Source of the DNA: Haloarcula japonica DSM 6131
Lineage (GTDB): Archaea > Halobacteriota > Halobacteria > Halobacteriales > Haloarculaceae
NCBI RefSeq assembly: GCF_000336635.1
Contig: NZ_AOLY01000007.1
Span: 185,413 to 249,412, forward strand
DNA: 64,000 nucleotides
Direction of reading: 5' to 3'
The notes under the pieces are model-generated. The model did no database searches, was not told the origin of the DNA, and saw only the letters and a list, made by a program, of their open reading frames with translations. Positions 1-64,000 of this stretch are shown here, one piece after another (within the stretch, counting starts at the first letter, position 1; every line of letters starts with the position of its first letter). A program made the position numbers and the translations under genes.

Positions 1-185
1 GGCGGGGGCCGCCTGACGACCAATTCTCGGTCGCCCCAGGTGACAAACAGCGTCTCGTTGGAGTGGCCCTGCTCGTGGCGCGCAACGTCGAACGTCTCGA
101 CCGGGCCTATTTCCCTCGTGAGAAATTTTCCCAGCGCACTTTCGTCGACCAGCCGCTGGTAGTAGTCGCTGCTGTGTTCAGTCAT
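1..185 (-). CDS. Phosphotransferase (APH/choline-kinase-like) family protein, N-terminal fragment
   Basis: The gene runs off the left edge, so only about 61 N-terminal residues are visible, beginning at the ATG complementary to 183-185. The fragment has the shape of the N-lobe of APH-family phosphotransferases: a helix followed by GHSNETL and then a strand with WGDRELVVRRPPP, where a nucleotide-binding loop and the first beta strands are expected. Such proteins often sit beside acyl-CoA dehydrogenase and enoyl-CoA hydratase genes, and here the enoyl-CoA hydratase gene lies 43 bases upstream on the same strand, suggesting co-transcription. The catalytic Asp motifs are outside the window, so the family call rests on the N-terminus and the context. 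Confidence 0.6.
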   Translation of the reverse strand, partial: MTEHSSDYYQRLVDESALGKFLTREIGPVETFDVARHEQGHSNETLFVTWGDRELVVRRPP

Positions 186-228
186 GGTCGCTGATTGGGT
201 TCCGTATCATGAAAAACTGGGGGTCGTG

Positions 229-1023
229 TCATCGTCCGACGAACTCCGGCCGGCGGTCGGTCAGGAACGCCTCGACGCCCTCCTCGTGGTCGGCCGTCTC
301 GAAGACGATGCCCTGGGCCGTTGCCTCGTCGCGCTGGGCGCGGTCGAAGGACTTCTCTAGACCGTCCTGAAGCAGCCGCTTGGAATGCCGGAGGGCAATG
401 GTTGGCCCATCGGCAATGCGGCTGACAGTCGCCGCGACTTCGGACTCGAACGCCTCGGCGTCGTAGACGTGGTTGAACAGGCCTAGTTCCGCAGCTCGGT
501 CGGCGTCCAGAATCTCGCCGGTGAACACCAGCTCCTTTGCGACGTTGGTCCCGACAATACGGGGGAGCAGATACGACGTGCCGGCATCGACGCTGAGGCC
601 GACCTGCCGGAACACGAAGCCGATGCTGGCCGACTCGCTCGCCAGCTGGATGTCACAGGCGATCGCGAGGTTCGCGCCGGCCCCGACGGCCGACCCGTCG
701 ACCTTCGCGACGGTCGGGACCGGCAGTGCGACGACTCTGGCGATGGTGTCGCGGGTCCGCCGGGCCAGTTCGCTGACGGCGTCGTCGGTCGGGTCGTCGT
801 TCGTGAGCCGCTCGCTCATTCCCTCGATGTCGCCGCCGGCCGAGAACGACTCGCCAGTGCCTTCGATGACGACACATCGAACATCGGACGCTGTCTCGAT
901 AGTGTCGAGGTGGCGCTCCAAGGCGTCGTATACGGGCTGTGTGAGTGCGTTCCGCGTTTCCGGTTCGTTCAGCGTCAGCGTGGCGATGCCGTCGTTGATC
1001 GAGAGTAGTACGGACTCGCTCAC
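229..1023 (-). CDS. Enoyl-CoA hydratase/isomerase (crotonase) family protein
   Basis: A 264-residue crotonase-fold enzyme of full family length. The two oxyanion-hole segments are visible: SFSAGGDIEGM near residues 60-70 and SAVGAGANLAIACD near 110-123. Further on, the active-site stretch reads QVGLSVDAGTSYLLPR. A classical hydratase has a Glu there; the Asp-Ala-Gly arrangement resembles PaaG-type ring/double-bond isomerases, so isomerase activity is as likely as hydration. The start is GTG (complement of 1021-1023), since no ATG lies upstream in frame near an AT box. It precedes the phosphotransferase gene on the same strand and is divergent from the acyl-CoA synthetase gene, which supports a role in acyl-CoA degradation. 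The substrate is unknown. Confidence 0.88.
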   Translation of the reverse strand: MSESVLLSINDGIATLTLNEPETRNALTQPVYDALERHLDTIETASDVRCVVIEGTGESFSAGGDIEGMSERLTNDDPTDDAVSELARRTRDTIARVVALPVPTVAKVDGSAVGAGANLAIACDIQLASESASIGFVFRQVGLSVDAGTSYLLPRIVGTNVAKELVFTGEILDADRAAELGLFNHVYDAEAFESEVAATVSRIADGPTIALRHSKRLLQDGLEKSFDRAQRDEATAQGIVFETADHEEGVEAFLTDRRPEFVGR

Positions 1024-1072
1024 CGGATATCACTCCGTTGTAGCTGCATGGGGCTGCTTCACACGGTTCTGG

Positions 1073-1082
1073 TATAAATTTA
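1073..1082 (-). promoter_or_regulatory. Candidate TATA box for the enoyl-CoA hydratase gene
   Basis: TATAAATTTA is the only AT-rich run between the divergent start codons at 1023 and 1195. Read on the minus strand it lies about 50 bases upstream of the GTG start, so the transcript would carry a short leader. It is near-symmetric, so direction cannot be fixed from sequence. Confidence 0.4.
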
Positions 1083-1161
1083 CCGCTGGTTTACAGTTTC
1101 AGACAGCGCTGGGCACACACTGCTGGTGGCACGCCAAGGGCTACGGCAGCTACCAGGGCTA

Positions 1162-1170
1162 GTTTTAACA
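1162..1170 (+). promoter_or_regulatory. Candidate TATA box for the acyl-CoA synthetase gene
   Basis: GTTTTAACA is centred about 28 bases upstream of the ATG at 1195, the spacing expected for a leaderless haloarchaeal transcript. This also favours 1195 over the in-frame upstream start at 1126. Confidence 0.5.
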
Positions 1171-1194
1171 TATCGGTCTGTGTTGACATGCAGT

Positions 1195-2850
1195 ATGCCA
1201 GGTGGTGCACCACTCAACCTCCGGTCATTCCTGTGGCGTGGCGAGAACGTGTTCCCCGACAGCGAGATCGTCTCGCGGACGCACCAGGGGATTCACCGAT
1301 ACACGATAGCGGAGTACGCCGAACGCGTACGAAAGCTGGCCTCAGCCCTCGAACAGGCAGGCATCGAACGCGGCGACAGAGTTGGGACGTTCGCCTGGAA
1401 CAACCACTGGCATCAGGAGGCCTACTACGGCGTCGCTTGCATGGGCGCACAGGTCCACATGATTAACCTCCTCTTGCCCGATGAGCACATCCAGCACATC
1501 GTAGCCGACGCCGAGGACGAAATTCTCATCGTCGACCCCGTCATGCTAGAAAAGCTCGAAGGGGCGTACGATGAGGAGGCGTTCGCCTCTGTCGAGCAGT
1601 ACATCGTGATGGGCGACACCGTCCCCGAAACGTCGCTGGAGCCAGTCGTCGATTACGAATCGTTCATCGCCGACGGCGACCCCGACTACTCCTTCCCGCA
1701 ACTGCCCGAGGACCAGCCGGCGGGGATGTGCTACACGTCCGGGACAACAGGCAAGCCGAAAGGCGTCGAGTACACCCAAAAGATGTACTGGACACAGGTC
1801 ATGTCGCTGATGACTAGCCAGGCCGGTATCAAGACCGACGACGTGGAACTGACGTACGTTCCGATGTTCCACGTCAGCGGCTGGTGTCGCCCGTTCACGA
1901 CCATCGCTGCCGGAGCCAAGACGGTCCTCCCCGGGCCGAATCCGTCGGCCGAGGATCTAGCAAAGCTCATCGAAGAAGAGGACGTGACCGTCTCCGCAGC
2001 GGTCCCGACTGTCTTCATGGACCTGCTGGAGTACGCCCGTGAGACCGACGTGGACTTCTCCTCGGTTCGGTACTTCACCAGCGGCGGGTCCGCGACGCCG
2101 CGGTCATTGATGGAGGATTACAAGGAGGAGTTCGACGTTGACCTCATCTCCGGCTACGGCATGACCGAAACGTCACCGGTCACGCACGCCTACGAGCCCA
2201 AGCCCGGAATGACGGACCTGCCGGAGGAGGAACTGTTCGACCTGCGGAGCCACTCAGCGGGGCTCCCGATTGCCGGGCTGGAGTTCAAAGTCGTCAACAC
2301 CGACGGCGAGGAAGTGCCCTGGGACGGCGAGTCGCTGGGCGAACTCTGGATGCGTGGCCCGTGGGTCACACAAGAGTACTACAACGCCCCCGATGCGACC
2401 GAACAGGCCGTCACCGACGACGGCTGGCTCAAGACCGGTGACATTGTCCGGGTGAGTCCGGAGGGGTACGTCGACGTGGTCGACCGGATGGACGACCTCG
2501 TCAAGAGCGGCGGCGAGTGGATCGCCAGCGTCGAGGTCGAAAACGCCGTCATGGGTCACGATGAGGTCGTCGAAGCCGCAGTTGTCCCGGTCCCCCACGA
2601 GCGGTGGGACGAACGCCCCGCTGCGTTCGTCGTCACACGGGATACCGTAGCTGACGAAGCCGCGCTGCGTCAGGAGATCAAAGACCTCGTCGCCGAGTCA
2701 TATCCGTCATGGTGGGTCCCCGACGCCATCCGTCTGGTCGACGGGATTCCCAAGGGCGCGACCGGGAAATTCTCCAAGCAGACGCTCCGTGACGAGTACG
2801 TCGACGAGTCGATCATCGAAACTGTCGCCGAGAACGCCCCGGCAACGTAA
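1195..2850 (+). CDS. Acyl-CoA synthetase (AMP-forming, long/medium-chain type)
   Basis: A 551-residue member of the ANL adenylate-forming superfamily that would activate a carboxylic acid to its CoA thioester through an acyl-AMP. The P-loop YTSGTTGKPKG is near residue 178, the adenine-binding GYGMTETSP near 320, the hinge region DGWLKTGDI near 409, and the catalytic C-terminal lysine lies in the ATGKFSK stretch near 521. Length is normal for the fatty-acyl-CoA ligase branch. I chose the ATG at 1195 because the following residues (PGGAPLNLRSFLW) start the usual domain and a TATA-like box lies 28 bases upstream; an extension to 1126 is open but atypical. It is divergent from the crotonase gene and is followed by an alcohol dehydrogenase gene. 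Substrate chain length is not predictable. Confidence 0.92.
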   Translation: MPGGAPLNLRSFLWRGENVFPDSEIVSRTHQGIHRYTIAEYAERVRKLASALEQAGIERGDRVGTFAWNNHWHQEAYYGVACMGAQVHMINLLLPDEHIQHIVADAEDEILIVDPVMLEKLEGAYDEEAFASVEQYIVMGDTVPETSLEPVVDYESFIADGDPDYSFPQLPEDQPAGMCYTSGTTGKPKGVEYTQKMYWTQVMSLMTSQAGIKTDDVELTYVPMFHVSGWCRPFTTIAAGAKTVLPGPNPSAEDLAKLIEEEDVTVSAAVPTVFMDLLEYARETDVDFSSVRYFTSGGSATPRSLMEDYKEEFDVDLISGYGMTETSPVTHAYEPKPGMTDLPEEELFDLRSHSAGLPIAGLEFKVVNTDGEEVPWDGESLGELWMRGPWVTQEYYNAPDATEQAVTDDGWLKTGDIVRVSPEGYVDVVDRMDDLVKSGGEWIASVEVENAVMGHDEVVEAAVVPVPHERWDERPAAFVVTRDTVADEAALRQEIKDLVAESYPSWWVPDAIRLVDGIPKGATGKFSKQTLRDEYVDESIIETVAENAPAT

Positions 2851-2966
2851 CTCGGCCGAAACGTGGCGGAGCGTTCTGGCTGACAGGCACCGTATCGACG
2901 GCAGCGTTCTCGATACCGTACGTCTACCGTCACCGAGCCAGCCACAACAAGTCCAGTCGCGGATAG

Positions 2967-2975
2967 GTATTTATG
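2967..2975 (+). promoter_or_regulatory. Candidate TATA box for the alcohol dehydrogenase gene
   Basis: GTATTTATG lies about 27 bases before the ATG at 2998, the normal distance for a leaderless archaeal promoter. Confidence 0.5.
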
Positions 2976-2997
2976 ATAGCCCTGTGATGATTGTGGT

Positions 2998-4059
2998 ATG
3001 CGAGCAGCTGTCATTGAGGAGCACGGCGAACCGCTCACGATTCAGGACGTGCCCTATCCGGAGCCCCAACCGGATCAGGTCATCATCGAGACTGAAGCCT
3101 GCGGGGTCTGCCGGAGCGACTGGCACGCCTGGCAGGGAGACTGGGAGTGGTTCGGCATCCAGACCGGCCCCGGGCAGATTCTGGGCCACGAGCCGGCCGG
3201 GGTCGTCGCCGACGTGGGTGCGGACGTCGAACAGTTCTCCGAGGGGGACCGCGTCACAGTACCGTTCCACCTCGGCGACGGGTCGTGTCAGTACTGCCAG
3301 CGCGGGCACGCCAACATCTGCGAGACGTCGATGCCGCTTGGCTTCCTCGACGCCGCACCGGGGGCGTTTGCCGAGGCGTTCCCTGTCCGCGAAGCCGACT
3401 TCAATTGTGTCACGCTGCCGGACGCCGTCGACTTCACTGAAATGGCTGGGCTCGGCTGTCGGTTCATGACGGCGTACCACGCGCTGACCGACCGGGCGGA
3501 TCTCAGGCCGGGCGACGCCGTCGCGATCCACGGCTGTGGCGGCGTTGGCCTCTCGGCAGTCCATATCGCCGATGCGCTGGGGGCCGAACCGATTGCGGTC
3601 GACGTACAGGACAGCAAGCTCGACCGGGCGCGGGACCTCGGCGCAGCGACGACAATCAACGCTGCCGAGGTGGACAACGTCCCCGGCGAGGTTCACGCAG
3701 TCACGGACGGCGGGGCCGATGTGGCTATCGACGCGCTGGGTATCGCGGAAACGTGTCGCAACGCTGTCGGCTCGCTGGGCAAGCAGGGCACCCACGTGCA
3801 GGTCGGACTCACGACTGACGACGAGGCCGGGGAAATATCCCTCCCGGTTGATACGATGACCCTGCAGGAAATCGACTTCCACGGGTCTTACGGGATGCCG
3901 CCGATCCGCTACGACGAACTGTTCCGTCTCATCGACGCCGGGACGCTCGAACCCTCCAAGATCGTCGGGGAGACGCTCCCGCTCGACGACGTGCCGGCGA
4001 CCCTCTCGTCGATGGGCGAGTACGAGACGGTCGGTATCCCCGTCATCGACGAGTTCTGA
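2998..4059 (+). CDS. Zinc-dependent alcohol dehydrogenase (MDR family)
   Basis: A 353-residue medium-chain dehydrogenase. The GroES-like catalytic domain has the zinc site with Cys35/Cys38 (CGVCRSD) and His64-Glu65 (GHEPAGVV). The structural-zinc lobe reads D94-x2-C97-x2-C100-x7-C108, with Asp replacing the usual first Cys; Asp at that position is seen in some halophilic MDR enzymes. The Rossmann domain carries GCGGVGLSAVHIA near residue 180, and an acidic residue at the end of the second strand (IAVDVQ) suggests NAD. It would oxidise an alcohol to an aldehyde, fitting the aldehyde dehydrogenase gene 0.9 kb further on. Substrate unknown. Confidence 0.9.
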   Translation: MRAAVIEEHGEPLTIQDVPYPEPQPDQVIIETEACGVCRSDWHAWQGDWEWFGIQTGPGQILGHEPAGVVADVGADVEQFSEGDRVTVPFHLGDGSCQYCQRGHANICETSMPLGFLDAAPGAFAEAFPVREADFNCVTLPDAVDFTEMAGLGCRFMTAYHALTDRADLRPGDAVAIHGCGGVGLSAVHIADALGAEPIAVDVQDSKLDRARDLGAATTINAAEVDNVPGEVHAVTDGGADVAIDALGIAETCRNAVGSLGKQGTHVQVGLTTDDEAGEISLPVDTMTLQEIDFHGSYGMPPIRYDELFRLIDAGTLEPSKIVGETLPLDDVPATLSSMGEYETVGIPVIDEF

Positions 4060-4092
4060 GAGACACCGGCGCTGCGCTGTGGTCGTCGGTCC

Positions 4093-4908
4093 CTACGAAC
4101 GGTTCGCTGCCAGCCAGTCAATGGCGAAGTCTACCATCGGCTGTTGGTCGAGGAGTTTCGACTCGCCGACGCCGACAGTCCCCGTCTCGACGGCGCTGGG
4201 GTGGGCACGCTCGAACGCATCACCGCAGGCCTGAAAATCCGTATCGGTGAGTTCGATATCGGTCCAGTTGCACCATTCGCGCTCGCCCTCGACAAGTACG
4301 GCGCTGGCGTGTCTGGTCGTGTCGGTATCGATATCGGCGCGGTACTCGGCGAGGTGCAGCGAGGTGTTCGTCGCATGTGACGTTCCGAGAAACAGGACTC
4401 TCCCATCACGGTCGTAGACTTCTGACAGCGGTGATGATTCCCCGAGCGAGTAATCGTAGGCGTGACCATCAGTGATGGTCTCGGCGTCAGTACCCCACGC
4501 GGCGAAGGAATGCTGTGGGTGCTTACTCCGGTAGACAGCTGGATACGTCCGAAAACACTCGGCGATTGCACCCATTCCCTGCGTTGGCGTCACTGCTGGT
4601 CGGTATGGTGGGAACTGCTCGCGGATCGTGTCGGCCCACGAGTCCGGGACTGGTGGGTTCGACATATTGTCGGGGTCCCTGTTGCCGGGTGAGTGTGTTG
4701 GCATCACTACGGTCCCGCGCTCGGTGACGACACGCTGCAGGGCGTCAACCACCGCTGGTGCGCCACCACAGACCCATCCCAGTTCGGACAGCGACCCGTG
4801 GACCAGTACTGTTTCCCCGCTTTCGAGACCCAGCGTCCGGAGGTCGTGTGCTATCGAATCCACGGTGACCGGTTCCGCTGAACGATCGCTTGGGCGCGGC
4901 GTGTCCAT
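4093..4908 (-). CDS. AAC(3)-family N-acetyltransferase (antibiotic_NAT fold)
   Basis: A 271-residue protein with the hallmarks of the aminoglycoside 3-N-acetyltransferase family: an N-terminal VLVHGSLSELGWVCGGA segment, VVMPTHSPG near residue 90, KHPQHSFAAWG near 130, and a GESSPLSEVYDRDGRVLFLG motif that usually forms the acetyl-CoA/active-site loop. The family transfers acetyl from acetyl-CoA to an amine. Homologues are common on archaeal and bacterial chromosomes with no antibiotic role, and the composition matches the neighbours, so I would not call it an acquired resistance gene. The native amine is unknown. Confidence 0.85.
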   Translation of the reverse strand: MDTPRPSDRSAEPVTVDSIAHDLRTLGLESGETVLVHGSLSELGWVCGGAPAVVDALQRVVTERGTVVMPTHSPGNRDPDNMSNPPVPDSWADTIREQFPPYRPAVTPTQGMGAIAECFRTYPAVYRSKHPQHSFAAWGTDAETITDGHAYDYSLGESSPLSEVYDRDGRVLFLGTSHATNTSLHLAEYRADIDTDTTRHASAVLVEGEREWCNWTDIELTDTDFQACGDAFERAHPSAVETGTVGVGESKLLDQQPMVDFAIDWLAANRS

Positions 4909-5002
4909 GAGAGACGATAGCCGAAAGCGGGCATAAGTTTCGTGTTCCCAGCGACACCGAGCCGCTGTTGTGGGTGCCTACTGTGGCCCCGAATCTACTG
5001 GC

Positions 5003-6472
5003 TCAGAGCAGCTGGTAGTCGCGCTCTTCGTGCTGGACGGAGATCCACTTGGTCTCGGTCAGTTCGTCCATGATCCACTCGCCGTTGTACCGGCCGATCC
5101 CGGAGTCTTTCATCCCGCCGAACGGGGCGTTGGGTTCGTCCTGAATCGGGTGGTCGTTGACGTGGACCATCCCGGCGTCGATCTGGTCGGCGATGGACCG
5201 ACCGTGTTCGACATCACCGCTGTACACGCCTGCAGCGAGGCCGTACTCGGTGTCGTTGGCGAGTTCGACGGCTTCCTCGTCGGACTCGAAGGGGATGACC
5301 GGGGCGACGGGGCCGAAGTGCTCGTTACACGCCGCGGACATATCGTTGGTACACCCCGAGAGGACGGTCGGTTCGAGGAACAGGTCCTCCGCCTCGCCGC
5401 CCGTCTCCAGCGTCGCGCCGGCATCGACAGTCTGCTCGATGAATGAGGTGAGCTGTTCGACCTGACTCTCGTTGATGATCGGACCGAACTCTACGTCCTC
5501 GTCAAGCGGGTTCCCGATAGTCAGCGACTCAGCGTGCTCGACGAGTTTCTCGACGTACTCGTCGTAGACGTCCTCGTGGACGAGATGGCGATTGATCGAG
5601 ATACACACCTGTCCCTGGTGGCCGAACGCGCCGACGGAGCCGGCTCTGGCGGCTGCCTCGATGTCAGCGTCCTCGGTAACGACGAACGGTCCGTTCCCAC
5701 CGAGTTCGAGCGCCGGGAGGGCGAGCGCATTCCCAGCCTGACTGGCCACGGACCTGCCGACTGCCGTCGAGCCGGTGAACGACATCACGCGGGCGGCGGG
5801 GTGGCCGGCCATCCGGTCGCCGATATCGGAGCCGTGGCCCGTGACGACGTTGACGGCACCGTCCGGGAGGCCGGCCTCCTCAGCGATGTCGGCCAGCAGG
5901 AGCCCGCCGGTAATCGGCGTGTCCGTCGCAGGCTTGATGACGACGGTGTTCCCCAGCGCGAGCGCGGGACCGAGCGCCCGCGTCGTGAGGTGCAGCGGGA
6001 AGTTCCACGGCGAAATAATCCCGACGACGCCAGCGGGTTCGCGGACGATGTGGTGGTCCTTGTCCTCGTGATACATCGAGTCACGGACCTCCTCTTCCGG
6101 CGGGACCATCTCCAGCGCGCTCTGGAAGTCCGCCATGGCGAAGTTGGCCTCGGCAGTTGCTTTGGCCCGGACACTACCCGACTCCGTTGCGAGCAGTTCG
6201 ACGATCTCGTCCAGTCGCTCCTGCATCACCCCGATCATCGACTGGACGTACTCGTTGCGCTCCTCGCGCGACAGCGCCGCCCAGTCGGACTGGGCCGCTT
6301 CGGCGGCCTGATAGGCGTCGTTGACATCCCCCTCCGTTCCGGCGGGTACCGCCGCGATTTCCCCGCCCGTCGCGGGGTTGGTCACCGGTATCGTCTCAGA
6401 TGCTTCGGCGTCACGCCACTCGCCGTCGATGTACAGTCGGCTCCACGCCGTCTGGCTATCTGGTTGTGACAT
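5003..6472 (-). CDS. NAD(P)-dependent aldehyde dehydrogenase
   Basis: A 489-residue full-length ALDH that oxidises an aldehyde to a carboxylate. Visible landmarks are the Asn of the oxyanion hole in ISPWNFPLHLT near residue 155, the general-base motif LELGGNGPF near 255, the catalytic Cys in GHQGQVCISINRH near 290, and the C-terminal PFGGMKDSGIGRYNG. It starts at the ATG complementary to 6470-6472 and is divergent from the acyl-CoA dehydrogenase gene across about 80 bases. Together with the alcohol dehydrogenase and acyl-CoA synthetase it could complete an alcohol to aldehyde to acid to acyl-CoA route. The specific aldehyde is not predictable. Confidence 0.92.
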   Translation of the reverse strand: MSQPDSQTAWSRLYIDGEWRDAEASETIPVTNPATGGEIAAVPAGTEGDVNDAYQAAEAAQSDWAALSREERNEYVQSMIGVMQERLDEIVELLATESGSVRAKATAEANFAMADFQSALEMVPPEEEVRDSMYHEDKDHHIVREPAGVVGIISPWNFPLHLTTRALGPALALGNTVVIKPATDTPITGGLLLADIAEEAGLPDGAVNVVTGHGSDIGDRMAGHPAARVMSFTGSTAVGRSVASQAGNALALPALELGGNGPFVVTEDADIEAAARAGSVGAFGHQGQVCISINRHLVHEDVYDEYVEKLVEHAESLTIGNPLDEDVEFGPIINESQVEQLTSFIEQTVDAGATLETGGEAEDLFLEPTVLSGCTNDMSAACNEHFGPVAPVIPFESDEEAVELANDTEYGLAAGVYSGDVEHGRSIADQIDAGMVHVNDHPIQDEPNAPFGGMKDSGIGRYNGEWIMDELTETKWISVQHEERDYQLL

Positions 6473-6524
6473 TCCATACTGTCGACAGCGCCACGGACTT
6501 TTACCACTTTGGCAGCAGGCAAAC

Positions 6525-6533
6525 GCTTAATTG
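6525..6533 (+). promoter_or_regulatory. Candidate TATA box for the acyl-CoA dehydrogenase gene
   Basis: GCTTAATTG is centred about 26 bases upstream of the ATG at 6555, supporting that start rather than the in-frame TTG at 6531. The spacer to 6472 must also hold the divergent aldehyde dehydrogenase promoter. Confidence 0.45.
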
Positions 6534-6554
6534 AACCCCGGTCACAGATCCTAT

Positions 6555-7718
6555 ATGATCGATTACCTCGGTCTCGAAGACGACCTCGGCGAGGAAGAGC
6601 GGATGGTCCGTGACACAGCCCGAGAGTTCGTCGAGAACGAAGTCAAGCCGGACGTCGGGCAACACTGGATCGACGGGACGTTCCCGACGGACCTCATCAC
6701 TGAGATGGGTGACCTCGGATTCTACGCCCCGAACCTCGACGGGTACGGCCTGCCGGGGCTCAGCGAGACGGCGTACGGCCTCCTGTTGCAGGAGCTGGAG
6801 GCCGGCGACAGCGGCCTGCGCTCGATGGCCAGCGTGCAGGGTGCACTCGTCATGTACCCGATTCACGCCTACGGCAGCGACGCCCAGAAAGAGGAATGGC
6901 TGCCGGCACTCGGCAGCGGCGAGCGGGTGGGCTGTTTCGGGTTGACAGAGCCCGAACACGGGTCGAACCCGTCGGCGATGGAAACGACGGCCGAACGTGA
7001 CGCCGACGGCTACGTCCTGAACGGCTCGAAGACGTGGATCACGAACGCGCCCATCAGCGACCTCGCAGTGGTCTGGGCAAAGGTCACGTCCGCCGACGGC
7101 AACCCTGTGCGGGGTTTCCTCGTCGAGACGGATCGTGACGGCGTGACGACGAACAAGATCGACGAGAAGCTCTCGCTGCGGGCATCGATTACGGGCGAGA
7201 TCAGCCTGCAGAACGCCCGTGTCCCCGAAGAGAACGTCCTGCCGGGCGTTGAGGGGATGAAAGGGCCGCTGTCCTGTCTCACGCAGGCTCGTTACGGTAT
7301 CGCCTGGGGGACGGTTGGGGCCGCCATGGACTGTTTCGAGACCGCCCACGAGTACGCCACCGACCGCGAGCAGTTCGGAAAACCGATTGCTGGCTATCAG
7401 CTCCAGCAGGAGAAGCTCGCGGAGATGGCGACCCAGATATCGCTGGGTCAGTTGCTTGCCCATCGCCTCGCAGATCTGAAGGAACGCGGCGACCTCCGCC
7501 CGGAACAGGTGTCGATGGCAAAGCGCAACAACGCGCGGATGGCTCGCGAGCAGTCGCGGGTGGCCCGTGAGATGCTCGGCGGCAACGGCATCACGGCCGA
7601 TTACTCCCCGATGCGGCACCTGACGAACCTCGAAACCGTCTACACCTACGAGGGAACGCACGACATCCATTCGCTCATCATCGGCCACGACCTGACCGGC
7701 ATCCCGGCGTTCGAGTAG
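6555..7718 (+). CDS. Acyl-CoA dehydrogenase, glutaryl-CoA dehydrogenase-like
   Basis: A flavoprotein of about 387 residues that introduces a 2,3 double bond in an acyl-CoA. The FAD/substrate motif CFGLTEPEHGSNPS is near residue 130, WITNAPISDLAVVWAK near 165, and QFGKPIAGYQLQQEKLA near 275. The C-terminal LETVYTYEGTHDIHSLIIGHDLTG carries the catalytic Glu in the position and local sequence typical of glutaryl-CoA dehydrogenases (YEGT). Whether it also decarboxylates cannot be judged from sequence alone. The ATG at 6555 (IDYLGLEDDL) begins the usual domain. It is convergent with an IclR-type regulator gene 60 bases downstream. Confidence 0.92.
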   Translation: MIDYLGLEDDLGEEERMVRDTAREFVENEVKPDVGQHWIDGTFPTDLITEMGDLGFYAPNLDGYGLPGLSETAYGLLLQELEAGDSGLRSMASVQGALVMYPIHAYGSDAQKEEWLPALGSGERVGCFGLTEPEHGSNPSAMETTAERDADGYVLNGSKTWITNAPISDLAVVWAKVTSADGNPVRGFLVETDRDGVTTNKIDEKLSLRASITGEISLQNARVPEENVLPGVEGMKGPLSCLTQARYGIAWGTVGAAMDCFETAHEYATDREQFGKPIAGYQLQQEKLAEMATQISLGQLLAHRLADLKERGDLRPEQVSMAKRNNARMAREQSRVAREMLGGNGITADYSPMRHLTNLETVYTYEGTHDIHSLIIGHDLTGIPAFE

Positions 7719-7778
7719 AGGCTGTCCGGTACATTCCGGAATACGGAACGACCGCGCGCTGGCGCGAAACAGCACTTC

Positions 7779-8549
7779 TCAATCGTACGTGAGGTCTATC
7801 TTCAGTTCACTGGCTTTCTGTTCCAGCAGGTCGGGGTACGTCGATTTGATGTCCTCCCGGCTCACCCGGCCGCTCGGGCCGAAGACGCTCAGTGCGCCGA
7901 TGAGGTCGTCCTCGTGGTTGTACACCGGCACGCCCGCCGCCCGCAGGCCATCCATGTGCTCGGACATATTGGTCGCATAGCCCTGCTCGCGGACCTGTTC
8001 GAGTTCCTCGAACAGCGCGTCACGGTCGGTAATCGTGTTCGATGTCAGCTCTTCGAGGGCAGTGGTTTCGGTGAACTCCTCGATGCGTTCGTCAGCCCAC
8101 TCCGCAAGGATGGCTTTCCCCGAGGCGAGCGCGTGCAGCGGCCGGCGTTTGCCGATCATCGTGTCGCTCTGGAGCGGATTCCGGCCGCCGGCCCGATGCA
8201 GATACACACCCTCGAACCCCTCAGCGACCAGAAACAGGGCTCGCTCGTCGGTCTCTATCGCCAGTTCGATGACTTTCTGCTTGGCGACGAGATAGCCGGG
8301 CCGCCGTATCCGCGGCGGTTCGCTGAGTTGCAGAAATCGGAGTGACAGCCGATACTCCCCGTCCTCCTCGACGAGATAGTCCATGTCGTGCAGCGTCTTG
8401 AGATGCCGATACACCGTGCTCTTTGCGAAGTCCATCTCCGCCCGGATGTCCGCGATTGTCGCACCTCCCGCGTCCCGAATCAGTGCCAGAATCTCGAACG
8501 ATGTCCGGGTTGTCGACACCTCGGACGTTCCGGTCTTGTTTTCGAGCAT
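7779..8549 (-). CDS. IclR family transcriptional regulator
   Basis: A typical IclR protein of about 256 residues: an N-terminal winged helix-turn-helix (SFEILALIRDAGG then FAKSTVYRHLKTLHDMDYL) and a C-terminal GAF-like effector domain (LHALASGKAILAEW near residue 135, SVFGPSGR near 235). It probably controls neighbouring acyl-CoA/aldehyde genes in response to a small organic acid; this is inference. The start is uncertain: an in-frame ATG at 8588 adds 13 residues (NVDVTKRSQLR) and is possible, but the conserved part begins well after 8549. It shares its upstream region with the divergent serine hydrolase gene. Confidence 0.9.
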   Translation of the reverse strand: MLENKTGTSEVSTTRTSFEILALIRDAGGATIADIRAEMDFAKSTVYRHLKTLHDMDYLVEEDGEYRLSLRFLQLSEPPRIRRPGYLVAKQKVIELAIETDERALFLVAEGFEGVYLHRAGGRNPLQSDTMIGKRRPLHALASGKAILAEWADERIEEFTETTALEELTSNTITDRDALFEELEQVREQGYATNMSEHMDGLRAAGVPVYNHEDDLIGALSVFGPSGRVSREDIKSTYPDLLEQKASELKIDLTYD

Positions 8550-8699
8550 ACGGAGTTGTGACCGCTTAGTGACATCAACGTTTCGCATAATCGACCATGA
8601 TGGTCCAGTGTGCCGAACGCAGCCGGTAGCGGTCCGCCGTTCGATTCTGCTGTCGAACCGAACCTAACTTGTAGTATGCGACCGGAGTCAACAGATACC

Positions 8700-9833
8700 A
8701 TGCCACAGCTTAGCGCAGACGATATCGAACAGCTCCGGGCCCAGTTCGAGCGACAACTCGATGTCGGACTGCACCACGGCGCACAGTTGGCGGTGTACGT
8801 CGACGGTGACCTCGTCGTCAATTTCGCCGGCGGTTCCACGGGTCCCGACGGTGACGAAACGACGCCCGAGACGCGTCATCTCCTGTTTTCCTGTACGAAG
8901 CCGTTCGCCGGTGTCGCCCTGCACCAACTCGTCGAAGAGGGTGAACTCGATTACGATGACCGGGTCGTCGAACACTGGCCCGAGTTTGCCGACGACGGCA
9001 CACAGAAAGCATCGATCACTGTCCGGCAGGTGCTCAGCCACACCGCTGGTATCCCCTTCGGCGAGTTCGATGACCAGCCCGAACGATGGGGCGACTGGGA
9101 TGCCGTCGTCGCGGCGATGGAAGACATCGAGCCCGTGTTCGAGCCCGGAACGACCCCGGCGTATCACGCAATCAACTACGGCTGGCTGGTCGGCGAACTC
9201 ATCCGGCGCTGTAGCGGCCAGCCGGTGGAAGCATACGTTGCGGAGAACGTGTTCGAGCCACTGGGGATGGACCACACGGGCATTGGTCTGCGGGACGACG
9301 AGCCCGACACCGTGGCGACGCTGGCCGGTTACGAGACGTCCGAGCGGTGTCACGCTGTCGAAGAGGGGCTCGAAGACCCTGCCGCGGAATACGCTGCGGC
9401 GTTCAATCAGGAGGCGATGCGCCGGGCGGTGATTCCCGCGGCCAACGGCATCGGCACTGCTCGGGACATGGCCCGGTTCTACGCCTGTCTCGCAAACGGC
9501 GGCTCGCTGGATGGGACGGAACTGCTGACCGAAGCGACTGTCGACGAGGCGACCACGACTCACGCCGAAACGGAATCCGACGGCACGCTGTCTCGCCCGG
9601 CCCGCTACGGACTCGGCGTCTGGACCGGCGGGCTCGCCGCCGACATGTTCGGGGCCGCCAGCAAAGAGCGCATGTTCGGCCACGCCGGCCTCGGGAGTTC
9701 GTTCGGCTGGGGCGACCCTGAGCTGAACGTCGGGTTCGCGCTCGTCACGAACGGTATCCGCGAGGAGTCATTCGAACACGCCGCTCGCGTCGGTCAGCTT
9801 TCCGACGCTGTCCGGCTATTGTTACAGGACTGA
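8700..9833 (+). CDS. Serine hydrolase, beta-lactamase/esterase (class C fold) family
   Basis: A 377-residue cytoplasmic protein without a signal peptide. The nucleophile motif Ser64-Cys-Thr-Lys67 is the SxxK of the penicillin-binding/class C fold. The second motif reads Tyr155-His-Ala followed by NYGWLVGEL, not the Tyr-x-Asn of true beta-lactamases; that form is usual in EstB-type carboxylesterases. A third motif, HAGLGSSFGWG, replaces KTG near residue 325. It would therefore hydrolyse a carboxylic ester or lactone rather than a beta-lactam. In-frame starts at 8610 and 8676 are open, but the conserved N-terminal helix begins just after 8700. Confidence 0.85.
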   Translation: MPQLSADDIEQLRAQFERQLDVGLHHGAQLAVYVDGDLVVNFAGGSTGPDGDETTPETRHLLFSCTKPFAGVALHQLVEEGELDYDDRVVEHWPEFADDGTQKASITVRQVLSHTAGIPFGEFDDQPERWGDWDAVVAAMEDIEPVFEPGTTPAYHAINYGWLVGELIRRCSGQPVEAYVAENVFEPLGMDHTGIGLRDDEPDTVATLAGYETSERCHAVEEGLEDPAAEYAAAFNQEAMRRAVIPAANGIGTARDMARFYACLANGGSLDGTELLTEATVDEATTTHAETESDGTLSRPARYGLGVWTGGLAADMFGAASKERMFGHAGLGSSFGWGDPELNVGFALVTNGIREESFEHAARVGQLSDAVRLLLQD

Positions 9834-9945
9834 GTGCATCCCCACTGACACCGGTCGCCACAGGCGTTTCTGACCGGTTGCGTCTCCGGCCAAGAGACGG
9901 TTGCGTGACCCGAGTTTTTGTATGGCTTGCCGCTAATCCCCCGAT

Positions 9946-11244
9946 ATGAACTTCCCCGACCGAGGCGACGTGGATCATCTCATTGACCCACAGCCGCTGC
10001 CGGACTTCGCTCGTGTCCAGTACGAACCGGAGACGGCCGCCGTCGGTGACCCCTCGACCGCGGCGCGGGCCGAACTCGACCGCCTCGACTTCGATGGGCT
10101 GGAATCTGGCGCGACCGTTGCCGTTGCCGTCGGCAGCCGCGGCATTCACCATATCGATGATATCGCCGAGGCTGTCGTCAAAGCTGTTCGCGACCGGGGC
10201 TTTGAGCCGGTCGTCGTCCCAGCGATGGGGAGCCACGGCGGAGCAACGCCGGAGGGACAGCACGAAGTACTGGAGAGTCTGGGCATCACGGAGTCACGCC
10301 TCGATGCCCCCATCGACGCCCGGATGGACACGACACAGGTCGACACCGTCACTGTCGGTGACACTGAGTTTCCGGTCCACGTTTCGACGGCGGCACGGGA
10401 GTCGGACGCCGTCGTCGTCGTGAACCGGGTGAAGCCCCACACCAACTACAGCGGCCACATCGAGAGTGGCCTGGCAAAGATGACTGTCGTCGGACTGGGC
10501 AAGCAACACGGCGCGAAGGCGTTCCATTCGACAGCTATCAACGAGGGGTACGTGGAAGCGCTGGAAGCCGCGCTCCCGGTTGTCGAGTCGGCGCTGCCAC
10601 TGGTCGGCGGCGTGGTGCTGGTCGAGAACTTCCACGAGAAAACGGCTCACGTTGAGGCGATCCCGGCAGGCTCGTTCACTGACCGCGAGCCCGCGCTGCT
10701 GGAGCGGGCCTACGACGAGATGGCGACGCTTCCGGTCGAGGACATCGACCTGCTCGTCGTCGACGAACTCGGCAAGGACGTCTCCGGCGCGGGAATGGAC
10801 ACGAACGTTATCGGCCGCTACCGCGTCCTCAACGCGCCGGACCCCGACGAACCGTCGATCAAGCTGCTGTACGCCCGTGGGCTCACCGAGGCGACGAAAG
10901 GCAATGGCAACGGCATCGGGCTAGCCGACATCACCCGCCGGGCCGCTGTCGACCAACTGGACCTACAGAAGACGTACGCGAACGCGCTCACCAGCGGGTC
11001 GACGGCGAAGGCGAAGCTCCCGCTCGTCGCGCCGGACGACGAGTTCGCCATCCGGACGGCGCTGTCCGCGCTCGGTGGCTACGACCCCGATACCGTCCGG
11101 ATTGTCTGGATACGGAACACACAGGACCTCTCGACGCTGCACGTCTCCGAGCCGCTTGTCGATGACCTGCCGACCGCCGTCGCAGTTACTGACCGCGAAT
11201 CGCTTACTTTTGCGGACGGTACGGCCTCGTTCGCCCGGGAATGA
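9946..11244 (+). CDS. LarA-family protein (lactate racemase-like, DUF2088)
   Basis: A 432-residue protein of the nickel-pincer racemase (LarA) family. Recognisable family segments are VVVPAMGSHGGATPEGQ near residue 90 and VNRVKPHTNYSGHIESGL with KMTVVGLGKQHGAKAFH near 160-195, containing the His and Lys residues that in LarA hold the cofactor. LarA interconverts lactate enantiomers, but the superfamily acts on several 2-hydroxyacids. The accessory genes larB, larC and larE needed to make the cofactor are not in this window. It converges on a D-2-hydroxyacid dehydrogenase gene, which would make a coherent racemase/oxidase pair. Confidence 0.82.
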   Translation: MNFPDRGDVDHLIDPQPLPDFARVQYEPETAAVGDPSTAARAELDRLDFDGLESGATVAVAVGSRGIHHIDDIAEAVVKAVRDRGFEPVVVPAMGSHGGATPEGQHEVLESLGITESRLDAPIDARMDTTQVDTVTVGDTEFPVHVSTAARESDAVVVVNRVKPHTNYSGHIESGLAKMTVVGLGKQHGAKAFHSTAINEGYVEALEAALPVVESALPLVGGVVLVENFHEKTAHVEAIPAGSFTDREPALLERAYDEMATLPVEDIDLLVVDELGKDVSGAGMDTNVIGRYRVLNAPDPDEPSIKLLYARGLTEATKGNGNGIGLADITRRAAVDQLDLQKTYANALTSGSTAKAKLPLVAPDDEFAIRTALSALGGYDPDTVRIVWIRNTQDLSTLHVSEPLVDDLPTAVAVTDRESLTFADGTASFARE

Positions 11245-11601
11245 CGCGTCGGTATCGGCAGCCGACCTTGTCGCTGAAACAATTTCTAACAACTGTACAT
11301 TCGTTTCTCCGACCGAACTGTGCCGGCGTGCTCGGATGAGCCTCGGAACGGACTGCTCTCAGTGCTGGTGTGGGACCGAATTAGAGCTAGAATACGATTT
11401 TTGTTGCTGTATTTCGCCCCTATGGTCATATAAACGCCACAGACAGATGTAGGTCTGGTATAATATTTTAGGAAAGTGAGGTTTTAGAAACACCTATCAA
11501 TATCAAGGTCGATAATGTTGAAAACAAGAACAATATATCGAAAGTGGATGTATTTCCCGCAGAAACGGGACCGTTCAGCGAGTCCCGGTGTCTCCGTGTG
11601 A
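11245..11601. other. AT-rich convergent spacer, no gene seen
   Basis: This 357-base stretch lies between the 3' ends of the LarA-like and FAD/Fe-S dehydrogenase genes. From about 11385 it becomes clearly AT-rich, with several T and A runs. I find no plausible reading frame or RNA gene. It probably holds transcription terminators for both genes, in the form of T-rich tracts without strong hairpins. Confidence 0.5.
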
Positions 11602-14600
11602 CTACGAGGTCGTCTTCTCGGGCACTCGCTCTGCGACAGCTTCGATAGGATGGGGCGGAATCTCGTCGACGCCGTCGCGGTCACCCAACTGCGAGCGGCA
11701 GGACCCGCCCGGGGCAACGACGCGGTCACCGTCACTCTCATCGACTTTGTCGAACAACAGCCGGCCGATGGTTTTCGAGAGGTCGTAGTGCTCGTCGTGG
11801 TAGCCGAAGCTTCCGGCCATGCCACAGCACGTCGAATCCAGCGGGTCGACGTCGTAGCCGACGCGGCGCATGACGCCGACAGCGTGGTGATCCTTGTTCG
11901 TCCCCTTCTGGTTGCAGTGGCCGTGGTAGCTGACCGTGCCGGCGGCCCCGAGCGACCGGTCCTCGACGGGCAGTGCGTCGTCAAGTCGGAACGTGTCGAG
12001 ATATTCCAGCACGCCGTAGGCGCTGTCGGCCACCTGCGAGACATCGGAGCCGTCGAGCAGATCGCGGTACTCGTCCTGGAACATCACGGCATCGGAGGGC
12101 TCGACGAACACGACGTCCCACCCTTCCGCGACGCGGTCCGACAGCCGGTTCGTGTTCGTCTCGGCCCGGTCGCGAGCGAGGTCCAGCATGCCGGTGGAGT
12201 ACGCCGCTCGCCCTGACGGAGCGGTGTCGTCCGGAATAGTGACGTGGACGTCCGCGGCTTCGAGCGTTTCGACGGCGGCTCTGCCGGCGGCCGGGTACGA
12301 GTAGTTCGTGTACGTGTCGGGGAACAGCAGGACCTTGCGGTCGGCCTCGGCCCGAGAGACCGTCGAGCCCCCGCGGGCGTCGAACCAGTCCTGCAGCGTC
12401 TCCCGGCGGAAGGTGGGAAGTTCGCGCTCCGGCGCGATGCCGAACAGTTTCTGCATGACCATCCGCGCGCCCGGGATGTCCGTCGCCCAGTTCGAGACCG
12501 GTGCCAGCGCCGACCCGATCTTCGAGGCGGTGTCGATGTTGGCGAACAGGCGCTCCCGGAGGCTGGTGCCCTCCTCTTGGTGGTGCTGGTGTTTCAGCTC
12601 GGTCTTGAGTTTCGCCATGTCGACGCCGGTCGGGCAGTCGCTCTTGCAGCCCTTGCAGCCGACACAGAGGTCGAGCACTTCTTCTTGGAAACGCTCGGAA
12701 TGGATCTCGTCCTCGTCCAGGTCGCCGCTGATGGCCGACCGGAGGAGGTTCGCCCGGCCCCGCGTCGTCTGGACCTCCTCCTCCGAGGCGCGGTAGGTCG
12801 GACACATCACGTCCCCGTCGGTCTGGCGGCAGGTGCCACAGCCGTTACACAGCTCGACGAGCTCCGAGAAGCCGCCCTCGTCCTCGAAGTCGAGCGTCGT
12901 CTGTGGCTCCAGGGATTGGTAGTCGGGGCCGTATCGGAGGTTCTCCCGCATGTCCGCGCCGACGCCACGGTCGGCGTCGGGGCCGATGTCATCCGGCCCC
13001 TCGCGGTAGACGACGTTGCCGGGGTGCATCCACCACTGCGGGTCGAACGCCGTCTTGACCTCCTTGAACGCGTCCCAGAGCGTCTTGCCGTACATCTTGG
13101 GCGTGAACTCCGTCCGGGCCATCCCGTCGCCGTGCTCGCCGGAGAACGACCCCTTGTGTTCCAGCACGAGGTCAGTCACGTCGTCAGTGATGGAGTGCAT
13201 GGCCTCGATGCCGGATTCCTCTTTCAGATTGAGAATCGGGCGGATGTGGAGCGTCCCGGAGCCGGCGTGGGCGAAGTATGCGGCGGAGGTGTCGTGGTCA
13301 GCCAGCACCTCCTCGAACTTCTCGACGTACTCGGCCAGTTCGGCGGGCGGGACCGTCGCGTCCTCGATGAACGGGTACGGCTTGGGGTCGCCGTCCATGG
13401 ACATCAGGAGCGGAATCGCCGCCTTCCGGAGCTTCCAGAGGTCAGCCTGGTCTTCCTCAGTGTAAGCCTCGACCACGTCGAAAGCCGCTCCGTTATCGAG
13501 GAACCGCTCGGTGGTCCGCGCGATGGCCGCCTCGAAGTCGTCGTGCAGTTCCGAATCGTATTCGAGCATCAGCGCGGCCGCCGCGCGGTCGGGAATCGGC
13601 TCGACGTACTCGGCGTAGCCGTCGGAGCCGGCCGCGAGCCTGAACACCTCGTCGTCCATCAGTTCGACTGCGCTGACGTCGTAGTCGAGCGCGACCGGGA
13701 CGGCCTTCATCGCGTCCGCGAGCGTGTCGAAGCAGTACAGCGCCAGCGCGGTCTCCTCAGGGACCGTCACCAGCGAGAGTTCGGCCTCGACGATGACGCC
13801 TAGGGTCCCCTCGCTCCCGACGAACAGCTTCGCGAGGTTCATGACTCGCTCGCCATCGTCGTTCTCGTAGACGACGCGGTCGAGGTTGTAGCCCGACACC
13901 CGCCGTTTGAGGTCCGGGTAGCGGTCCTCGATCTCCTCGGTGTTCTCCTCGACGGTTTCGCGGACCGTCCGATAGATGTCGGCTTCCCGGTCGTCCTTGC
14001 TCACGATGTCGTCCCACTCCGGCGAGTCGATGACGACCTCTCGGGCGTGAATGAGTGAGCCATCAGAGAGGATGGCTTTCACCGCGTCGGTGTAGGCATC
14101 GGTGATGCCGTACCTGACGGAGTGTGCGCCCGTCGAGTTGTTTCCGATGCCGCCACCAACTGACGCGCGGTTCGACGACGCGGGGTCCGGCGCGAACTTC
14201 AGGCCGTACTCGGCCAGCGTGTCGTCCAGGTCGTCTTGCACCACGCCGGGCTGGATTCGCGCCGTCTGCTCCGCCGGGTGGATATCGAGGATATCGTCCA
14301 TGTGCCGGGACATGTCCAGAACGACACAGCCCGGGCCGACGGTCTGCCCGGCGAGCGACGACCCAGTTCCCCGTGGCATCACCGGGACGCCGTGGTCTGT
14401 CGCCACCTCGACGGCCGCCTGCACGTCGTCGACGTCGGTCGGGTACACGACTCCCGCCGGTTCGGCGCGGTAGATGCTCCCGTCTGTCGCGTACAGAATC
14501 CGGGCGTATTCGTCGAACTCAACCCCACCTGTGACGCGTGAACGGAGCGCTTCCGCCAGGTCCCGATATGCGTCAACATCAGGTCGATCCAGGTCCAACT

Positions 14601-14640
14601 CTTGGGCCGACCAAGTGTCCTCGACGTTTTCAATCGCCAT
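11602..14640 (-). CDS. FAD-linked oxidase/Fe-S protein: D-lactate/glycolate (D-2-hydroxyacid) dehydrogenase
   Basis: A 1012-residue fusion of a GlcD/Dld-like flavoprotein with a GlcF-like iron-sulfur module. The N-terminal FAD_binding_4 domain has PVMPRGTGSSLAGQ near residue 85 and SVGGGIGNNSTGAHS near 160. The C-terminal FAD-oxidase domain follows, with YFAHAGSGTLHIRP near 455. Two ferredoxin-like clusters, CNGCGTCRQTDGDVMCP near 600 and CVGCKGCKSDCP near 665, precede CCG-type domains (STCCGMAGSFGYH near 940). It would oxidise a D-2-hydroxyacid and pass electrons to the quinone pool. Substrate alternatives are D-lactate, glycolate and D-2-hydroxyglutarate. A TATA-like box lies 27 bases upstream. 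Confidence 0.9.
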   Translation of the reverse strand: MAIENVEDTWSAQELDLDRPDVDAYRDLAEALRSRVTGGVEFDEYARILYATDGSIYRAEPAGVVYPTDVDDVQAAVEVATDHGVPVMPRGTGSSLAGQTVGPGCVVLDMSRHMDDILDIHPAEQTARIQPGVVQDDLDDTLAEYGLKFAPDPASSNRASVGGGIGNNSTGAHSVRYGITDAYTDAVKAILSDGSLIHAREVVIDSPEWDDIVSKDDREADIYRTVRETVEENTEEIEDRYPDLKRRVSGYNLDRVVYENDDGERVMNLAKLFVGSEGTLGVIVEAELSLVTVPEETALALYCFDTLADAMKAVPVALDYDVSAVELMDDEVFRLAAGSDGYAEYVEPIPDRAAAALMLEYDSELHDDFEAAIARTTERFLDNGAAFDVVEAYTEEDQADLWKLRKAAIPLLMSMDGDPKPYPFIEDATVPPAELAEYVEKFEEVLADHDTSAAYFAHAGSGTLHIRPILNLKEESGIEAMHSITDDVTDLVLEHKGSFSGEHGDGMARTEFTPKMYGKTLWDAFKEVKTAFDPQWWMHPGNVVYREGPDDIGPDADRGVGADMRENLRYGPDYQSLEPQTTLDFEDEGGFSELVELCNGCGTCRQTDGDVMCPTYRASEEEVQTTRGRANLLRSAISGDLDEDEIHSERFQEEVLDLCVGCKGCKSDCPTGVDMAKLKTELKHQHHQEEGTSLRERLFANIDTASKIGSALAPVSNWATDIPGARMVMQKLFGIAPERELPTFRRETLQDWFDARGGSTVSRAEADRKVLLFPDTYTNYSYPAAGRAAVETLEAADVHVTIPDDTAPSGRAAYSTGMLDLARDRAETNTNRLSDRVAEGWDVVFVEPSDAVMFQDEYRDLLDGSDVSQVADSAYGVLEYLDTFRLDDALPVEDRSLGAAGTVSYHGHCNQKGTNKDHHAVGVMRRVGYDVDPLDSTCCGMAGSFGYHDEHYDLSKTIGRLLFDKVDESDGDRVVAPGGSCRSQLGDRDGVDEIPPHPIEAVAERVPEKTTS

Positions 14641-14662
14641 ACAGGTATTCAGGAGTAATAAT

Positions 14663-14671
14663 CATTAAAAT
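14663..14671 (-). promoter_or_regulatory. Candidate TATA box for the D-2-hydroxyacid dehydrogenase gene
   Basis: On the minus strand this reads ATTTTAATG, centred about 27 bases upstream of the start at 14640, consistent with a leaderless transcript. Confidence 0.5.
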
Positions 14672-14742
14672 CTATGGCATGCGGCCACAATTCACTTTGC
14701 ATAGCCCGCCAGCTATTTCACTCAGGGCACTGGCATCGGTGT

Positions 14743-15123
14743 ATGGGCAATGCAAGTTTCCTTCACATGTGCCTGAACGTGGCCGACGCCACAGAATCGA
14801 TTGCGTTCTACGAGCAGTTCGGCTTCGAGGAGTCCTGGCAGTTCACCACGCCGGACGGCGAGACGACGAACTACTACGTGGCTGACGACAACGGCGTCGA
14901 ACTCCAACTCTCAGAGACCGAAGGTGAGGCAAGCTTCGAGATGGGAACCGGCTGGGACCACCTCGCGCTCGGCGTGGACGACGTCGACGCGACGGTCGAG
15001 CGAATCGATCACCACGGCGTCGTCAAAGAACCTGGTCCACAGCCGGAAGCCGGGGCGTATACGGCGTTCGTGGCGGACCCCGACGGCCATCACGTCGAAC
15101 TCATCGAACCGCTGGAAGACTGA
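14743..15123 (+). CDS. VOC superfamily (glyoxalase/dioxygenase-like) protein
   Basis: A 126-residue single-domain vicinal-oxygen-chelate protein. FLHMCLNVADATESIAFYE starts the first beta-alpha-beta-beta-beta module and HLALGVDDVDATVERI starts the second. Metal-ligand candidates are His8, Glu56 (VELQL), the His of DHLALG and the Glu of HHVELIEP, the pattern of lactoylglutathione lyase-like members. Haloarchaea generally lack glutathione, so glyoxalase I activity in the strict sense is unlikely. I use the ATG at 14743; the reading frame stays open to 14674 but those residues look non-conserved. It is divergent from the dehydrogenase gene. Confidence 0.8.
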   Translation: MGNASFLHMCLNVADATESIAFYEQFGFEESWQFTTPDGETTNYYVADDNGVELQLSETEGEASFEMGTGWDHLALGVDDVDATVERIDHHGVVKEPGPQPEAGAYTAFVADPDGHHVELIEPLED

Positions 15124-15166
15124 ACCGCGCCCACGGCGTTTCGAATGACGAAACGGTACGCGCCAG

Positions 15167-16474
15167 TCAGTTCCCGACGGCCGTGGCGCGCTCGACGATG
15201 TCAGCGCCGTACATCTCCTCCAGTTCCTCGTGCTGATCCGGCCGGTGCTCGTAGACGTCCTGGAACAGCGTAATGGGCGTCTGGGCGGCTTGGTAGGTCG
15301 CCTCGTCCCACATCCGGTCTTTGCTGATATCGACTTCGACGCCGTCGATGACCAGCGTAGCGGCTTGGGTCATCGCGATAGCTCCCTTGCCGGCCTCCTT
15401 CGCGGCCTCGAACTCCTCCATGGAGTCGACGATGTCGTTCATGCTGGGGATGTACGCGGTCCGGTCGAGCAGTTCCTCAGTGAGTTCCTCCTCGTCCAGT
15501 TCCAGTCGCTCACCGCCCGCCTGCAGGACGTAGCCGCCGTCGCCATCTGCTTCCAGCGAGAGGTCGTCACCGTCGTACACCTGCTTGCCGTCCTGTGCTT
15601 CGAGTTCGACCTCTTGGCCGCCGGCTTCGAGAAGCCAGCTCCCGGTCTTCGGCGGCAGCGGGGCCGTGTTCGCTTCGACGACCTGGCCCGGCGTCAGCGA
15701 CCAGATGCCGGTCATCCCCTTCGCGCGGTTGTCCTTCATTCTCTCGCGGTACCCTTCGACGTCGCGGATGTCGTCGTAGGGGCCGTCGACGGCGATGAGG
15801 CCCGCGGCGCTGGCCCCTCGGGAGGTGTTGTGGCGCAGTTCCGGCCACGGCGGGAGCTCGCCGGTCGGCGTCATCGCGCGCATGTCTTTGGTGTAGTCGA
15901 CCTCGCCGTCGACGAGCAGGAACATGCGTTCGAGGTTGTTCGAGGGTTTGCCCATCTCGTCCCGCAGGTCACCCATCGCCAGCTCGGCCTCGCCGCTCTC
16001 GACGATGACCGACATGGAGAGGCTCCCCTCTTCGAGCCCATGCTCGTTCTCGATGATGGTGAAGAACTCGTCGGCCTTCTTCCAGTCATCGATGTCGCCG
16101 ACCTCCGGAATGACGAAGCCGTCGATGTGTTCGACTGCACCGTTTTCGGGGTCGGTGATCTCCAGCATCTGCTGGAAGCCCTGATAGCGGGTCGACGGCG
16201 ACTCGCGGTGCCAGACCACGCGCGGGTGTATCTCGCCGGGGAACTCCGCGCCCTGGTTGGCAACGACGTCGATGATGTTCTCGACGCCCTCGTCGCGCAT
16301 GTTCGGTGCTGTCGCGTCCTCGTTGTCCGGGACCCAGACGTCCGGAGCCTGCAGGCCGCGGAGCTGGCCCGCGCTTCGCAGCATCTTCGCTGAGTCGTCC
16401 TCCCCGTCGACTGCTGTCGGAGAGGTAAAGAACGTTCTGACGAACTCGCGGTCGTAGTGTCGCGTCACACTCAT
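15167..16474 (-). CDS. aceB: Malate synthase, haloarchaeal type
   Basis: A 435-residue protein of the short malate synthase class known from haloarchaea, related to the HpcH/CitE (malyl-CoA lyase) fold rather than to the 500-700 residue bacterial enzymes. It condenses glyoxylate with acetyl-CoA to malate. Segments such as APDVWVPDNEDATAPN near residue 45, HPRVVWHRESPSTRYQG near 85, SMSVIVESGEAEL near 155 and NDNRAKGMTGIWSLTPGQ-like stretches near 250 fit this family. No isocitrate lyase gene is next to it. In genera using the methylaspartate cycle, glyoxylate comes from methylmalyl-CoA instead, so that context is worth considering. An IclR regulator gene is divergent from it. Confidence 0.88.
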   Translation of the reverse strand: MSVTRHYDREFVRTFFTSPTAVDGEDDSAKMLRSAGQLRGLQAPDVWVPDNEDATAPNMRDEGVENIIDVVANQGAEFPGEIHPRVVWHRESPSTRYQGFQQMLEITDPENGAVEHIDGFVIPEVGDIDDWKKADEFFTIIENEHGLEEGSLSMSVIVESGEAELAMGDLRDEMGKPSNNLERMFLLVDGEVDYTKDMRAMTPTGELPPWPELRHNTSRGASAAGLIAVDGPYDDIRDVEGYRERMKDNRAKGMTGIWSLTPGQVVEANTAPLPPKTGSWLLEAGGQEVELEAQDGKQVYDGDDLSLEADGDGGYVLQAGGERLELDEEELTEELLDRTAYIPSMNDIVDSMEEFEAAKEAGKGAIAMTQAATLVIDGVEVDISKDRMWDEATYQAAQTPITLFQDVYEHRPDQHEELEEMYGADIVERATAVGN

Positions 16475-16502
16475 AACTCATCTCAAAGAACCCGACGGAA
16501 CC

Positions 16503-16511
16503 GCTTAAATC
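16503..16511 (-). promoter_or_regulatory. Candidate TATA box for malate synthase
   Basis: On the minus strand this reads GATTTAAGC, about 33 bases upstream of the malate synthase ATG at 16474. Confidence 0.45.
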
Positions 16512-16852
16512 TACCGTCCATATCCGGCCGAAACATCGACCAGCGTAGTCGTCCCACCGTCTCTCAGTAGATTCGAAAAGACGAAATTACTGTGCGATAT
16601 TATATTTCTCTATCTGTTCACCCGAGCGACACAACGGTTAGTGGTGCACACTGATCTGTCGGCATCTCATGGCCGTTCAGTCGCCACATCACGAACTCCT
16701 ATCGAATTCGGCCGCCGGTTTCGCGCCAGCGAACCCCACTTTCTGTTTCGTCTTTCCGAATGTCTATGCCGGTCATAGAGCTGAATGACGCCCATTTCGC
16801 GTACGTGCAGCCTCGGAAGCTAACGCAGAGCGGTTGTCACAGCCGATACGGC

Positions 16853-16861
16853 AATTTTATT
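16853..16861 (+). promoter_or_regulatory. Candidate TATA box for the second IclR gene
   Basis: AATTTTATT lies about 30 bases upstream of the ATG at 16887, consistent with a leaderless or very short-leader transcript. Confidence 0.5.
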
Positions 16862-16886
16862 CGAGCGGCGAAAGAACTGGTGACTA

Positions 16887-17651
16887 ATGACACGGGCAAA
16901 AACGGACTCGGTCCGGGCGACACAGACCTCGCTGTCGGTCCTCTCGGGTATCAAAAACCTCGGCGGGAGTGCCACACTGGTCGAACTTGCCGACTCGCTG
17001 GAGCCGGCCAAGAGCACGATATACAAACATCTGGTGACGCTGGAAGACGAAGGACTGGTAGTGGAACGGAACGGCGAGTATCGCATCGGACTCCGGTGGC
17101 TGGAGTTCGGCGGCATGGCACAGCGCTACGACGGCATCTACGAGGTGGCGAAGCCCGAGGTCAGGCGGATGGCCGTCGAGACCGGCGAACTGGCGAACCT
17201 GATGATCGAGGAGCAGGGCTACGGTATCTACATCCACACGACCAGCGGCGATCAGGCGGTCGCGCTCGATACGCGCCTCGGGAAACGCATCCACCTCCAC
17301 AAGACCGCTATCGGCAAAGCTCTCCTGTCGAGTTTCGACGATGACCGAGTCGAGGAAATCATCGAAACCCGCGGGCTGCCGGCCGAGACGGACAACACCA
17401 TCACAGACCGCGAGACGCTGTTCGCGGAGCTGGAGACGATTCGAGAGCAGGGGGTCGCCGACGACACCGAGGAGCGGGTCGACGGGACCGGCTGTGTCGG
17501 GGTTCCTATCGATACCGGCGACCGCCGCGAGGCTGCCATCAGCATCACCGCACCCATCAACCGGTTGCAGTCCTCAGGCCGCAAAGCCCAACTCATCGAC
17601 ACGGTGCAACAGGCTGCCAACGTCATCGAAGTCAACCTGGCCCACGAATAA
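16887..17651 (+). CDS. IclR family transcriptional regulator
   Basis: A 254-residue IclR protein. The winged helix-turn-helix occupies residues 10-70 (LSVLSGIKNLGG, PAKSTIYKHLVTLEDEGLV), followed by the effector-binding domain with HKTAIGKALLSSF near 135 and an AISITAPINRL segment near 220. It is the second IclR gene in 10 kb, similar in design to the one at 7.8-8.5 kb but clearly diverged. Because it is divergent from malate synthase, and IclR proteins classically regulate the glyoxylate bypass in bacteria, control of malate synthase is a reasonable inference. Confidence 0.9.
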   Translation: MTRAKTDSVRATQTSLSVLSGIKNLGGSATLVELADSLEPAKSTIYKHLVTLEDEGLVVERNGEYRIGLRWLEFGGMAQRYDGIYEVAKPEVRRMAVETGELANLMIEEQGYGIYIHTTSGDQAVALDTRLGKRIHLHKTAIGKALLSSFDDDRVEEIIETRGLPAETDNTITDRETLFAELETIREQGVADDTEERVDGTGCVGVPIDTGDRREAAISITAPINRLQSSGRKAQLIDTVQQAANVIEVNLAHE

Positions 17652-18070
17652 CCGGTCTGTCTTATTAACAGAGCAGCCGACATCCTTCGCTGACAGCTGG
17701 CCTGTGTCTGGTGAAATCTAATACCAGTACAGTTGTTATTCGGGGACCGAGTATCCGGTATCTGTGATGGACAAGGTGGACCGAATTAGAGAGGGCTCAA
17801 CATATCTAGTCCCATACTATCTCTGGGCTTGACTATAATACCCCATCTTAGCTATTTCTCTCCCTATTTGAATATAAAAACTCAAGAGTTAGATCAAGTG
17901 GTAAGAAAAGAGATTATATAACTCAATTATAGAATTGAAAGTCTGGTTATAGTCCAGAATGACGGGTGTATCGCTGGAGAATCACCTCCTACTCCCATCG
18001 ACCGGTGTTGTTCCTGTGGGGGCGAACGATCACCGGTAACACGGACTCACAGCGAGAATGCTAAAGTACG
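17652..18070. other. AT-rich island, no gene seen
   Basis: A 419-base stretch whose middle (about 17790-17960) is strikingly AT-rich relative to the surrounding GC-rich sequence. It contains small dyads such as TCAAT-n6-ATTGA and CTGG-n7-CCAG but no reading frame of note and no recognisable transposon end. It could be a terminator/promoter zone or the remains of inserted foreign DNA. Confidence 0.45.
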
Positions 18071-18364
18071 TTATAAGCCCCCAGCACGCCGCAACAACGA
18101 CGACTGGGCCCAGAAAGACAGCGAGCCCACCCACACACCTATGAATGCGACTGCCGACGCCGCCCGCATGCCGCGGCGCTCCCATAACGCCACGACGGGC
18201 GTGTCGAGCACGAACAGCGCCTCGACACCCAGCGCGACGGCCACGCCGACGGTGATGGCGGACTCGGACCAGAGTGCCCCGAGCGCACCCATCTGGCGGA
18301 GATACGCGACGAGTACCAGTCCACAAAGCAGGGCAAACCCGGCATCGCGTCGGTAGTCGGGCAC
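18071..18364 (-). CDS. Small predicted membrane protein, function unknown
   Basis: A 97-residue protein I do not recognise, starting at GTG. Three hydrophobic segments are evident: GFALLCGLVLVAYL (residues 9-22), AITVGVAVALGVEALFVL (about 36-53) and AASAVAFIGVWVGSLSFWA (about 68-86), joined by short Arg-rich loops, a pattern typical of a real small membrane protein. It is divergent from the alpha-amylase gene, with starts about 100 bases apart. Other frames over the same bases lack this pattern. A role in sugar metabolism is not supported by sequence. Confidence 0.55.
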   Translation of the reverse strand: MPDYRRDAGFALLCGLVLVAYLRQMGALGALWSESAITVGVAVALGVEALFVLDTPVVALWERRGMRAASAVAFIGVWVGSLSFWAQSSLLRRAGGL

Positions 18365-18461
18365 AGCGGGAGTACACGCCGAAGCCAGAAAGCGATGCTG
18401 TCAGCGGCGGCATGCTCGCGGCTACCCCAAGTACAAAGACACTGTCAATCGCAGTGAACCT

Positions 18462-20453
18462 ATGCACCATCCTGGACCGCCGCGGTTCGTGGCGACGGGC
18501 GACGAGGTCGAACTCGCGCCCCGCGACCCGGACCCGACGGCGACCTACACCTGGCGACTGACGCAGGCACCGGCGCAATCAACGGTATCGCTCGGAGATG
18601 ATCCGGTCGAACACTTCGTTCCCGACGCGCCGGGCAGATACGTCGTCCGGCTCACCGCACCGGACGGCGAACACGACCTCACCGTGCGCGCGTTCCCGGG
18701 GACCCTCGAATCGAGCGGGACACACACGTCCGGCCGCTCTGGCGGTCACAGCGGCGGCGTCTCCGGCGGGCGAAGTGGCCCCGGTCGCAGCGGGAGCGGC
18801 GAGTACACTCAGGCAGGGGACGGAAGCGACGGAGGGGGTGGCGGCCAGCCACGCCTGACGCTGCGGCCGGATATCGAGGGAGACGAAGCCGTCGTTCGGG
18901 CGGACTGCAGTCCCCACCCGGAGGGGACCGAGACGGCCGCCGACCTCGCTGTCGAGTTCCTGCTGGATGACCGCGACGATGTCGATGCCGACGCGGTGAC
19001 CCGGGACGGGACGGCCCTTCGGATTCCGCTGGACGCGCTCCCGGAACGCGCTCGTATCCACGCCGTCGCAGTCGGGAACCATGGCTACAGCGTGCCCGAC
19101 GCCGTCGAGTTCACCCGCGGCGGGGACGGCGTCGAGACGGTGACGAGCGGTGCTGGGGTCGCTGCCAGACGACCGTACGACGCGCCGGCCTGGGCCGAGG
19201 ACTCGGTCATCTACGAGATTTACGTGCGTACGTTCGCCGGCGAGAGAGACGAATCGCCCTTTGATGCGATTACCGACCGACTGGACTACCTCGACTCGCT
19301 CGGCGTCGACGCCATCTGGCTTACGCCGGTGTTACAGAACGACCACGCGCCCCACGGCTACAACATCACTGACTTCTTCGAGATCGCGTCGGATCTGGGC
19401 ACCCGTGCGGACTACGAGCGGTTCATCGAGGCGGCTCACGACCGCGGGTTCAAGGTGCTGTTCGATCTGGTGTGTAACCACTCGGCGCGGACCCACCCCT
19501 ACTTCGAGTCCGCCGTGGAAGGGCCGGACGCCGACTACCGGGAGTGGTACGAGTGGCGAAGCGACACCGAACCGGAAACTTACTTCGAGTGGGAGCATAT
19601 CGCGAACTTCAACTTCGATCACCTGCCGGTCCGGCGGCACCTGCTCGACGCGGTCGCACAGTGGGCCGACCTGGTCGACGGGTTCCGCTGTGACATGGCC
19701 TGGGCCGTCCCGAACGGCTTCTGGCGCGAGATCCACGATTACTGCAAGGACCGCGACAGCGAGTTCTTACTATTGGACGAGACCATCCCGTACATCCCCG
19801 ACTTCCAGGCCGGGCTGTTCGACATGCACTTCGACTCGACGACCTACGCCGCGCTCCGGCAAGTCGGGGGCGGCGGCGACGCCGAGGCCATCCTCGGTGC
19901 TATCGAGGGGCGGGCGGAGATCGGCTTCCCGGAGCACGCGTCGTTCATGCTGTACGCGGAAAACCACGACGAGACGCGCTATATCGTCGATTACGGGCGT
20001 GAGGCCGCTGAGGCCGCCGCGGGCGCGCTGTTCACGCTCCCGGGCGCACCGTTGCTGTACGCCGGTCAGGAGTTCGGCCAGCGGGGGCGGCGCGACGACC
20101 TCGCCTGGGATCACGCCGACGAGACGCTCCAGTCGTTCGTCAGTGACCTCGCTTCGGCCAGGCACGACCAGCCGGCGCTGTCGGCGGATGCGGACCTCGT
20201 CCGAATTCCGTACGAGGTGCGGGACGGCCCGTCCGACCGCGTCGTCGCGTACGCGCGGACGACGGAGAACGACGCAGCCGTCGTGGTACTCAACTTCGGC
20301 AGCGAGCCGACGACGGTCGGGTTACCGGCCGGAACTGACGGCACGGACCTCGTTTCCGGGGAGTACCGTGGGGCTGCTGGTGATGGAGACGCCACTGTGA
20401 CCGTCGATAGCGTGAGTGTGTTTCCGGCTGACGAGAACGACCTGCGCCAGTAG
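18462..20453 (+). CDS. Alpha-amylase family glycosidase (GH13), intracellular
   Basis: A 663-residue GH13 enzyme acting on alpha-1,4-glucans or maltodextrins. Residues 1-85 look like an Ig/PKD-like beta domain (YTWRLTQAPAQS ... YVVRLTAPDGEHDLTV). A Gly/Ser-rich flexible linker covers about 86-130, a second small beta domain about 131-225, and the catalytic barrel starts near 245 (SVIYEIYVRTF). The GH13 regions are all present: DLVCNH, GFRCDMAW with nucleophile Asp411, LLLDETI with acid/base Glu440, and ENHDE with Asp503. There is no signal peptide or Tat motif, so it should act in the cytoplasm. It heads a glucan-metabolism cluster. Confidence 0.9.
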   Translation: MHHPGPPRFVATGDEVELAPRDPDPTATYTWRLTQAPAQSTVSLGDDPVEHFVPDAPGRYVVRLTAPDGEHDLTVRAFPGTLESSGTHTSGRSGGHSGGVSGGRSGPGRSGSGEYTQAGDGSDGGGGGQPRLTLRPDIEGDEAVVRADCSPHPEGTETAADLAVEFLLDDRDDVDADAVTRDGTALRIPLDALPERARIHAVAVGNHGYSVPDAVEFTRGGDGVETVTSGAGVAARRPYDAPAWAEDSVIYEIYVRTFAGERDESPFDAITDRLDYLDSLGVDAIWLTPVLQNDHAPHGYNITDFFEIASDLGTRADYERFIEAAHDRGFKVLFDLVCNHSARTHPYFESAVEGPDADYREWYEWRSDTEPETYFEWEHIANFNFDHLPVRRHLLDAVAQWADLVDGFRCDMAWAVPNGFWREIHDYCKDRDSEFLLLDETIPYIPDFQAGLFDMHFDSTTYAALRQVGGGGDAEAILGAIEGRAEIGFPEHASFMLYAENHDETRYIVDYGREAAEAAAGALFTLPGAPLLYAGQEFGQRGRRDDLAWDHADETLQSFVSDLASARHDQPALSADADLVRIPYEVRDGPSDRVVAYARTTENDAAVVVLNFGSEPTTVGLPAGTDGTDLVSGEYRGAAGDGDATVTVDSVSVFPADENDLRQ

Positions 20454-20579
20454 TCCAAGCGAGCAGGTCCGTTCAGCGGCAGCGGCTTCGCCCTCCCGGG
20501 GTACGCAGTCGTGGCCCCGAAGTATCACTAATTTGTCCGAACCACAGGAGTTTATAGAGAGTGGTCTGCTTTGATGTGT

Positions 20580-23500
20580 ATGCGGCTTTCGACAGCGCTC
20601 AACGAATACAAGCGGACTCGTCACGAGCGCTTTCCAGAGGAGCGCAGGACTGTTTCAGGCTCTTTCTCCGGGCACGGTGACCGACTCGTACACGTCGGTG
20701 AAGACGGCACACTGAAGGACTATTCCGATTCGCTCTCCGGGCTCTCCGGTATTGACCGCTCCAGGCTCGGGGTTATGCTTGGGGACGAAACACGGTGGTT
20801 CAGTGACCTGGAGACGATCAGACAGCACTACTACCGCGAGACGCGGCTCGTCGAGACCGAATACGACGCGGGATCGTTCACGGTCCACCAGTACGACCTG
20901 ACGCTGGGGCGGGCCCACGTCACGCACGTCGCGATGCGCGGGGCCGTGCCACAGGACGCCAAGCTCGTGGCGTTCGTCACGTTGGCCCCCGACAGCAGCG
21001 ACAGCGGTGTCGGTTCGCTGATCCACGAGGACGCCGGGCCCGACAACTCGCGCGTACTGGAGGTGTACCACCGCCGGGAGCACGATTACCTCGCCTCGTC
21101 GACCGGGCTGGACGCCGTCGCCGGGCAGCGGCCGGAGCGCCTCGCGGAGATACTCGATGACAACCCGGTGCCGTTCCCGCGGTCGGAGCCGGTCGAGCGA
21201 CGCGATCAGACGCGGCTCACCGGCGACTTCCTCGTGACCGCACCGCTCGACCGGTCGGGACGCAGCAAGGACACGACGCTCGTCAGCCAGCTCTCGAACC
21301 ACGACGAGGTCGACCGGGAGACGGCACTGCTCGACCTCGCCGACTGCGTGACGGAGCACACGACTTCTGACGACCTCCGGCAGGCCGGGCGGGAACGAAC
21401 GCGCATCGACGTGGCCGAAGCCATGCCACGCTCGGACTCGATACGGATGGACCTGCGCGTCCTGGACTTGCTGTCCTCGCCGACCGGCGGTCGCATCGCT
21501 GCCCCGGAGTTCGACCCCTTTTATTCGAACTCCGGCGGCTACGGCTACGTCTGGTTCCGCGACGACGCCTCCGTCTCCCGCCATCTGCTCGAAGCCGGTG
21601 CTCGGCTCGACATCGACACCCGGGAGATGCTGACCGAGAGCACGGAGTTCCTCTGTGATAGCCAGCTCTCTGACGGCCGGTGGCCCCATCGCGTCTGGGC
21701 TGACACCGGGGCTATCGCGCCGGGCTGGGCAAACGCCAGGGTCGAACACAACGCCGAATCCCCGGAGTACCAGGCCGACCAGAGCGCGACCGTCACCGCC
21801 TTCCTCGCGACGGTGCTGCGAACACACCGGGGCGAGTTAGATGCCGATCTGACGGCGACGATCCGTGAGACTATCGATGCAGCCGTCGACACACTCATCG
21901 AGGACATCGCGGCCAACGATCTGCCTGAGCCGTGCCAGAACGTCTGGGAGGACTCCATCGGCCAGTTCACGCACACCACCGCGACGTTCATCGAAGCGTT
22001 CGCCGCGGTGGCTCGCGCCCCGATGGGCGAGTCGGTCCGAGAGCGGAGCCTAACGGCGGCCGACCGGCTGCTCGACGGGCTCGACACGCTCTGGGACGGC
22101 GACCTCGGCGTGTACGTGATGGGACTGACCAACGGCACGCCGGACCACCGCATCGACGCCGCGGGGCTCCATCTCGCGGACGCGCTGCAGGAGTACGACA
22201 GCGTCGAGTCGGCGACGCTGAGCGATCAGCACCTCACCCGTCTGGCTGACCACGTGAGCACGACGCTCGATACGCTGTTTCGGAACCCCACCGAAAGCCG
22301 AGTCGCAGGACTGGCCCGCTACGAGGGCGACCGCTGGCGGACCGGTCATCAGGACAGCGAGAAGGTCTGGACAGTCACGACGGCGATGGGGGCCCTCGCA
22401 GCCGCCCGTGTCGGCGACATGCTGAACGACCGCGACGAGCGCGGCGACGCCTACCTCGACCGCGCGAGCGACCTGTACGAACTGCTCGAAGACGACGGAC
22501 CGCTCACGACCGACGCCGGCTACCTCGCCGAACAGGCCTTCGACGACGGCGACCTCGACAGCGCGACGCCGCTCGGCTGGTCGCACGCGTTGCGGCTCCA
22601 CGCGACTGCGCGTCTGGGCGAACTGAACGCACTCCCCACGACGTCGGCCGGGACCGAGGGGCCGAGCGAGCGCCCGACGTGGACGACCGGGGAAAAGTAC
22701 GGAATCGGAACCGTCGCCGACCACGACGAGCAGGACCCCTCGCGCGTCTGGTTCACGCTCACTGAGGGCGCGCTGACGGAGGCCCGCTACCCGCAGGTCG
22801 ACCTGATGAACCTGCGGACGCTCGATTTCCTGGTCCGGTGTACGGACGAGACAGATTACGCCGTCCGGACCCACCGCGAGAACCGCCGGACCGACGACAG
22901 CGTCAGGCGACGCGTCGAACCGGTCGACGACGAGGCGCTGCTCTATCGCCACGTCTTCACCGAGACTGGAGACGGCCAGGGCCACGAGTGGACGCTCACC
23001 GTCGACTACGCGACCGACCCCGAGCACGACGCCATCGTCGCCGACGTGTCTTTCAGCGCCGACGACGACAAATCATACGACGTGTTCTCCGTCGCGGACA
23101 TCGCGCTCACAAGCACAGTCACCGAGGACCGCGCCATCAGATACGGCCAACCAGGGAGCTACCACCTCGTCGGCCGGAACCCCCGTGCATACACTGACCA
23201 GACCGACAACGACCTGCTCGTCGACGAGAACGGCGACGCCTACTCCATCGCCGTGGCGATGGCCGCGGCCGGGCGCTTCGACTGGGCAACCGTCGGTGCG
23301 GCCGGTAGCGACCACCTCGACGGGCTGTACTCCGACGGCGACCTCCCGGACCCGGTCGAGTCCATCGACGGGACGAATCTCGTCCTCATCGGTCGGCTGG
23401 ACTCGGGGACCAGAGTCAGCGATACGGTTGCACTCGGCTTCGCGCGACAGGCGGATACTGCCGCCGCGCTGGGCGAAGCCGACGGCGCGCTCGACCGTGG

Positions 23501-25115
23501 CTACGAGACAGTTCGTGCCGAGTACGCCGACAGCTGGGCCGACTTCCTGTCGGACAAGCAACTCCCGGATTCGGTCGCCGGCGACGAGGACCTGGCGAAC
23601 CAGTACAGAACCGCGCTGATGACGCTTCTGGCCGTGGAGGACAAGACCTACCACGGGGCATCTATCGCGTCGCCGTCCGTGCCGTGGGGCGAGGCCGTCC
23701 ACGCGGAAGAGCCCAAGGGCTACGGCTACAACTTCGTCTGGTCCCGGGACCTCTATCAGGTGTTCAGCGTGTTCGACGCCATCGGGTCGCTGGACATCGC
23801 GACGGACCAACTGGAGTACATTTACGAGTACCAGCAGGACGACGCCGGCTTCATCCCGCAGAACACCTACGTCAACGGGACGACCCGCTGGGGCGGCGAG
23901 CAGATGGACAACATCTCGTTCCCGCAGGTGATGGCCTATCGGCTCGCCGAGAGCGGCGTCGACTTCGACGACGTCGAGTACAGCTACGAGAACGTCCGGC
24001 GGTCGGCTGAGTACGTCGTCCGCCACGGCCCCGAGACCGCACAGGAGCGCTGGGAGGAGGAGGCCGGCTTCTCGCCGTCCTCGATTGCGGCCGAAATCGC
24101 GGGGCTCGCGTGTGCGGCGAAGCTCGCCCTCGACACCGGCCACGAGGCCGACGCGCTCGTCTGGCTGGCGCTGGCCGACCAGTGGGCGAACAACGTCGAG
24201 GCCTGGACCGCCACCGAGACCGGGACCGACCGCCACACCACCACGCCCTATTACACGCGGGTCACGCTCGATGGCAACCCCGAGATGGGCCATCTCCGGA
24301 CGCTCGCCAACGACGGCCCGACGCTGGACGAGCGCAACATCATCGACGGCGGCTTCCTCGAACTCGTTCGACTGGGTATCAAGCCCGATGACGACGAAAC
24401 GATCCGGAACTCCCTCGTCGAAGTCGACGACACCATCAGCGTCGACACGGAGTACGCCCCAGGGTTCTACCGGTACAACGGCGACGGCTACGGCGAACGC
24501 GGCCGGGACGATCAGGGCGCGCCGTGGACGGTCGAACACAAAGGGAAAGGTCGCCTCTGGCCGCTGCTCACCGGCGAACGCGCCGAGTACGAACTCCACC
24601 GTGACGATCCGGACATCACGCCCGAGAACGCCCTCCGGATGATGCAGGACGTGGCGAACTCGGGCCGGATGATCGCCGAACAGATCTGGGACCGCGGCCA
24701 CGCGACCGAGTACGACTGGGAGTTCGCCGAAGGGACCGGCTCGGCGACGCCGCTGGCGTGGTCGATGGCTCAGTACGTGCGGCTGGCCCACGGCATCAGC
24801 GCCGGCGAGCCAGTCGAGACGCCCGCGTTCGTCGACGACCGCTACCGTGAGCGGCGAGCACACACGCCCGACCGAAGCCCCGCGCTCCGTGTCGACACGC
24901 AGTTCCGCGGGAACGAACTGGTCGTCTCCGGCGAGACGACCGGTGTCTGTGTCGTCGTCAAGACGCCAGCTGACATCACGTACATCCCCGTCGATGACCG
25001 TGAATTTGAGGTCGCAGTCGACGTCGACCCCGGTGAGAATCAGGTGATCGTTGCCGCCGCGGACGACGAGGATCTGGTCACCGCCGGGACAACTGTCTGG
25101 CAGCTCAACCTCTAG
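20580..25115 (+). CDS. Double-module glucoamylase-like protein (two GH15 domains)
   Basis: A protein of about 1511 residues with no signal peptide. Residues 1-300 form a beta-rich N-domain, then a first GH15 (alpha/alpha)6 barrel follows to about 690. Residues about 700-1000 resemble the glucodextranase-type N-domain (TGEKYGIGTVADHDE, SRVWFTLTEGALTEARYPQ), followed by a second GH15 barrel to about 1420 and a C-terminal beta domain. Both barrels keep the arginine-aspartate substrate motif (YVWFRDDASVS; YNFVWSRDLYQ), a general-acid Glu (Glu457 in VWEDS; Glu1159 in RWEEEAG) and a base Glu in an A-E-Q motif (Glu651; Glu1367). It should release glucose from alpha-glucans. ATG 20574 is an alternative start. 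Confidence 0.85.
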   Translation: MRLSTALNEYKRTRHERFPEERRTVSGSFSGHGDRLVHVGEDGTLKDYSDSLSGLSGIDRSRLGVMLGDETRWFSDLETIRQHYYRETRLVETEYDAGSFTVHQYDLTLGRAHVTHVAMRGAVPQDAKLVAFVTLAPDSSDSGVGSLIHEDAGPDNSRVLEVYHRREHDYLASSTGLDAVAGQRPERLAEILDDNPVPFPRSEPVERRDQTRLTGDFLVTAPLDRSGRSKDTTLVSQLSNHDEVDRETALLDLADCVTEHTTSDDLRQAGRERTRIDVAEAMPRSDSIRMDLRVLDLLSSPTGGRIAAPEFDPFYSNSGGYGYVWFRDDASVSRHLLEAGARLDIDTREMLTESTEFLCDSQLSDGRWPHRVWADTGAIAPGWANARVEHNAESPEYQADQSATVTAFLATVLRTHRGELDADLTATIRETIDAAVDTLIEDIAANDLPEPCQNVWEDSIGQFTHTTATFIEAFAAVARAPMGESVRERSLTAADRLLDGLDTLWDGDLGVYVMGLTNGTPDHRIDAAGLHLADALQEYDSVESATLSDQHLTRLADHVSTTLDTLFRNPTESRVAGLARYEGDRWRTGHQDSEKVWTVTTAMGALAAARVGDMLNDRDERGDAYLDRASDLYELLEDDGPLTTDAGYLAEQAFDDGDLDSATPLGWSHALRLHATARLGELNALPTTSAGTEGPSERPTWTTGEKYGIGTVADHDEQDPSRVWFTLTEGALTEARYPQVDLMNLRTLDFLVRCTDETDYAVRTHRENRRTDDSVRRRVEPVDDEALLYRHVFTETGDGQGHEWTLTVDYATDPEHDAIVADVSFSADDDKSYDVFSVADIALTSTVTEDRAIRYGQPGSYHLVGRNPRAYTDQTDNDLLVDENGDAYSIAVAMAAAGRFDWATVGAAGSDHLDGLYSDGDLPDPVESIDGTNLVLIGRLDSGTRVSDTVALGFARQADTAAALGEADGALDRGYETVRAEYADSWADFLSDKQLPDSVAGDEDLANQYRTALMTLLAVEDKTYHGASIASPSVPWGEAVHAEEPKGYGYNFVWSRDLYQVFSVFDAIGSLDIATDQLEYIYEYQQDDAGFIPQNTYVNGTTRWGGEQMDNISFPQVMAYRLAESGVDFDDVEYSYENVRRSAEYVVRHGPETAQERWEEEAGFSPSSIAAEIAGLACAAKLALDTGHEADALVWLALADQWANNVEAWTATETGTDRHTTTPYYTRVTLDGNPEMGHLRTLANDGPTLDERNIIDGGFLELVRLGIKPDDDETIRNSLVEVDDTISVDTEYAPGFYRYNGDGYGERGRDDQGAPWTVEHKGKGRLWPLLTGERAEYELHRDDPDITPENALRMMQDVANSGRMIAEQIWDRGHATEYDWEFAEGTGSATPLAWSMAQYVRLAHGISAGEPVETPAFVDDRYRERRAHTPDRSPALRVDTQFRGNELVVSGETTGVCVVVKTPADITYIPVDDREFEVAVDVDPGENQVIVAAADDEDLVTAGTTVWQLNL

Positions 25116-25137
25116 AAACGCCAACAATTAGTTACCA

Positions 25138-25147
25138 CTTTATAATT
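25138..25147 (+). promoter_or_regulatory. Candidate TATA box for the sugar nucleotidyltransferase gene
   Basis: CTTTATAATT is centred about 24 bases upstream of the ATG at 25166, so this gene probably has its own promoter despite following the glucoamylase gene by only 50 bases. Confidence 0.55.
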
Positions 25148-25165
25148 CGGGTCTGACTGTGGGAT

Positions 25166-26110
25166 ATGGACGCGATAGTGTTAGCTGGTGGCTACGCAAC
25201 ACGGTTGTGGCCGATCACGCGACGTCGGCCGAAGATGCTACTCCCAGTCGGTGAAACGACCGTTATCGACGGCGTTCTCCAGTCACTGGAAGACGACGAC
25301 CGGATCGGGACGACGTACCTCAGTACGAACGAGGCCTTTGCCGACGAATTCGAAGCCCACATCGACGAAATGGGCTACGAAAAGGCCCAACTCTCCGTCG
25401 AGAGCACGGCGGACGAAGACGAGAAGTTCGGTGTCGTCGGCGCGCTCGCACAACTGATCGACCGCGAAGGTATCGACGACGACCTGTTCATCATCGGTGG
25501 CGACAACCTGATCGGCTTCGACCCCTCGGAGTTCTTAGACTTCTTCGAGGAGCGCGACGGGCCGGCGCTGGCCGCCTACGACGTGGGCTCGCGGGAGAAA
25601 GCCAAGTCCTACGGGCTCGTCGAACTCGACGGCGAGCGTGTCGTCGACTTTCAGGAGAAACCTGACCATCCCAACAGCACGCTCGTTTCGATTGCCTGCT
25701 ACGCGTTCCCGGCCGACTCGCTCCGCTTCGAGGAGTACCTCTCGGGCGACAACAACCCTGACGAACCGGGCTGGTACATCGACTGGCTCCAGCAGCAAGA
25801 ATCGGTCTATGCGTTCACGTTCGACGATGTCTGGTTCGACATCGGAACGCCCGACTCGTATTTCGAGACTGTCGAGTGGAAACTCGACGGCGGGTCGCTC
25901 ATCCACCCCGACGCAACCGTCGAGAACTGCGATATCGGGAACACTGTCCACGTGATGGCCGGGGCGGAAGTGACCGACAGCAGCCTCGACCGGACGATTG
26001 TCTTCCCGGACGCTGAGGTCCGCGACTGCGACCTCGACGAAACGATTCTCGGCGAGGACGTGGCCGTCGAGGGGTTCGACATGTCGGGGTCGCTCATCAT
26101 CAACCGCTGA
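25166..26110 (+). CDS. Sugar-phosphate nucleotidyltransferase (glucose-1-phosphate thymidylyl/uridylyltransferase-like)
   Basis: A 314-residue enzyme that joins a sugar 1-phosphate to an NTP to give an NDP-sugar. The N-terminal nucleotidyltransferase domain has the signature LAGGYATRLWPITRRRPKML at residues 6-25, the metal-binding IIGGDNLI near 110 and VVDFQEKPDHP near 160. After residue 240 a hexapeptide-repeat left-handed helix begins (IHPDATVENCDIGNTVHVMAGAEV in part). It lies between the glucan hydrolase genes and a GT4 glycosyltransferase gene and could supply that enzyme's donor, for example ADP-, UDP- or dTDP-glucose. Base specificity is not clear from sequence. Confidence 0.88.
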   Translation: MDAIVLAGGYATRLWPITRRRPKMLLPVGETTVIDGVLQSLEDDDRIGTTYLSTNEAFADEFEAHIDEMGYEKAQLSVESTADEDEKFGVVGALAQLIDREGIDDDLFIIGGDNLIGFDPSEFLDFFEERDGPALAAYDVGSREKAKSYGLVELDGERVVDFQEKPDHPNSTLVSIACYAFPADSLRFEEYLSGDNNPDEPGWYIDWLQQQESVYAFTFDDVWFDIGTPDSYFETVEWKLDGGSLIHPDATVENCDIGNTVHVMAGAEVTDSSLDRTIVFPDAEVRDCDLDETILGEDVAVEGFDMSGSLIINR

Positions 26111-26239
26111 TGGCTCGCGAAGATGGGCTCACCGTTCGAGTGCAGGACTCACGGTGGTCCACCGCCAGCCATCGCACCGCTGGCGAAGGACTAAGTGACA
26201 CAGCGCCGTTGACTCGCCATACGCAAGCTACTTGACAAC

Positions 26240-26569
26240 ATGGCACAAACAGAAACGGAGCAAGTCACGTTCGAGATGACAATCGACGACGGCCGGACCA
26301 GAATCGATGTTTCGGGCGACCGCGATACGGCCGTCGTGGTCCGCTCGAAATCGGGCGAGAAGATATACCTGCCGCCGGAGGACTTTGACCGACCGCCGGA
26401 GGACAGGCAGACACCGTACGACAGCCCCTACCAGTCGGCTGACGGAACCGCCGACAGCCCGTACCGGACGCAGACGGACACAACGTCTGTGACGGGGCTG
26501 GAGCCGACCGCCGACGGCTATCTAATCGTTCATCCGGAGCCGGTCACGGACGTCCGGTTTCTTCGATAG
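26240..26569 (+). CDS. Conserved-looking hypothetical protein, 109 residues
   Basis: Not a family I can name with confidence. It is very acidic, starts MAQTETEQVTFEMTIDDG, and shows a beta-strand-rich N-half (TRIDVSGDRDTAVVVRSKSG, YLPPEDF) followed by a low-complexity Asp/Ser/Thr/Pro segment (residues 55-85) and a final strand, DGYLIVHPEPVTDVRF. There are no Cys residues, membrane segments or signal peptide. It lies 129 bases after the nucleotidyltransferase gene and converges on the glycosyltransferase gene with 13 bases between stops. Composition matches the neighbours, so I take it as a real haloarchaeal protein. Confidence 0.65.
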   Translation: MAQTETEQVTFEMTIDDGRTRIDVSGDRDTAVVVRSKSGEKIYLPPEDFDRPPEDRQTPYDSPYQSADGTADSPYRTQTDTTSVTGLEPTADGYLIVHPEPVTDVRFLR

Positions 26570-26582
26570 GCGCGGCCGCCGG

Positions 26583-27659
26583 TCAGCCCTCGTCCAAGAC
26601 TTCGTGGTAGAACTCGACGTGTTCCTCAGCGACTTCGCCCCAGGTCCGGACCTCGTACTCGATGGGCGTCGACAGCGATAGCGCGTGCTCGATCCCCTCG
26701 GCGATGGAGTCCGAATCGGGTTCGACCTCGATGACGCAGTCTTCGTTGAGGAGTTCCGCGGCCCCGCTCTCGCAGGCGACGACGCGCGTCCCGACCGACA
26801 GCGCTTCGACGATGGTGATGCCGAACGGTTCCGCCAGCGACGGCGAGACGAACAGGTCGGCGCTGTTGTAGTAGTCCCCGAGTTCCGACTGGGGGAGATA
26901 CCCCGGGAAGTAGACCCGGTCCTCGACCCCCAGAAGCTCCGCGAACCGTTCGAGCTGTTCGGTGAGATGCCCCGAGCCGCCAAGCACCAGGCTGACATCG
27001 TCCCGGCCGAGCTTCGAAAGCGCGTACAGCAGGTACGACAGCCCCTTCTGGTCGGTGTGTCGACCGACGAAAAACAGCATCTTCCCGTCGATGCCGAGTT
27101 CCGCCTTGATGTCCCGGCCCGTCGGCTCTACCGACGAGAACCCATTGTAGATGACCGTCGAGTCGGCGTCGTACTGTTCGCGGATCCGCCGTTGTGTGAA
27201 TTTGCTCACCGCGACGAGGTGGTCCGAGCGGTTCGCGACCCGCTGTTCCGTCTCAACCTCCCGCTGTGGCGGCGTCACGTTACGGTCCGCTGACAGCGAG
27301 TGGAACGTCGAGATCCAGTCGACGTCGTGGGACGACTTGGCCCGTGAGCCGGGGTTGTAGCCGAACCAGTCGTTCGTGTGGATGATGTCGGCGTTGGCCG
27401 CCTTGTCGGCGAACTCCCCGGCCAGCCGGCCGATGCGGGTAATGATGTCACCGCTCCCCGTCGAGACGCCGTGAATACCGTCGCGGTCCGGCGGGGCGTA
27501 CTCCGCGGGCAATACCAGCTCGAACTCCACGTCGTCTCTCGGTTCGAGCTGTTCGAACAGCTCCCCGATAGCGGTATCAAGCCCGCCGGTGATGTTGGGT
27601 GGGAACCCCCAGCCAAGCATCAGAACGTTCGGTGGCATCTCTGTTACTGGCTCACTCAT
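26583..27659 (-). CDS. GT4-family glycosyltransferase (glucan/glycogen synthase-like)
   Basis: A GT-B glycosyltransferase of 358 residues. The N-domain starts MLGWGFPPNITGGLDTAIG, matching the KxGGL-type donor-site entry of starch/glycogen synthases and GT4 enzymes. The linker LFFVGRHTDQKGLSYLL is near residue 210, and the acceptor/donor E-x7-E motif (EPFGITIVE) near 295. It probably transfers glucose from an NDP-glucose made by the neighbouring nucleotidyltransferase, building an alpha-glucan or glycosylating another acceptor. The start at 27659 is supported by a strong TATA box 25 bases upstream. It is divergent from the 4-alpha-glucanotransferase gene. Confidence 0.87.
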   Translation of the reverse strand: MSEPVTEMPPNVLMLGWGFPPNITGGLDTAIGELFEQLEPRDDVEFELVLPAEYAPPDRDGIHGVSTGSGDIITRIGRLAGEFADKAANADIIHTNDWFGYNPGSRAKSSHDVDWISTFHSLSADRNVTPPQREVETEQRVANRSDHLVAVSKFTQRRIREQYDADSTVIYNGFSSVEPTGRDIKAELGIDGKMLFFVGRHTDQKGLSYLLYALSKLGRDDVSLVLGGSGHLTEQLERFAELLGVEDRVYFPGYLPQSELGDYYNSADLFVSPSLAEPFGITIVEALSVGTRVVACESGAAELLNEDCVIEVEPDSDSIAEGIEHALSLSTPIEYEVRTWGEVAEEHVEFYHEVLDEG

Positions 27660-27678
27660 CGTAGCATCAAATGGATAC

Positions 27679-27688
27679 AATATATATG
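27679..27688 (-). promoter_or_regulatory. Candidate TATA box for the GT4 glycosyltransferase gene
   Basis: The run AATATATATG lies about 25 bases upstream of the minus-strand ATG at 27659. It is the strongest TATA-like element in this divergent region and sets the start of the glycosyltransferase gene. Confidence 0.6.
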
Positions 27689-27779
27689 TTTGCGTGCGCC
27701 GCTCTCTGGACCCACAAGTGGTCGCGACAGCAGCCAACAACCCCGCCCATTGAAATGCCTGTCAGGGCAACAGGTGCGT

Positions 27780-29270
27780 ATGCAATTCGAACGACAGAGT
27801 GGCGTGTTTCTCCATCAAACGTCGCTCCCGGGACCGCACGGCATCGGTGACCTCGGTGCCGGCGCGCGGGCGTTCGTCGACTTCCTCGACCGGGCGGACC
27901 AGTCGCTGTGGCAGTTCTGTCCGCTCGGTCCCACGGCGAGTATCCACGGCAACTCCCCGTACCAGTCGTCGTCCGCCTTCGCCGGGAACCCGCTGCTCAT
28001 CGATCTCCGTGACCTCGTCGACCGCGGTTATCTCACTGAGGGCGATATCGATCCGCCGGCGGATCTCTCACGACAGCACGTCAAGTACGACCGCGTGACC
28101 GAGTTCAAGGAGAGCCGGCTCCGGACCGCGTACGAGAGCTTCGACGAGAGCGCGGACGAAGCTGACCGGAACTCCTTTGCGGAGTTCTGCGAGCGCGAGG
28201 CGGGCTGGCTGGACGACTACGCGCTGTTCACGGCACTGAAAGCCGAGTTCGACGATGCTGGCTGGATAGACTGGCCAGACGATATCAGAACGCGTGAGCC
28301 AGCGGCCATGGACCGATACCAGGACGAACTCGCCGACGACATCCGTTATCACAAGTTCGTTCAGTGGTGCTTCGACAGCCAGTGGGCGGCGCTGGCCGCG
28401 TACGCGTCCGAGCGGGACATCGGCCTCGTCGGCGACCTCCCCATCTACGTCGGCCTCGATTCGGCGGACGTCTGGGCGTACCCCGAGGTGTTCCGACTCG
28501 ACGACGACCACCAGCCTGCCGAGGTGGCCGGCGTTCCGCCAAATCCCGGCGACGACGGCCAGCGGTGGGGGAATCCCGTCTACGACTGGGAGACGCTCCG
28601 TGCGAACGACTACGGCTGGTGGGTCGACCGGTTCGAGCGCCTGTTCGACCTCGTCGACATCGCCCGCATCGACCACTTCAAGGGCTTCGACGAGTTCTGG
28701 TCGATCCCGGCCGAGGCCGACGACCCGGCCGCCGGGCAGTGGCGCGACGGCCCCGGCGCGCACTTCTTCGAGACGGTCAGAGACAGGCTCGGCGAACTCC
28801 CGTTTTTCGTCGAGGACTTGGGATTTCTCGACGAGAGTATCGTCGCGCTCCGGGACCGGTTCGGCTTCCCCGGCATGCGCGTTCCGCAGTACGCTGACTG
28901 GTGCGAGGAGGGCCACATGTACCAGCCGATGCACTACCCGGAGTCGGCCGTCGGCTACACGTCGACCCACGACACGGACACTATCGTCGGCTACTACCGC
29001 GGCCTCTCGGACCGCCAGCGCGACTGTCTCCACTACAACCTCGGCACTGATGGAGACGAAATCAACTGGGACCTCATCGAGGCGGTGTGGAACTCGAACG
29101 CCGTCGTCGCGATGACGACCATGCAGGACTTGCTCGGCCTCGGTAGTGAGGCCCGGTTCAACGTCCCCGGCACGGCGACCGGGAACTGGCAGTGGCGGGT
29201 GACCGAAGACGGCCTAGATACCGACATGGCCGAGCGGCTCCGCCAGGTCACCGACAGGACAATCCGATAA
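27780..29270 (+). CDS. malQ: 4-alpha-glucanotransferase (amylomaltase, GH77)
   Basis: A 496-residue GH77 enzyme that transfers maltodextrin segments between alpha-1,4-glucans. It begins at ATG 27780 (QFERQSGVFLHQTSLPGPHGIGDLG), the standard MalQ N-terminus; the frame is open further upstream but without family similarity. Substrate-loop residues SPYQSSSAFAGNPLLIDL are near 58-75. Catalytic residues are the nucleophile Asp298 in IARIDHFKGF, the acid/base Glu345 in FFVEDLGF, and the Asp of YTSTHDTDT near 398. With the amylase, glucoamylase and glycosyltransferase genes it completes a cytoplasmic alpha-glucan/maltodextrin module. Its 3' end converges on the eIF2B-like gene with 6 bases between. 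Confidence 0.93.
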   Translation: MQFERQSGVFLHQTSLPGPHGIGDLGAGARAFVDFLDRADQSLWQFCPLGPTASIHGNSPYQSSSAFAGNPLLIDLRDLVDRGYLTEGDIDPPADLSRQHVKYDRVTEFKESRLRTAYESFDESADEADRNSFAEFCEREAGWLDDYALFTALKAEFDDAGWIDWPDDIRTREPAAMDRYQDELADDIRYHKFVQWCFDSQWAALAAYASERDIGLVGDLPIYVGLDSADVWAYPEVFRLDDDHQPAEVAGVPPNPGDDGQRWGNPVYDWETLRANDYGWWVDRFERLFDLVDIARIDHFKGFDEFWSIPAEADDPAAGQWRDGPGAHFFETVRDRLGELPFFVEDLGFLDESIVALRDRFGFPGMRVPQYADWCEEGHMYQPMHYPESAVGYTSTHDTDTIVGYYRGLSDRQRDCLHYNLGTDGDEINWDLIEAVWNSNAVVAMTTMQDLLGLGSEARFNVPGTATGNWQWRVTEDGLDTDMAERLRQVTDRTIR

Positions 29271-29276
29271 GACCCT

Positions 29277-30128
29277 TCAGAACTGTAGGATGCCGTCCTC
29301 CGTGACGACCGTATCGAGCAGGCGGGTCGGCGTCGCATCGTAGCCCGGATTGCCGATGTCGAACCCTTCCGGCGGTTCGAGCATCACGTCCGACCCCTGC
29401 CGGAACGTGTTCCTGAAGCTGAAACCGCTACCGATGAACTTCGACGAAGTTCCGACGACGGTCACGGGAACATCCATCTCGTTGGCTGTCGCGGCCAGTG
29501 GCAGCGTCCCGATCCGATTGTACACCGTATCGTCGATGAGGCAGTTCATGCCGACGAAGACGCGGTCGGCCTCCGAAAGGTAGTGGCCCGCTGCACCGTC
29601 GACGATAAGCGTCACGTCGGCCCCGTCCCGGTCGGCCAACTGGCGGGCGGTTCGACGACCCAGGAAATGCGGCCGCGATTCGCCCGCGTACAGGTGGAAC
29701 TCCTTGCCGTCGTCCAGCGCCGCCATGAGCGTCGCCATCACCGTCGAGGAGTTCTCGTGTGTCACCAGCACATCGCCGTCGTCGATGAGCGTCGCCGCTC
29801 GCTCCGCCGCGCGGTCCTTGCTGGTCTCGATTTCCGTGACGACCTCGTCGATGGTGTCGAGCAGTCGCTCCTTGGCCGCCGGGACCGAGTCGGGATCGGC
29901 GTCTTTCAGGTCCGTCACGATGCGTTGCTGCGTGGTGTACAGGGGCGCGTGCGAGCGGTTCGCCCGCTGGAGTGCGCTGCTGTTGCGCTCGACGACACGG
30001 AGGAAGTCCTCGACCGTGTGGCACTCGCGGTCCGTCAGTTCGCGGAGCGCCCTGGCGGCTTTCACGGCGGCAATCGAGGAGCTCTGTGTCTCCATCTCCT
30101 CGATCTGCCGCACGGTCTCGTTTATCAT
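29277..30128 (-). CDS. eIF2B alpha/beta/delta-fold protein (initiation factor 2B subunit family)
   Basis: A 283-residue protein of the IF-2B family, which includes eukaryotic eIF2B regulatory subunits, methylthioribose-1-phosphate isomerase and archaeal ribose-1,5-bisphosphate isomerase. It has a helical N-domain (residues 1-115) and the Rossmann-like C-domain with DVLVTHENSSTV, YAGESRPHFLGRRTARQL, LIVDGAAGHYL and VFVGMNCLIDDTVYNRIGT. Where the isomerases carry a catalytic Cys and Asp (THC and GAD motifs, recalled from the family), this protein has Glu125 and Asn195. Archaea lack an eIF2B exchange complex, so its job may be regulatory or a diverged sugar-phosphate reaction. Start chosen at ATG 30128. 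Confidence 0.8.
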   Translation of the reverse strand: MINETVRQIEEMETQSSSIAAVKAARALRELTDRECHTVEDFLRVVERNSSALQRANRSHAPLYTTQQRIVTDLKDADPDSVPAAKERLLDTIDEVVTEIETSKDRAAERAATLIDDGDVLVTHENSSTVMATLMAALDDGKEFHLYAGESRPHFLGRRTARQLADRDGADVTLIVDGAAGHYLSEADRVFVGMNCLIDDTVYNRIGTLPLAATANEMDVPVTVVGTSSKFIGSGFSFRNTFRQGSDVMLEPPEGFDIGNPGYDATPTRLLDTVVTEDGILQF

Positions 30129-30150
30129 GAGGACATATCCGGCTGCCACC

Positions 30151-30158
30151 CTTATAAC
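30151..30158 (-). promoter_or_regulatory. Candidate TATA box for the eIF2B-like gene
   Basis: On the minus strand this reads GTTATAAG, about 27 bases upstream of the ATG at 30128. It supports that start over the in-frame codon at 30149. Confidence 0.5.
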
Positions 30159-30215
30159 GGTACAGCCGTCCGATAGTCTTCTTTCCCGGTTTGAACCAGG
30201 TCACAGTAGGCATGG

Positions 30216-31436
30216 CTACGCCGACCCGACCACGTCTTCGTCAGTCGGTCCCTGGCCGTCGAACTCGGCCACGAGCGCGTCCAGTTGTTCTGGGTCGTCG
30301 ACGTTCGGGAGCGTCTGGTCCGCCGTCCGACAGACAGTGTCGACACCGAGGTCGTCACAGACGAGGTCAGCCGTCGCCTCGGCCATCTGCCGGTAGGTCG
30401 TCAGTTTGCCGCCGACGATGCTCGCCATGTTGTCGACGCCGTCGTCGGCGTGATTGAGCAGGAAGAAGCCTCGCGAGATGCCGCGGCCGCGCTCCGCCTC
30501 GTCAGGCGCGTACAGCGGCCGGACGCCCCACCAGGTTCGGACCTCGGGCGCGTCCGCGACCGGCGGCAGCATCGCCGCACATTCCTCGATACTCTCTTCG
30601 ACTTCCCACTGCTCCGTCTCGTACTTGTCCGGGTCGCGGACGGGCACGCTCGTCGTTCCGAGGACGGCCTCGCGCTCGTGTGGCACGACAATGTCGCCGT
30701 CGTCGGGGTCCCGACAGCGGTTGAGCACCAGCCCGAGGTCATCATACTCGACCGAGACCATCACGCCCCGCGTCGGTTGCATCTCGACGTCAAGGCCGGC
30801 CATTGCGGCGAGTTCGCCTGCCCAGGCACCGGTCGCGTTGACGACGTAGTCGGCTTCGATAGTGTCCTCGACTGTCCCGCCGACCCGCACGCCGGCCACT
30901 TGTCCGTCCTCGACGAGTACGTCCTCGACGGGCGCGTGTGGGTGTATCGCTGCACCGTGGTTGCGGGCGTCCGCGGCGTTCGCAGCGACGAGCCACGACG
31001 GATAGATGACAGCGTCGGGAACCTCGAACGCGCGCTCAATATCTGCTGTGAGGTCGGGGACTCGCTCGTGGGCTGCGTCGTCGTCCAGCGTCTCTACGGG
31101 GATACCGATCTCCTCGCAGGCCGCCCGCTTGGCCTCGAAGTAGTCGGGGTCGTCCCCGGTGAGCTGGACGAACAACCCACCGGTGTCACGGATGCATTCC
31201 CCGGCGATCTGCTTGAGTATCCGGTTTTCGGTGATGCACTCCTCGGCACCGATCCGATCCGCCTCGGCGTAGCGGGCCCCGCTGTGCAACAGTCCGTGCG
31301 AGCGCCCGGAGGTACCGCTTGTCAGCCCGTTCCGCTCGACAAGCGTCACGTCGACGCCACGGAGTGCAAGGTCACGAGCGACGCCAGCGCCGGTCGCGCC
31401 ACCACCGATGACGAGGACATCCGTCTCAATTGCCAT
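30216..31436 (-). CDS. FAD-dependent glycerol-3-phosphate dehydrogenase-like oxidoreductase, short form
   Basis: A 406-residue DAO-fold flavoprotein. The dinucleotide motif VLVIGGGATGAGVARDLALRG occupies residues 7-27, followed by the glycerol-3-phosphate dehydrogenase signature region SGTSGRSHGLLHSGARYA near 40-57, a FAD loop VNATGAWAGELA near 205 and a terminal GGKLTTYRQMAE near 350. It aligns with the catalytic part of GlpA (glycerol-3-phosphate to dihydroxyacetone phosphate, electrons to quinone) but lacks the roughly 150-residue C-terminal domain with the Cys-rich BFD-like region of complete GlpA, and no glpB, glpC or glycerol kinase gene adjoins it. The substrate is therefore less certain. 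Confidence 0.8.
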   Translation of the reverse strand: MAIETDVLVIGGGATGAGVARDLALRGVDVTLVERNGLTSGTSGRSHGLLHSGARYAEADRIGAEECITENRILKQIAGECIRDTGGLFVQLTGDDPDYFEAKRAACEEIGIPVETLDDDAAHERVPDLTADIERAFEVPDAVIYPSWLVAANAADARNHGAAIHPHAPVEDVLVEDGQVAGVRVGGTVEDTIEADYVVNATGAWAGELAAMAGLDVEMQPTRGVMVSVEYDDLGLVLNRCRDPDDGDIVVPHEREAVLGTTSVPVRDPDKYETEQWEVEESIEECAAMLPPVADAPEVRTWWGVRPLYAPDEAERGRGISRGFFLLNHADDGVDNMASIVGGKLTTYRQMAEATADLVCDDLGVDTVCRTADQTLPNVDDPEQLDALVAEFDGQGPTDEDVVGSA

Positions 31437-31681
31437 GTCTGTGGTTAGGGTAGCTGACGTAAGGCTCCTCCGATGCCGGGGGTTTCGGCAACTGTACGTC
31501 CCGTTTCAGCGATAGGGACCCCTCTCAAACGATGTAGACAAACACGGTGTGACAGTGCGACAGTTTAGAGCTTAACAACCGGTTTCGGCGGCCAGTACCG
31601 TCGCCCACGCACAAAAAACAGCGGAGACGGCGTTTCGAGCCGACTGTCGCTACATCGCGTCCAACGAGCGCCGCGGCCGCA

Positions 31682-32458
31682 TCAGATATCCTGGCCAGTC
31701 GGTCTGATCAGGAGTTCGTTCACGTCCACGCGGGCGGGCTGGCTCGTCGCGTACACGATGCCGCGAGCGATGTCGTCGGGGTGAAGCATCGGGAGGTCCA
31801 TTTCCGCGAACTGCTCCAGCACCTGCTCGTCCGGCACGTGTGTCGCAAGTTCCGTGTCGACAGCACCCGGTTCGATAACCGTCGTCCGGATGCCCTGTGT
31901 CGTCACTTCCTGCCGAACTGCCTCAGTGAACGCGTTCACCCCGAACTTCGTCGCGTTGTAGCCGCTCGAATCGGCTGACGCGCGGCGTCCCGCGACGGAG
32001 GAGACATTGACGATGTGTCCGCTTTCCTGCTCTTGCATGATCGGGAGCACCGCATGGGTGAGGTTCATCAGCCCGAGCAGGTTCACCTCGACCATCTGTC
32101 GAAGGTTCGAGCGGTCTGCCCGTTCCAGCGGTTCGAGAAGCATCACACCGGCGTTGTTGACGAGGATATCGATGCGACCGTACTCGTCTGTTGTCGCCTC
32201 GACCAGCGAGTCGATGTCGGCCTCGTCGGTAACGTCGGTTGGTACAACCAGCGCGTCCCCACCGGATGACTCGATTCGGTCCGCAAGGGCCTCCAGTTCG
32301 TCAGCACGCCGTGCCGCGAGCGCGACACTGGCGCCCGCGTCAGCGAGCGCCTCGGCAGTTGCCTCACCGATCCCCGATGACGCGCCGGTGACAATCGCAA
32401 CGTCGCCTGCAAGTCGCTGTGTGTTCTGGTCGTCGTCTGTCGCAGATTTGTCTGCCAT
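31682..32458 (-). CDS. Short-chain dehydrogenase/reductase (SDR)
   Basis: A 258-residue classical SDR. The cofactor motif VTGASSGIGEATAEAL is at residues 19-34, NNAGV near 98, the catalytic Ser in NVSSVAG near 148, and the Tyr-x3-Lys pair in GYNATKFG near 163-170. The residue after the second strand is Arg-rich (AARRADE), which favours NADP(H). It resembles YdfG/serine-dehydrogenase-like cytoplasmic SDRs. The preceding spacer (31437-31681) shows no gene. It is not clearly in an operon with the glycerol-phosphate oxidase gene downstream. Confidence 0.88.
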   Translation of the reverse strand: MADKSATDDDQNTQRLAGDVAIVTGASSGIGEATAEALADAGASVALAARRADELEALADRIESSGGDALVVPTDVTDEADIDSLVEATTDEYGRIDILVNNAGVMLLEPLERADRSNLRQMVEVNLLGLMNLTHAVLPIMQEQESGHIVNVSSVAGRRASADSSGYNATKFGVNAFTEAVRQEVTTQGIRTTVIEPGAVDTELATHVPDEQVLEQFAEMDLPMLHPDDIARGIVYATSQPARVDVNELLIRPTGQDI

Positions 32459-32554
32459 CGGTGTCCAGTAGCTGCGACAGCCACGAGCGTGCTTTGCTTA
32501 CTGATAAGCCCATTTATACGGCAGCAGGGAAGCCACAGTCAAACAGGAGCGCGG

Positions 32555-33232
32555 CTACCGTGCAAGTGCGTTCCGGAACTGGGCGGGGCCGACCGTCGAA
32601 CTGATGAGCTGTTTTTCGGCTCGGCGCAGGAGGTCGGACGCCGCGGCGGCCGACACATCGAGTTTCTCGGCGAGTTCCGCCGTCGAACACCGACGCGGTG
32701 AGTCGTAGTATCCCGAGGAGAGGGCGATAGACATCGCCCGATACTGCCTGTCTGTGAGGCCGAACTGGTCGCGCTCGCCGGGGTTCTCGGGGTCTGAGGC
32801 GATGTTCAGTAGTTCGAGCGGGATGTCGTTGACTGCACACCGGTCCTGTAGCGCACTGAACGCGTCGTAGTCCGAGAACACCTTCTGTTCCCGTATCCCC
32901 TCGCCGGTGACCGTCGCATCCATCGCAACGCCCTCGAACTCTTCCGGGTCATGTGACGCGATGAGATCCGGTGCGTTGTCGACGACCACCTTGTAGAACC
33001 AGCCATCGGCCGTCTGCCCGATCTCCGCCGCGTCGGTGAGCTGTGGCCGCGCGTCGAGTTCGCGCTCGAAGGCGTCGCGGGAGCCAGCGTCGACGCTAAC
33101 TGTAAGCAGCAGTCTTCCGTCTTCGAGGCCGACGGCGTTCGAAATCGAGAGTTCGCCGCTCGGAACCGAGTCCGCCACATCGACCAGCGGAAGCGTCTCG
33201 TCCGCGAGAAGGATTTCAGCAACGATGGCCAT
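32555..33232 (-). CDS. Bat-type HTH regulator (bacterio-opsin activator HTH_10 family)
   Basis: A 225-residue haloarchaeal transcription regulator. The N-terminal 150 residues form a beta-rich sensor-like domain of the bacterioopsin-activator type (AIVAEILLADETLPLVDVA). The C-terminal HTH_10 domain reads LTDRQYRAMSIALSSGYYDSPRRCSTAELAEKLDVS in part and AAASDLLRRAEKQLI, the usual family arrangement. The start at 33232 fits the conserved N-terminus; the frame is open 22 codons further. It is 96 bases from the SDR gene on the same strand. Its ligand and targets are unknown. Confidence 0.85.
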   Translation of the reverse strand: MAIVAEILLADETLPLVDVADSVPSGELSISNAVGLEDGRLLLTVSVDAGSRDAFERELDARPQLTDAAEIGQTADGWFYKVVVDNAPDLIASHDPEEFEGVAMDATVTGEGIREQKVFSDYDAFSALQDRCAVNDIPLELLNIASDPENPGERDQFGLTDRQYRAMSIALSSGYYDSPRRCSTAELAEKLDVSAAAASDLLRRAEKQLISSTVGPAQFRNALAR

Positions 33233-33318
33233 AGCGTGCCATCGGATTCGACGTATATAGTCGCCAGCATAGCGATTACAGGCGCACACCGACAGCACCG
33301 CTCCGGGTTCACAGCCCC

Positions 33319-33933
33319 TCAGTCAGCGCTGGACGCTGTCTCACCGCCCAGCAATTGCTGTAGCTGTTCGACCAGGGAGCGGCTTGCGGGCTGCCCACGA
33401 TACACCCGCACGGAATCGAAGCCGGCATACCCGTGGTCCCCGGACTCGTCGCGCTCCCAGTACAGCCATGCTGTCTCCTCCCCACCGTCGAAGCCCATCT
33501 CATCGACTGGGAACGTGAGAGCGAGCGACGCCTGGCCGTCCGCGGAATCATCGTCTGGTTCCCTGATCTCGCCCTCGTCGACAGGCCGAGCGCCCTCACC
33601 GTCTTCCAGTACGAGGCGGGAGCCAAACCGATAACGGACGGCCCGCTCCGTGGGGTCGAACGTCTCGCTGTCCCCGTCACTGTTGACGAACTCTGACTGC
33701 TCGACTGCGACGGTGATGGTGTCGTGTTCCGACAGGTCGATGAAGTTCTCCGCGTTCTCGGGCTGGATATCGACCGCGAGTTCGACCGGGAAATGCGCTG
33801 CTGCAACGCCGCTCAGGCTCGGAACCGCTGCCGCGGTCACTGCTGTGCCAAGTGTACCTTTGAGGAGCCGTCGTCGTGTGGTGGGTGTCGATTTTGTGCT
33901 ATCGTTGCTCGTCGGTGACTGCGTTTCTTTCAT
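33319..33933 (-). CDS. Tat-exported hypothetical protein
   Basis: A 204-residue protein with a Tat-like signal at the N-terminus: TTRRRLLKGTLGTAVTAAAV, then a cleavage-like region GVAAAH, so it should be exported folded. The mature part is acidic and beta-rich (PVELAVDIQPENAENFIDLSEHDTI in part; AVRYRFGSRLVLEDGEGARP; YWERDESGDHGYAGFDSVRVY). No catalytic motif is visible and I cannot name a family. I choose the ATG at 33933, directly before the signal; an upstream ATG at 34017 would bury it. It is divergent from the pilus operon. Confidence 0.7.
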   Translation of the reverse strand: MKETQSPTSNDSTKSTPTTRRRLLKGTLGTAVTAAAVPSLSGVAAAHFPVELAVDIQPENAENFIDLSEHDTITVAVEQSEFVNSDGDSETFDPTERAVRYRFGSRLVLEDGEGARPVDEGEIREPDDDSADGQASLALTFPVDEMGFDGGEETAWLYWERDESGDHGYAGFDSVRVYRGQPASRSLVEQLQQLLGGETASSAD

Positions 33934-34184
33934 CCAAATGAATTTACTCGCTGATACATTTATGATAATTCTGGTGCATATCTCGAAACACCGAGTTATG
34001 GGAGACAGCGGACCCAAAAGCAGGTCCAGATTTCCTAATTAGCGGTTTTTTGATGTTATCAGAGGGCCCTATTGTATTCGTATGATTCTATGCTGACAGA
34101 GCATTTCAATTGCCTGTACTCTCATCATATTCTCTATGCGGAGCAATTATATTTTAATTAAATTTCCAAAAACAAAGTCTACAA

Positions 34185-34193
34185 CTTTAAGTA
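34185..34193 (+). promoter_or_regulatory. Candidate TATA box for the pilus operon
   Basis: CTTTAAGTA is centred about 28 bases before the ATG at 34217, favouring that start among the in-frame ATGs at 34136, 34196 and 34217. The whole spacer from 33934 is AT-rich and shows no gene. Confidence 0.5.
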
Positions 34194-34216
34194 CAATGGT
34201 TAGTTTAAAGCCGCGT

Positions 34217-36454
34217 ATGACTGCACAGGCTGGTACGGAGACCGCACCGGTGGTCCCCGCACCGATGCCACCGGACGCCGCCGACGCCTGGTACGCGCCG
34301 GACGTTCGTGAGCAAGACGAGGTGTATCCGGGCGTCGTCGTGACCGTCCGACGGGGACCGAATGGGTTCCGGTACGATGTCCGTGATCCAGTACTTTCAG
34401 CGGCAGAGGCCGACGCACTGTCGACTGTCGAGTTACACTTCGAAGGTGCGAACATCGAGCGACCACGGACGCGTGAGGGGGCGGTGGAGCGAATGAACGG
34501 GGGGTTCGACGCGAAACACCGTCGGGTCATCGACCGACTGATCGACGCGTCGCCAGCGAGTCGTCGTCGAATCGAGTACCACGCGCTCTCGTCACTGGCG
34601 TGTTTCGACGACCTGACTCCGTACGCGCTGGATTCCCGCATCGACGTCGCAGACGTAACTGACGACGGCGTCGTCGTCCATACCGACGATTACGCCCCGG
34701 CCGAGACTGACCTCGGACCGGACCCGGCGTATCTCAACCGATTCGCGAGCGAACGTGTCGAGCGCCACACTGTCCGGTTCCAGGGCTTCGAAATTCCGGT
34801 CGTCGTCTACCGCGAGCATCTCCTCGGTGCCGACCCGTTCACGACGAAGTACGCGGTTCGAGAGCCGGACCTGCTCCCGGGCGACGAGCAACTCATCGAG
34901 GTGTGTAAAGAGCGCGTCTGGGAGACCGGAGTCAACGGCGTCGTCGAAGACCGCGTCGAGTTCGTCCGGGAGCGCACTCGCTCGCTCCTTGCCCGGCAGC
35001 TAACCGTCCGTAACACGACCGAATGGGTCGACGCCGCCCGCTACCGGGTCCGGTCGGCGCTGGCCGAACTCGATCTGGCCGTGCCGCCGGTCGACCATCG
35101 GTTTGCTGACGACCGTCTCGACGACCTGCTGTACTACGTCCTTCGGGACCTCGTCGGCTACGGCAAGCTCACCGTCCCGATCCGGGACCACACGCTGGAG
35201 GACATCGAGGCCAACCGGATCGACGAACGCGTGAAGGTCCTCCCGCGCGCTAACCTCGGCCACGACGGCCGCGTACCGACCAATCTCGCCTTCGATTCGG
35301 AGGCGGCGTTCGTCAACGTCGTTACGCAGTTGGCCGCCGACGATGGTGTTGAACTCAACGCCTCGAACCCGAGCGCGAAAGTCAACATCGACCCCGACGG
35401 AGACGGCCTCCACGACGCCGACGATACCATCCGCTGTGCCGTTGCCCTGCCGACTATCAGCGAGGGCGGGCCACACATCTCTATCCGGAAACAGTCGGGC
35501 GATGCGATGACACCGGTCGACCTGGTCCAGCGTGACTCGCTGCCGACGGAACTGGTCGCGCTGCTGTGGCTCCTGTACGAATCCCACGGTGTCGTCCTCT
35601 TCTCGGGACCAACTGGAGCCGGCAAAACGACCCTTATGAATGCCCATATGCCGTTCATCCCGTATCGGGATCGTCCCATCAGTATCGACGAAGGGTCACG
35701 CGAGGTCCGGATTCCCCACGAGACCGGTGTTTCGCTCACCACTCGGGACCACGAACGGGACCACCGCCGCGTGACGATGGCCGACCTGATGACGCAGTGT
35801 AACTATCTGAATCCGGATGTTGAGGTCATCGCTGAGATCAACACGGCCGCGTCCTTCGAAACGTTCGCTGAAACGCTCAACACTGGCCACGGCGTTATCG
35901 GGACGACCCACGCCGACGACATCGAATCGCTTGTCAACCGCGTTATCGAGAAGGGCGTGCCGACATACCTGCTCAAAGAGATCGACCTCGTCGTGTTCCC
36001 TCGGCACGTCGATGGGGAGCGCTACGTCGGCGAGGTAGTCGAGTTCGTCGATGATCCGTCTGTCGTCGAAGGTTCGAACGACCGGAGCGGGACGATACAT
36101 AAGGACGGGACCACTATCCACTGGAACTCCGTCTGCTGGCGACGGCCCGACGGGAGCTTCGAACTCGCCTACGACCACCCGCAGTTCGGCGACGACCAAC
36201 GGCAGGTCGACACTGGTATTTTCGACCGACTCTCGGCCCTCCGTGATGAACCGGTCTCGGCCGTCGAGGACGCGTTCCACCGTCGCCACCGTTACGTCCA
36301 GTACCTCGTTCAGGAGGGACTGACTGATTTCGACGACCTGTTCGGCGTTTTGGCCGACCTGGAGACGAACGAGGCAGCGACGGTCGAGCGACTGCGGCGA
36401 CAGGCCGGCACCCCCGACAATCCGCACTTGGAGGTCAGTACGGGTGACGACTGA
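34217..36454 (+). CDS. Type II/IV secretion system (pilus assembly) ATPase, VirB11/PilB type
   Basis: A 745-residue cytoplasmic hexameric ATPase that powers assembly of type IV pilus-like filaments. The N-terminal half is the archaeal PilB-specific region; the ATPase core has Walker A (SGPTGAGKTTLM, Lys470), an Asp box, SIDEGSREVRIPHE, and a Walker B/His-box stretch VEVIAEINTAASFETFAETLNTGHGVIGTTHAD in part near 540-575. Its stop overlaps the start of the membrane platform gene by 11 bases, the first of a series of overlaps in this operon. Archaellum motor FlaI is related, but no archaellum genes accompany it. Confidence 0.92.
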   Translation: MTAQAGTETAPVVPAPMPPDAADAWYAPDVREQDEVYPGVVVTVRRGPNGFRYDVRDPVLSAAEADALSTVELHFEGANIERPRTREGAVERMNGGFDAKHRRVIDRLIDASPASRRRIEYHALSSLACFDDLTPYALDSRIDVADVTDDGVVVHTDDYAPAETDLGPDPAYLNRFASERVERHTVRFQGFEIPVVVYREHLLGADPFTTKYAVREPDLLPGDEQLIEVCKERVWETGVNGVVEDRVEFVRERTRSLLARQLTVRNTTEWVDAARYRVRSALAELDLAVPPVDHRFADDRLDDLLYYVLRDLVGYGKLTVPIRDHTLEDIEANRIDERVKVLPRANLGHDGRVPTNLAFDSEAAFVNVVTQLAADDGVELNASNPSAKVNIDPDGDGLHDADDTIRCAVALPTISEGGPHISIRKQSGDAMTPVDLVQRDSLPTELVALLWLLYESHGVVLFSGPTGAGKTTLMNAHMPFIPYRDRPISIDEGSREVRIPHETGVSLTTRDHERDHRRVTMADLMTQCNYLNPDVEVIAEINTAASFETFAETLNTGHGVIGTTHADDIESLVNRVIEKGVPTYLLKEIDLVVFPRHVDGERYVGEVVEFVDDPSVVEGSNDRSGTIHKDGTTIHWNSVCWRRPDGSFELAYDHPQFGDDQRQVDTGIFDRLSALRDEPVSAVEDAFHRRHRYVQYLVQEGLTDFDDLFGVLADLETNEAATVERLRRQAGTPDNPHLEVSTGDD

Positions 36455-38336
36455 GGCCGGCGGGACGCTCGGCTTGCTCGACCGGGGCCTGTACGCCCTG
36501 TTCGCCCACCATGCCGAGGACGACCGCCACGCAAGCACGCGTGACCGCTATCGGGCCGCCTATCCAAGCGCCGGGTTCGGCGTTTACGTCTCCAGAGTGT
36601 ACGGACTTTCGTGGCTAGCGCTCTGTGTCGGTGTCGTCGGAACTGCGACGATAGCGATGCTCGTACCGTCGGGGACCTTCGACTCGTTCGTCGCGGTGCT
36701 CCAGCAGAGCCTCCCGGTGATTAACCGACTGGCGCTCCCAGAAGTGCCTCGGCTCCTCGTGGCTACTGTCCTCGGAGCTGTCGCTGGACTTACGCTCAAA
36801 CGGGGCGTATTCGTCGCCGGGAACCGGTATCTCTCGTGGGTCGCCAGCGCACGGCGAGCGGACATCGCAGCCACGCTCCCCGGCGCAGTCCGATACCTCA
36901 GAGTCCTCGCCTCCGGAACGCACGACCGACGCGAGATGCTACGCGCCGTTGCCGAACAGGACGCCTACGGCGAGACGGCGGTCGCCTTCCGGCGCGCACT
37001 CAATCAGGGGATTCTCACCGGCAGTCTCGATACCGGTATCGAGCGGGTCGCCAGCGAGACGCCTTCACGGGACCTGCTTGCGCCGTTTCTGCTGAAGTTC
37101 CGCGAACACGCGAACCAGAGCGCTGAGGCGCTGGAGGGATATCTGGAGATGGAGGGGCGCTTGCTCTCACACGAGCAGAGCCGACAGCACGAACGGGCGA
37201 CCGGCTATCTCGAACTCCTCGCGGAACTGTTCGTCGTGTTGCTGGTGTTGCCCGCGCTCGTCGTGCTCATCGTCACTGTGATGGGTATTCTCGCGCCCGG
37301 CCTCTCCGAGCCCGTTGCGACACCGCTGGGCGAGACGACTGTCCGTGCCATCGTCGTCTACGGGAGTGCGGCGTTCGTGATGGCTACCGGTCTGCTGGCG
37401 GCCTTCGTCGTTGCTACGCTCCGACCGCGGAACACAGCCGCCCCGAATTACAGCCTGCCGGACAGCCCCGTTGCGATATTCGCGACAATTCCTTCGAACC
37501 CTGCGAGCGCGCTCCTCGCCTGCGCGCCCCTGGGTGCGGTCGTCGCGGCAGGCCTCTGGTCACTGGGCTACCGTCCGGTCAACGTCGCGCTCCTCTCGTA
37601 TGCCACCGTCGGCGTTCCCGTCGGTGTGGTAACGGTCCGCCGGGCCAGAGCGGACGACGCGAAGGATCGAGAGATTCAGGACTTCGTTCACGCTGTCGCC
37701 GGCCACGTCGCGCTGGGCCGCCCGTTTCCAGAGGCGGTCCGACGTGTCGCCGACGACGTGGAACTCGGGGCGCTCGCCAGCGATGTCCAGTCACTCGCGT
37801 TCACACTGTCGCTCGGTGATAGCCCCGGCGACGCCGCGGCTGACAGGCGGGCCGCGGCACTCGATCAGTTCGTCGACCGCGTCGGTACGCCGATGGCTGA
37901 ACAGACCATCGGGCTGGTCGTCGGCGCATTGGATACGGGCAGCGATGCGGAGGACGTGTTCGAGACGCTCCAGACAGAGATCGGGCAACTCTACCATCTC
38001 CGGAAATCCATCCGCTCAGCCCTGCTCGTCTACGTCGCCGTCGGTTGGACGACGGCGCTGCTCGTCATCGGTATCACCGTTGCCGTCAACGTCTACGTCC
38101 TCGATAGCTTCGCGCAACTGTCGTCAGTTTCGGGCGGTGCGAACATCGCCTTCGACCCGAGCGCGATCAAACCCGTCCGGGAGCAACACCGGTTCTATGT
38201 CGTCACGCAGGCGACGATGCTGGCCTGTGGCTGGTTCGCCGGCACAGCGAGTCGCGGGACGTACGAGGCTCTGTTACACTCCTCGGGATTGGTACTCATC
38301 GCCTACGTCGTTTTCGCGGGGGCTGGTCTGATTTGA
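36444..38336 (+). CDS. Type II secretion system F-family membrane platform protein (PilC/TadC type)
   Basis: A 630-residue polytopic membrane protein, starting at GTG within the end of the ATPase gene. Two T2SSF modules are visible, each a helical cytoplasmic domain (LPGAVRYLRVLASGTHDRREMLRAVAEQ in part near 145; DFVHAVAGHVALGRPFPEAVRR near 415) followed by hydrophobic segments (FVVLLVLPALVVLIVTVMGILAP; LLVYVAVGWTTALLVIGITVAV in part). It anchors the ATPase and the growing filament in the membrane. It overlaps the following pilin-like gene by four bases (TTGA). Confidence 0.9.
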   Translation: MTTEAGGTLGLLDRGLYALFAHHAEDDRHASTRDRYRAAYPSAGFGVYVSRVYGLSWLALCVGVVGTATIAMLVPSGTFDSFVAVLQQSLPVINRLALPEVPRLLVATVLGAVAGLTLKRGVFVAGNRYLSWVASARRADIAATLPGAVRYLRVLASGTHDRREMLRAVAEQDAYGETAVAFRRALNQGILTGSLDTGIERVASETPSRDLLAPFLLKFREHANQSAEALEGYLEMEGRLLSHEQSRQHERATGYLELLAELFVVLLVLPALVVLIVTVMGILAPGLSEPVATPLGETTVRAIVVYGSAAFVMATGLLAAFVVATLRPRNTAAPNYSLPDSPVAIFATIPSNPASALLACAPLGAVVAAGLWSLGYRPVNVALLSYATVGVPVGVVTVRRARADDAKDREIQDFVHAVAGHVALGRPFPEAVRRVADDVELGALASDVQSLAFTLSLGDSPGDAAADRRAAALDQFVDRVGTPMAEQTIGLVVGALDTGSDAEDVFETLQTEIGQLYHLRKSIRSALLVYVAVGWTTALLVIGITVAVNVYVLDSFAQLSSVSGGANIAFDPSAIKPVREQHRFYVVTQATMLACGWFAGTASRGTYEALLHSSGLVLIAYVVFAGAGLI

Positions 38337-39058
38337 TTGGCAACACTGACGCGCAGTCCCACGTAGTCGGCGTGGTGCTGTTGCTCGGCCTCACCGTCGT
38401 TGCACTCGGTGGACTGACGGCTGTCGTCGGGACTGTCGTCGACGGGCACACGGCGACTGCCGACGAGGCCCGCGTCGCCAACACGTTCGAGACGGCGTTC
38501 CGGCCGGTCGAGCGGACGGGCCACCAGACGGCCCGTGTTCGGTTTACTGAAGGGCAGTTGACCACAGTGGAGCGAGAGCTCCGAGTCCGCAACGACTCCG
38601 GCGTCCAGCGAACGGTCTCCATCGACGCAGTGATGTACGACTCCGGTGACAGCCGCGTTCGCTTTCTCGCCGGGAGCGTCGTCCGCGGAACGGCGAGGAA
38701 TGCGTGGCTCGAAACTGATCCGCCAGTGACGGCGACGCGGGACGACACGGCCGTCATCGTCGGCGCGCCGCTCGTCAACGCCAGCGGCGGCACAGTGTCC
38801 GGGACGGGCGGCGTCTCCGCACGCATCCGCCAGAACGTCAGCCACGAGCGCGAACGGCTCCCGCCCGACAACTACAGCGTGGCTATCGAGACGGAAACGC
38901 CCCGTCCGTTCACCGAGTACTTCCAGCGGGTTGGAGCAACGACGCGAGTCAAAGACATCGACGGCGACGGTGTCCAGAGCGTCGTAGCAACGTTCCCGGG
39001 CCGCCAGACGCTGTATCTCGTCCGCCACAACATGCGGACGGAGGTGGGGCATGGATAA
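38333..39058 (+). CDS. Pilin-like protein 1 of the pilus operon (archaeal type IV pilin N-terminus)
   Basis: A 241-residue protein starting at TTG inside the previous stop codon. The N-terminus NTDA-QSHVVGVVLLLGLTVVA is like an archaeal prepilin: a short polar leader, Ala at the likely cleavage position, Gln at +1 and then a hydrophobic helix. The remainder is extracellular, beta-rich and Asn/Thr-rich with possible N-glycosylation sequons (NASG, NVSH). It is the largest of the five small operon proteins and the best candidate for a major or tip subunit; this is inference. Confidence 0.8.
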   Translation: MIGNTDAQSHVVGVVLLLGLTVVALGGLTAVVGTVVDGHTATADEARVANTFETAFRPVERTGHQTARVRFTEGQLTTVERELRVRNDSGVQRTVSIDAVMYDSGDSRVRFLAGSVVRGTARNAWLETDPPVTATRDDTAVIVGAPLVNASGGTVSGTGGVSARIRQNVSHERERLPPDNYSVAIETETPRPFTEYFQRVGATTRVKDIDGDGVQSVVATFPGRQTLYLVRHNMRTEVGHG

Positions 39059-39497
39059 CCGCGCACTCAGCACTGTCGTCGAGAAACTGCTGAGCATGGG
39101 TCTCGTGCTGCTGTACATCGGATTAGTGACGACTACGCTGTACGGTGGCACTGTCCCGGCGTATCAATCCGCTGTCGGGACGGAACTCGGCGACAGAACG
39201 CTCGCCGAAGCGACGGCCCGCGTCGAACAGGCGATTCCGCCGAATGCCCGGGCTGTCTCGGCAACTGTTCGGGTATCGCTGCCGGAGACCATCGACGGGG
39301 CAGGGTACAGCATCCGGACTGACGGACCTGCGCTCGTCCTCGACCATCCCGACCCAGAAATCGGCGGTCGGACACAGCCGCTGTTGCCTGATAGAGTCGA
39401 TACCCTCGCAGGCGAGTGGCAGAGCGGCAGTCCAACCGTGGTCACGGTTTCCGGAACGCGAGGGAGCGTGACGGTGACACTGGAGGAGGAGCGATGA
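39051..39497 (+). CDS. Pilin-like protein 2 of the pilus operon
   Basis: A 148-residue protein with leader MDNRA and then LSTVVEKLLSMGLVLLYIGL, matching Arg-Ala before a putative prepilin peptidase site. The hydrophobic helix spans residues 6-35. A Glu lies early in the helix, as in bacterial type IV pilins, where it guides assembly. The rest is a small beta domain ending in TVTLEEER. It overlaps the preceding gene by 8 bases and the next by 4, suggesting translational coupling. I know it as a haloarchaea-type domain of unknown function rather than a named pilin. Confidence 0.78.
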   Translation: MDNRALSTVVEKLLSMGLVLLYIGLVTTTLYGGTVPAYQSAVGTELGDRTLAEATARVEQAIPPNARAVSATVRVSLPETIDGAGYSIRTDGPALVLDHPDPEIGGRTQPLLPDRVDTLAGEWQSGSPTVVTVSGTRGSVTVTLEEER

Positions 39498-40198
39498 CCG
39501 TGCCGAGCCGTCGCTGTGACAATTCCACACGCGCACAGACGTCGCTACCGGCGCTGGGAATCGCGCTCGTGTTACTGACCGTCGTCACCGGACTGGGGGT
39601 CGCCATGGCCGACACCGCGATTGCCGGCGCGGACAGGGCCCCCGATGAGCGGCGGGTCGCCGCCGCTATCGCTGACCAGCTCGTCGCGGGGGACGGTCCA
39701 CTGGCCGCCCGGAGCAACGTCCTCAACCAATCTCGGGTGGACGACTTCGACCAGTCCGCTCTAGAGGAGAACGCACCGCCGGCCAGCGAGTATGCGGTCA
39801 GCGTCAAATTGGCTGACGAGGAGATAGCACGTAGCGGCACGGTGCAGGGCGGTACGCGAATCAGTCGTCTCATCGTGGTCGAGGCGCGGGAACCACGAAC
39901 ACTCACGCCCGACCTGACGACGACCGACGCGGTGACGCTCCCTCGCCGGAGTGCGCGGGCGACAGTGACAATCGACCCGCCCACCGGTACGTCTGTCTGG
40001 ACGGTCCGCGCTAACGACCGGGTCGTCCTCCATAACAGAAGCGGGCTGGACGGCAGCTACGAGGTTTCGCTGGTGCCCTACGAGACGACGGAGCTTCGCT
40101 TCCAGCGCGCCGGCCGACTCGAATCCGGCAACGTGACCGTAGAGTACGATGCCCCGCGGTCGACGAAGGAAACCCTGGTGGTGACCGTTGATGCGTAG
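39494..40198 (+). CDS. Pilin-like protein 3 of the pilus operon
   Basis: A 234-residue protein. A longer polar leader (TVPSRRCDNSTRA) precedes QTSLPALGIALVLLTVVTGL, again Arg-Ala then Gln at the expected cleavage site. After the helix an extracellular domain shows repeated beta strands (YAVSVKLADEEIARSGTVQ, WTVRANDRVVLHNRSGLDGS), with NQS and NRS sequons. The ATG at 39494 overlaps the upstream stop by 4 bases (ATGA); a longer frame to 39416 would lie inside the previous gene and is unlikely. Confidence 0.78.
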   Translation: MTVPSRRCDNSTRAQTSLPALGIALVLLTVVTGLGVAMADTAIAGADRAPDERRVAAAIADQLVAGDGPLAARSNVLNQSRVDDFDQSALEENAPPASEYAVSVKLADEEIARSGTVQGGTRISRLIVVEAREPRTLTPDLTTTDAVTLPRRSARATVTIDPPTGTSVWTVRANDRVVLHNRSGLDGSYEVSLVPYETTELRFQRAGRLESGNVTVEYDAPRSTKETLVVTVDA

Positions 40199-40595
40199 AG
40201 CCCAGCTACCATTGTCGCTCGTGGAAGTTGCCCTCGGGACAGTGCTGATTCTCGGTGTCGCGCTCGGGTTTGTACTGGGGACGCCAGCACCGGATCGACA
40301 GGGACCACAGCTTGACGCCTATGCCTCGGACACGGCGACCCTCCTCGCTAACGACCCGCCGCGACATGACGGTGCGACGCGACTGCAGGAGGTCGTTTCG
40401 AGTCCAGCAGCCTTCGACCGGGAACAGGATGCACTTTCGAACCGGGTCGCCCGAATCCTGCCCGACAATGTCCTCTTCCGGGTCGAAACACCGCACGGCG
40501 CGGTCGGAACACCGACGCCACAGGGCGTCAGCACTGGGACCGCAACTGTACCGACGGGACACGGGAGTGTCCAAATCATCGTGTGGTACGCATGA
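40191..40595 (+). CDS. Pilin-like protein 4 of the pilus operon (pseudopilin-like)
   Basis: A 134-residue protein whose N-terminus MRRA-QLPLSLVEVALGTVLILGVALGF is strikingly like bacterial type IV pseudopilins (hydrophobic stretch with a Glu a few residues after cleavage). Arg-Ala precedes the likely processing site. The soluble part is short. It overlaps the previous gene by 8 bases and the next by 4. A minor-pilin role initiating filament assembly is an inference. Confidence 0.78.
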   Translation: MRRAQLPLSLVEVALGTVLILGVALGFVLGTPAPDRQGPQLDAYASDTATLLANDPPRHDGATRLQEVVSSPAAFDREQDALSNRVARILPDNVLFRVETPHGAVGTPTPQGVSTGTATVPTGHGSVQIIVWYA

Positions 40596-41125
40596 CCCGG
40601 CGCGGCCAGCTAGTCCTCGTTGCGGCCACGGTCGTGGCTGTTGCACTTGTCCCGATTCTCTTTGCGTCCCTCCAACTGGGCTATCACGACGACGTTCGGT
40701 CGACAGCCGATTACGACGACGATCCCTCGGCTGATGCGCTTCGGGTCCTTGAGCGAGCCGTCGCAACCGAGAGCGCATCCATCCCAAGCCAGTACGCTTG
40801 GTCAGCGAACGATTCGGCAGTGACGGCCGTTCGCACTGGACTGGAGCCTCAGATCGACCGTCTCCAGACGTCCCAAATCGAGGACGGTATCCACTACAAT
40901 ACAACCTACAACGGTACTGCGGCACGGAAGTGGAAAGACGCGAACTGTCCCTCCGGACCGGGCCGCCAGTTTGGGGTCTGCGTCGCCGACCGTGGCGTCG
41001 TCACTCAGGACCGCGTGGGCCGCACGCACGTTCTTGCTGTCGGCTTCGACGTGACGACGACGACCGAACGGGGCGAAACCACTGTCACCGTAGTTCTGGA
41101 AACCAGCGGTCGGTCATCGCGGTGA
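40592..41125 (+). CDS. Pilin-like protein 5 of the pilus operon
   Basis: A 177-residue protein beginning MTRRG-QLVLVAATVVAVALVPILF, a textbook archaeal class III signal (Arg-Arg-Gly, then Gln and a hydrophobic helix). Two Cys residues (CPSGPGRQFGVC) in the extracellular domain could form a disulfide, unusual within this operon. NDS and NTT sequons are present. It is the last gene of the operon, ending 57 bases before the convergent lipoprotein gene. Confidence 0.78.
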   Translation: MTRRGQLVLVAATVVAVALVPILFASLQLGYHDDVRSTADYDDDPSADALRVLERAVATESASIPSQYAWSANDSAVTAVRTGLEPQIDRLQTSQIEDGIHYNTTYNGTAARKWKDANCPSGPGRQFGVCVADRGVVTQDRVGRTHVLAVGFDVTTTTERGETTVTVVLETSGRSSR

Positions 41126-41182
41126 CTGTCTGAAACAAAAGCTGCCTCTCCCGCCGCAAATCAGGAGGCTGTCCGTAGTGTG

Positions 41183-41695
41183 TTATTCCGTCTCGCCCGG
41201 TGTCTCAGTTCGAACCTGCGATCGGATCTGTTCGAACGTCGATTGCGGGAAGAGCCCGGTGACGCTATCGACTGAGAGGGTATCGATGAGGCCGGCCGGC
41301 GGGCCAGTGACCAACAGCGCACCCGCCCGGGAAATGGAGTCATCGACAGTGAGACCGAGCTCAGATGTCGCACGCTCCTCGAACGAATTGATTGCGTCTT
41401 CAGCAAGGTCCTCCTGTGCGGTACGGTACTCTGCTTGCGCCTCACTCTGTGTGAGGTTCCCCGCCTGAAGTTCGGACTGGATCTCCTGTTGTCGTTCCTG
41501 CAACTGCGTCTGGTCTGGTTCGACTCCGACCGTCACCGTCGCAGGCTCCCCGCCCGCGCTCTGGCTTTGTGATCCTGTACCCGTGTTCGGTCCGTCGTTG
41601 TCGCCTCCCTGAAGGGCGTTACAGCCGGCGAGCGACACTGTCGCGCTCGCTCCGGCGAGTTCCATGAATCGTCGGCGTGTGGACTCAAATTCCAT
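41183..41695 (-). CDS. Tat-exported lipoprotein, function unknown
   Basis: A 170-residue protein. Its N-terminus STRRRFMELAGASATVSLAGCNA combines a twin-Arg motif with a lipobox (LAGC), so it should be exported by Tat, lipid-modified at Cys25 and anchored outside the membrane. A low-complexity Gly/Ser/Asn/Gln linker follows, then a Gln/Glu-rich helical segment (QTQLQERQQEIQSELQAGNL) likely to be coiled coil, and a small C-terminal domain. It is convergent with the pilus operon and might interact with surface structures, but nothing in the sequence proves that. Confidence 0.8.
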   Translation of the reverse strand: MEFESTRRRFMELAGASATVSLAGCNALQGGDNDGPNTGTGSQSQSAGGEPATVTVGVEPDQTQLQERQQEIQSELQAGNLTQSEAQAEYRTAQEDLAEDAINSFEERATSELGLTVDDSISRAGALLVTGPPAGLIDTLSVDSVTGLFPQSTFEQIRSQVRTETPGETE

Positions 41696-41839
41696 TATTG
41701 GCTAGCGCGGGTCCCGCGGTGTAACCCTTCTGGTAGCCGACCGCGGCCCCCAGTCCCTGCGGTCGCCCTCTTGAACACTGTGGCTTCGAGAGACGAAAGA
41801 CAGTGGTGCCTGTGGTCCAATGATGAATCAATAGCGCGT

Positions 41840-43444
41840 ATGGCGGGACTGGAGCCGGGGAGCACGCTGGACGCACCACAGCAAGACGTGATTCCGACGC
41901 TTGCCGACGACGAAGCTGGGACGGTCGTCTGGCACCGCGAACACCTTCGGATTCGTGACCAGGCTGCAGTAGCGAGGGCTGCAGCATCCGAGTACGTGCT
42001 TCCGCTGTTCGTGTTCGACCCGGTGTTTTACGGCGCTGATGGCCTCGCCTGTGACAGCCGCATCCGGTTCCTGCACGACTGTCTGGCCGACCTCTCGGAC
42101 CAGTATCACACCGTGACCGGCCGCGGGCTCACCTACGCCCACGGGGATCCGGTGGACGTACTGCGGCGGTTCCGCGAGGCTGGCTGGGATATCGTGACGA
42201 TGGCCGTTCCCACTGGACGCTACGGCCAAGAGCGGGACCGTCGCGTGCAGGAACAGTGCGGCGTGACATTCATCGACGGCGACGGGCTGATTCGCGACCG
42301 AACAGAGACTCGCGAGGGGTGGCAGGACGACGTGTCGGCGTGGTTCTCCGCCGACCAGTACGACTGGGACCCGAGCACGGTCGTCTCACGGAGCTTCGAC
42401 AGCGGTACCGACATCGATGTGATCGAGGACCACTACGACGTCACGCCGTCGAAGTCCGACGTGCCTCGCGGCGGGACCGGGCCAGCACGCGAACGGCTAT
42501 CGGCGTTCGCCGAGCGGATCGACGACTACCCGGGGAACATCTCTGCGCCGACAGACGCGCGGGACGGGACCAGCGGACTCTCGCCGTATCTCGCCTTTGG
42601 CTGTCTCTCCGTGCGACAGGTCATCCAGTACATCGACGAGCACGCACCCGACGGTCGCGGAAAAGAGATGTTCGTTTCGCGGTTGTTCTGGAACAAACAC
42701 TACGAGCAGAAGCTCGAAGACTGGTCCGGCTGGCTCGATACGGCAGTGAACCCGGTGTTCGAGGGGTTCAACGCGGAGCAGTACGATCCGGATCTGGTGG
42801 ATGCCTGGAAGCACGGACGGACTGGGTTTCCAATGGTCGACGCGTCGATGCGGTGTCTCAAACAGACGGGCTGGCTCAACTTCCGGATGCGGGCGATGTG
42901 TGCATCGGTCTACTATCACCTGCTCCAGCAGCCCTGGCGGATCGGCGCGGACTGGTTTTACCACCACCTCATCGACGCTTCTGCGGCGATCAACTACACG
43001 CAGTGGCAGTCCCAGTGCGGGCTGGTCGGCAAGCCGACGCTCCGGCTGTACAACCCCCGAAAGCAGGTCCGCGATCAGGACCCGGACGGTGAATTCATCC
43101 GTCGATGGGTGCCCGAACTCGACTCGCTCCCCGACGAGCACCTCGCCCGGCCCGAGCAGACGCCGGTCCACGTGCAGGCGTCCTGTGGCGTCGATATCGG
43201 TGAAACGTACCCGCATCCGGTAGTCGACTACGACGCGGCCCGACAGGCGTTACGCCGGCGGTACGAGGCGGTTCGTGCCGACGCGGCCGACGCCCTACGC
43301 GACCCAGCGATTGCCCGTCGAGCCTCTTTCTCCGGCGGCCGTGACGCCGCTGTACGTATCGCTACGGAACACGGGACGGATGCCTCAAACAGCGAAGCAA
43401 ACGCCGGGACCCAGACCAGTCTCGGCTCGTTCGGCGACGAGTAG
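41840..43444 (+). CDS. phr: Deoxyribodipyrimidine photolyase (cryptochrome/photolyase family)
   Basis: A 534-residue photolyase that would repair UV-induced pyrimidine dimers using blue light. The N-terminal antenna domain starts at TVVWHREHLRIRDQAAVARA near residue 31. The FAD-binding helical domain contains SPYLAFGCLSVRQV near 250, FWNKHYEQKLEDW near 290, the FAD/DNA signature GRTGFPMVDASMRCLKQTGW near 330-350 and WQSQCGLVGKP near 390. Those last segments fit a class I CPD photolyase. ATG 41840 gives the most reasonable start; an upstream TTG at 41771 is possible. Confidence 0.92.
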   Translation: MAGLEPGSTLDAPQQDVIPTLADDEAGTVVWHREHLRIRDQAAVARAAASEYVLPLFVFDPVFYGADGLACDSRIRFLHDCLADLSDQYHTVTGRGLTYAHGDPVDVLRRFREAGWDIVTMAVPTGRYGQERDRRVQEQCGVTFIDGDGLIRDRTETREGWQDDVSAWFSADQYDWDPSTVVSRSFDSGTDIDVIEDHYDVTPSKSDVPRGGTGPARERLSAFAERIDDYPGNISAPTDARDGTSGLSPYLAFGCLSVRQVIQYIDEHAPDGRGKEMFVSRLFWNKHYEQKLEDWSGWLDTAVNPVFEGFNAEQYDPDLVDAWKHGRTGFPMVDASMRCLKQTGWLNFRMRAMCASVYYHLLQQPWRIGADWFYHHLIDASAAINYTQWQSQCGLVGKPTLRLYNPRKQVRDQDPDGEFIRRWVPELDSLPDEHLARPEQTPVHVQASCGVDIGETYPHPVVDYDAARQALRRRYEAVRADAADALRDPAIARRASFSGGRDAAVRIATEHGTDASNSEANAGTQTSLGSFGDE

Positions 43445-43512
43445 GGCCAACATCCGTTCAGTGTTGCCAAACGCCAAAGAGGCTAAGACGGTCGCCGACC
43501 CACACGTGTACA

Positions 43513-44328
43513 ATGGCGGAGGGACCGGACGATACCGTTTTCGAGGACTGCCAGTTCCTTACTGGGTCACCACAGCGGTTCGCGGTGTTGGCCCAGCTCC
43601 GGGAGCGGCCGGCACGGCCAACCGATTTGTGTGATACGGTGGATGCGACCCGAACCACAATCCAGCGGATACTCGCGGGCTGCTCCGAGCGCCAGTGGGT
43701 CGTCAAACGGGACGGTGAGTACCGGCTCACAGTGACTGGACAGCGGGTGTTAGACCAGTACACGGCACTCATGAGCGAGGTCGAACGGGCACGGGCAGTC
43801 GGTCCGCTGGCTGCCCACCTCGGTTCCATCGCAGCGGACCTCCCGGCGGAGCTGTTAGACCCCGATTGTCTCACGACGAGCTCCGAACAGAACCCGCTGG
43901 CCGCGATTGATCGGTTCACGGACTGGCTGCACGAGGTCGACGGCGACGTTCGGGCCATCTCGCCTATCGTTACATCGGTGTTCAACGATGTCGCGGTGGA
44001 CCTGCTCGAAACGGGGACGCATATCGAGTTCGTCATCGACCATAGTGTTCTCGAACGGTCAGCATCCGATTTCTCGGACGCACTGGAGCGAGGCGTCGAA
44101 CACGAGAACATCGATACGTACGTCCACGATACTCCGCTCGATATCGGCCTCGCGCTGGACCGCTCGCGGGTCTGTCTGGCGGCCTACGACGACCGGAACA
44201 ACGTCCGGGCGATAGCCGAATCTGATGCCAAAGCGGTGTATAACTGGGCTGAGACAGTGTTCGACCGATACAGAGCGCGGTCACAGCCGCTTGAATCAGT
44301 CCTGTCGGTGCAGGAAAACAAGCAGTAA
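43513..44328 (+). CDS. Winged-helix transcriptional regulator (haloarchaeal ArsR/TrmB-like)
   Basis: A 271-residue regulator. An N-terminal winged helix-turn-helix is evident (RFAVLAQLRERPARPTDLCD, TRTTIQRILAGCSERQWVVKRDGEYRLTVTG in part, residues 24-80), followed by a sensor-like alpha/beta domain (GDVRAISPIVTSVFNDVAVD near 140, IEFVIDHSVLERS near 175). It resembles the large haloarchaeal family of predicted regulators with an ArsR-type HTH and an unknown C-domain. It follows the photolyase gene by 68 bases on the same strand, so light/UV-linked control is possible but unproven. Confidence 0.82.
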   Translation: MAEGPDDTVFEDCQFLTGSPQRFAVLAQLRERPARPTDLCDTVDATRTTIQRILAGCSERQWVVKRDGEYRLTVTGQRVLDQYTALMSEVERARAVGPLAAHLGSIAADLPAELLDPDCLTTSSEQNPLAAIDRFTDWLHEVDGDVRAISPIVTSVFNDVAVDLLETGTHIEFVIDHSVLERSASDFSDALERGVEHENIDTYVHDTPLDIGLALDRSRVCLAAYDDRNNVRAIAESDAKAVYNWAETVFDRYRARSQPLESVLSVQENKQ

Positions 44329-44428
44329 TCCAGTCGCTCACGGATGGAGTCCGGTGGAAGGGCCGAAGGGAGCACTGGTCGGCGGGCCAGCACCCACTGG
44401 AGGGCGGGATTGCGTATCCCCGAAACAT

Positions 44429-44453
44429 AGTATAGCCGGTGGGTGCCTATACT
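44429..44453. promoter_or_regulatory. Inverted repeat AGTATAG-n11-CTATACT
   Basis: Perfect 7-base arms flank an 11-base GC-rich spacer, followed by TTATTTG. It could be an operator for a dimeric HTH protein or, because of the following T-rich bases, part of a terminator for the upstream regulator gene. Confidence 0.4.
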
Positions 44454-44459
44454 TATTTG

Positions 44460-44504
44460 CTGTAACTGTTTCGGGATATAACACATGTTACAGGGGCTGT
44501 AACA
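44460..44504. promoter_or_regulatory. Operator-like element: CTGTAAC half-site plus TGTTACAG-GGG-CTGTAACA
   Basis: Bases 44486-44504 form a perfect 8-base inverted repeat with a 3-base spacer. The same half-site, CTGTAAC, recurs at 44460-44466, giving three copies in 45 bases. With an HTH gene on either side this looks like a regulator binding site; there is no following U-rich tract, so a terminator is less likely. Confidence 0.5.
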
Positions 44505-44606
44505 GCTGCGGAACTTCATGCCAGTCTGATCCGACATCCGGGATCGTTTTGTGACAACAACAGGCTGTGTTTCTATACTTTCACCCAGAATGAAATAATA
44601 GCCGAC

Positions 44607-44615
44607 AGTATAAGT
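44607..44615 (+). promoter_or_regulatory. Candidate TATA box for the small HTH gene
   Basis: AGTATAAGT lies about 28 bases before the ATG at 44639, the normal leaderless spacing. Confidence 0.5.
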
Positions 44616-44638
44616 GTGTGGCAATCATTGACAGAAGT

Positions 44639-44872
44639 ATGTCTCCGCCTGGACGAGAGATCCAGTACACTGAATCGGACGTTATCGAGGTGTTCAAACA
44701 CCGAAGCGATTACGCGGAGCCACTCACGGCGTCGGAGGTAGCGGACAGACTCGGCTGTTCGCGCCGGACTGCGCTGAACAAACTCCATGACCTCGAATCG
44801 GAGACGGATATCACGAGCAAGAAAGTCGGGGGCCGGTCGCGGGTGTGGTGGATCCCAGTCCGAGCAGACTGA
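44639..44872 (+). CDS. Small HTH (winged-helix) DNA-binding protein
   Basis: A 77-residue protein that is essentially one winged helix-turn-helix: YTESDVIEVFKHRSDYAEPLTASEV in part, then ADRLGCSRRTALNKLHDLESE as the HTH, and a wing with KKVGGRSRVWWIP. It is a common stand-alone haloarchaeal regulator type. The start at 44639 is supported by the TATA-like box; a GTG at 44618 would add 7 residues. The inverted repeats 135-210 bases upstream may be its own or its neighbour's operator. Confidence 0.75.
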   Translation: MSPPGREIQYTESDVIEVFKHRSDYAEPLTASEVADRLGCSRRTALNKLHDLESETDITSKKVGGRSRVWWIPVRAD

Positions 44873-45077
44873 TCTCGATTGGTGTAGATTACCTGTGGAT
44901 AGTGTTGCCCTCGGGGTTGCCACATACCGGAACATCGCTCCAACAAGCCGGATGCGTCGTCATGACGATTCGTCTTCGGAGTGAAACCGGGCCGTGTCGT
45001 GACGTACACACTGAAGACCTGTCGCGAAGCAGACCGATAGCGTCAGTAGTGTATCGAACCCTATCTAAGCGAAGCCG

Positions 45078-45635
45078 TCAGAAATCCCACTCTTGTGCGC
45101 GTTCGCGGGCCTCTGAGCGCGCCTGCTGTTTGATAGCCTCGATCTTCTCCGCATCGTCGAGAAACGCTTCGACGGCGCTCTGTTCGGCGGTTCCGTCCCC
45201 GGGTACTGCCGCGTCGCCGTCGCCCATCGCTGACAGCCGCTCGTCGGGGGCCGCCCGTCGCGTACTGTCGGCCAGCGCCGGGTCCCCGCCCAGCCGCTCG
45301 GCGGGCATCCCCGGAGGAACCTGCAGCTCACCCGCTCCGTGAGCCGATTCGAGGTCGGCGGCGTCGAGCGCGTACAGCGAGACGTGGTACGGCCCGGGGA
45401 CGGCGAGGTCCGCGAGCGCTGGCGGCCCGCCACGGTCCGTTCCGGTGTGGTAGGCCAGCACGGGGACGCCGTCGGTAAACGTGATGACGCCCCGTCCCTC
45501 GCCGTCGAGCAGGAGCGTCTCCTGGGACTCGAAGACGGCGTAGCCGGTCAGTTCGCGGTCGAGTACGTCGGCGAGCGTGTCCCGCAGGTCCGTGACGACG
45601 CGGGACTTGTCGAGTCGGCCGCGGGGCAACTTCAT
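45078..45635 (-). CDS. Conserved-looking partner protein of the ParA/MinD-like ATPase
   Basis: A 185-residue protein I cannot assign. It begins MKLPRGRLDKSRVVTDLRDTL and has an alpha/beta N-domain (LDRELTGYAVFESQETLLLDGEGRGVITF in part; VPVLAYHTGTDRGG) to about residue 110. A variable Asp/Ala/Pro-rich linker and a C-terminal charged helix, AEKIEAIKQQARSEARERAQEW, follow. Its start overlaps the stop of the ATPase gene by 4 bases, so the two are translationally coupled and likely act together, for example as cargo or adaptor of the ATPase. That role is inferred from coupling alone. Confidence 0.7.
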   Translation of the reverse strand: MKLPRGRLDKSRVVTDLRDTLADVLDRELTGYAVFESQETLLLDGEGRGVITFTDGVPVLAYHTGTDRGGPPALADLAVPGPYHVSLYALDAADLESAHGAGELQVPPGMPAERLGGDPALADSTRRAAPDERLSAMGDGDAAVPGDGTAEQSAVEAFLDDAEKIEAIKQQARSEARERAQEWDF

Positions 45636-46399
45636 AGTGACTCGGGGATAACGGCGCTCTGGAACCGGTCGGCGGCGTCGGCGGCCGCTCCATTCCGCAC
45701 GGTAAGCGATTCGGCGGCTTCTCGGTAGGCTGACGCCGCCTCGCATTCGGGTGCGTGGGCAAGCAGCGGCCGCCCGGCCCGCCGTGCCTCACGTGCCCGC
45801 TCGCTCTCAGGGACCGACGCGAGTGTCGGGCCGTCGAAGTACCGCTCGGTCTTCTCCGAGACTTGCTCGATGGATTCGGACTCCCGGACCTTGTTGAACA
45901 GGAGGCCCGCCACGTCCGTGTCGTAGGTCGTCGCGTACTCCTGAACCTTTAGCCCGTCCGAGATAGCAGGAATCGTCGGCTGGAGGACGACCACGATACG
46001 GTCAGCCAGCACGATTGGGAGGACGGCGGTCCGGCTGTCGAGCGCCGGCGGCGAATCAAGCAGGATGATATCAGTGTCTTTCGCAAGCGTCGCAACTACG
46101 TCTCGAAGCCGGTCTGGGTCGGCGTCCCTGAAGCCGTCGAGGCTCGTGCCACAGGGAACGACGGTCAGACCGAACCGGTCATACGTAGCCGCCTCGACGG
46201 GCGCGTCGTCAGCTAGGACGTCATGCAGCGTCGTCTCCGCGTCGGACAGACCGGCATGAAAGAGGAGGTTCGCCATCCCCGTGTCGGCATCGACCACCGT
46301 CACGTCGTAGCGGTCGGACAGCGCCATCCCGAGGGCGACGGTGCTCGTCGTCTTGCCAGTCCCGCCCTTCCCACTGGCGACCGCGAACACTTCGACCAT
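45632..46399 (-). CDS. ParA/MinD-family ATPase
   Basis: A 255-residue deviant-Walker ATPase. The motif ASGKGGTGKTTSTVALGMAL (residues 8-27) has the signature Lys of the ParA/MinD group. Switch regions follow: VVDADTGMANLLFH near 40 and IILLDSPPALDSRT near 115. No C-terminal amphipathic membrane-targeting helix is obvious. Such proteins position cellular structures or DNA through ATP-dependent dimerisation; several MinD paralogues occur in haloarchaea. The start at 46399 is supported by a TATA box 28 bases upstream. It forms a two-gene unit with the overlapping 185-residue protein. Confidence 0.88.
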   Translation of the reverse strand: MVEVFAVASGKGGTGKTTSTVALGMALSDRYDVTVVDADTGMANLLFHAGLSDAETTLHDVLADDAPVEAATYDRFGLTVVPCGTSLDGFRDADPDRLRDVVATLAKDTDIILLDSPPALDSRTAVLPIVLADRIVVVLQPTIPAISDGLKVQEYATTYDTDVAGLLFNKVRESESIEQVSEKTERYFDGPTLASVPESERAREARRAGRPLLAHAPECEAASAYREAAESLTVRNGAAADAADRFQSAVIPESL

Positions 46400-46422
46400 T
46401 GGGGAATATTGCGAACTAGCTG

Positions 46423-46431
46423 TATATAAAT
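46423..46431 (-). promoter_or_regulatory. Candidate TATA box for the ParA/MinD operon
   Basis: The AT-rich run TATATAAAT (plus-strand reading) lies about 28 bases upstream of the minus-strand ATG at 46399. Confidence 0.55.
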
Positions 46432-46459
46432 TTCCGGGAGTTAGTAGAGTATCAAACAC

Positions 46460-47938
46460 TCACCGGTCGGGCAGTCCGAGCGGTCCCAAGTCGACGTGGT
46501 CGACGATGAGACCGGCCGCGCGTTCGTACGGGTCGCCGGATGTCGCTCTGCTTCCCGCTGGCGGGTCGATACCGGCGGCCTCGAACGCGTTTCGCACGAA
46601 GGCATCGCGGGCGACTTCATTGTTGAAGAGGTCGTGGAGGTACGTCCCCAGAACGACGTCGGTCGCCGCCCCGTCGCCGTCGAACGGGCGGGCCGCCTCG
46701 CCGGTCAGCGCCGAGTCGCCCATGTGAATCTCGTAGCCCTCGACGGTCCCGCTCGCCCCGGAGAGCGGGCCGACGCCGTCGAGGTCCCGCTCCACGTGCT
46801 CGACCGTCTTTGTCTCGCTGAACTCAGTCGTCACCGGGAGCAATCCCAGGCCCTCGACGCGGTCCGAATCGCCGGTTCCCTCGATGTCGGCGTTCGTGAT
46901 TGCCTCGCCGAGCATCTGGTAACCGCCACAGAGGCCGACGACGGGACCGTCGAACGCTCGGAGGCGGTCGCCAAAGTCCGCGTCGGCCAGTGCCAGCAGG
47001 TCGTCGACCGTGTTCTTACTCCCCGGAAGGACTACCGCGTCGGCGTCAGCAAGGGAGGCGTCGGGCGGAACGTAGGCCACCCTGACGCCGGGTTCGCGGG
47101 CGAGTGGCTCCAGGTCGGTGAAATTCGAGATTCGCGGGAGCCGCGGGACAGCGACGGTGATGCTATCGCCGTCGGGAACGCCGTCATCGTGGCCCACGAC
47201 GGACCGCTCGCCGACCGGCGGCAGCGCGACACTGTCCTCCTCAGGGAGGCCCGGGTCGTCGTACGGCAGCACGCCGAGGACGGGGACGCCGGTCCGTTCC
47301 TCGAACTCCTGAATCCCGGGGTCAAGCAGCGCTCGGTCGCCGCGGAACTTCGTGATGACCGCGCCGGCCACCTGGTCCCGGATGTCGTCGGGGACCAGTT
47401 CGAGCGTGCCGACGAGCGAGGCGAACACGCCGCCGCGCTCGATGTCGGCGACGAGCAGTATCTCGGCGTCGGCGAAGCGCGCGGTCTCGACGTTCGCTAG
47501 GTCGCGGTCGTGGAGGTTGATCTCGGCGATCGAGCCCGCGCCCTCGGCGGCGATGACGTCGTGGTCCCGAGAGAGGCGCTCGTGGGCTGCTCGGGCGGTC
47601 TCCAGCGCGTCCCTCCAGTGCTCGTCGTAGTATCCCCGGGCTTCGAAATGCCCGACTGCCTCGCCGTCCAGAATGAGTTGCGACTCGCCGTCGCCCCGCG
47701 GTTTCAACAGGACCGGATTGTGGTCGGTCGACGGCGCGACGCCGGCCGCGCGAGCCTGGACGTATTGCGAGACGCCGACCTCGCCGCCCGGCGTCGCCCG
47801 GGCGTTGTTGCTCATGTTCTGGGCCTTGAACGGTGCGACCGAGACGCCACAGTCGGCCAGATAGCGACAGAGCCCGGCCGCGACGGTCGACTTGCCGACG
47901 TGGCTGGCCGTCCCTGCGACCAGCAGCGTATGAGCCAT
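46460..47938 (-). CDS. cbiP: Cobyric acid synthase (adenosylcobyrate synthase)
   Basis: A 492-residue enzyme that amidates side chains of adenosylcobyrinic acid a,c-diamide with ATP and glutamine. The N-terminal dethiobiotin-synthetase-like P-loop domain starts [19 protein letters not shown] (residues 4-22) with [11 protein letters not shown] near 36. The C-terminal type 1 glutamine amidotransferase domain has the nucleophile Cys in [14 protein letters not shown] near 340 and the conserved His near 430 (YLHDLF). Full family length. It is the distal member of the cobalamin locus, separated from cobA by a small gene on the other strand. Confidence 0.95.
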
Positions 47939-48013
47939 CGGGCAGTGCTGGGACCGCCGCGAACATCAGTGATTCGGCAGAGGTTCTTTGTCTCGGCTCG
48001 CCGAGTTCTGTCC

Positions 48014-48283
48014 GTGACCGACGAGCGTCTTCAGGCGCTACACGAACACCTCGCCGAAACCGGGGAGCAGCCGGTCGAACGAACGGCCAGCCGCTGGCTC
48101 GGGGAGGCGGAGGCTGTCGCCGCCGACATTGCTGAGGGTGATATTTCCGATGACGTGCTAACCGAGCGGCTGACGACCGTCGACCACATTCTATCACAGG
48201 TCGACAGCACTGCCGATGCCGTTGCCGATGACCACGTCGAAGCGGCCCGCGAAATTGTCGATGCCCTGCTGGAGGAGCAGTAA
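48014..48283 (+). CDS. Small acidic helical protein in the cobalamin locus
   Basis: An 89-residue very acidic protein starting at GTG (TDERLQALHEHLAETGEQPV). It appears entirely alpha-helical, with no Cys and no membrane segment, and ends VEAAREIVDALLEEQ. I do not recognise the family beyond a haloarchaea-like hypothetical. It lies on the plus strand between cbiP and cobA, divergent from cbiP (76 bases) and convergent with cobA (21 bases), so it is inside the locus but not in the operon. A cobalamin role is unproven. Confidence 0.6.
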   Translation: MTDERLQALHEHLAETGEQPVERTASRWLGEAEAVAADIAEGDISDDVLTERLTTVDHILSQVDSTADAVADDHVEAAREIVDALLEEQ

Positions 48284-48304
48284 CTCCGTTTGGAGGTGCC
48301 GTAC

Positions 48305-48955
48305 CTAGAACTCCGTGCCCTTCCGCGCGCCCTGCCCGGCGTCGATGGGGTGTTTCTCCTTGTTGACCGCCGTAATGAGGTCCGCGTGGTCGCTCAGGAA
48401 CTCGGGGCGCTCGTGGCCGCCCGTGAGGACGAGTTCGAGGTCTTCGGGCTTGGACTCGACAAGTCCAATCACGTCTTCGGGATCGACGAGGTCGCGGTTC
48501 GCGGCGTAGAGAACTTCGTCGAGGACGAGCATGTTGACCCCCTCCTCCGGCGGGCCGTCGGCGTCCTGTGGCGTCGAGAGGTCGGCGTCGGCGCTGGCCT
48601 GAATGATCTCCCGAGCGCGGTCCAGTGCCCCCATGGCACGGGCCTCGTGCTCGTCGTCCTCGCTCCCGTCGAGGAAGCCGTGCCAGCCGTAGTGGCCGGC
48701 GTTCTCGTAGGAAAACCCCGGTAGCGCAGCGATAGCGTTGTACTCGCCGCGCACGTCCTCGACGGTGCTGGTCCCGCCTTTCATGAACTGCAGGAGGTGG
48801 ACGCGGTAGCCGTGACCGACGGCACGGGTCGCCATTCCGAGCGCCGCCGTCGTCTTGCCCTTGCCGTCGCCCCACCAGACCTGTACCAGCCCGAACTCCT
48901 CGGGCGCGCTCGGACTGATCGGCTCGGCGGCCGGTCCGGCCGTATTGTCACTCAT
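48305..48955 (-). CDS. cobA: Cob(I)yrinic acid a,c-diamide adenosyltransferase (CobA/CobO type)
   Basis: A 216-residue P-loop corrinoid adenosyltransferase that attaches the 5'-deoxyadenosyl ligand of ATP to reduced cobalt. The Walker A region VWWGDGKGKTTAALGMATRA lies at residues 26-45; LLQFMKGG near 55, the Walker B-like NMLVLDEVLYA near 140 and LVLTGGHERPEFL near 175 complete the CobA/BtuR pattern. It is downstream of cbiZ by about 70 bases on the same strand. Confidence 0.94.
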   Translation of the reverse strand: MSDNTAGPAAEPISPSAPEEFGLVQVWWGDGKGKTTAALGMATRAVGHGYRVHLLQFMKGGTSTVEDVRGEYNAIAALPGFSYENAGHYGWHGFLDGSEDDEHEARAMGALDRAREIIQASADADLSTPQDADGPPEEGVNMLVLDEVLYAANRDLVDPEDVIGLVESKPEDLELVLTGGHERPEFLSDHADLITAVNKEKHPIDAGQGARKGTEF

Positions 48956-49024
48956 ACCCGTCTGTTCGATTGGATTCTGTTTAGCCGTTTGGACTCCGTG
49001 ACCGTCATGTGATACACCGACCCC

Positions 49025-49741
49025 TCACGGCTCGAAGACCTCGGTATCCCGGTCGGTGACGACTCCGTATTCCGCGCCGTCGACGGTCGGCAGGGCGTCG
49101 CCACCGTAGCGGGCGGCCAGACTCGTCCTGATAGCGTCGCGGACACAGACGCGGGTAGCAGCCCCGATTTCGGTCGCACTCCCGGCAAAAGACGCGCGTT
49201 CAGCGCTCGGGACACAGCCGACGATGGCCGCGTCCGATGTGGTTCCGGGGACGCCCGCCGCGTCCAACAGCGTCGCGGCCTTCGCCTCGACAGCAGTGGC
49301 GAGCAGCGTCGCCAGCGCGCCGTCGTCCAGTTTCCGGTCGGCCCCGACGACGAGATTGACCGTGCCGGGACGCCAGTCGGGGCTGTCTGCCGGATTCGAC
49401 GCGGTCCCGTCGGCATCGTCCGCTGTCTCTGCTGCTGACATCGGCAACGCTGCGGGGTTCGAGAGGCCCGCTGTCGCCAGCACCGACACCGGACCACTCC
49501 GGGCACAACGGGCGTGCTCCATGTGAACGCCCGTGAGCAGCGCAGGGCCGACCGGGAAGCCGGTCGCGGAGAGCCGTTCCGCGCGGTAGGCGTCGAGGTC
49601 GGTCCGCTCGAACCCATCGGGAACGGTGACGTTATAGACGGCATCGGAGTGCTGATACCCGCCGTCCCACGCCGTCGAGAGCCAGCGGGCACCCTCGCGG
49701 CGAATCTGGCAGACGCCATCTCGAACGGTCGTCTCAAACAT
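49025..49741 (-). CDS. cbiZ: Adenosylcobinamide amidohydrolase
   Basis: A 238-residue CbiZ-family protein, an archaeal-type salvage enzyme that cleaves adenosylcobinamide (or related corrinoids) back to cobyric acid so it can be rebuilt through CbiB. The segments WLSTAWDGGYQHSDAVYNVTVP in part near 20-45, TGVHMEHARCARSGPVSVLATAGLSNPA in part near 70-100 and VNLVVGADRKLDDGALATLL near 130-150 are characteristic. The start at 49741 lies 8 bases inside the end of cobD. Its presence shows that environmental cobinamide can be salvaged. Confidence 0.92.
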   Translation of the reverse strand: MFETTVRDGVCQIRREGARWLSTAWDGGYQHSDAVYNVTVPDGFERTDLDAYRAERLSATGFPVGPALLTGVHMEHARCARSGPVSVLATAGLSNPAALPMSAAETADDADGTASNPADSPDWRPGTVNLVVGADRKLDDGALATLLATAVEAKAATLLDAAGVPGTTSDAAIVGCVPSAERASFAGSATEIGAATRVCVRDAIRTSLAARYGGDALPTVDGAEYGVVTDRDTEVFEP

Positions 49742-50792
49742 CCAGCGCGTCCAGCAGCCGGTCGTTCTCTCCGGGGGCTCTGACGGCGACGCGGATGTGC
49801 GAGTCCAGCCCGCGGAACGTCCGGGCGTCCCGGAGCGCGATACCGCTCTCGCGTGCAGCGGCCAGAATATCGTCGACGGACCCGTCAGCGTCGCTGACTG
49901 CCAACAACAGGAACGGCGCATCGGAGGGATACACGTCGAACCGCGTCGCCAACCGCTCCTGCATGCGGGCTCGCTCCTCGGCGACGCGGGCCTTCGTCTC
50001 GGCGACGAACTCGGCCTGGCCGTAGCAGTGTGCGCCGACCGCGGCCGCGGCGGCGCTCATCGACCAGGCGCGTCGCGCAGTGGCGAGTTGGTCCCCGGCG
50101 TCGCCCGTCCCGACAGCATAGCCCATCCGGATGCCGGGGAGGCCGAACAGCTTCGTCAGCGAGCGCGCGACGATGACGCCATCACGGCCCGCCAGTGACT
50201 GCTCGTCGGTAAAGCCGAGAAACGCCTCGTCGACCAGCAGTGTCGTCCCGGCATCGAGACAGTCATCGGCGAAGGCCCGGAGCGCCGACGGGTCGGCGGC
50301 CTCGCCGGTCGGATTGTTCGGGTTGCAGACGATGGCGAGCGCGTGACCGTCCGGATCAACGGTCAGTAGCTCGTCGTGTGGGACGAACTCCGGCGTCCCG
50401 CCCTGAAGCCGGACCTCGCGGGCGTACTCGCCGAAACTGGGATACGGTACGAGGACGCTATCGCCCGCACGGACCGTCGTCTGAATCGTGAGGCGTATGG
50501 CTTCGAGGCCGCCGGCCGTGGGTATCACCTGTGCCGGGTCGCAGTCGACGAAGGCTGCCGCGGCCTCGCGGAACGCGGGGTAGTCGTCGGCCGGATACGA
50601 GCGAGCGGGCTCGAACGCGTTCTGGTACGTCTCCGCGGCGTCTGGCGGAACGCGGGGGTTCGTGTTCGCGCTGAAATCCAGCAGGTCCGGATCGTCGCTG
50701 CTGCCGTGTGGCACGCGCCCGTCCGGACCGATGGCGTCCCCGGCACCGTCGCCGCCACTCGCCCGCAAGCCCTCGACCGAATCAGGGTCCAT
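49734..50792 (-). CDS. cobD: Threonine-phosphate decarboxylase-like aminotransferase (CobD)
   Basis: A 352-residue fold-type I PLP enzyme of the histidinol-phosphate aminotransferase/CobD family. Key segments are FSANTNPRVPPDA near residue 40, VIPTAGGLEAIRLTI near 95, CNPNNPTGEA near 160, LLVDEAFLGF near 190 and the PLP lysine in ARSLTKLFGLPGIRMGYAVG near 215. By sequence alone HisC cannot be excluded; position inside the cobalamin operon, overlapping cbiZ, makes CobD (threonine-phosphate to (R)-1-amino-2-propanol phosphate, the nucleotide-loop linker) the better call. Confidence 0.88.
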   Translation of the reverse strand: MDPDSVEGLRASGGDGAGDAIGPDGRVPHGSSDDPDLLDFSANTNPRVPPDAAETYQNAFEPARSYPADDYPAFREAAAAFVDCDPAQVIPTAGGLEAIRLTIQTTVRAGDSVLVPYPSFGEYAREVRLQGGTPEFVPHDELLTVDPDGHALAIVCNPNNPTGEAADPSALRAFADDCLDAGTTLLVDEAFLGFTDEQSLAGRDGVIVARSLTKLFGLPGIRMGYAVGTGDAGDQLATARRAWSMSAAAAAVGAHCYGQAEFVAETKARVAEERARMQERLATRFDVYPSDAPFLLLAVSDADGSVDDILAAARESGIALRDARTFRGLDSHIRVAVRAPGENDRLLDALDV

Positions 50793-50849
50793 TGACAGGG
50801 GCTACGGCCGGCGGTGTGGAGAAAGTTTCGCGGTGTCCACTGTCTGTGG

Positions 50850-51404
50850 TTACAGCCACTGTTCCGCCACGCGCGCGTCAGCGAGCGTGTTGACGTTAAC
50901 TGCGACACGTCGGTCCCGCGTGCGCCAGATGTCGTCTGGGCCGTCGCCGACGACGTTGACGCCCGTCGGCGCGACTTCCCGGTCGCCGTCCTCAAACGTC
51001 GTGTCGTCGCTGACGCCGAGCCCGCGCTTCAGCGAGGCTGGGACCAGAACCGACAGTGAGCCCCCGCTGTGCTCGTCGAGCACGCGGTCGACTATCTCGC
51101 CGTCGAGCAGCGGCAGGTCAGCGGCGACGGTCAGCACCGGCCGGGAGAGTCTGTCGTCGGCCAGCGCCGCGTCGAGGTCCGCGACGTACCCTTTACCCGG
51201 CGTTTCGATGCAGGGAACATTCAGACGTGATTGTGTTTCCGGTGCGTTCGGCGAGGTTGCGGCGACAATTCGTTCGACGCCACTATTTTCGAGTGCGCCG
51301 ACGACCCGGTCGACCATTGGAACACCGCCGACGCGAAAGAGCGGTTTCTCGCCCTCAATGTCGAGCCGCGTCCCTCGCCCTCCACACATCACCAAGGCAT
51401 CCAC
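50850..51404 (-). CDS. cobY: Adenosylcobinamide-phosphate guanylyltransferase (CobY)
   Basis: A 184-residue nucleotidyltransferase, the archaeal non-orthologous replacement of bacterial CobU. MDALVMCGGRGTRLDIEGEK (residues 1-20) is the nucleotide-binding loop, with PLFRVGGVPMVDRVVGALE following and LTVAADLPLLDGEIVDRVL near 90. It adds GMP to adenosylcobinamide phosphate to give AdoCbi-GDP. Its start overlaps the end of cobS by 16 bases and cobD begins 57 bases further on. Confidence 0.92.
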   Translation of the reverse strand: MDALVMCGGRGTRLDIEGEKPLFRVGGVPMVDRVVGALENSGVERIVAATSPNAPETQSRLNVPCIETPGKGYVADLDAALADDRLSRPVLTVAADLPLLDGEIVDRVLDEHSGGSLSVLVPASLKRGLGVSDDTTFEDGDREVAPTGVNVVGDGPDDIWRTRDRRVAVNVNTLADARVAEQWL

Positions 51405-52192
51405 GTGAGCACCCCCCAGTCGACCAGTGGTATCGACCAGATGCTACCGAACAGCGACCACACTGCGACGCCGACGTGGAGCGCGACGGCGCGCGTGAGT
51501 TCGTTGGCCGCGCCGAACACATCACCGCTGACGCCGCCCAGTCGCTGGTCGGCCCAGCGTGAGAGGCCAAGTGCCAGCAGCGGGCCGATGAGAACTGCGG
51601 CTACGGTCACCGGAACGGCGACCACGACAGCCGGGAGCGCGACAGCGAGTGAGCCGACGAGGTGGCGCGGGCCGTTGTCGTTGATGACCGTCGCGCCGAA
51701 CCCTTCGTGGCTCGGGCGGCCGACGCAGGCCAGCGTCGCCATGGCGAGCTTCGCTCCCACCTCGGCGGCGAGGACCAGCGAAACGGCGACCAGCGGCGGA
51801 AGTCCGGCAACAGCTAGCGCGGCCAGTACGAGCGCGAGAAGGACGGTCCCCAGTGCGAGGACGGCCCCGACGCCGATAGTCGTGTCCCGCATCACGTCGC
51901 GGCGCTCGGCGGGGTCGCCGTGGACGACGGCGGCGTCTCCGAGGTCAGCGAGGCCGTCGGCGTGGTTGACGCCAGTGACGAGGACGACGCTCCCGAGGTA
52001 TGCCGCGGCGACGACCGGGGCCGGGAGCAGACCGGCAGCGAGGAACGGGAGCGCGACGAGGCCGCCGACGACGTAGCCGGCCAGCGGGAACGCTGCCGGC
52101 GTCCCGACGAAGGCCTCCCATGCCCGCTCGCTGTGGCCGACCGGCAGCCGAGAGAGGAAGCCGAGGGCTCCCCGGACTGCGGTCAGAACCAC
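51389..52192 (-). CDS. cobS: Adenosylcobinamide-GDP ribazoletransferase (cobalamin-5-phosphate synthase)
   Basis: A 267-residue integral membrane protein of the CobS family that joins AdoCbi-GDP to alpha-ribazole (phosphate). The N-terminus GALGFLSRLPVGHSERAWEAF and the acidic motif NHADGLADLGDAAVVHGDP near residue 75-95 are family signatures. Several hydrophobic segments follow (VLALGTVLLALVLAALAVAG; VALPAVVVAVPVTVAAVLIG). It overlaps cbiB upstream by 10 bases and cobY downstream by 16. Confidence 0.94.
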   Translation of the reverse strand: MVLTAVRGALGFLSRLPVGHSERAWEAFVGTPAAFPLAGYVVGGLVALPFLAAGLLPAPVVAAAYLGSVVLVTGVNHADGLADLGDAAVVHGDPAERRDVMRDTTIGVGAVLALGTVLLALVLAALAVAGLPPLVAVSLVLAAEVGAKLAMATLACVGRPSHEGFGATVINDNGPRHLVGSLAVALPAVVVAVPVTVAAVLIGPLLALGLSRWADQRLGGVSGDVFGAANELTRAVALHVGVAVWSLFGSIWSIPLVDWGVLTWMPW

Positions 52193-53106
52193 GCGACCAC
52201 CCCAAGGCCGGTCAGAAAATACGCCAGCACCCCGGCGACGCCGACCCGCGTGACGCTACGCTGGGCCGTCGCCACGTCAGGGAGGCCTCCCGCAGGGTTC
52301 AGGACGTACACGCCCGGCTTTTCGAGTCGAACGTCCATCGCCGCGGCGGCCGTCCCCATCGGCCACCCGGAGTTCGGCGAGGGGACGCCGTCCAGCCAGG
52401 ACCGAGCGCGGGCCACTGATTGAGGCGACCCGCAGGCGAGGGCGAGCAGGAGCGCGCTCAGCCGGGCCGGCAGCCACATCACGGCGTCGTCGAGCCTCGC
52501 CGCGGGCGTCCCGACGCGTTTCGAGCGGTAGCCCAGCATCGAGTCCATCGTGTTGACGGCCTTGACCCACGCCGCTGCGCCGGCGGCGACGGGAAGCGCC
52601 GAGAGGCCGACACCTGTCGCGACCAGTCCACCCAGAACGAACGCGGCCAGCGACGCGACGAGGCCGTCGGCGAGGTTTTCAGACGTGCTTTCGACAGCGG
52701 CGCTCCGGATTTCACCCGGAGAGAGAGCGCTGGCGTCGCGACCGGCGAGTGCGAGTAGCCCGTCCCGAGCAGCCGGGAGGTCGGCGTCGCTATCGGCGAT
52801 AACGCCCCGTGCGGTCGAAAGAAGACTGCGGAGGCTCGTGGTCAGGAACAGCGCGAGGCCGGCGAGCGCGACGGCGGCCAGCGGTTCGCGAGTGGCGGCG
52901 AGTGCGACGCTGCCACCGACGACGACAGCAACTCCGAGCGGCAACAGCGCCGCGGCAAGCGCTCCGACTGCAAGCGGGTGGTCCCACTCGCGGTCGACGG
53001 CCCCGACGAGCCGTCCGAACCACGCAACCGGATGTAAGCGGGTCGGCGGCTCACCGATTGCGAGTTCCAGTCCCCCGGCGACGGCCACGGCCAGCGCGCT
53101 TAACAT
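52183..53106 (-). CDS. cbiB: Adenosylcobinamide-phosphate synthase (CbiB/CobD-membrane type)
   Basis: A 307-residue membrane protein that condenses adenosylcobyric acid with aminopropanol phosphate. The signature ELAIGEPPTRLHPVAWFGRLVG occurs near residue 13-34 in part, NLADGLVASLAAFVLGG near 145 and AAWVKAVNTMDSMLGYR near 180. Multiple hydrophobic helices are spread through the sequence. Start chosen at ATG 53106, overlapping the HAD gene by 7 bases. It uses the product of CobD and, in salvage, the cobyric acid made by CbiZ. Confidence 0.94.
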   Translation of the reverse strand: MLSALAVAVAGGLELAIGEPPTRLHPVAWFGRLVGAVDREWDHPLAVGALAAALLPLGVAVVVGGSVALAATREPLAAVALAGLALFLTTSLRSLLSTARGVIADSDADLPAARDGLLALAGRDASALSPGEIRSAAVESTSENLADGLVASLAAFVLGGLVATGVGLSALPVAAGAAAWVKAVNTMDSMLGYRSKRVGTPAARLDDAVMWLPARLSALLLALACGSPQSVARARSWLDGVPSPNSGWPMGTAAAAMDVRLEKPGVYVLNPAGGLPDVATAQRSVTRVGVAGVLAYFLTGLGVVAWF

Positions 53107-53738
53107 AGCTCTCCTTCCCGGAGTTGTTCGGCTATCGCCGGTAGCGAATGGTCATCCAGCAGAATCGACCGTGCGCCCGCGCGGCCCGCGCCACCGTCCG
53201 TGCGGGCGTCGTCGCCGACGTGGACGAGGTCTGCAAGCCCCACGCCGAGCGCGTCAGCAGTCGATTCGAAGATATGTGGATTCGGTTTCCGCCAGCCACA
53301 GTCGACGCTGGTGACGACGGCGTCGAACTCGTGGCCGCTCCGGGTCTCGATAGCCGCCCGTTCCAGCGTTCGGTCGACCAGCCCCGGGACGCTGCAGTTC
53401 GAGCAGATAGCGACCGGCCCTCGCTGTGCTGCGGCCGCCAGTGCGTCGACGGCCCCGCCGCGGACTGTTACGGGGCTATCGAACGCGTCGAGGACGACCT
53501 CAGCTGCCGTCTCCTCAGTGACTTCGACCCCACGGCTGGCAAGCGCCAGCCGAACGTGCTCGTCCAGCGGCGCTTCCCGACCGCGGTCGTACTCGCGATG
53601 GGCCGAGCGGTAGGCGGCCTCCCAGTCGTCGGGCACCTGTACCGACCGCGCCGACAGCGCCGCCGCAACGGCGTCCCACGGCTCCGTCGGCCGGTCGACC
53701 GCGACGAGCGTCCCGAACAGGTCGAACGAGAGTGCCAC
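53100..53738 (-). CDS. HAD-superfamily hydrolase at the head of the cobalamin operon
   Basis: A 212-residue HAD phosphatase-like protein. Motif I is FDLFGTLVAVDRP (nucleophile Asp6), motif II ICSNCS near residue 118, and the motif III/IV region CGWRKPNPHIFE near 155 with LVHVGDDARTDGGAGRAGA near 175. This is the haloacid-dehalogenase/phosphoglycolate-phosphatase-like subgroup with a helical cap. It overlaps cbiB by 7 bases and is first in a run of overlapping late-cobalamin genes. No CobC or CobZ phosphatase is in the window, so it is a candidate alpha-ribazole-phosphate (or cobalamin-5'-phosphate) phosphatase; this is inference. Confidence 0.82.
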   Translation of the reverse strand: MALSFDLFGTLVAVDRPTEPWDAVAAALSARSVQVPDDWEAAYRSAHREYDRGREAPLDEHVRLALASRGVEVTEETAAEVVLDAFDSPVTVRGGAVDALAAAAQRGPVAICSNCSVPGLVDRTLERAAIETRSGHEFDAVVTSVDCGWRKPNPHIFESTADALGVGLADLVHVGDDARTDGGAGRAGARSILLDDHSLPAIAEQLREGELC

Positions 53739-53902
53739 ACCTGTGTGGTTAGTGCAAGCTCACTTGAACTGTGGGGGTAGGACGGGAACGGTCGCAGCAC
53801 GCGGCGTTGCCGTCGGGGCGTTCTGGGTGGGTGACTCACATCTCAGGCGAACACAGCTATAGAGTGGGAGTCGCGACGGGTCTGGCTTGAGGCATTCCAA
53901 AC

Positions 53903-53911
53903 CGTTTATAC
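53903..53911 (+). promoter_or_regulatory. Candidate TATA box for the aIF5A-agmatinase operon
   Basis: CGTTTATAC is centred about 28 bases upstream of the aIF5A ATG at 53935. The rest of the 196-base spacer shows no gene. Confidence 0.55.
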
Positions 53912-53934
53912 CCAAACAGGGGTAATCCGGCGGT

Positions 53935-54315
53935 ATGGCAAGAGAGCAGACCGAAGTTCGAGAGCTCGACGAAGGAAGCTACGTAATGATCGAGGACACG
54001 CCGTGTAAGATCAACTCCTATAGCACGGCCAAGCCGGGCAAGCACGGCAGTGCCAAGGCCCGAATCGACGCCAAGGGTGTCTTCGACGGGAAAAAGCGCT
54101 CGCTGTCCCAGCCCGTCGATGCGAAGGTCTGGGTCCCGATCGTCAACCGGAAGCAGGGCCAGGTCGTCTCGACCGACGGCAACGACGCCCAGGTCATGGA
54201 CCTCGACACGTACGACACGTTCACGATGCGCGTCCCCGAAGACATCGACCTCCAGCCTGACGACGAGATCGAGTACCTCCAGTACGAGGAACAGCGCAAG
54301 ATCACACGCTCGTAA
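53935..54315 (+). CDS. eif5A: Translation initiation factor aIF5A (hypusine-containing)
   Basis: A 126-residue archaeal IF5A, homologue of bacterial EF-P, which relieves ribosome stalling. The N-terminal SH3-like domain carries the hypusination loop [12 protein letters not shown], with Lys36 as the modified residue, and the C-terminal OB domain starts [15 protein letters not shown] in part near residue 65. Full length. The agmatinase gene begins two bases after its stop, and deoxyhypusine synthase lies at 59.6 kb, so all known hypusine-pathway parts except a hydroxylase are close together. Confidence 0.96.
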
Positions 54316-54317
54316 CG

Positions 54318-55121
54318 ATGTTGCCCGGTGCGGGGGCCGACCGCGGGGCGGCCGACTACGCGCTTGTGGGCGCGCCACTTGATGCATCCACGTCGTTTCG
54401 CCCCGGCGCGCGGTTCGGCCCGCGCCGTATCCGCCAGTTCGGCCAACAGTTCGACGATTACGACCACCGCACCGACCAGCACTTCACTGATTGTTCCGTC
54501 TACGATCACGGCGATATCGGCCCGACAGCCGACGTCGCCGAGTACCTCACCTTCCTCCAGGGCACCCTCTCGGATTTCGATAGCGAGGGAGCCGTCCCGC
54601 TCCTCGTCGGCGGCGAACACACCGTCTCCGTCGCTGGTGTGCGCGCGCTCGATCCGGATGTGTTCGTCTGTCTGGACGCGCATCTGGACCTGCGTGAGTC
54701 CTACGCCGGCGACGAGTACTCCCACGCGACGGTGACTCGCCACGTGCTCTCGGTGGCCGACAAAGCAGTGGTGCTGGGCGCACGCACTGGTTCGGAAGCC
54801 GAGTGGGACCGCGCGAGCGAAGACGACGTGACCGTGGTCCCGCCGGAAGACGTGGCCGACTGGTCACCCGCGTTCGACGACGAGCGAGTGTATCTCTCCG
54901 TCGACATCGACGCCGCCGACCCCGGGTTTGCGCCGGGCACTGGGACACCGGAACCGTTCGGCCTCGAACCACGCGAGATGCACACCGTGGTCCGGGCCGT
55001 CGCACCCCACGCCGTCGGCGCCGATATCGTCGAGGTCAACGATTACGACGACGGCCAGGCGGCGACGCTGGCCGCGAAACTCCTTCGGGCGTTTGTGTTC
55101 GCCCACGCGGACCAGCACTGA
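54318..55121 (+). CDS. speB: Agmatinase / agmatine ureohydrolase family protein
   Basis: A 267-residue ureohydrolase with the binuclear Mn site intact: LVGGEHTVSVA near residue 95 (His), DAHLDLRESY near 117 (Asp, His, Asp), the substrate-specificity loop HATVTRH near 137, and SVDIDAADPGFAPGTGTP near 195 (two Asp). It hydrolyses agmatine, or an agmatine-modified residue, to a putrescine moiety and urea. Co-transcription with aIF5A points to the archaeal hypusine route in which agmatine rather than spermidine is the aminobutyl donor and the guanidino group is removed by this enzyme. Confidence 0.93.
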   Translation: MLPGAGADRGAADYALVGAPLDASTSFRPGARFGPRRIRQFGQQFDDYDHRTDQHFTDCSVYDHGDIGPTADVAEYLTFLQGTLSDFDSEGAVPLLVGGEHTVSVAGVRALDPDVFVCLDAHLDLRESYAGDEYSHATVTRHVLSVADKAVVLGARTGSEAEWDRASEDDVTVVPPEDVADWSPAFDDERVYLSVDIDAADPGFAPGTGTPEPFGLEPREMHTVVRAVAPHAVGADIVEVNDYDDGQAATLAAKLLRAFVFAHADQH

Positions 55122-55157
55122 TTCCAAATATATCCGGGTCTATTCCTGCCGTCCGTT

Positions 55158-56183
55158 TCAGCAGATGACCTGGTCGATATCTAGCGGGGATGCCCGCCGG
55201 ACGACTGCGTCAACCGGGTCGGCGACGGACGAGAGATTGTCCGAGTCACCGTCGAGGACCAGTAGCACGGCTCGACGGCCGGGTTCGATGACACCGCAGT
55301 CGAGGCCGACTGCTTCGGCTCCGGCGGTCGTCGCCATCTGTAGTACTGTCCGCGAGGAGAGGTCAAACGTCTTCGCGGTGTACTCCATTTCACGGAACAT
55401 CGAGGGTGCGTTCAGCATTACATTATCAGTCCCGAGTGCCACGTCAGTGTACTTCAGCAGCGTCTCTATCGGCGGCCGGCCGACCCCGAGGACGCGGTTC
55501 GCACGAGGACAGACCGCGATAGGGACGTCCTGGTCGGCCACCCGTTCGAGATGTTCTGCTTCGGCATGGACCATGTGGACCAGCAGGTCCGGCTCCAGAT
55601 CCAGCGCCGGGTGGATATCGGTGGCGTCCGGTTCGCCAGCGTGGATAGCGAACGGGACCTCACACTCCTCGGCGGCGGCCCGTTGGGCGGTGAAATCGTC
55701 GTCGTTCGCGCCGCTGGCACCGAACCCGTCGGCCACGTCAAGCACCGCGGAGTCGTCGCTCCCGAAGATGAAGTCCTCGATATCGAGCCCCGAAGCGGCC
55801 TCGCGGAGCGCACGCGCCCCGTTGACGCCGAACTCCCGGAAGTCGAGAAACGCCGCGGTACCGGTTCGCTCCATGAACCGGAGCGTGCGATGCATCGCTG
55901 TAATCAGCGTCTCGTCGTCGGCCGCTGCGATCTGCTGGTGTTTCAGACTATCCGGTGGAACTACTGCCTCCTCCAGGCCAAGACCGACAGCCGCCTCCTT
56001 TGCGACTGAGTCTCCAACGTGGGTGTGGGCGTTCACGAACGCCGGCAGGACAATGCGATTGTGGTCACTGTCGCGCTCAGACGTCTCCTCGATGGCAGTT
56101 ATGTAGCCGTCCTCGACAACAACGCTGCCGTGGACCGGCTCAAACGACCGCCCGGCAAGGACGGTCCCCTCGATAGCCTCCAT
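55158..56183 (-). CDS. Amidohydrolase-family protein (deaminase-like)
   Basis: A 341-residue metal-dependent amidohydrolase. The first metal ligands are in LPAFVNAHTHVGDS near residue 50, then the His of VPFAIHAGEPD near 185, HMVHAEAEHLE near 205 and the Asp of VALGTDNVMLNAP near 255. This resembles the ATZ/TRZ and adenosine/SAH-deaminase branch that removes an amino group from purine-like or triazine-like substrates, but the protein is shorter than SAH deaminases (about 420). ATG 56183 starts the N-terminal beta sandwich (AIEGTVLAGRSFEPVHG). It is divergent from the alpha/beta hydrolase gene. Substrate unknown. Confidence 0.85.
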   Translation of the reverse strand: MEAIEGTVLAGRSFEPVHGSVVVEDGYITAIEETSERDSDHNRIVLPAFVNAHTHVGDSVAKEAAVGLGLEEAVVPPDSLKHQQIAAADDETLITAMHRTLRFMERTGTAAFLDFREFGVNGARALREAASGLDIEDFIFGSDDSAVLDVADGFGASGANDDDFTAQRAAAEECEVPFAIHAGEPDATDIHPALDLEPDLLVHMVHAEAEHLERVADQDVPIAVCPRANRVLGVGRPPIETLLKYTDVALGTDNVMLNAPSMFREMEYTAKTFDLSSRTVLQMATTAGAEAVGLDCGVIEPGRRAVLLVLDGDSDNLSSVADPVDAVVRRASPLDIDQVIC

Positions 56184-56287
56184 GTGGGAGCGAGGGAGCG
56201 GAGCTATATGTGTCTCACGGAGGCGCAATCAGGCACATAACACCGGGCCACGGTACACTGATACGCCCGGCGCTGGACAGTCCGGTC

Positions 56288-57259
56288 ATGAGTGGCAGTA
56301 CCACAGCTTCCGAGGACCGTGCCCTGTCGCCAGACGACTGGCCTCATCCAGCCGAACGCCGGTACGCGGATGCCCAGGCCCGTCTTGCCGACCACTACGA
56401 CCTCGCTGTCGAGTCCAGAGTCGTCGAGACGGACGCCGCGGGTCGTGTTCACTATCTCGTCGGCGGGGACCCGGATGGCGACCCCGTCCTTTTGCTTCAC
56501 GGCGTTGGGACGCCGGCGGCGACGTGGCTCCCCTTGTTCCCGGCGCTCACCGGCGAGTATCGCGTGTACGCTCCCGACCGGCCCGGTCTCGGCCTCTCGG
56601 CCGCGCCGAGCTATCGGGACCGAGACCTCCGGTCGTTTCTGGTCGCATACTTGCTGGAACTGCTCGACGACCTCGCTATCGACCGGCCCCACGTCGTCGG
56701 CAACTCCCACGGTGGCTTGCAGTCGTTCCTGCTCGCAATCGACCACGACCGCGTTGACCGACTGCAACTGGTCGGTGCGCCGGGCGGCGTCTCGCGGGAC
56801 CTCCCGCTACTGTTCCGTCTGCTGACGGTTCGTGGCCTCAACCGCGTGTTGCTGTGGCTCCTCAGCCGTGGTGACCCAGTTGAGAACGCGAAGCAGTCGA
56901 TGCAGCGGGTCAACGTCGTCGACGCCTCGGCGATACCGGACGCGTTCTACGAACTGCTCGCCGCCGGGCAGGACCTGCCGGGGCGAGAGGACAGCCAACG
57001 GTCGCTGGCGACCGCACAGGGCTCGTACGGCCGTGCCCATCCGTTGTTCGATATTCGGAACGAAATCGTGCGTATCGACCGCCCGACGCAGTTCGTCTGG
57101 GGAACGGAGGACGCCTTCTGGCCGCCCGATGTGGGCCGTCCCGTCGCCGAGAAGATGCCCGACGCCGAGTTCCACGAACGCCCGGCACACGGCCACACGC
57201 CGTGGGTGGAACCGGGCGGCGAAGTCGCTGAACTGGTCCGAGGGTTTCTCGACCGGTAA
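56288..57259 (+). CDS. Alpha/beta hydrolase
   Basis: A 323-residue alpha/beta-hydrolase-fold enzyme. The oxyanion motif VLLLHGVGTPAATW lies near residue 70, the nucleophile elbow GNSHGGLQS near 140 (Ser in G-x-S-x-G), an Asp candidate in VWGTEDAFWPP near 275 and the catalytic His in RPAHGHTPWVEPGG near 300. It has no signal peptide. Such proteins include esterases, C-C hydrolases and epoxide hydrolases; nothing visible fixes the substrate. The ATG at 56288 precedes the acidic N-terminal segment; an earlier in-frame ATG at 56210 would overlap the divergent promoter region. Confidence 0.87.
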   Translation: MSGSTTASEDRALSPDDWPHPAERRYADAQARLADHYDLAVESRVVETDAAGRVHYLVGGDPDGDPVLLLHGVGTPAATWLPLFPALTGEYRVYAPDRPGLGLSAAPSYRDRDLRSFLVAYLLELLDDLAIDRPHVVGNSHGGLQSFLLAIDHDRVDRLQLVGAPGGVSRDLPLLFRLLTVRGLNRVLLWLLSRGDPVENAKQSMQRVNVVDASAIPDAFYELLAAGQDLPGREDSQRSLATAQGSYGRAHPLFDIRNEIVRIDRPTQFVWGTEDAFWPPDVGRPVAEKMPDAEFHERPAHGHTPWVEPGGEVAELVRGFLDR

Positions 57260-57365
57260 GTCGTATTCAATTTAATACAACGAATACACGGAGATGCAGG
57301 TAGTCCCGCCCGGACCGATAGTGTCGCCAGGGCCTTTCCACACGGCGTCGGTGAGCCAAGAGGTC

Positions 57366-57375
57366 ATTTATTAAA
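57366..57375 (+). promoter_or_regulatory. Candidate TATA box for the zinc-ribbon protein gene
   Basis: ATTTATTAAA is centred about 26 bases before the ATG at 57397. Confidence 0.5.
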
Positions 57376-57396
57376 CGGGCCGTCGTTCTTGCGGGC

Positions 57397-58146
57397 ATGG
57401 ACCAGCTATCGTCGTGTTACTTCTGCGGTGGCGCGCTCGATGTCTCGCTCTCCAAGTATCCGATTATCCCGAAATCGCTGGACCCGGAAGCCGAGAAACA
57501 GGGAACCGTCGTACTCTGCTCGACCTGCCGGGAGAAGCTCGCAACCATCGTCGAACCGGCTGTCGAGGCGGCGAAGGCCGACGCCCGCGAGACGGCGGAG
57601 ACGACTGGCGATGCTGGGACAACGGAGCCGCCGGGACTGCTGGACGAATCCGAGACGCCGACGACCGATGAGCCGACAACCACCGACAGCGTGGTCGAGC
57701 CAACCGATGACGGCTCGCTGCTGGGCGAGGATGGTGCGAGCGTGGCGGAGCAGGACCCATCCGACCGGTCAGCGGCGACGGCGGACTCGACACCGGGGCC
57801 GGATGCGTCGGAAACGGCTGCGACGGACACCTCGAACGAACGAGCGGAGGGGACGGCAGCGACCGACGCTACGGGAGAGGCGACCGAGACTGGCAGCGGG
57901 GACACCGATAACAGCGGGAACGGCGACGACAGCGCCGACGGCCCCTCGCTGACGAAACTGGAGTACAACAAAGTGATGCGATTGCTCCAGAACCGCGAGA
58001 TGCCGGTCGACCGCGCGGAAATCCGCGAGGTTGCGGTCAATGCCTACGACATCGATGGTGAGCAGTTCGACGCCATCATCGACGCCGCGGTGGACCGGGA
58101 CCTCATCGGGCAGGCGAACGGCCAGCTGGTCGAGGCGGACGGGTAG
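57397..58146 (+). CDS. Zinc-ribbon protein with long acidic linker, function unknown
   Basis: A 249-residue protein in three parts. Residues 1-50 form a treble-clef/zinc-ribbon-like unit with CYFCGG (Cys7, Cys10) and CSTCREKL (about 46-49), resembling HNH-less Cys4 domains. Residues about 65-185 are low-complexity Glu/Asp/Thr/Ser, almost certainly disordered. Residues 185-249 form a compact helical C-domain (LTKLEYNKVMRLLQNREMPV in part, then DRAEIREVAVNAYDIDGEQF) that looks like a small winged-helix or UBA-like fold. I cannot name the family. It may bind nucleic acid; this is inference from the zinc ribbon. Confidence 0.72.
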   Translation: MDQLSSCYFCGGALDVSLSKYPIIPKSLDPEAEKQGTVVLCSTCREKLATIVEPAVEAAKADARETAETTGDAGTTEPPGLLDESETPTTDEPTTTDSVVEPTDDGSLLGEDGASVAEQDPSDRSAATADSTPGPDASETAATDTSNERAEGTAATDATGEATETGSGDTDNSGNGDDSADGPSLTKLEYNKVMRLLQNREMPVDRAEIREVAVNAYDIDGEQFDAIIDAAVDRDLIGQANGQLVEADG

Positions 58147-58197
58147 CCAGACGCCGGTAGAGAAAAGCATACCACCGGTCATCTCGAAGCCCGCGGT

Positions 58198-58965
58198 ATG
58201 AACGTCGGAGACATCGCGGCACGTCTTGACGATAGACTCGACATCGAGGCTTACGCTGACATCGACGCCAGTCCGAACGGCCTGCAGGTCGGGCCGGCGA
58301 GCCAACCGGTCGAACACGTCGCTTTCGCGGTGGATGCGGCCGTCGAGACTATCGACCGCGCAGCCGGGGCGGGCGCTGACCTGCTCGTGACCCACCACGG
58401 CATCGTCTGGGGCGGGATGGAGCGCGTGACTGAAACCAACTACCGCCGCGTCGCGCCGCTAATCGACAACGACCTCGCGCTGTACGTCGCCCACCTCCCG
58501 CTTGACGGCCATCAGTCGCTCGGCAACGCTGCCGGCGTCGCGGACCTGCTGGACCTCGACAATCGCGCGCCGTTCGGGTCGATGGGCGGCGAGCACATCG
58601 GACAGCGCGGGACCCTGGCAGAACCTCAGACAGTCTCCGAACTCACCGAAACCCTCGAAGGAAACGTAGATACTGGCGGACAGCCAGTGCAGGTACTGGA
58701 TTTCGGCCCGTCTACTGTCGAAGATGTCGCCATCGTCACCGGCAGCGGCGTCGACTGGCTTCAGGAGGCAGTCGAGACGGACGCCGACGTGCTCATCACC
58801 GGTGAGGGGAAACAGAAGGCCTTCCACGAGGCGCGCGAGCAGGGAATCAACGTCGTCCTCGCCGGGCACTACGCGACGGAGACGTTCGGGGTCCAGTCGC
58901 TCCAGGCGGTCGCGGATGACTGGGGGCTGGAGACGACCTACATCGACTGCCCGACCGGCCTCTGA
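58198..58965 (+). CDS. Nif3-like dinuclear metal-centre protein (GTP cyclohydrolase I type 2/DUF34 family)
   Basis: A 255-residue NIF3/YbgI-family protein, usually a hexamer with two metals per subunit. Metal ligands are visible in LLVTHHGIVW (residues about 60-69), in VAHLPLDGHQ near 100 and in VVLAGHYATETFGV near 220 (His, Glu). Family members have been linked to metal chaperoning and to cyclohydrolase-like reactions, but no function is firmly general. It precedes the SprT-like gene by four bases, so the pair is probably co-transcribed. Confidence 0.9.
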   Translation: MNVGDIAARLDDRLDIEAYADIDASPNGLQVGPASQPVEHVAFAVDAAVETIDRAAGAGADLLVTHHGIVWGGMERVTETNYRRVAPLIDNDLALYVAHLPLDGHQSLGNAAGVADLLDLDNRAPFGSMGGEHIGQRGTLAEPQTVSELTETLEGNVDTGGQPVQVLDFGPSTVEDVAIVTGSGVDWLQEAVETDADVLITGEGKQKAFHEAREQGINVVLAGHYATETFGVQSLQAVADDWGLETTYIDCPTGL

Positions 58966-58969
58966 GGCG

Positions 58970-59533
58970 ATGGGCGAACCTGTTTCGTACGAGGGCATCA
59001 AATCAGATGCGAACCTTATCGCTTGGTCGCGGCAGTACTGCCGGCGAGTCCGCCGCGAGTGGGGCGTCTCGGTCCGGTTCGACCTCGTCGACTGGGAAGT
59101 ATCCCATCGAGCCAAGCGTCGGGCCGCCGCGGTCAAGCGGCCGAAACTGGCCGACGCTACCGTCGGCGAGCCCTACGACTGGGACAGCCTCGACGGGAGC
59201 GACGGCCGCCCGGTCCCGTGTACGGTGTCGCTGACCTGGGACGCGTTTTCGACCTTCGACCGGGAAGCCTGGGAGGCGACGCTGCGCCACGAACTCATCC
59301 ACGTCGAGCAGTACCAGCGTGACGGGACGACCGACCACGGGCGGGCCTTCCGAGACCGGGCCGATCAGCTCAACACCGACGTTCACTGTCCGGCCTTCAC
59401 CGAGCCGAAGCACGTGCTCACCTGCGAGGCGTGTGGCGGCCTCGTCGCCCGTCGCTATCAGGACTGCAAGCTCGTCGAGCAACGCGAGCAGTACCGGTCG
59501 GACTGCTGTGGGGCGGCGCTGGAACTGGCCTGA
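58970..59533 (+). CDS. SprT-like zinc metallopeptidase-domain protein
   Basis: A 187-residue protein with the SprT/Spartan HExxH motif: TLRHELIHVEQYQRDGTTDH near residue 105-125, including a third His likely to complete the zinc site. A C-terminal zinc ribbon follows (CEACGG near 148, then SDCCGAALE near 178). Eukaryotic Spartan cleaves DNA-protein crosslinks; prokaryotic SprT proteins are less well characterised. The start at 58970 is four bases after the Nif3-like stop; the frame remains open upstream inside that gene but without similarity. Confidence 0.85.
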   Translation: MGEPVSYEGIKSDANLIAWSRQYCRRVRREWGVSVRFDLVDWEVSHRAKRRAAAVKRPKLADATVGEPYDWDSLDGSDGRPVPCTVSLTWDAFSTFDREAWEATLRHELIHVEQYQRDGTTDHGRAFRDRADQLNTDVHCPAFTEPKHVLTCEACGGLVARRYQDCKLVEQREQYRSDCCGAALELA

Positions 59534-59593
59534 GATGTCGAGGGCCGCGGCGAACCACGGCGTTGAAACCCGCCCGCGTTCGACTGCACAGCA

Positions 59594-60601
59594 ATGAGCG
59601 ACCACACCGACGAGCGGGAGACGTTCCACCACGACCCCATCGGGCACGCGGAGGCCCGGGCCGGCATGACTGTCGGCGAACTGGCTGACAGCTACGGCGA
59701 GGCCGGCATCGGCGCGAGCGACATCCACGAGGCCGTCGATATATACAGCGAGATGCTCGACGACGACGTGACGACCTTCTTCGGACTGGCCGGCGCGATG
59801 GTCCCGACCGGAATGCGGGCCATCGTCAGTGAACTCATCCGCGACGGCCACATCGACGTGCTCGTGACGACGGGCGCGAACTGTACCCACGACAGTATCG
59901 AGGCCATCGGCGGGAAGCACCACCACGGCGAAGTGACGCCCGAGGGCCGGACCGAGCGCGAACACGACGAGACGCTCCGTGACGAGGGCGTCGACCGCAT
60001 CTACAACGTCTACCTCCCACAGGAGCATTTCGCCCTGTTCGAGAACCACCTCCGGGACGAGGTGTTCTCGACGCTGGAAGACGACGGAGCCGTCTCGATC
60101 CAGCGCATGACGGAAGAACTGGGCCGGGCCAACAGCGAGGTCAACGAACGCGAGGACGTACCCGAGGACGCCGGCGTACTGGCGGCGGCCTACGAGAACG
60201 ACGTGCCGGTGTACTGCCCGGCGTTCCAGGACTCCGTGCTGGGCCTGCAGGCGTGGATGTACTCACAGACCAGTGAGTTCACGGTCGACGCGCTGGCGGA
60301 CATGACCGACATCACGGACATCGCGTACGAGGCCGACAGCGCCGGCGCGATGGTCGTCGGTGGCGGCGTCCCGAAGAACTACGTCCTCCAGACAATGCTG
60401 GTCTCGCCCGACGCCTACGACTACGCCGTCCAGTTGACGATGGATCCCTCGAACACCGGTGGTCTCTCCGGCGCAACGCTCGACGAGGCCCGTTCGTGGG
60501 GGAAACTTGAAAAGGACGCCCGGAATGTCTCGGTGTATGCCGACGCGACGATTACACTCCCACTGGTCGTGGCCGCGGCCCGTGAGCGCCACAGTACGTA
60601 A
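59594..60601 (+). CDS. dys: Deoxyhypusine synthase
   Basis: A 335-residue NAD-dependent enzyme that transfers an aminobutyl (or, in haloarchaea, probably an agmatine-derived) group to the hypusine lysine of aIF5A. Signature segments are FFGLAGAMVPTGMRAIVSEL in part near residue 58-75, LVTTGANCTHDSIEAIGGKHHHG in part near 95-115, PVYCPAFQDSVLG near 210 and the catalytic lysine Lys261 in VVGGGVPKNYVLQT. Full length with all hallmark residues. It sits 4.5 kb from aIF5A and agmatinase on the same strand. Confidence 0.95.
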   Translation: MSDHTDERETFHHDPIGHAEARAGMTVGELADSYGEAGIGASDIHEAVDIYSEMLDDDVTTFFGLAGAMVPTGMRAIVSELIRDGHIDVLVTTGANCTHDSIEAIGGKHHHGEVTPEGRTEREHDETLRDEGVDRIYNVYLPQEHFALFENHLRDEVFSTLEDDGAVSIQRMTEELGRANSEVNEREDVPEDAGVLAAAYENDVPVYCPAFQDSVLGLQAWMYSQTSEFTVDALADMTDITDIAYEADSAGAMVVGGGVPKNYVLQTMLVSPDAYDYAVQLTMDPSNTGGLSGATLDEARSWGKLEKDARNVSVYADATITLPLVVAAARERHST

Positions 60602-60674
60602 GCCCGAGAACTTGGTCGGACACAGTTACACGCCTGATCGGCGGGAGCCGGTTCTACTGAGAAGCATATATTCC

Positions 60675-60711
60675 TCATATAAACGGTCTTTCACGACCGC
60701 TCGGCAGCGGT
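60675..60711 (+). promoter_or_regulatory. Promoter with adjacent hairpin-like dyad before the phosphodiesterase gene
   Basis: A TATA-like CATATAAAC (60676-60684) is followed by a perfect dyad ACCGCT-CGGC-AGCGGT (60696-60711) ending 7 bases before the ATG at 60719. A transcription start about 25 bases after the TATA box would fall inside the dyad, so it could act as an operator overlapping the start site. Confidence 0.4.
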
Positions 60712-60718
60712 ACTTAGT

Positions 60719-61720
60719 ATGTCACAGCACATCGGTCGGCGGACGTTCGTCGAAGGAACGGCGGCGACGCTGGCGAGTTCCGGGATTGCGGGGAGCACAG
60801 CGGTACAGGAATCCGACGGCGGCGAGTCAGGAACTGATGACGCAACCGACACCGAGGGCGAAGAGATGACCGACGACACAACCCTTATTGCCCACCGCGG
60901 GTTCGCTGGCGTTTACCCGGAGAACACGGAACTGGCCGTCGAGGCGGCTTCGTTCGGCGGACCGGGAACGCAGACGGCCCACCGGCGTGCCGATATGGTC
61001 GAGGTCGATGTGGTGCCAACGGCCGACGGCACGCTGGTCACCTTCCACGACAACGGACTGGCCGAGCGCGACGGCGGTGAGCGCGGCCTGACCGACGCCG
61101 AGGGACTCGTCTTCGAGACAGACACCGATACCGTGACCAGCGCGACCGTCCTCGGCACTGGGGAGACGGTTCCGACGCTCGAAACGGTCATGGACGCGAT
61201 TCCATCGAGCGTTGCTGTCAATCTGGAGTTCAAGAACCCCGGCAGCGAGGACCTGCGCTTCGCCGAGTCGCTGCCCGACCAGACAGTATCGACACAGCGA
61301 GAGCTGTGGCGGCCTTACACCGAGCGCACGCTCGACCTCGTCAGCGAGTACGACAACGATATTCTCGTCTCGTCGTTTTACGAGGCCGCCCTCGCAACTG
61401 TCCGTGAGTACGATGACTCAGTTCCTATTGCCTTCCTCTTCTGGGACAGCATCGAGGCGGGGCTGGAGGTCACCCGCCGCTACGACTGCGACGCGATGCA
61501 CGTCCCCCGGAACATGGTTCAGGGAACGTCATTCTTCAACGACGGCGAGTCCATCGAGTCCGACCTGCGCGACATCGACCTCGTCGACATCGCCGACGAT
61601 GAGGACCGGGACCTGAACGTCTGGACAGTCAGCACGTGGTACCAGGCCCGGGAACTGGTCCAGGCTGGCGTCGACGGACTCATTTCCGACTACCCCACTG
61701 TGCTCTCGGTTCAAGACTGA
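60719..61720 (+). CDS. Glycerophosphodiester phosphodiesterase family protein, Tat-exported
   Basis: A 333-residue GDPD-type TIM-barrel phosphodiesterase that would hydrolyse glycerophosphodiesters to glycerol-3-phosphate and an alcohol. The N-terminus GRRTFVEGTAATLASSGIAG is a twin-Arg signal, followed by an acidic linker. The catalytic pair and metal site appear in LIAHRGFAGVYPENT near residue 57-71 and in VEVDVVPTADGTLVTFHDNGL in part near 95-115. Export suggests it scavenges lipid-derived phosphodiesters outside the cell or processes surface lipids. The archaeal lipid backbone stereochemistry is opposite to that of bacterial substrates, so the real substrate is open. Confidence 0.88.
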   Translation: MSQHIGRRTFVEGTAATLASSGIAGSTAVQESDGGESGTDDATDTEGEEMTDDTTLIAHRGFAGVYPENTELAVEAASFGGPGTQTAHRRADMVEVDVVPTADGTLVTFHDNGLAERDGGERGLTDAEGLVFETDTDTVTSATVLGTGETVPTLETVMDAIPSSVAVNLEFKNPGSEDLRFAESLPDQTVSTQRELWRPYTERTLDLVSEYDNDILVSSFYEAALATVREYDDSVPIAFLFWDSIEAGLEVTRRYDCDAMHVPRNMVQGTSFFNDGESIESDLRDIDLVDIADDEDRDLNVWTVSTWYQARELVQAGVDGLISDYPTVLSVQD

Positions 61721-61769
61721 CGAATGCCGATGCCGAATGTTGAAGGGGCGACCGGCCGACAGCGATAGT

Positions 61770-62240
61770 ATGGAAGCACCGACCGGGGACGCAGGAATCT
61801 ACGCCCGCGAGTCGTCGTATCTCGACCGGTACGTCCAGCTCGGAGAAGCCGGCGACCGGATCATCTCGCTGTCGTTTCCGTCCCAGCCCGAGAACGACGC
61901 CGGGGAGGACCACGCCCTGCTTGACCGCATCGACGAGTACCTTCAGGGAGTCGAGGACGACTTCGCGGATGTTACCGTTGGCCTCACGGTCCCGACGGAC
62001 CAGCGCACAGTGCTTGAAGCGGTCCAAGAGATTCCGTACGGCGAGGATGCATCCGTCGCACAGGTCGCGCACATGACACCGGATCTGGACGATGACGACG
62101 AGGACGACCTCGCACAGGTCCGGAAGGCACTAGCCGCGAACCCTGTGCCGCTGTTGATTCCGGACCATCGGGTTCGGGACGGGCCGAGCGCCGCGCCGCC
62201 GCCCGTCGAGCAGAAGCTCCGCGCCATCGAGGGCCTCTAA
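61770..62240 (+). CDS. Degenerate O6-methylguanine-DNA methyltransferase-like protein without catalytic Cys
   Basis: A 156-residue protein. Its C-terminal 85 residues follow the MGMT/Ogt DNA-binding domain: TVLEAVQEIPYGEDASVAQVA, then VRKALAANPVPLLI and PDHRVRDGPS. Functional enzymes have PCHRV at this place; here Asp132 replaces the acceptor Cys (codon GAC at 62163-62165), and the usual Tyr and Arg-finger positions of the helix also look changed. It cannot carry out suicidal alkyl transfer. It may resemble alkyltransferase-like proteins or have a new binding role. It overlaps the convergent protease gene by 4 bases. Confidence 0.75.
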   Translation: MEAPTGDAGIYARESSYLDRYVQLGEAGDRIISLSFPSQPENDAGEDHALLDRIDEYLQGVEDDFADVTVGLTVPTDQRTVLEAVQEIPYGEDASVAQVAHMTPDLDDDDEDDLAQVRKALAANPVPLLIPDHRVRDGPSAAPPPVEQKLRAIEGL

Positions 62241-63058
62241 ACCCAGAGCCGGTCGACGCCCAGTCCCTCGTGGACAATCAGTTCGAGAGCGTTGACGAGG
62301 TAGTGGGCAACGACGACGGTGAGCAAGCTGTTTGTCGCGATGAACAGGCCAGCGAGCCCCAGCCCCAGCGTTCCGGTGACGACGATGCCCGCACGGCCCT
62401 GTGCGCCGTGGCCCAGCGCGAAGGCGACGGAAGCAACGATGGCCATCGCCCACGCCGGCGCGCTGAGGCCGGCTACGGGAACCCCGATAGCCGCCGCCCG
62501 GAACAGCAGTTCCTCGACGATAGCGATGACTGGCAGGACGCCACCCAGCAGGACGACCCAGCCGCTGGCCGAGTCCGGGGCGAGCAGTTCCCGCAGCGAC
62601 TCATCGAAGGTGACGCCGAAGCCGTCGGCTAGCGCGGCGGCGAGTTCGTTGCCCAGCCAGAACCCGACTCCCGCACTGATGCCGATAGCTAGCGCCGGCA
62701 GTCCCGTCGAGAGGGAGTCTGCGGCGATGCCGAACGCGCTTGCCGGGATTTCGAAGTAGAACGCGCCGGCGACCAGCAGGACGCCGAACAGCCCCTGCGT
62801 GAACGCGACGTTGGCAAGTAAGGCCCCTGTCGAGAGGTCACTCGGCGCAAGCGTATCCTCCATTTGCCGCCGCTGGGCCGCTGCCCGTTGTGTCTCGAAA
62901 CGCGGGATGGTCGGGTCGCCGTCGGGCATCGAGATGCCGTCAGCTGTGGAGGAAACGCCGCCGTCGGGCCGTACGGCTCCCTGCGAGAGCCGCGCGAGAC
63001 CGAGAAGTGCGGTTAAAAGAAACCCCGTCAGGCCGACGAACGCGGCCCACTCGGGCAT
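62237..63058 (-). CDS. CPBP-family intramembrane metalloprotease
   Basis: A 273-residue polytopic membrane protein of the CPBP/Abi (CAAX protease and bacteriocin-processing) family. Motif 1 is the Glu-Glu pair in AIVEELLFRAAAIG near residue 185; motif 2 is likely the His of FALGHGAQG near 220; motif 3 is VVAHYLVNALELI near 255 (His, Asn). Hydrophobic segments occur throughout (LTGFLLTALLGLARLS, LFGVLLVAGAFYFEI). Its start abuts the lon stop codon directly, so it is translationally linked to lon. It may process prenylated or other membrane peptides; the substrate is unknown. Confidence 0.88.
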   Translation of the reverse strand: MPEWAAFVGLTGFLLTALLGLARLSQGAVRPDGGVSSTADGISMPDGDPTIPRFETQRAAAQRRQMEDTLAPSDLSTGALLANVAFTQGLFGVLLVAGAFYFEIPASAFGIAADSLSTGLPALAIGISAGVGFWLGNELAAALADGFGVTFDESLRELLAPDSASGWVVLLGGVLPVIAIVEELLFRAAAIGVPVAGLSAPAWAMAIVASVAFALGHGAQGRAGIVVTGTLGLGLAGLFIATNSLLTVVVAHYLVNALELIVHEGLGVDRLWV

Positions 63059-64000
63059 TTATTGGGGACTTGGACTGCCGCTCTGTCGACCGACCTCGTG
63101 GTCGAGCGCCTTGCCCGTGATGGACTTGAGGCGGTCGACCAGCGAGTCTTTCTCTGCTTCGCCGGTCAGTGCGACCTCCAGGACCTCGGAGATGTGCGAG
63201 ACGGGGATGATTTCGATCATGTCCTCGTACTCGTCTTCGATCATCACGTCCTGGGTGTTCGCTTCGGGGATGATGACCGTATCGAGGCCGGACTTGGCGG
63301 CCGCCTCGATCTTGTGCGTGACGCCGCCGACCGGGAGCACGTCGCCCCGGACTGACAGCGAGCCGGTCATGGCGAGGTTCTGCTTGACGGGGACGTTCTC
63401 CAGCGCGGAGATGACCGCGGTGGCGACCGTGATAGAGGCGGAGTCGCCGTCGACGCCGCCCTCACCGGCCTGGACGAACTGGATGTGGACGTCCTTCTCG
63501 GAGATGTCCTCGTCGGAGAACTTCTTGATAATCGCCGAGACGTTCTGGACGGCCTCCTCGGCCATCTCCTGAAGCTGTCCCGTGGCGATGACCTGGCCGG
63601 GACCCTGTGACGGGCTGACCTCGGCCATGACGGGGAGGACGATACCGCTGTCCTCGCCCATGACGGCGAGCCCGTTGACACGGCCGACCACGTCGCCCTG
63701 ATTGACGGTGAGCTCGTAGTCTTTGCGGCGCTCGATGTAGTTGTCCGCGAGCTGTTGCTCGATGGACCGGGAGCGCCGTTTGGCCTGCAGCACGTCCGCT
63801 CGCTCGGTGCGGTCACGGTCCTCGGCGCGGGCAATGTCGCCGGCGACGCGGACCAGTCCACCCAGATCGCGGAACTTCAGGCTGAGGTGGCCTTTGCGGC
63901 CGGCGCGACGCCGGGCTTCCAGGATGAGCTCCTGGACAGCCTCCTCGGTGAAGTGCGGGAGCCGCCCGTCGTTTTCGACCTCTTGGGCGATGAACCGGGC
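63059..64000 (-). CDS. lon: Archaeal Lon protease (LonB type), C-terminal part
   Basis: The gene continues beyond the right edge; 313 C-terminal codons plus the stop are visible. They include the end of the AAA-linked helical region (RFIAQEVENDGRLPHFT ... RKGHLSLKFRDLGGLVRVAG) and the complete serine-lysine protease domain with catalytic Ser in GGVDGDSASITVA and Lys in GGVTHKIEAAAKSG. Archaeal LonB is membrane-anchored through an insertion in the AAA domain not seen here. The stop codon (63059-63061) is directly adjacent to the start of the CPBP protease gene. Confidence 0.93.
   Translation of the reverse strand, partial: ARFIAQEVENDGRLPHFTEEAVQELILEARRRAGRKGHLSLKFRDLGGLVRVAGDIARAEDRDRTERADVLQAKRRSRSIEQQLADNYIERRKDYELTVNQGDVVGRVNGLAVMGEDSGIVLPVMAEVSPSQGPGQVIATGQLQEMAEEAVQNVSAIIKKFSDEDISEKDVHIQFVQAGEGGVDGDSASITVATAVISALENVPVKQNLAMTGSLSVRGDVLPVGGVTHKIEAAAKSGLDTVIIPEANTQDVMIEDEYEDMIEIIPVSHISEVLEVALTGEAEKDSLVDRLKSITGKALDHEVGRQSGSPSPQ

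Follow-up and report, generated by a model that had tools for sequence, protein, structure and literature searches.

Two haloarchaeal operons described previously are the closest relatives of the locus analysed here. In Haloferax volcanii, the pilB1-C1 operon comprises hvo_0620, hvo_0619, hvo_0618 and the genes that follow, and both an insertion in pilB1 and a deletion of pilB1-C1 cause an adhesion defect (Legerme and Pohlschroder 2019, PMC6491452). It is a mild defect, which pilB3-C3 can rescue; deletion of pilB3-C3 is not rescued by PilB1-C1 (PMC6491452). The pil-2 locus of Halobacterium salinarum R1 (OE1347R-OE1332R) spans 6.9 kb and contains seven co-transcribed ORFs, PilB and PilC followed by small genes, with three predicted prepilins and a distribution limited to haloarchaea (Losensky 2015, PMC4292770). 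Interruptions affect pilB2 and pilC2 in strains NRC-1 and R1, among them an in-frame stop in pilC2 of R1 (PMC4292770). In the archaeal ATPase tree, the halobacterial system falls within subclade 4C (Makarova 2016, PMC4858521; PMC6491452), for which the operon-type pilin arCOG06296 was proposed as the major pilin, and the pilins used by PilB3 are encoded in trans (PMC4858521).

The DNA studied here (the window, a stretch of 64,000 nucleotides) is of Haloarcula type, with named Haloarcula matches at 83-91% identity. The operon that it carries at positions 34217-41125 is already known: it is the Haloarcula ortholog of H. volcanii pilB1-C1 and, by description, of H. salinarum pil-2. As a test of identity, the start-codon primer published for H. 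volcanii pilB1 was sought in 391 haloarchaeal genomes. It occurred in four, all of one genus, to which we give the label Haloferax on the strength of the primer match itself. In the two primer-bearing genomes that we retrieved, the primer corresponds to the PilB start of a seven-gene operon with the same gene order as that of Haloarcula, and PilC overlaps the first pilin gene by 4 bases in both operons. The only difference is sequence divergence (63% identity for PilB, 55-56% for PilC and 33-45% for the pilins). Among the other ATPases in nine related genomes, pieces of the ortholog aside, identity to the window PilB does not exceed 35%. The likeness to pil-2 of H. salinarum R1, compared by description, extends to seven ORFs in the order PilB, PilC, small genes and to a length of 6.9 kb, whereas pil-2 was assigned three prepilins rather than five and has the stop in pilC2. 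To what was known, we add here the confinement of two pilin families (DUF7263 and DUF7262) to this operon type, two sister five-prepilin operons with three homologous pilin classes, and two invariant charged residues, Lys7 and Glu8.

Operon architecture and protein families

Seven plus-strand genes make up the operon:

34217-36454, plus strand: PilB-type secretion/assembly ATPase, 745 aa; Pfam T2SSE, E 6e-23
36444-38336, plus strand: PilC/TadC-type platform protein, 630 aa, GTG start; T2SSF in two stretches, E 4e-18
38333-39058, plus strand: predicted prepilin 1, DUF7289 (E 6e-52), 241 aa, TTG start, NTDA/QSHVVGV
39051-39497, plus strand: predicted prepilin 2, DUF7266 (E 5e-54), 148 aa, NRA/LSTVVEK
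39494-40198, plus strand: predicted prepilin 3, DUF7263 (E 4e-85), 234 aa, TRA/QTSLPALG
40191-40595, plus strand: predicted prepilin 4, DUF7262 (E 3e-57), 134 aa, RRA/QLPLSLVE
40592-41125, plus strand: predicted prepilin 5, DUF7261 (E 7e-69), 177 aa, RRG/QLVLVAA

Successive genes overlap by 11 (PilB/PilC), 4 (PilC/DUF7289), 8 (DUF7289/DUF7266), 4 (DUF7266/DUF7263), 8 (DUF7263/DUF7262) and 4 bases (DUF7262/DUF7261), the last two becoming 11 and 13 if DUF7262 starts at TTG 40188 and DUF7261 at GTG 40583. A preliminary description of this DNA had reported a seven-gene operon joined by overlaps of 4-11 bases, and its coordinates and overlaps hold on recomputation. Its assignment of an ATPase, a platform protein and five distinct prepilin-like subunits is likewise borne out by Pfam, which recognizes T2SSE, T2SSF and five separate families, each small protein matching one DUF family far above its cut-off (E 6e-52 to 4e-85). 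All seven frames are open. When compared with solved structures, PilB matched Archaeoglobus GspE2 first (2oap, E 8e-31), with CpaF and FlaI next, and its Walker A motif, GPTGAGKT at residue 464, is intact.

No small-protein subunit is duplicated inside the operon. Profile comparison of the five families with one another found no similarity above 20% probability, in keeping with the earlier impression that their soluble domains are mutually unrelated. The DUF7289 protein has a weak match to Pilin_N (E 4e-4, below cut-off). In the literature that we searched, there was no mention of DUF7289, DUF7266, DUF7263, DUF7262, DUF7261 or DUF7288 by name.

AF2 models of DUF7263 and DUF7262, built from 42-43 relatives, show an N-terminal helix and a beta-rich domain for DUF7263 (mean pLDDT 89.3), and helices with a four-stranded sheet for DUF7262 (mean pLDDT 86.8). 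In both models a helix at the N terminus precedes a domain with beta structure, a layout compatible with a pilin. Foldseek searches with both models against the PDB and viral structures gave no match at E <= 0.001, to a solved pilin or otherwise; PDB profile searches with DUF7263 and DUF7262, and a single-sequence PDB search with DUF7289, returned nothing or chance matches.

Prepilin leaders and charged helix residues

Leader sequences were compared across about 75 retrieved haloarchaeal loci (30 genome loci and 47 named loci, aligned), counts that are partly non-independent as some genomes were reached twice, once by each route. Positions P2-P1 read [R/D][A/G] with Gln at +1 in 72 of 74 DUF7289 proteins and in every DUF7263 (76/76), DUF7262 (77/77) and DUF7261 (76/76) protein. 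DUF7266 has R[A/G] at the predicted cleavage site in 75/75, followed mostly by V, L, M or A. All five families thus match the archaeal class III signal peptide pattern of a short leader, a charged residue plus Ala or Gly, and a hydrophobic helix, and the leader motifs written out in the preliminary description proved to be conserved in each family. As three unrelated ORFs in the window also pass the loose, unspecific motif, the case for prepilins rests on this conservation. The genome encodes a single Peptidase_A24 protein, as judged by Pfam.

Two charged residues stand out in the predicted N-terminal helices. DUF7262 has an invariant Glu at +8 after the predicted cleavage site (77/77), and DUF7266 has an invariant Lys at +7 (75/75, a count for which the site-finding pattern itself demanded Lys, although the one rejected sequence also has Lys); the Haloarcula DUF7266 protein has a Glu at +6. 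Bacterial pilins and pseudopilins carry a Glu at +5 of the mature protein. The early Glu noted previously is real, and invariant in DUF7262, but it lies at +8, and none of the five families has Glu as the +5 residue in the aligned loci.

Conservation, stray copies and sister operons

The order PilC-DUF7289-DUF7266-DUF7263-DUF7262-DUF7261 was unchanged in all 30 genome loci and in 44 of 47 named loci, spanning many genera; in the other three, one gene was fused or not called. Conservation of the five-gene order, proposed as a check in the preliminary description, is extensive. DUF7263 and DUF7262 were above cut-off in the same 45 of 116 genomes of the class, adjacent each time, and across these 116 genomes they are confined to this operon type. 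Paralogs in other pilin operons account for the presence of DUF7261, DUF7266 and DUF7289 in nearly every genome.

We looked for free-standing copies of the small genes, away from the ATPase and platform genes, and recovered only what seem to be truncated remnants, or paralogs from other pilus operons. Four genomes, which belong to a single genus, have strong DUF7261 matches unaccompanied by other system-specific genes; each of these matches lacks at least the leader, and in two of the four genomes it comes after a LAGLIDADG/Hint ORF. One further genome (L043, contig 3, 696-9542) carries a partial DUF7263 gene, together with DUF7262 and DUF7261, downstream of two DNA methyltransferase genes, with no PilB, PilC, DUF7289 or DUF7266 match in the retrieved stretch. 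These L043 and DUF7261 copies look like remnants, and we did not count them against the pilus interpretation.

At L039 6084-7961 and L040 7801-9615, a DUF7261 domain with no prepilin leader comes after a LAGLIDADG/Hint-like ORF, from which a single in-frame stop separates it. In Halomicrobium (L007-L009, L052), the operon carries an insertion between DUF7262 and DUF7261, an antisense ORF of some 190 aa with an apparent membrane segment.

The Haloarcula genome holds two further five-prepilin sets, arranged DUF7287-DUF7288-DUF7261-like-DUF7266-DUF7289; in one case the set immediately follows a further PilB-PilC pair. These haloarchaeal clade 2 pilin operons resemble the window operon in having five prepilin genes, and their DUF7289, DUF7266 and DUF7261 classes are homologous to those of the window (98.9, 96.6 and 86.8% probability by profile comparison). 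They differ in gene order and in having DUF7287 and DUF7288 in place of DUF7263 and DUF7262. The profile link between DUF7263 and DUF7287 is weak (73% probability), and profile comparison detected no partner for DUF7262 in the sister sets. An early acidic helix residue recurs there, as Glu6 in DUF7288 (32/32) and Asp5 in DUF7287 (30/31), and the sister-set DUF7266 proteins are without Lys7. The three pilin classes common to both operon types fit the hybrid-origin model of Makarova (PMC4858521). Beside a sister five-pilin operon in the same genome (contig 9, L037 254-3913), two proteins that combine DUF7289 with DUF7305 are encoded, each roughly 600 aa long; one of the two has a weak bactofilin-like match.

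Function of the operon and alternative readings

Sequence comparisons make it probable that the Haloarcula operon encodes a multi-subunit type IV adhesion pilus of the pilB1-C1/pil-2 type in subclade 4C. This reading is supported by what PilB and PilC match in Pfam and the PDB, the conserved leaders, the fixed gene order, the single Peptidase_A24, the primer-confirmed orthology with Haloferax and the adhesion defect of the Haloferax mutants. A PibD-type prepilin peptidase (the Peptidase_A24 protein, encoded elsewhere in the genome) would remove the short leaders after [R/D][A/G]. PilB would then hydrolyse ATP and, acting through PilC, lift the mature pilins from the membrane. The hydrophobic N-terminal helices of these pilins would pack together as a single filament, presumably with co-assembly of all five. 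Probably one or two of them serve as major subunits and the others as minor ones, which would initiate or cap the filament; the filament would be used in surface or cell adhesion. Set against this reading are the failure of Foldseek to find a solved pilin for DUF7263 or DUF7262, the three prepilins alone credited to pil-2 (PMC4292770), and the mildness and pilB3-C3 rescue of the H. volcanii defect (PMC6491452).

The number of subunits also invites a comparison with T2SS pseudopilins GspG-H-I-J-K and competence pilins ComGC-GG, each of which has five non-redundant subunits, one ATPase and one platform protein. Such a composition, with no subunit duplicated in the operon, is what would be expected of a short secretion pseudopilus in which the five proteins act as a GspG-H-I-J-K-like piston, driving proteins or DNA through the surface of the cell. 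We consider this improbable. The comparison is one of how the systems work only; profile, sequence and Foldseek searches detected no sequence or fold match between the five proteins and pseudopilins, and the Haloarcula Glu is at +8 rather than +5. The flanking genes that we read contain no evident secreted substrate or outer secretion part. The preliminary description had favoured a filament or secretion pseudopilus of five subunits over a single-pilin adhesion pilus. The contrast with an adhesion pilus is not supported, given the contribution of the Haloferax pilB1-C1 ortholog to adhesion (PMC6491452) and the want of any linked secretion component.

Whether the operon supplies its own major pilin bears on a further alternative, in which the five proteins are minor pilins only, forming an initiating or tip complex, and the bulk of the filament comes from PilA-type pilins encoded elsewhere. 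Seven Pilin_N genes above cut-off lie elsewhere in the genome and could provide such a subunit; pilB3-C3 can replace pilB1-C1 in Haloferax adhesion (PMC6491452), and PilB3 uses pilins in trans (PMC4858521). Yet the failure of PilB1-C1 to rescue a pilB3-C3 deletion implies that PilB1-C1 apparently builds no PilA1-6 pili, and an operon-type pilin, arCOG06296, has been proposed as the major one (PMC4858521). On balance, a minor-pilin role for all five is possible but rather unlikely. Somewhat more doubtful still is the idea that an obligate core of five pilin subunits, equivalent in function to GspG-K or ComGC-GG, is common to haloarchaeal T4P operons. On this idea, DUF7262 Glu8 and DUF7266 Lys7 of the 4C type would form a pair within the core of the filament and so contribute to setting the subunit order, a pairing suggested by the invariance of both residues.

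The adhesion-pilus reading places five Pfam families whose function was unknown (DUF7289, DUF7266, DUF7263, DUF7262 and DUF7261) in an adhesion-pilus operon that has already been described. It predicts that every one of the five small proteins is a processed pilin, compared with three in the H. salinarum study. Given the partial one-to-one match to the clade 2 pilin operon, which is widespread, it can be tested in Haloferax volcanii which subunits are major and which are minor.

Decay or silencing of the operon in this lineage is extremely unlikely, given that the window copy has seven open frames and an intact ATPase motif and that PilB is also intact in close Haloarcula relatives. What speaks for it comes from other genomes. 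In four named haloarchaeal genomes (L053, L077, L080 and L088), PilB is split or has a stop, with PilC and the five pilin genes intact, and in three others (L058, L062 and L075) PilB is open but is separated from PilC by other genes; errors in draft assemblies could account for such breaks. Comparable cases in H. salinarum are the pilB2 gene of NRC-1, which carries an insertion, and, more broadly, the interrupted pilB2 and pilC2 of NRC-1 and R1 (PMC4292770). In Haloarcula argentinensis DSM 12282 (L046, approximately 2775-6415), the pilus operon retains PilB residues 1-431 and PilC residues 180-630, and a HamA-HamB pair of the Hachiman anti-phage defence system takes the place of the missing 3' part of PilB and 5' part of PilC. 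Viruses commonly use pili as receptors, and the presence of a Hachiman pair within a pilus operon may therefore merit a look.
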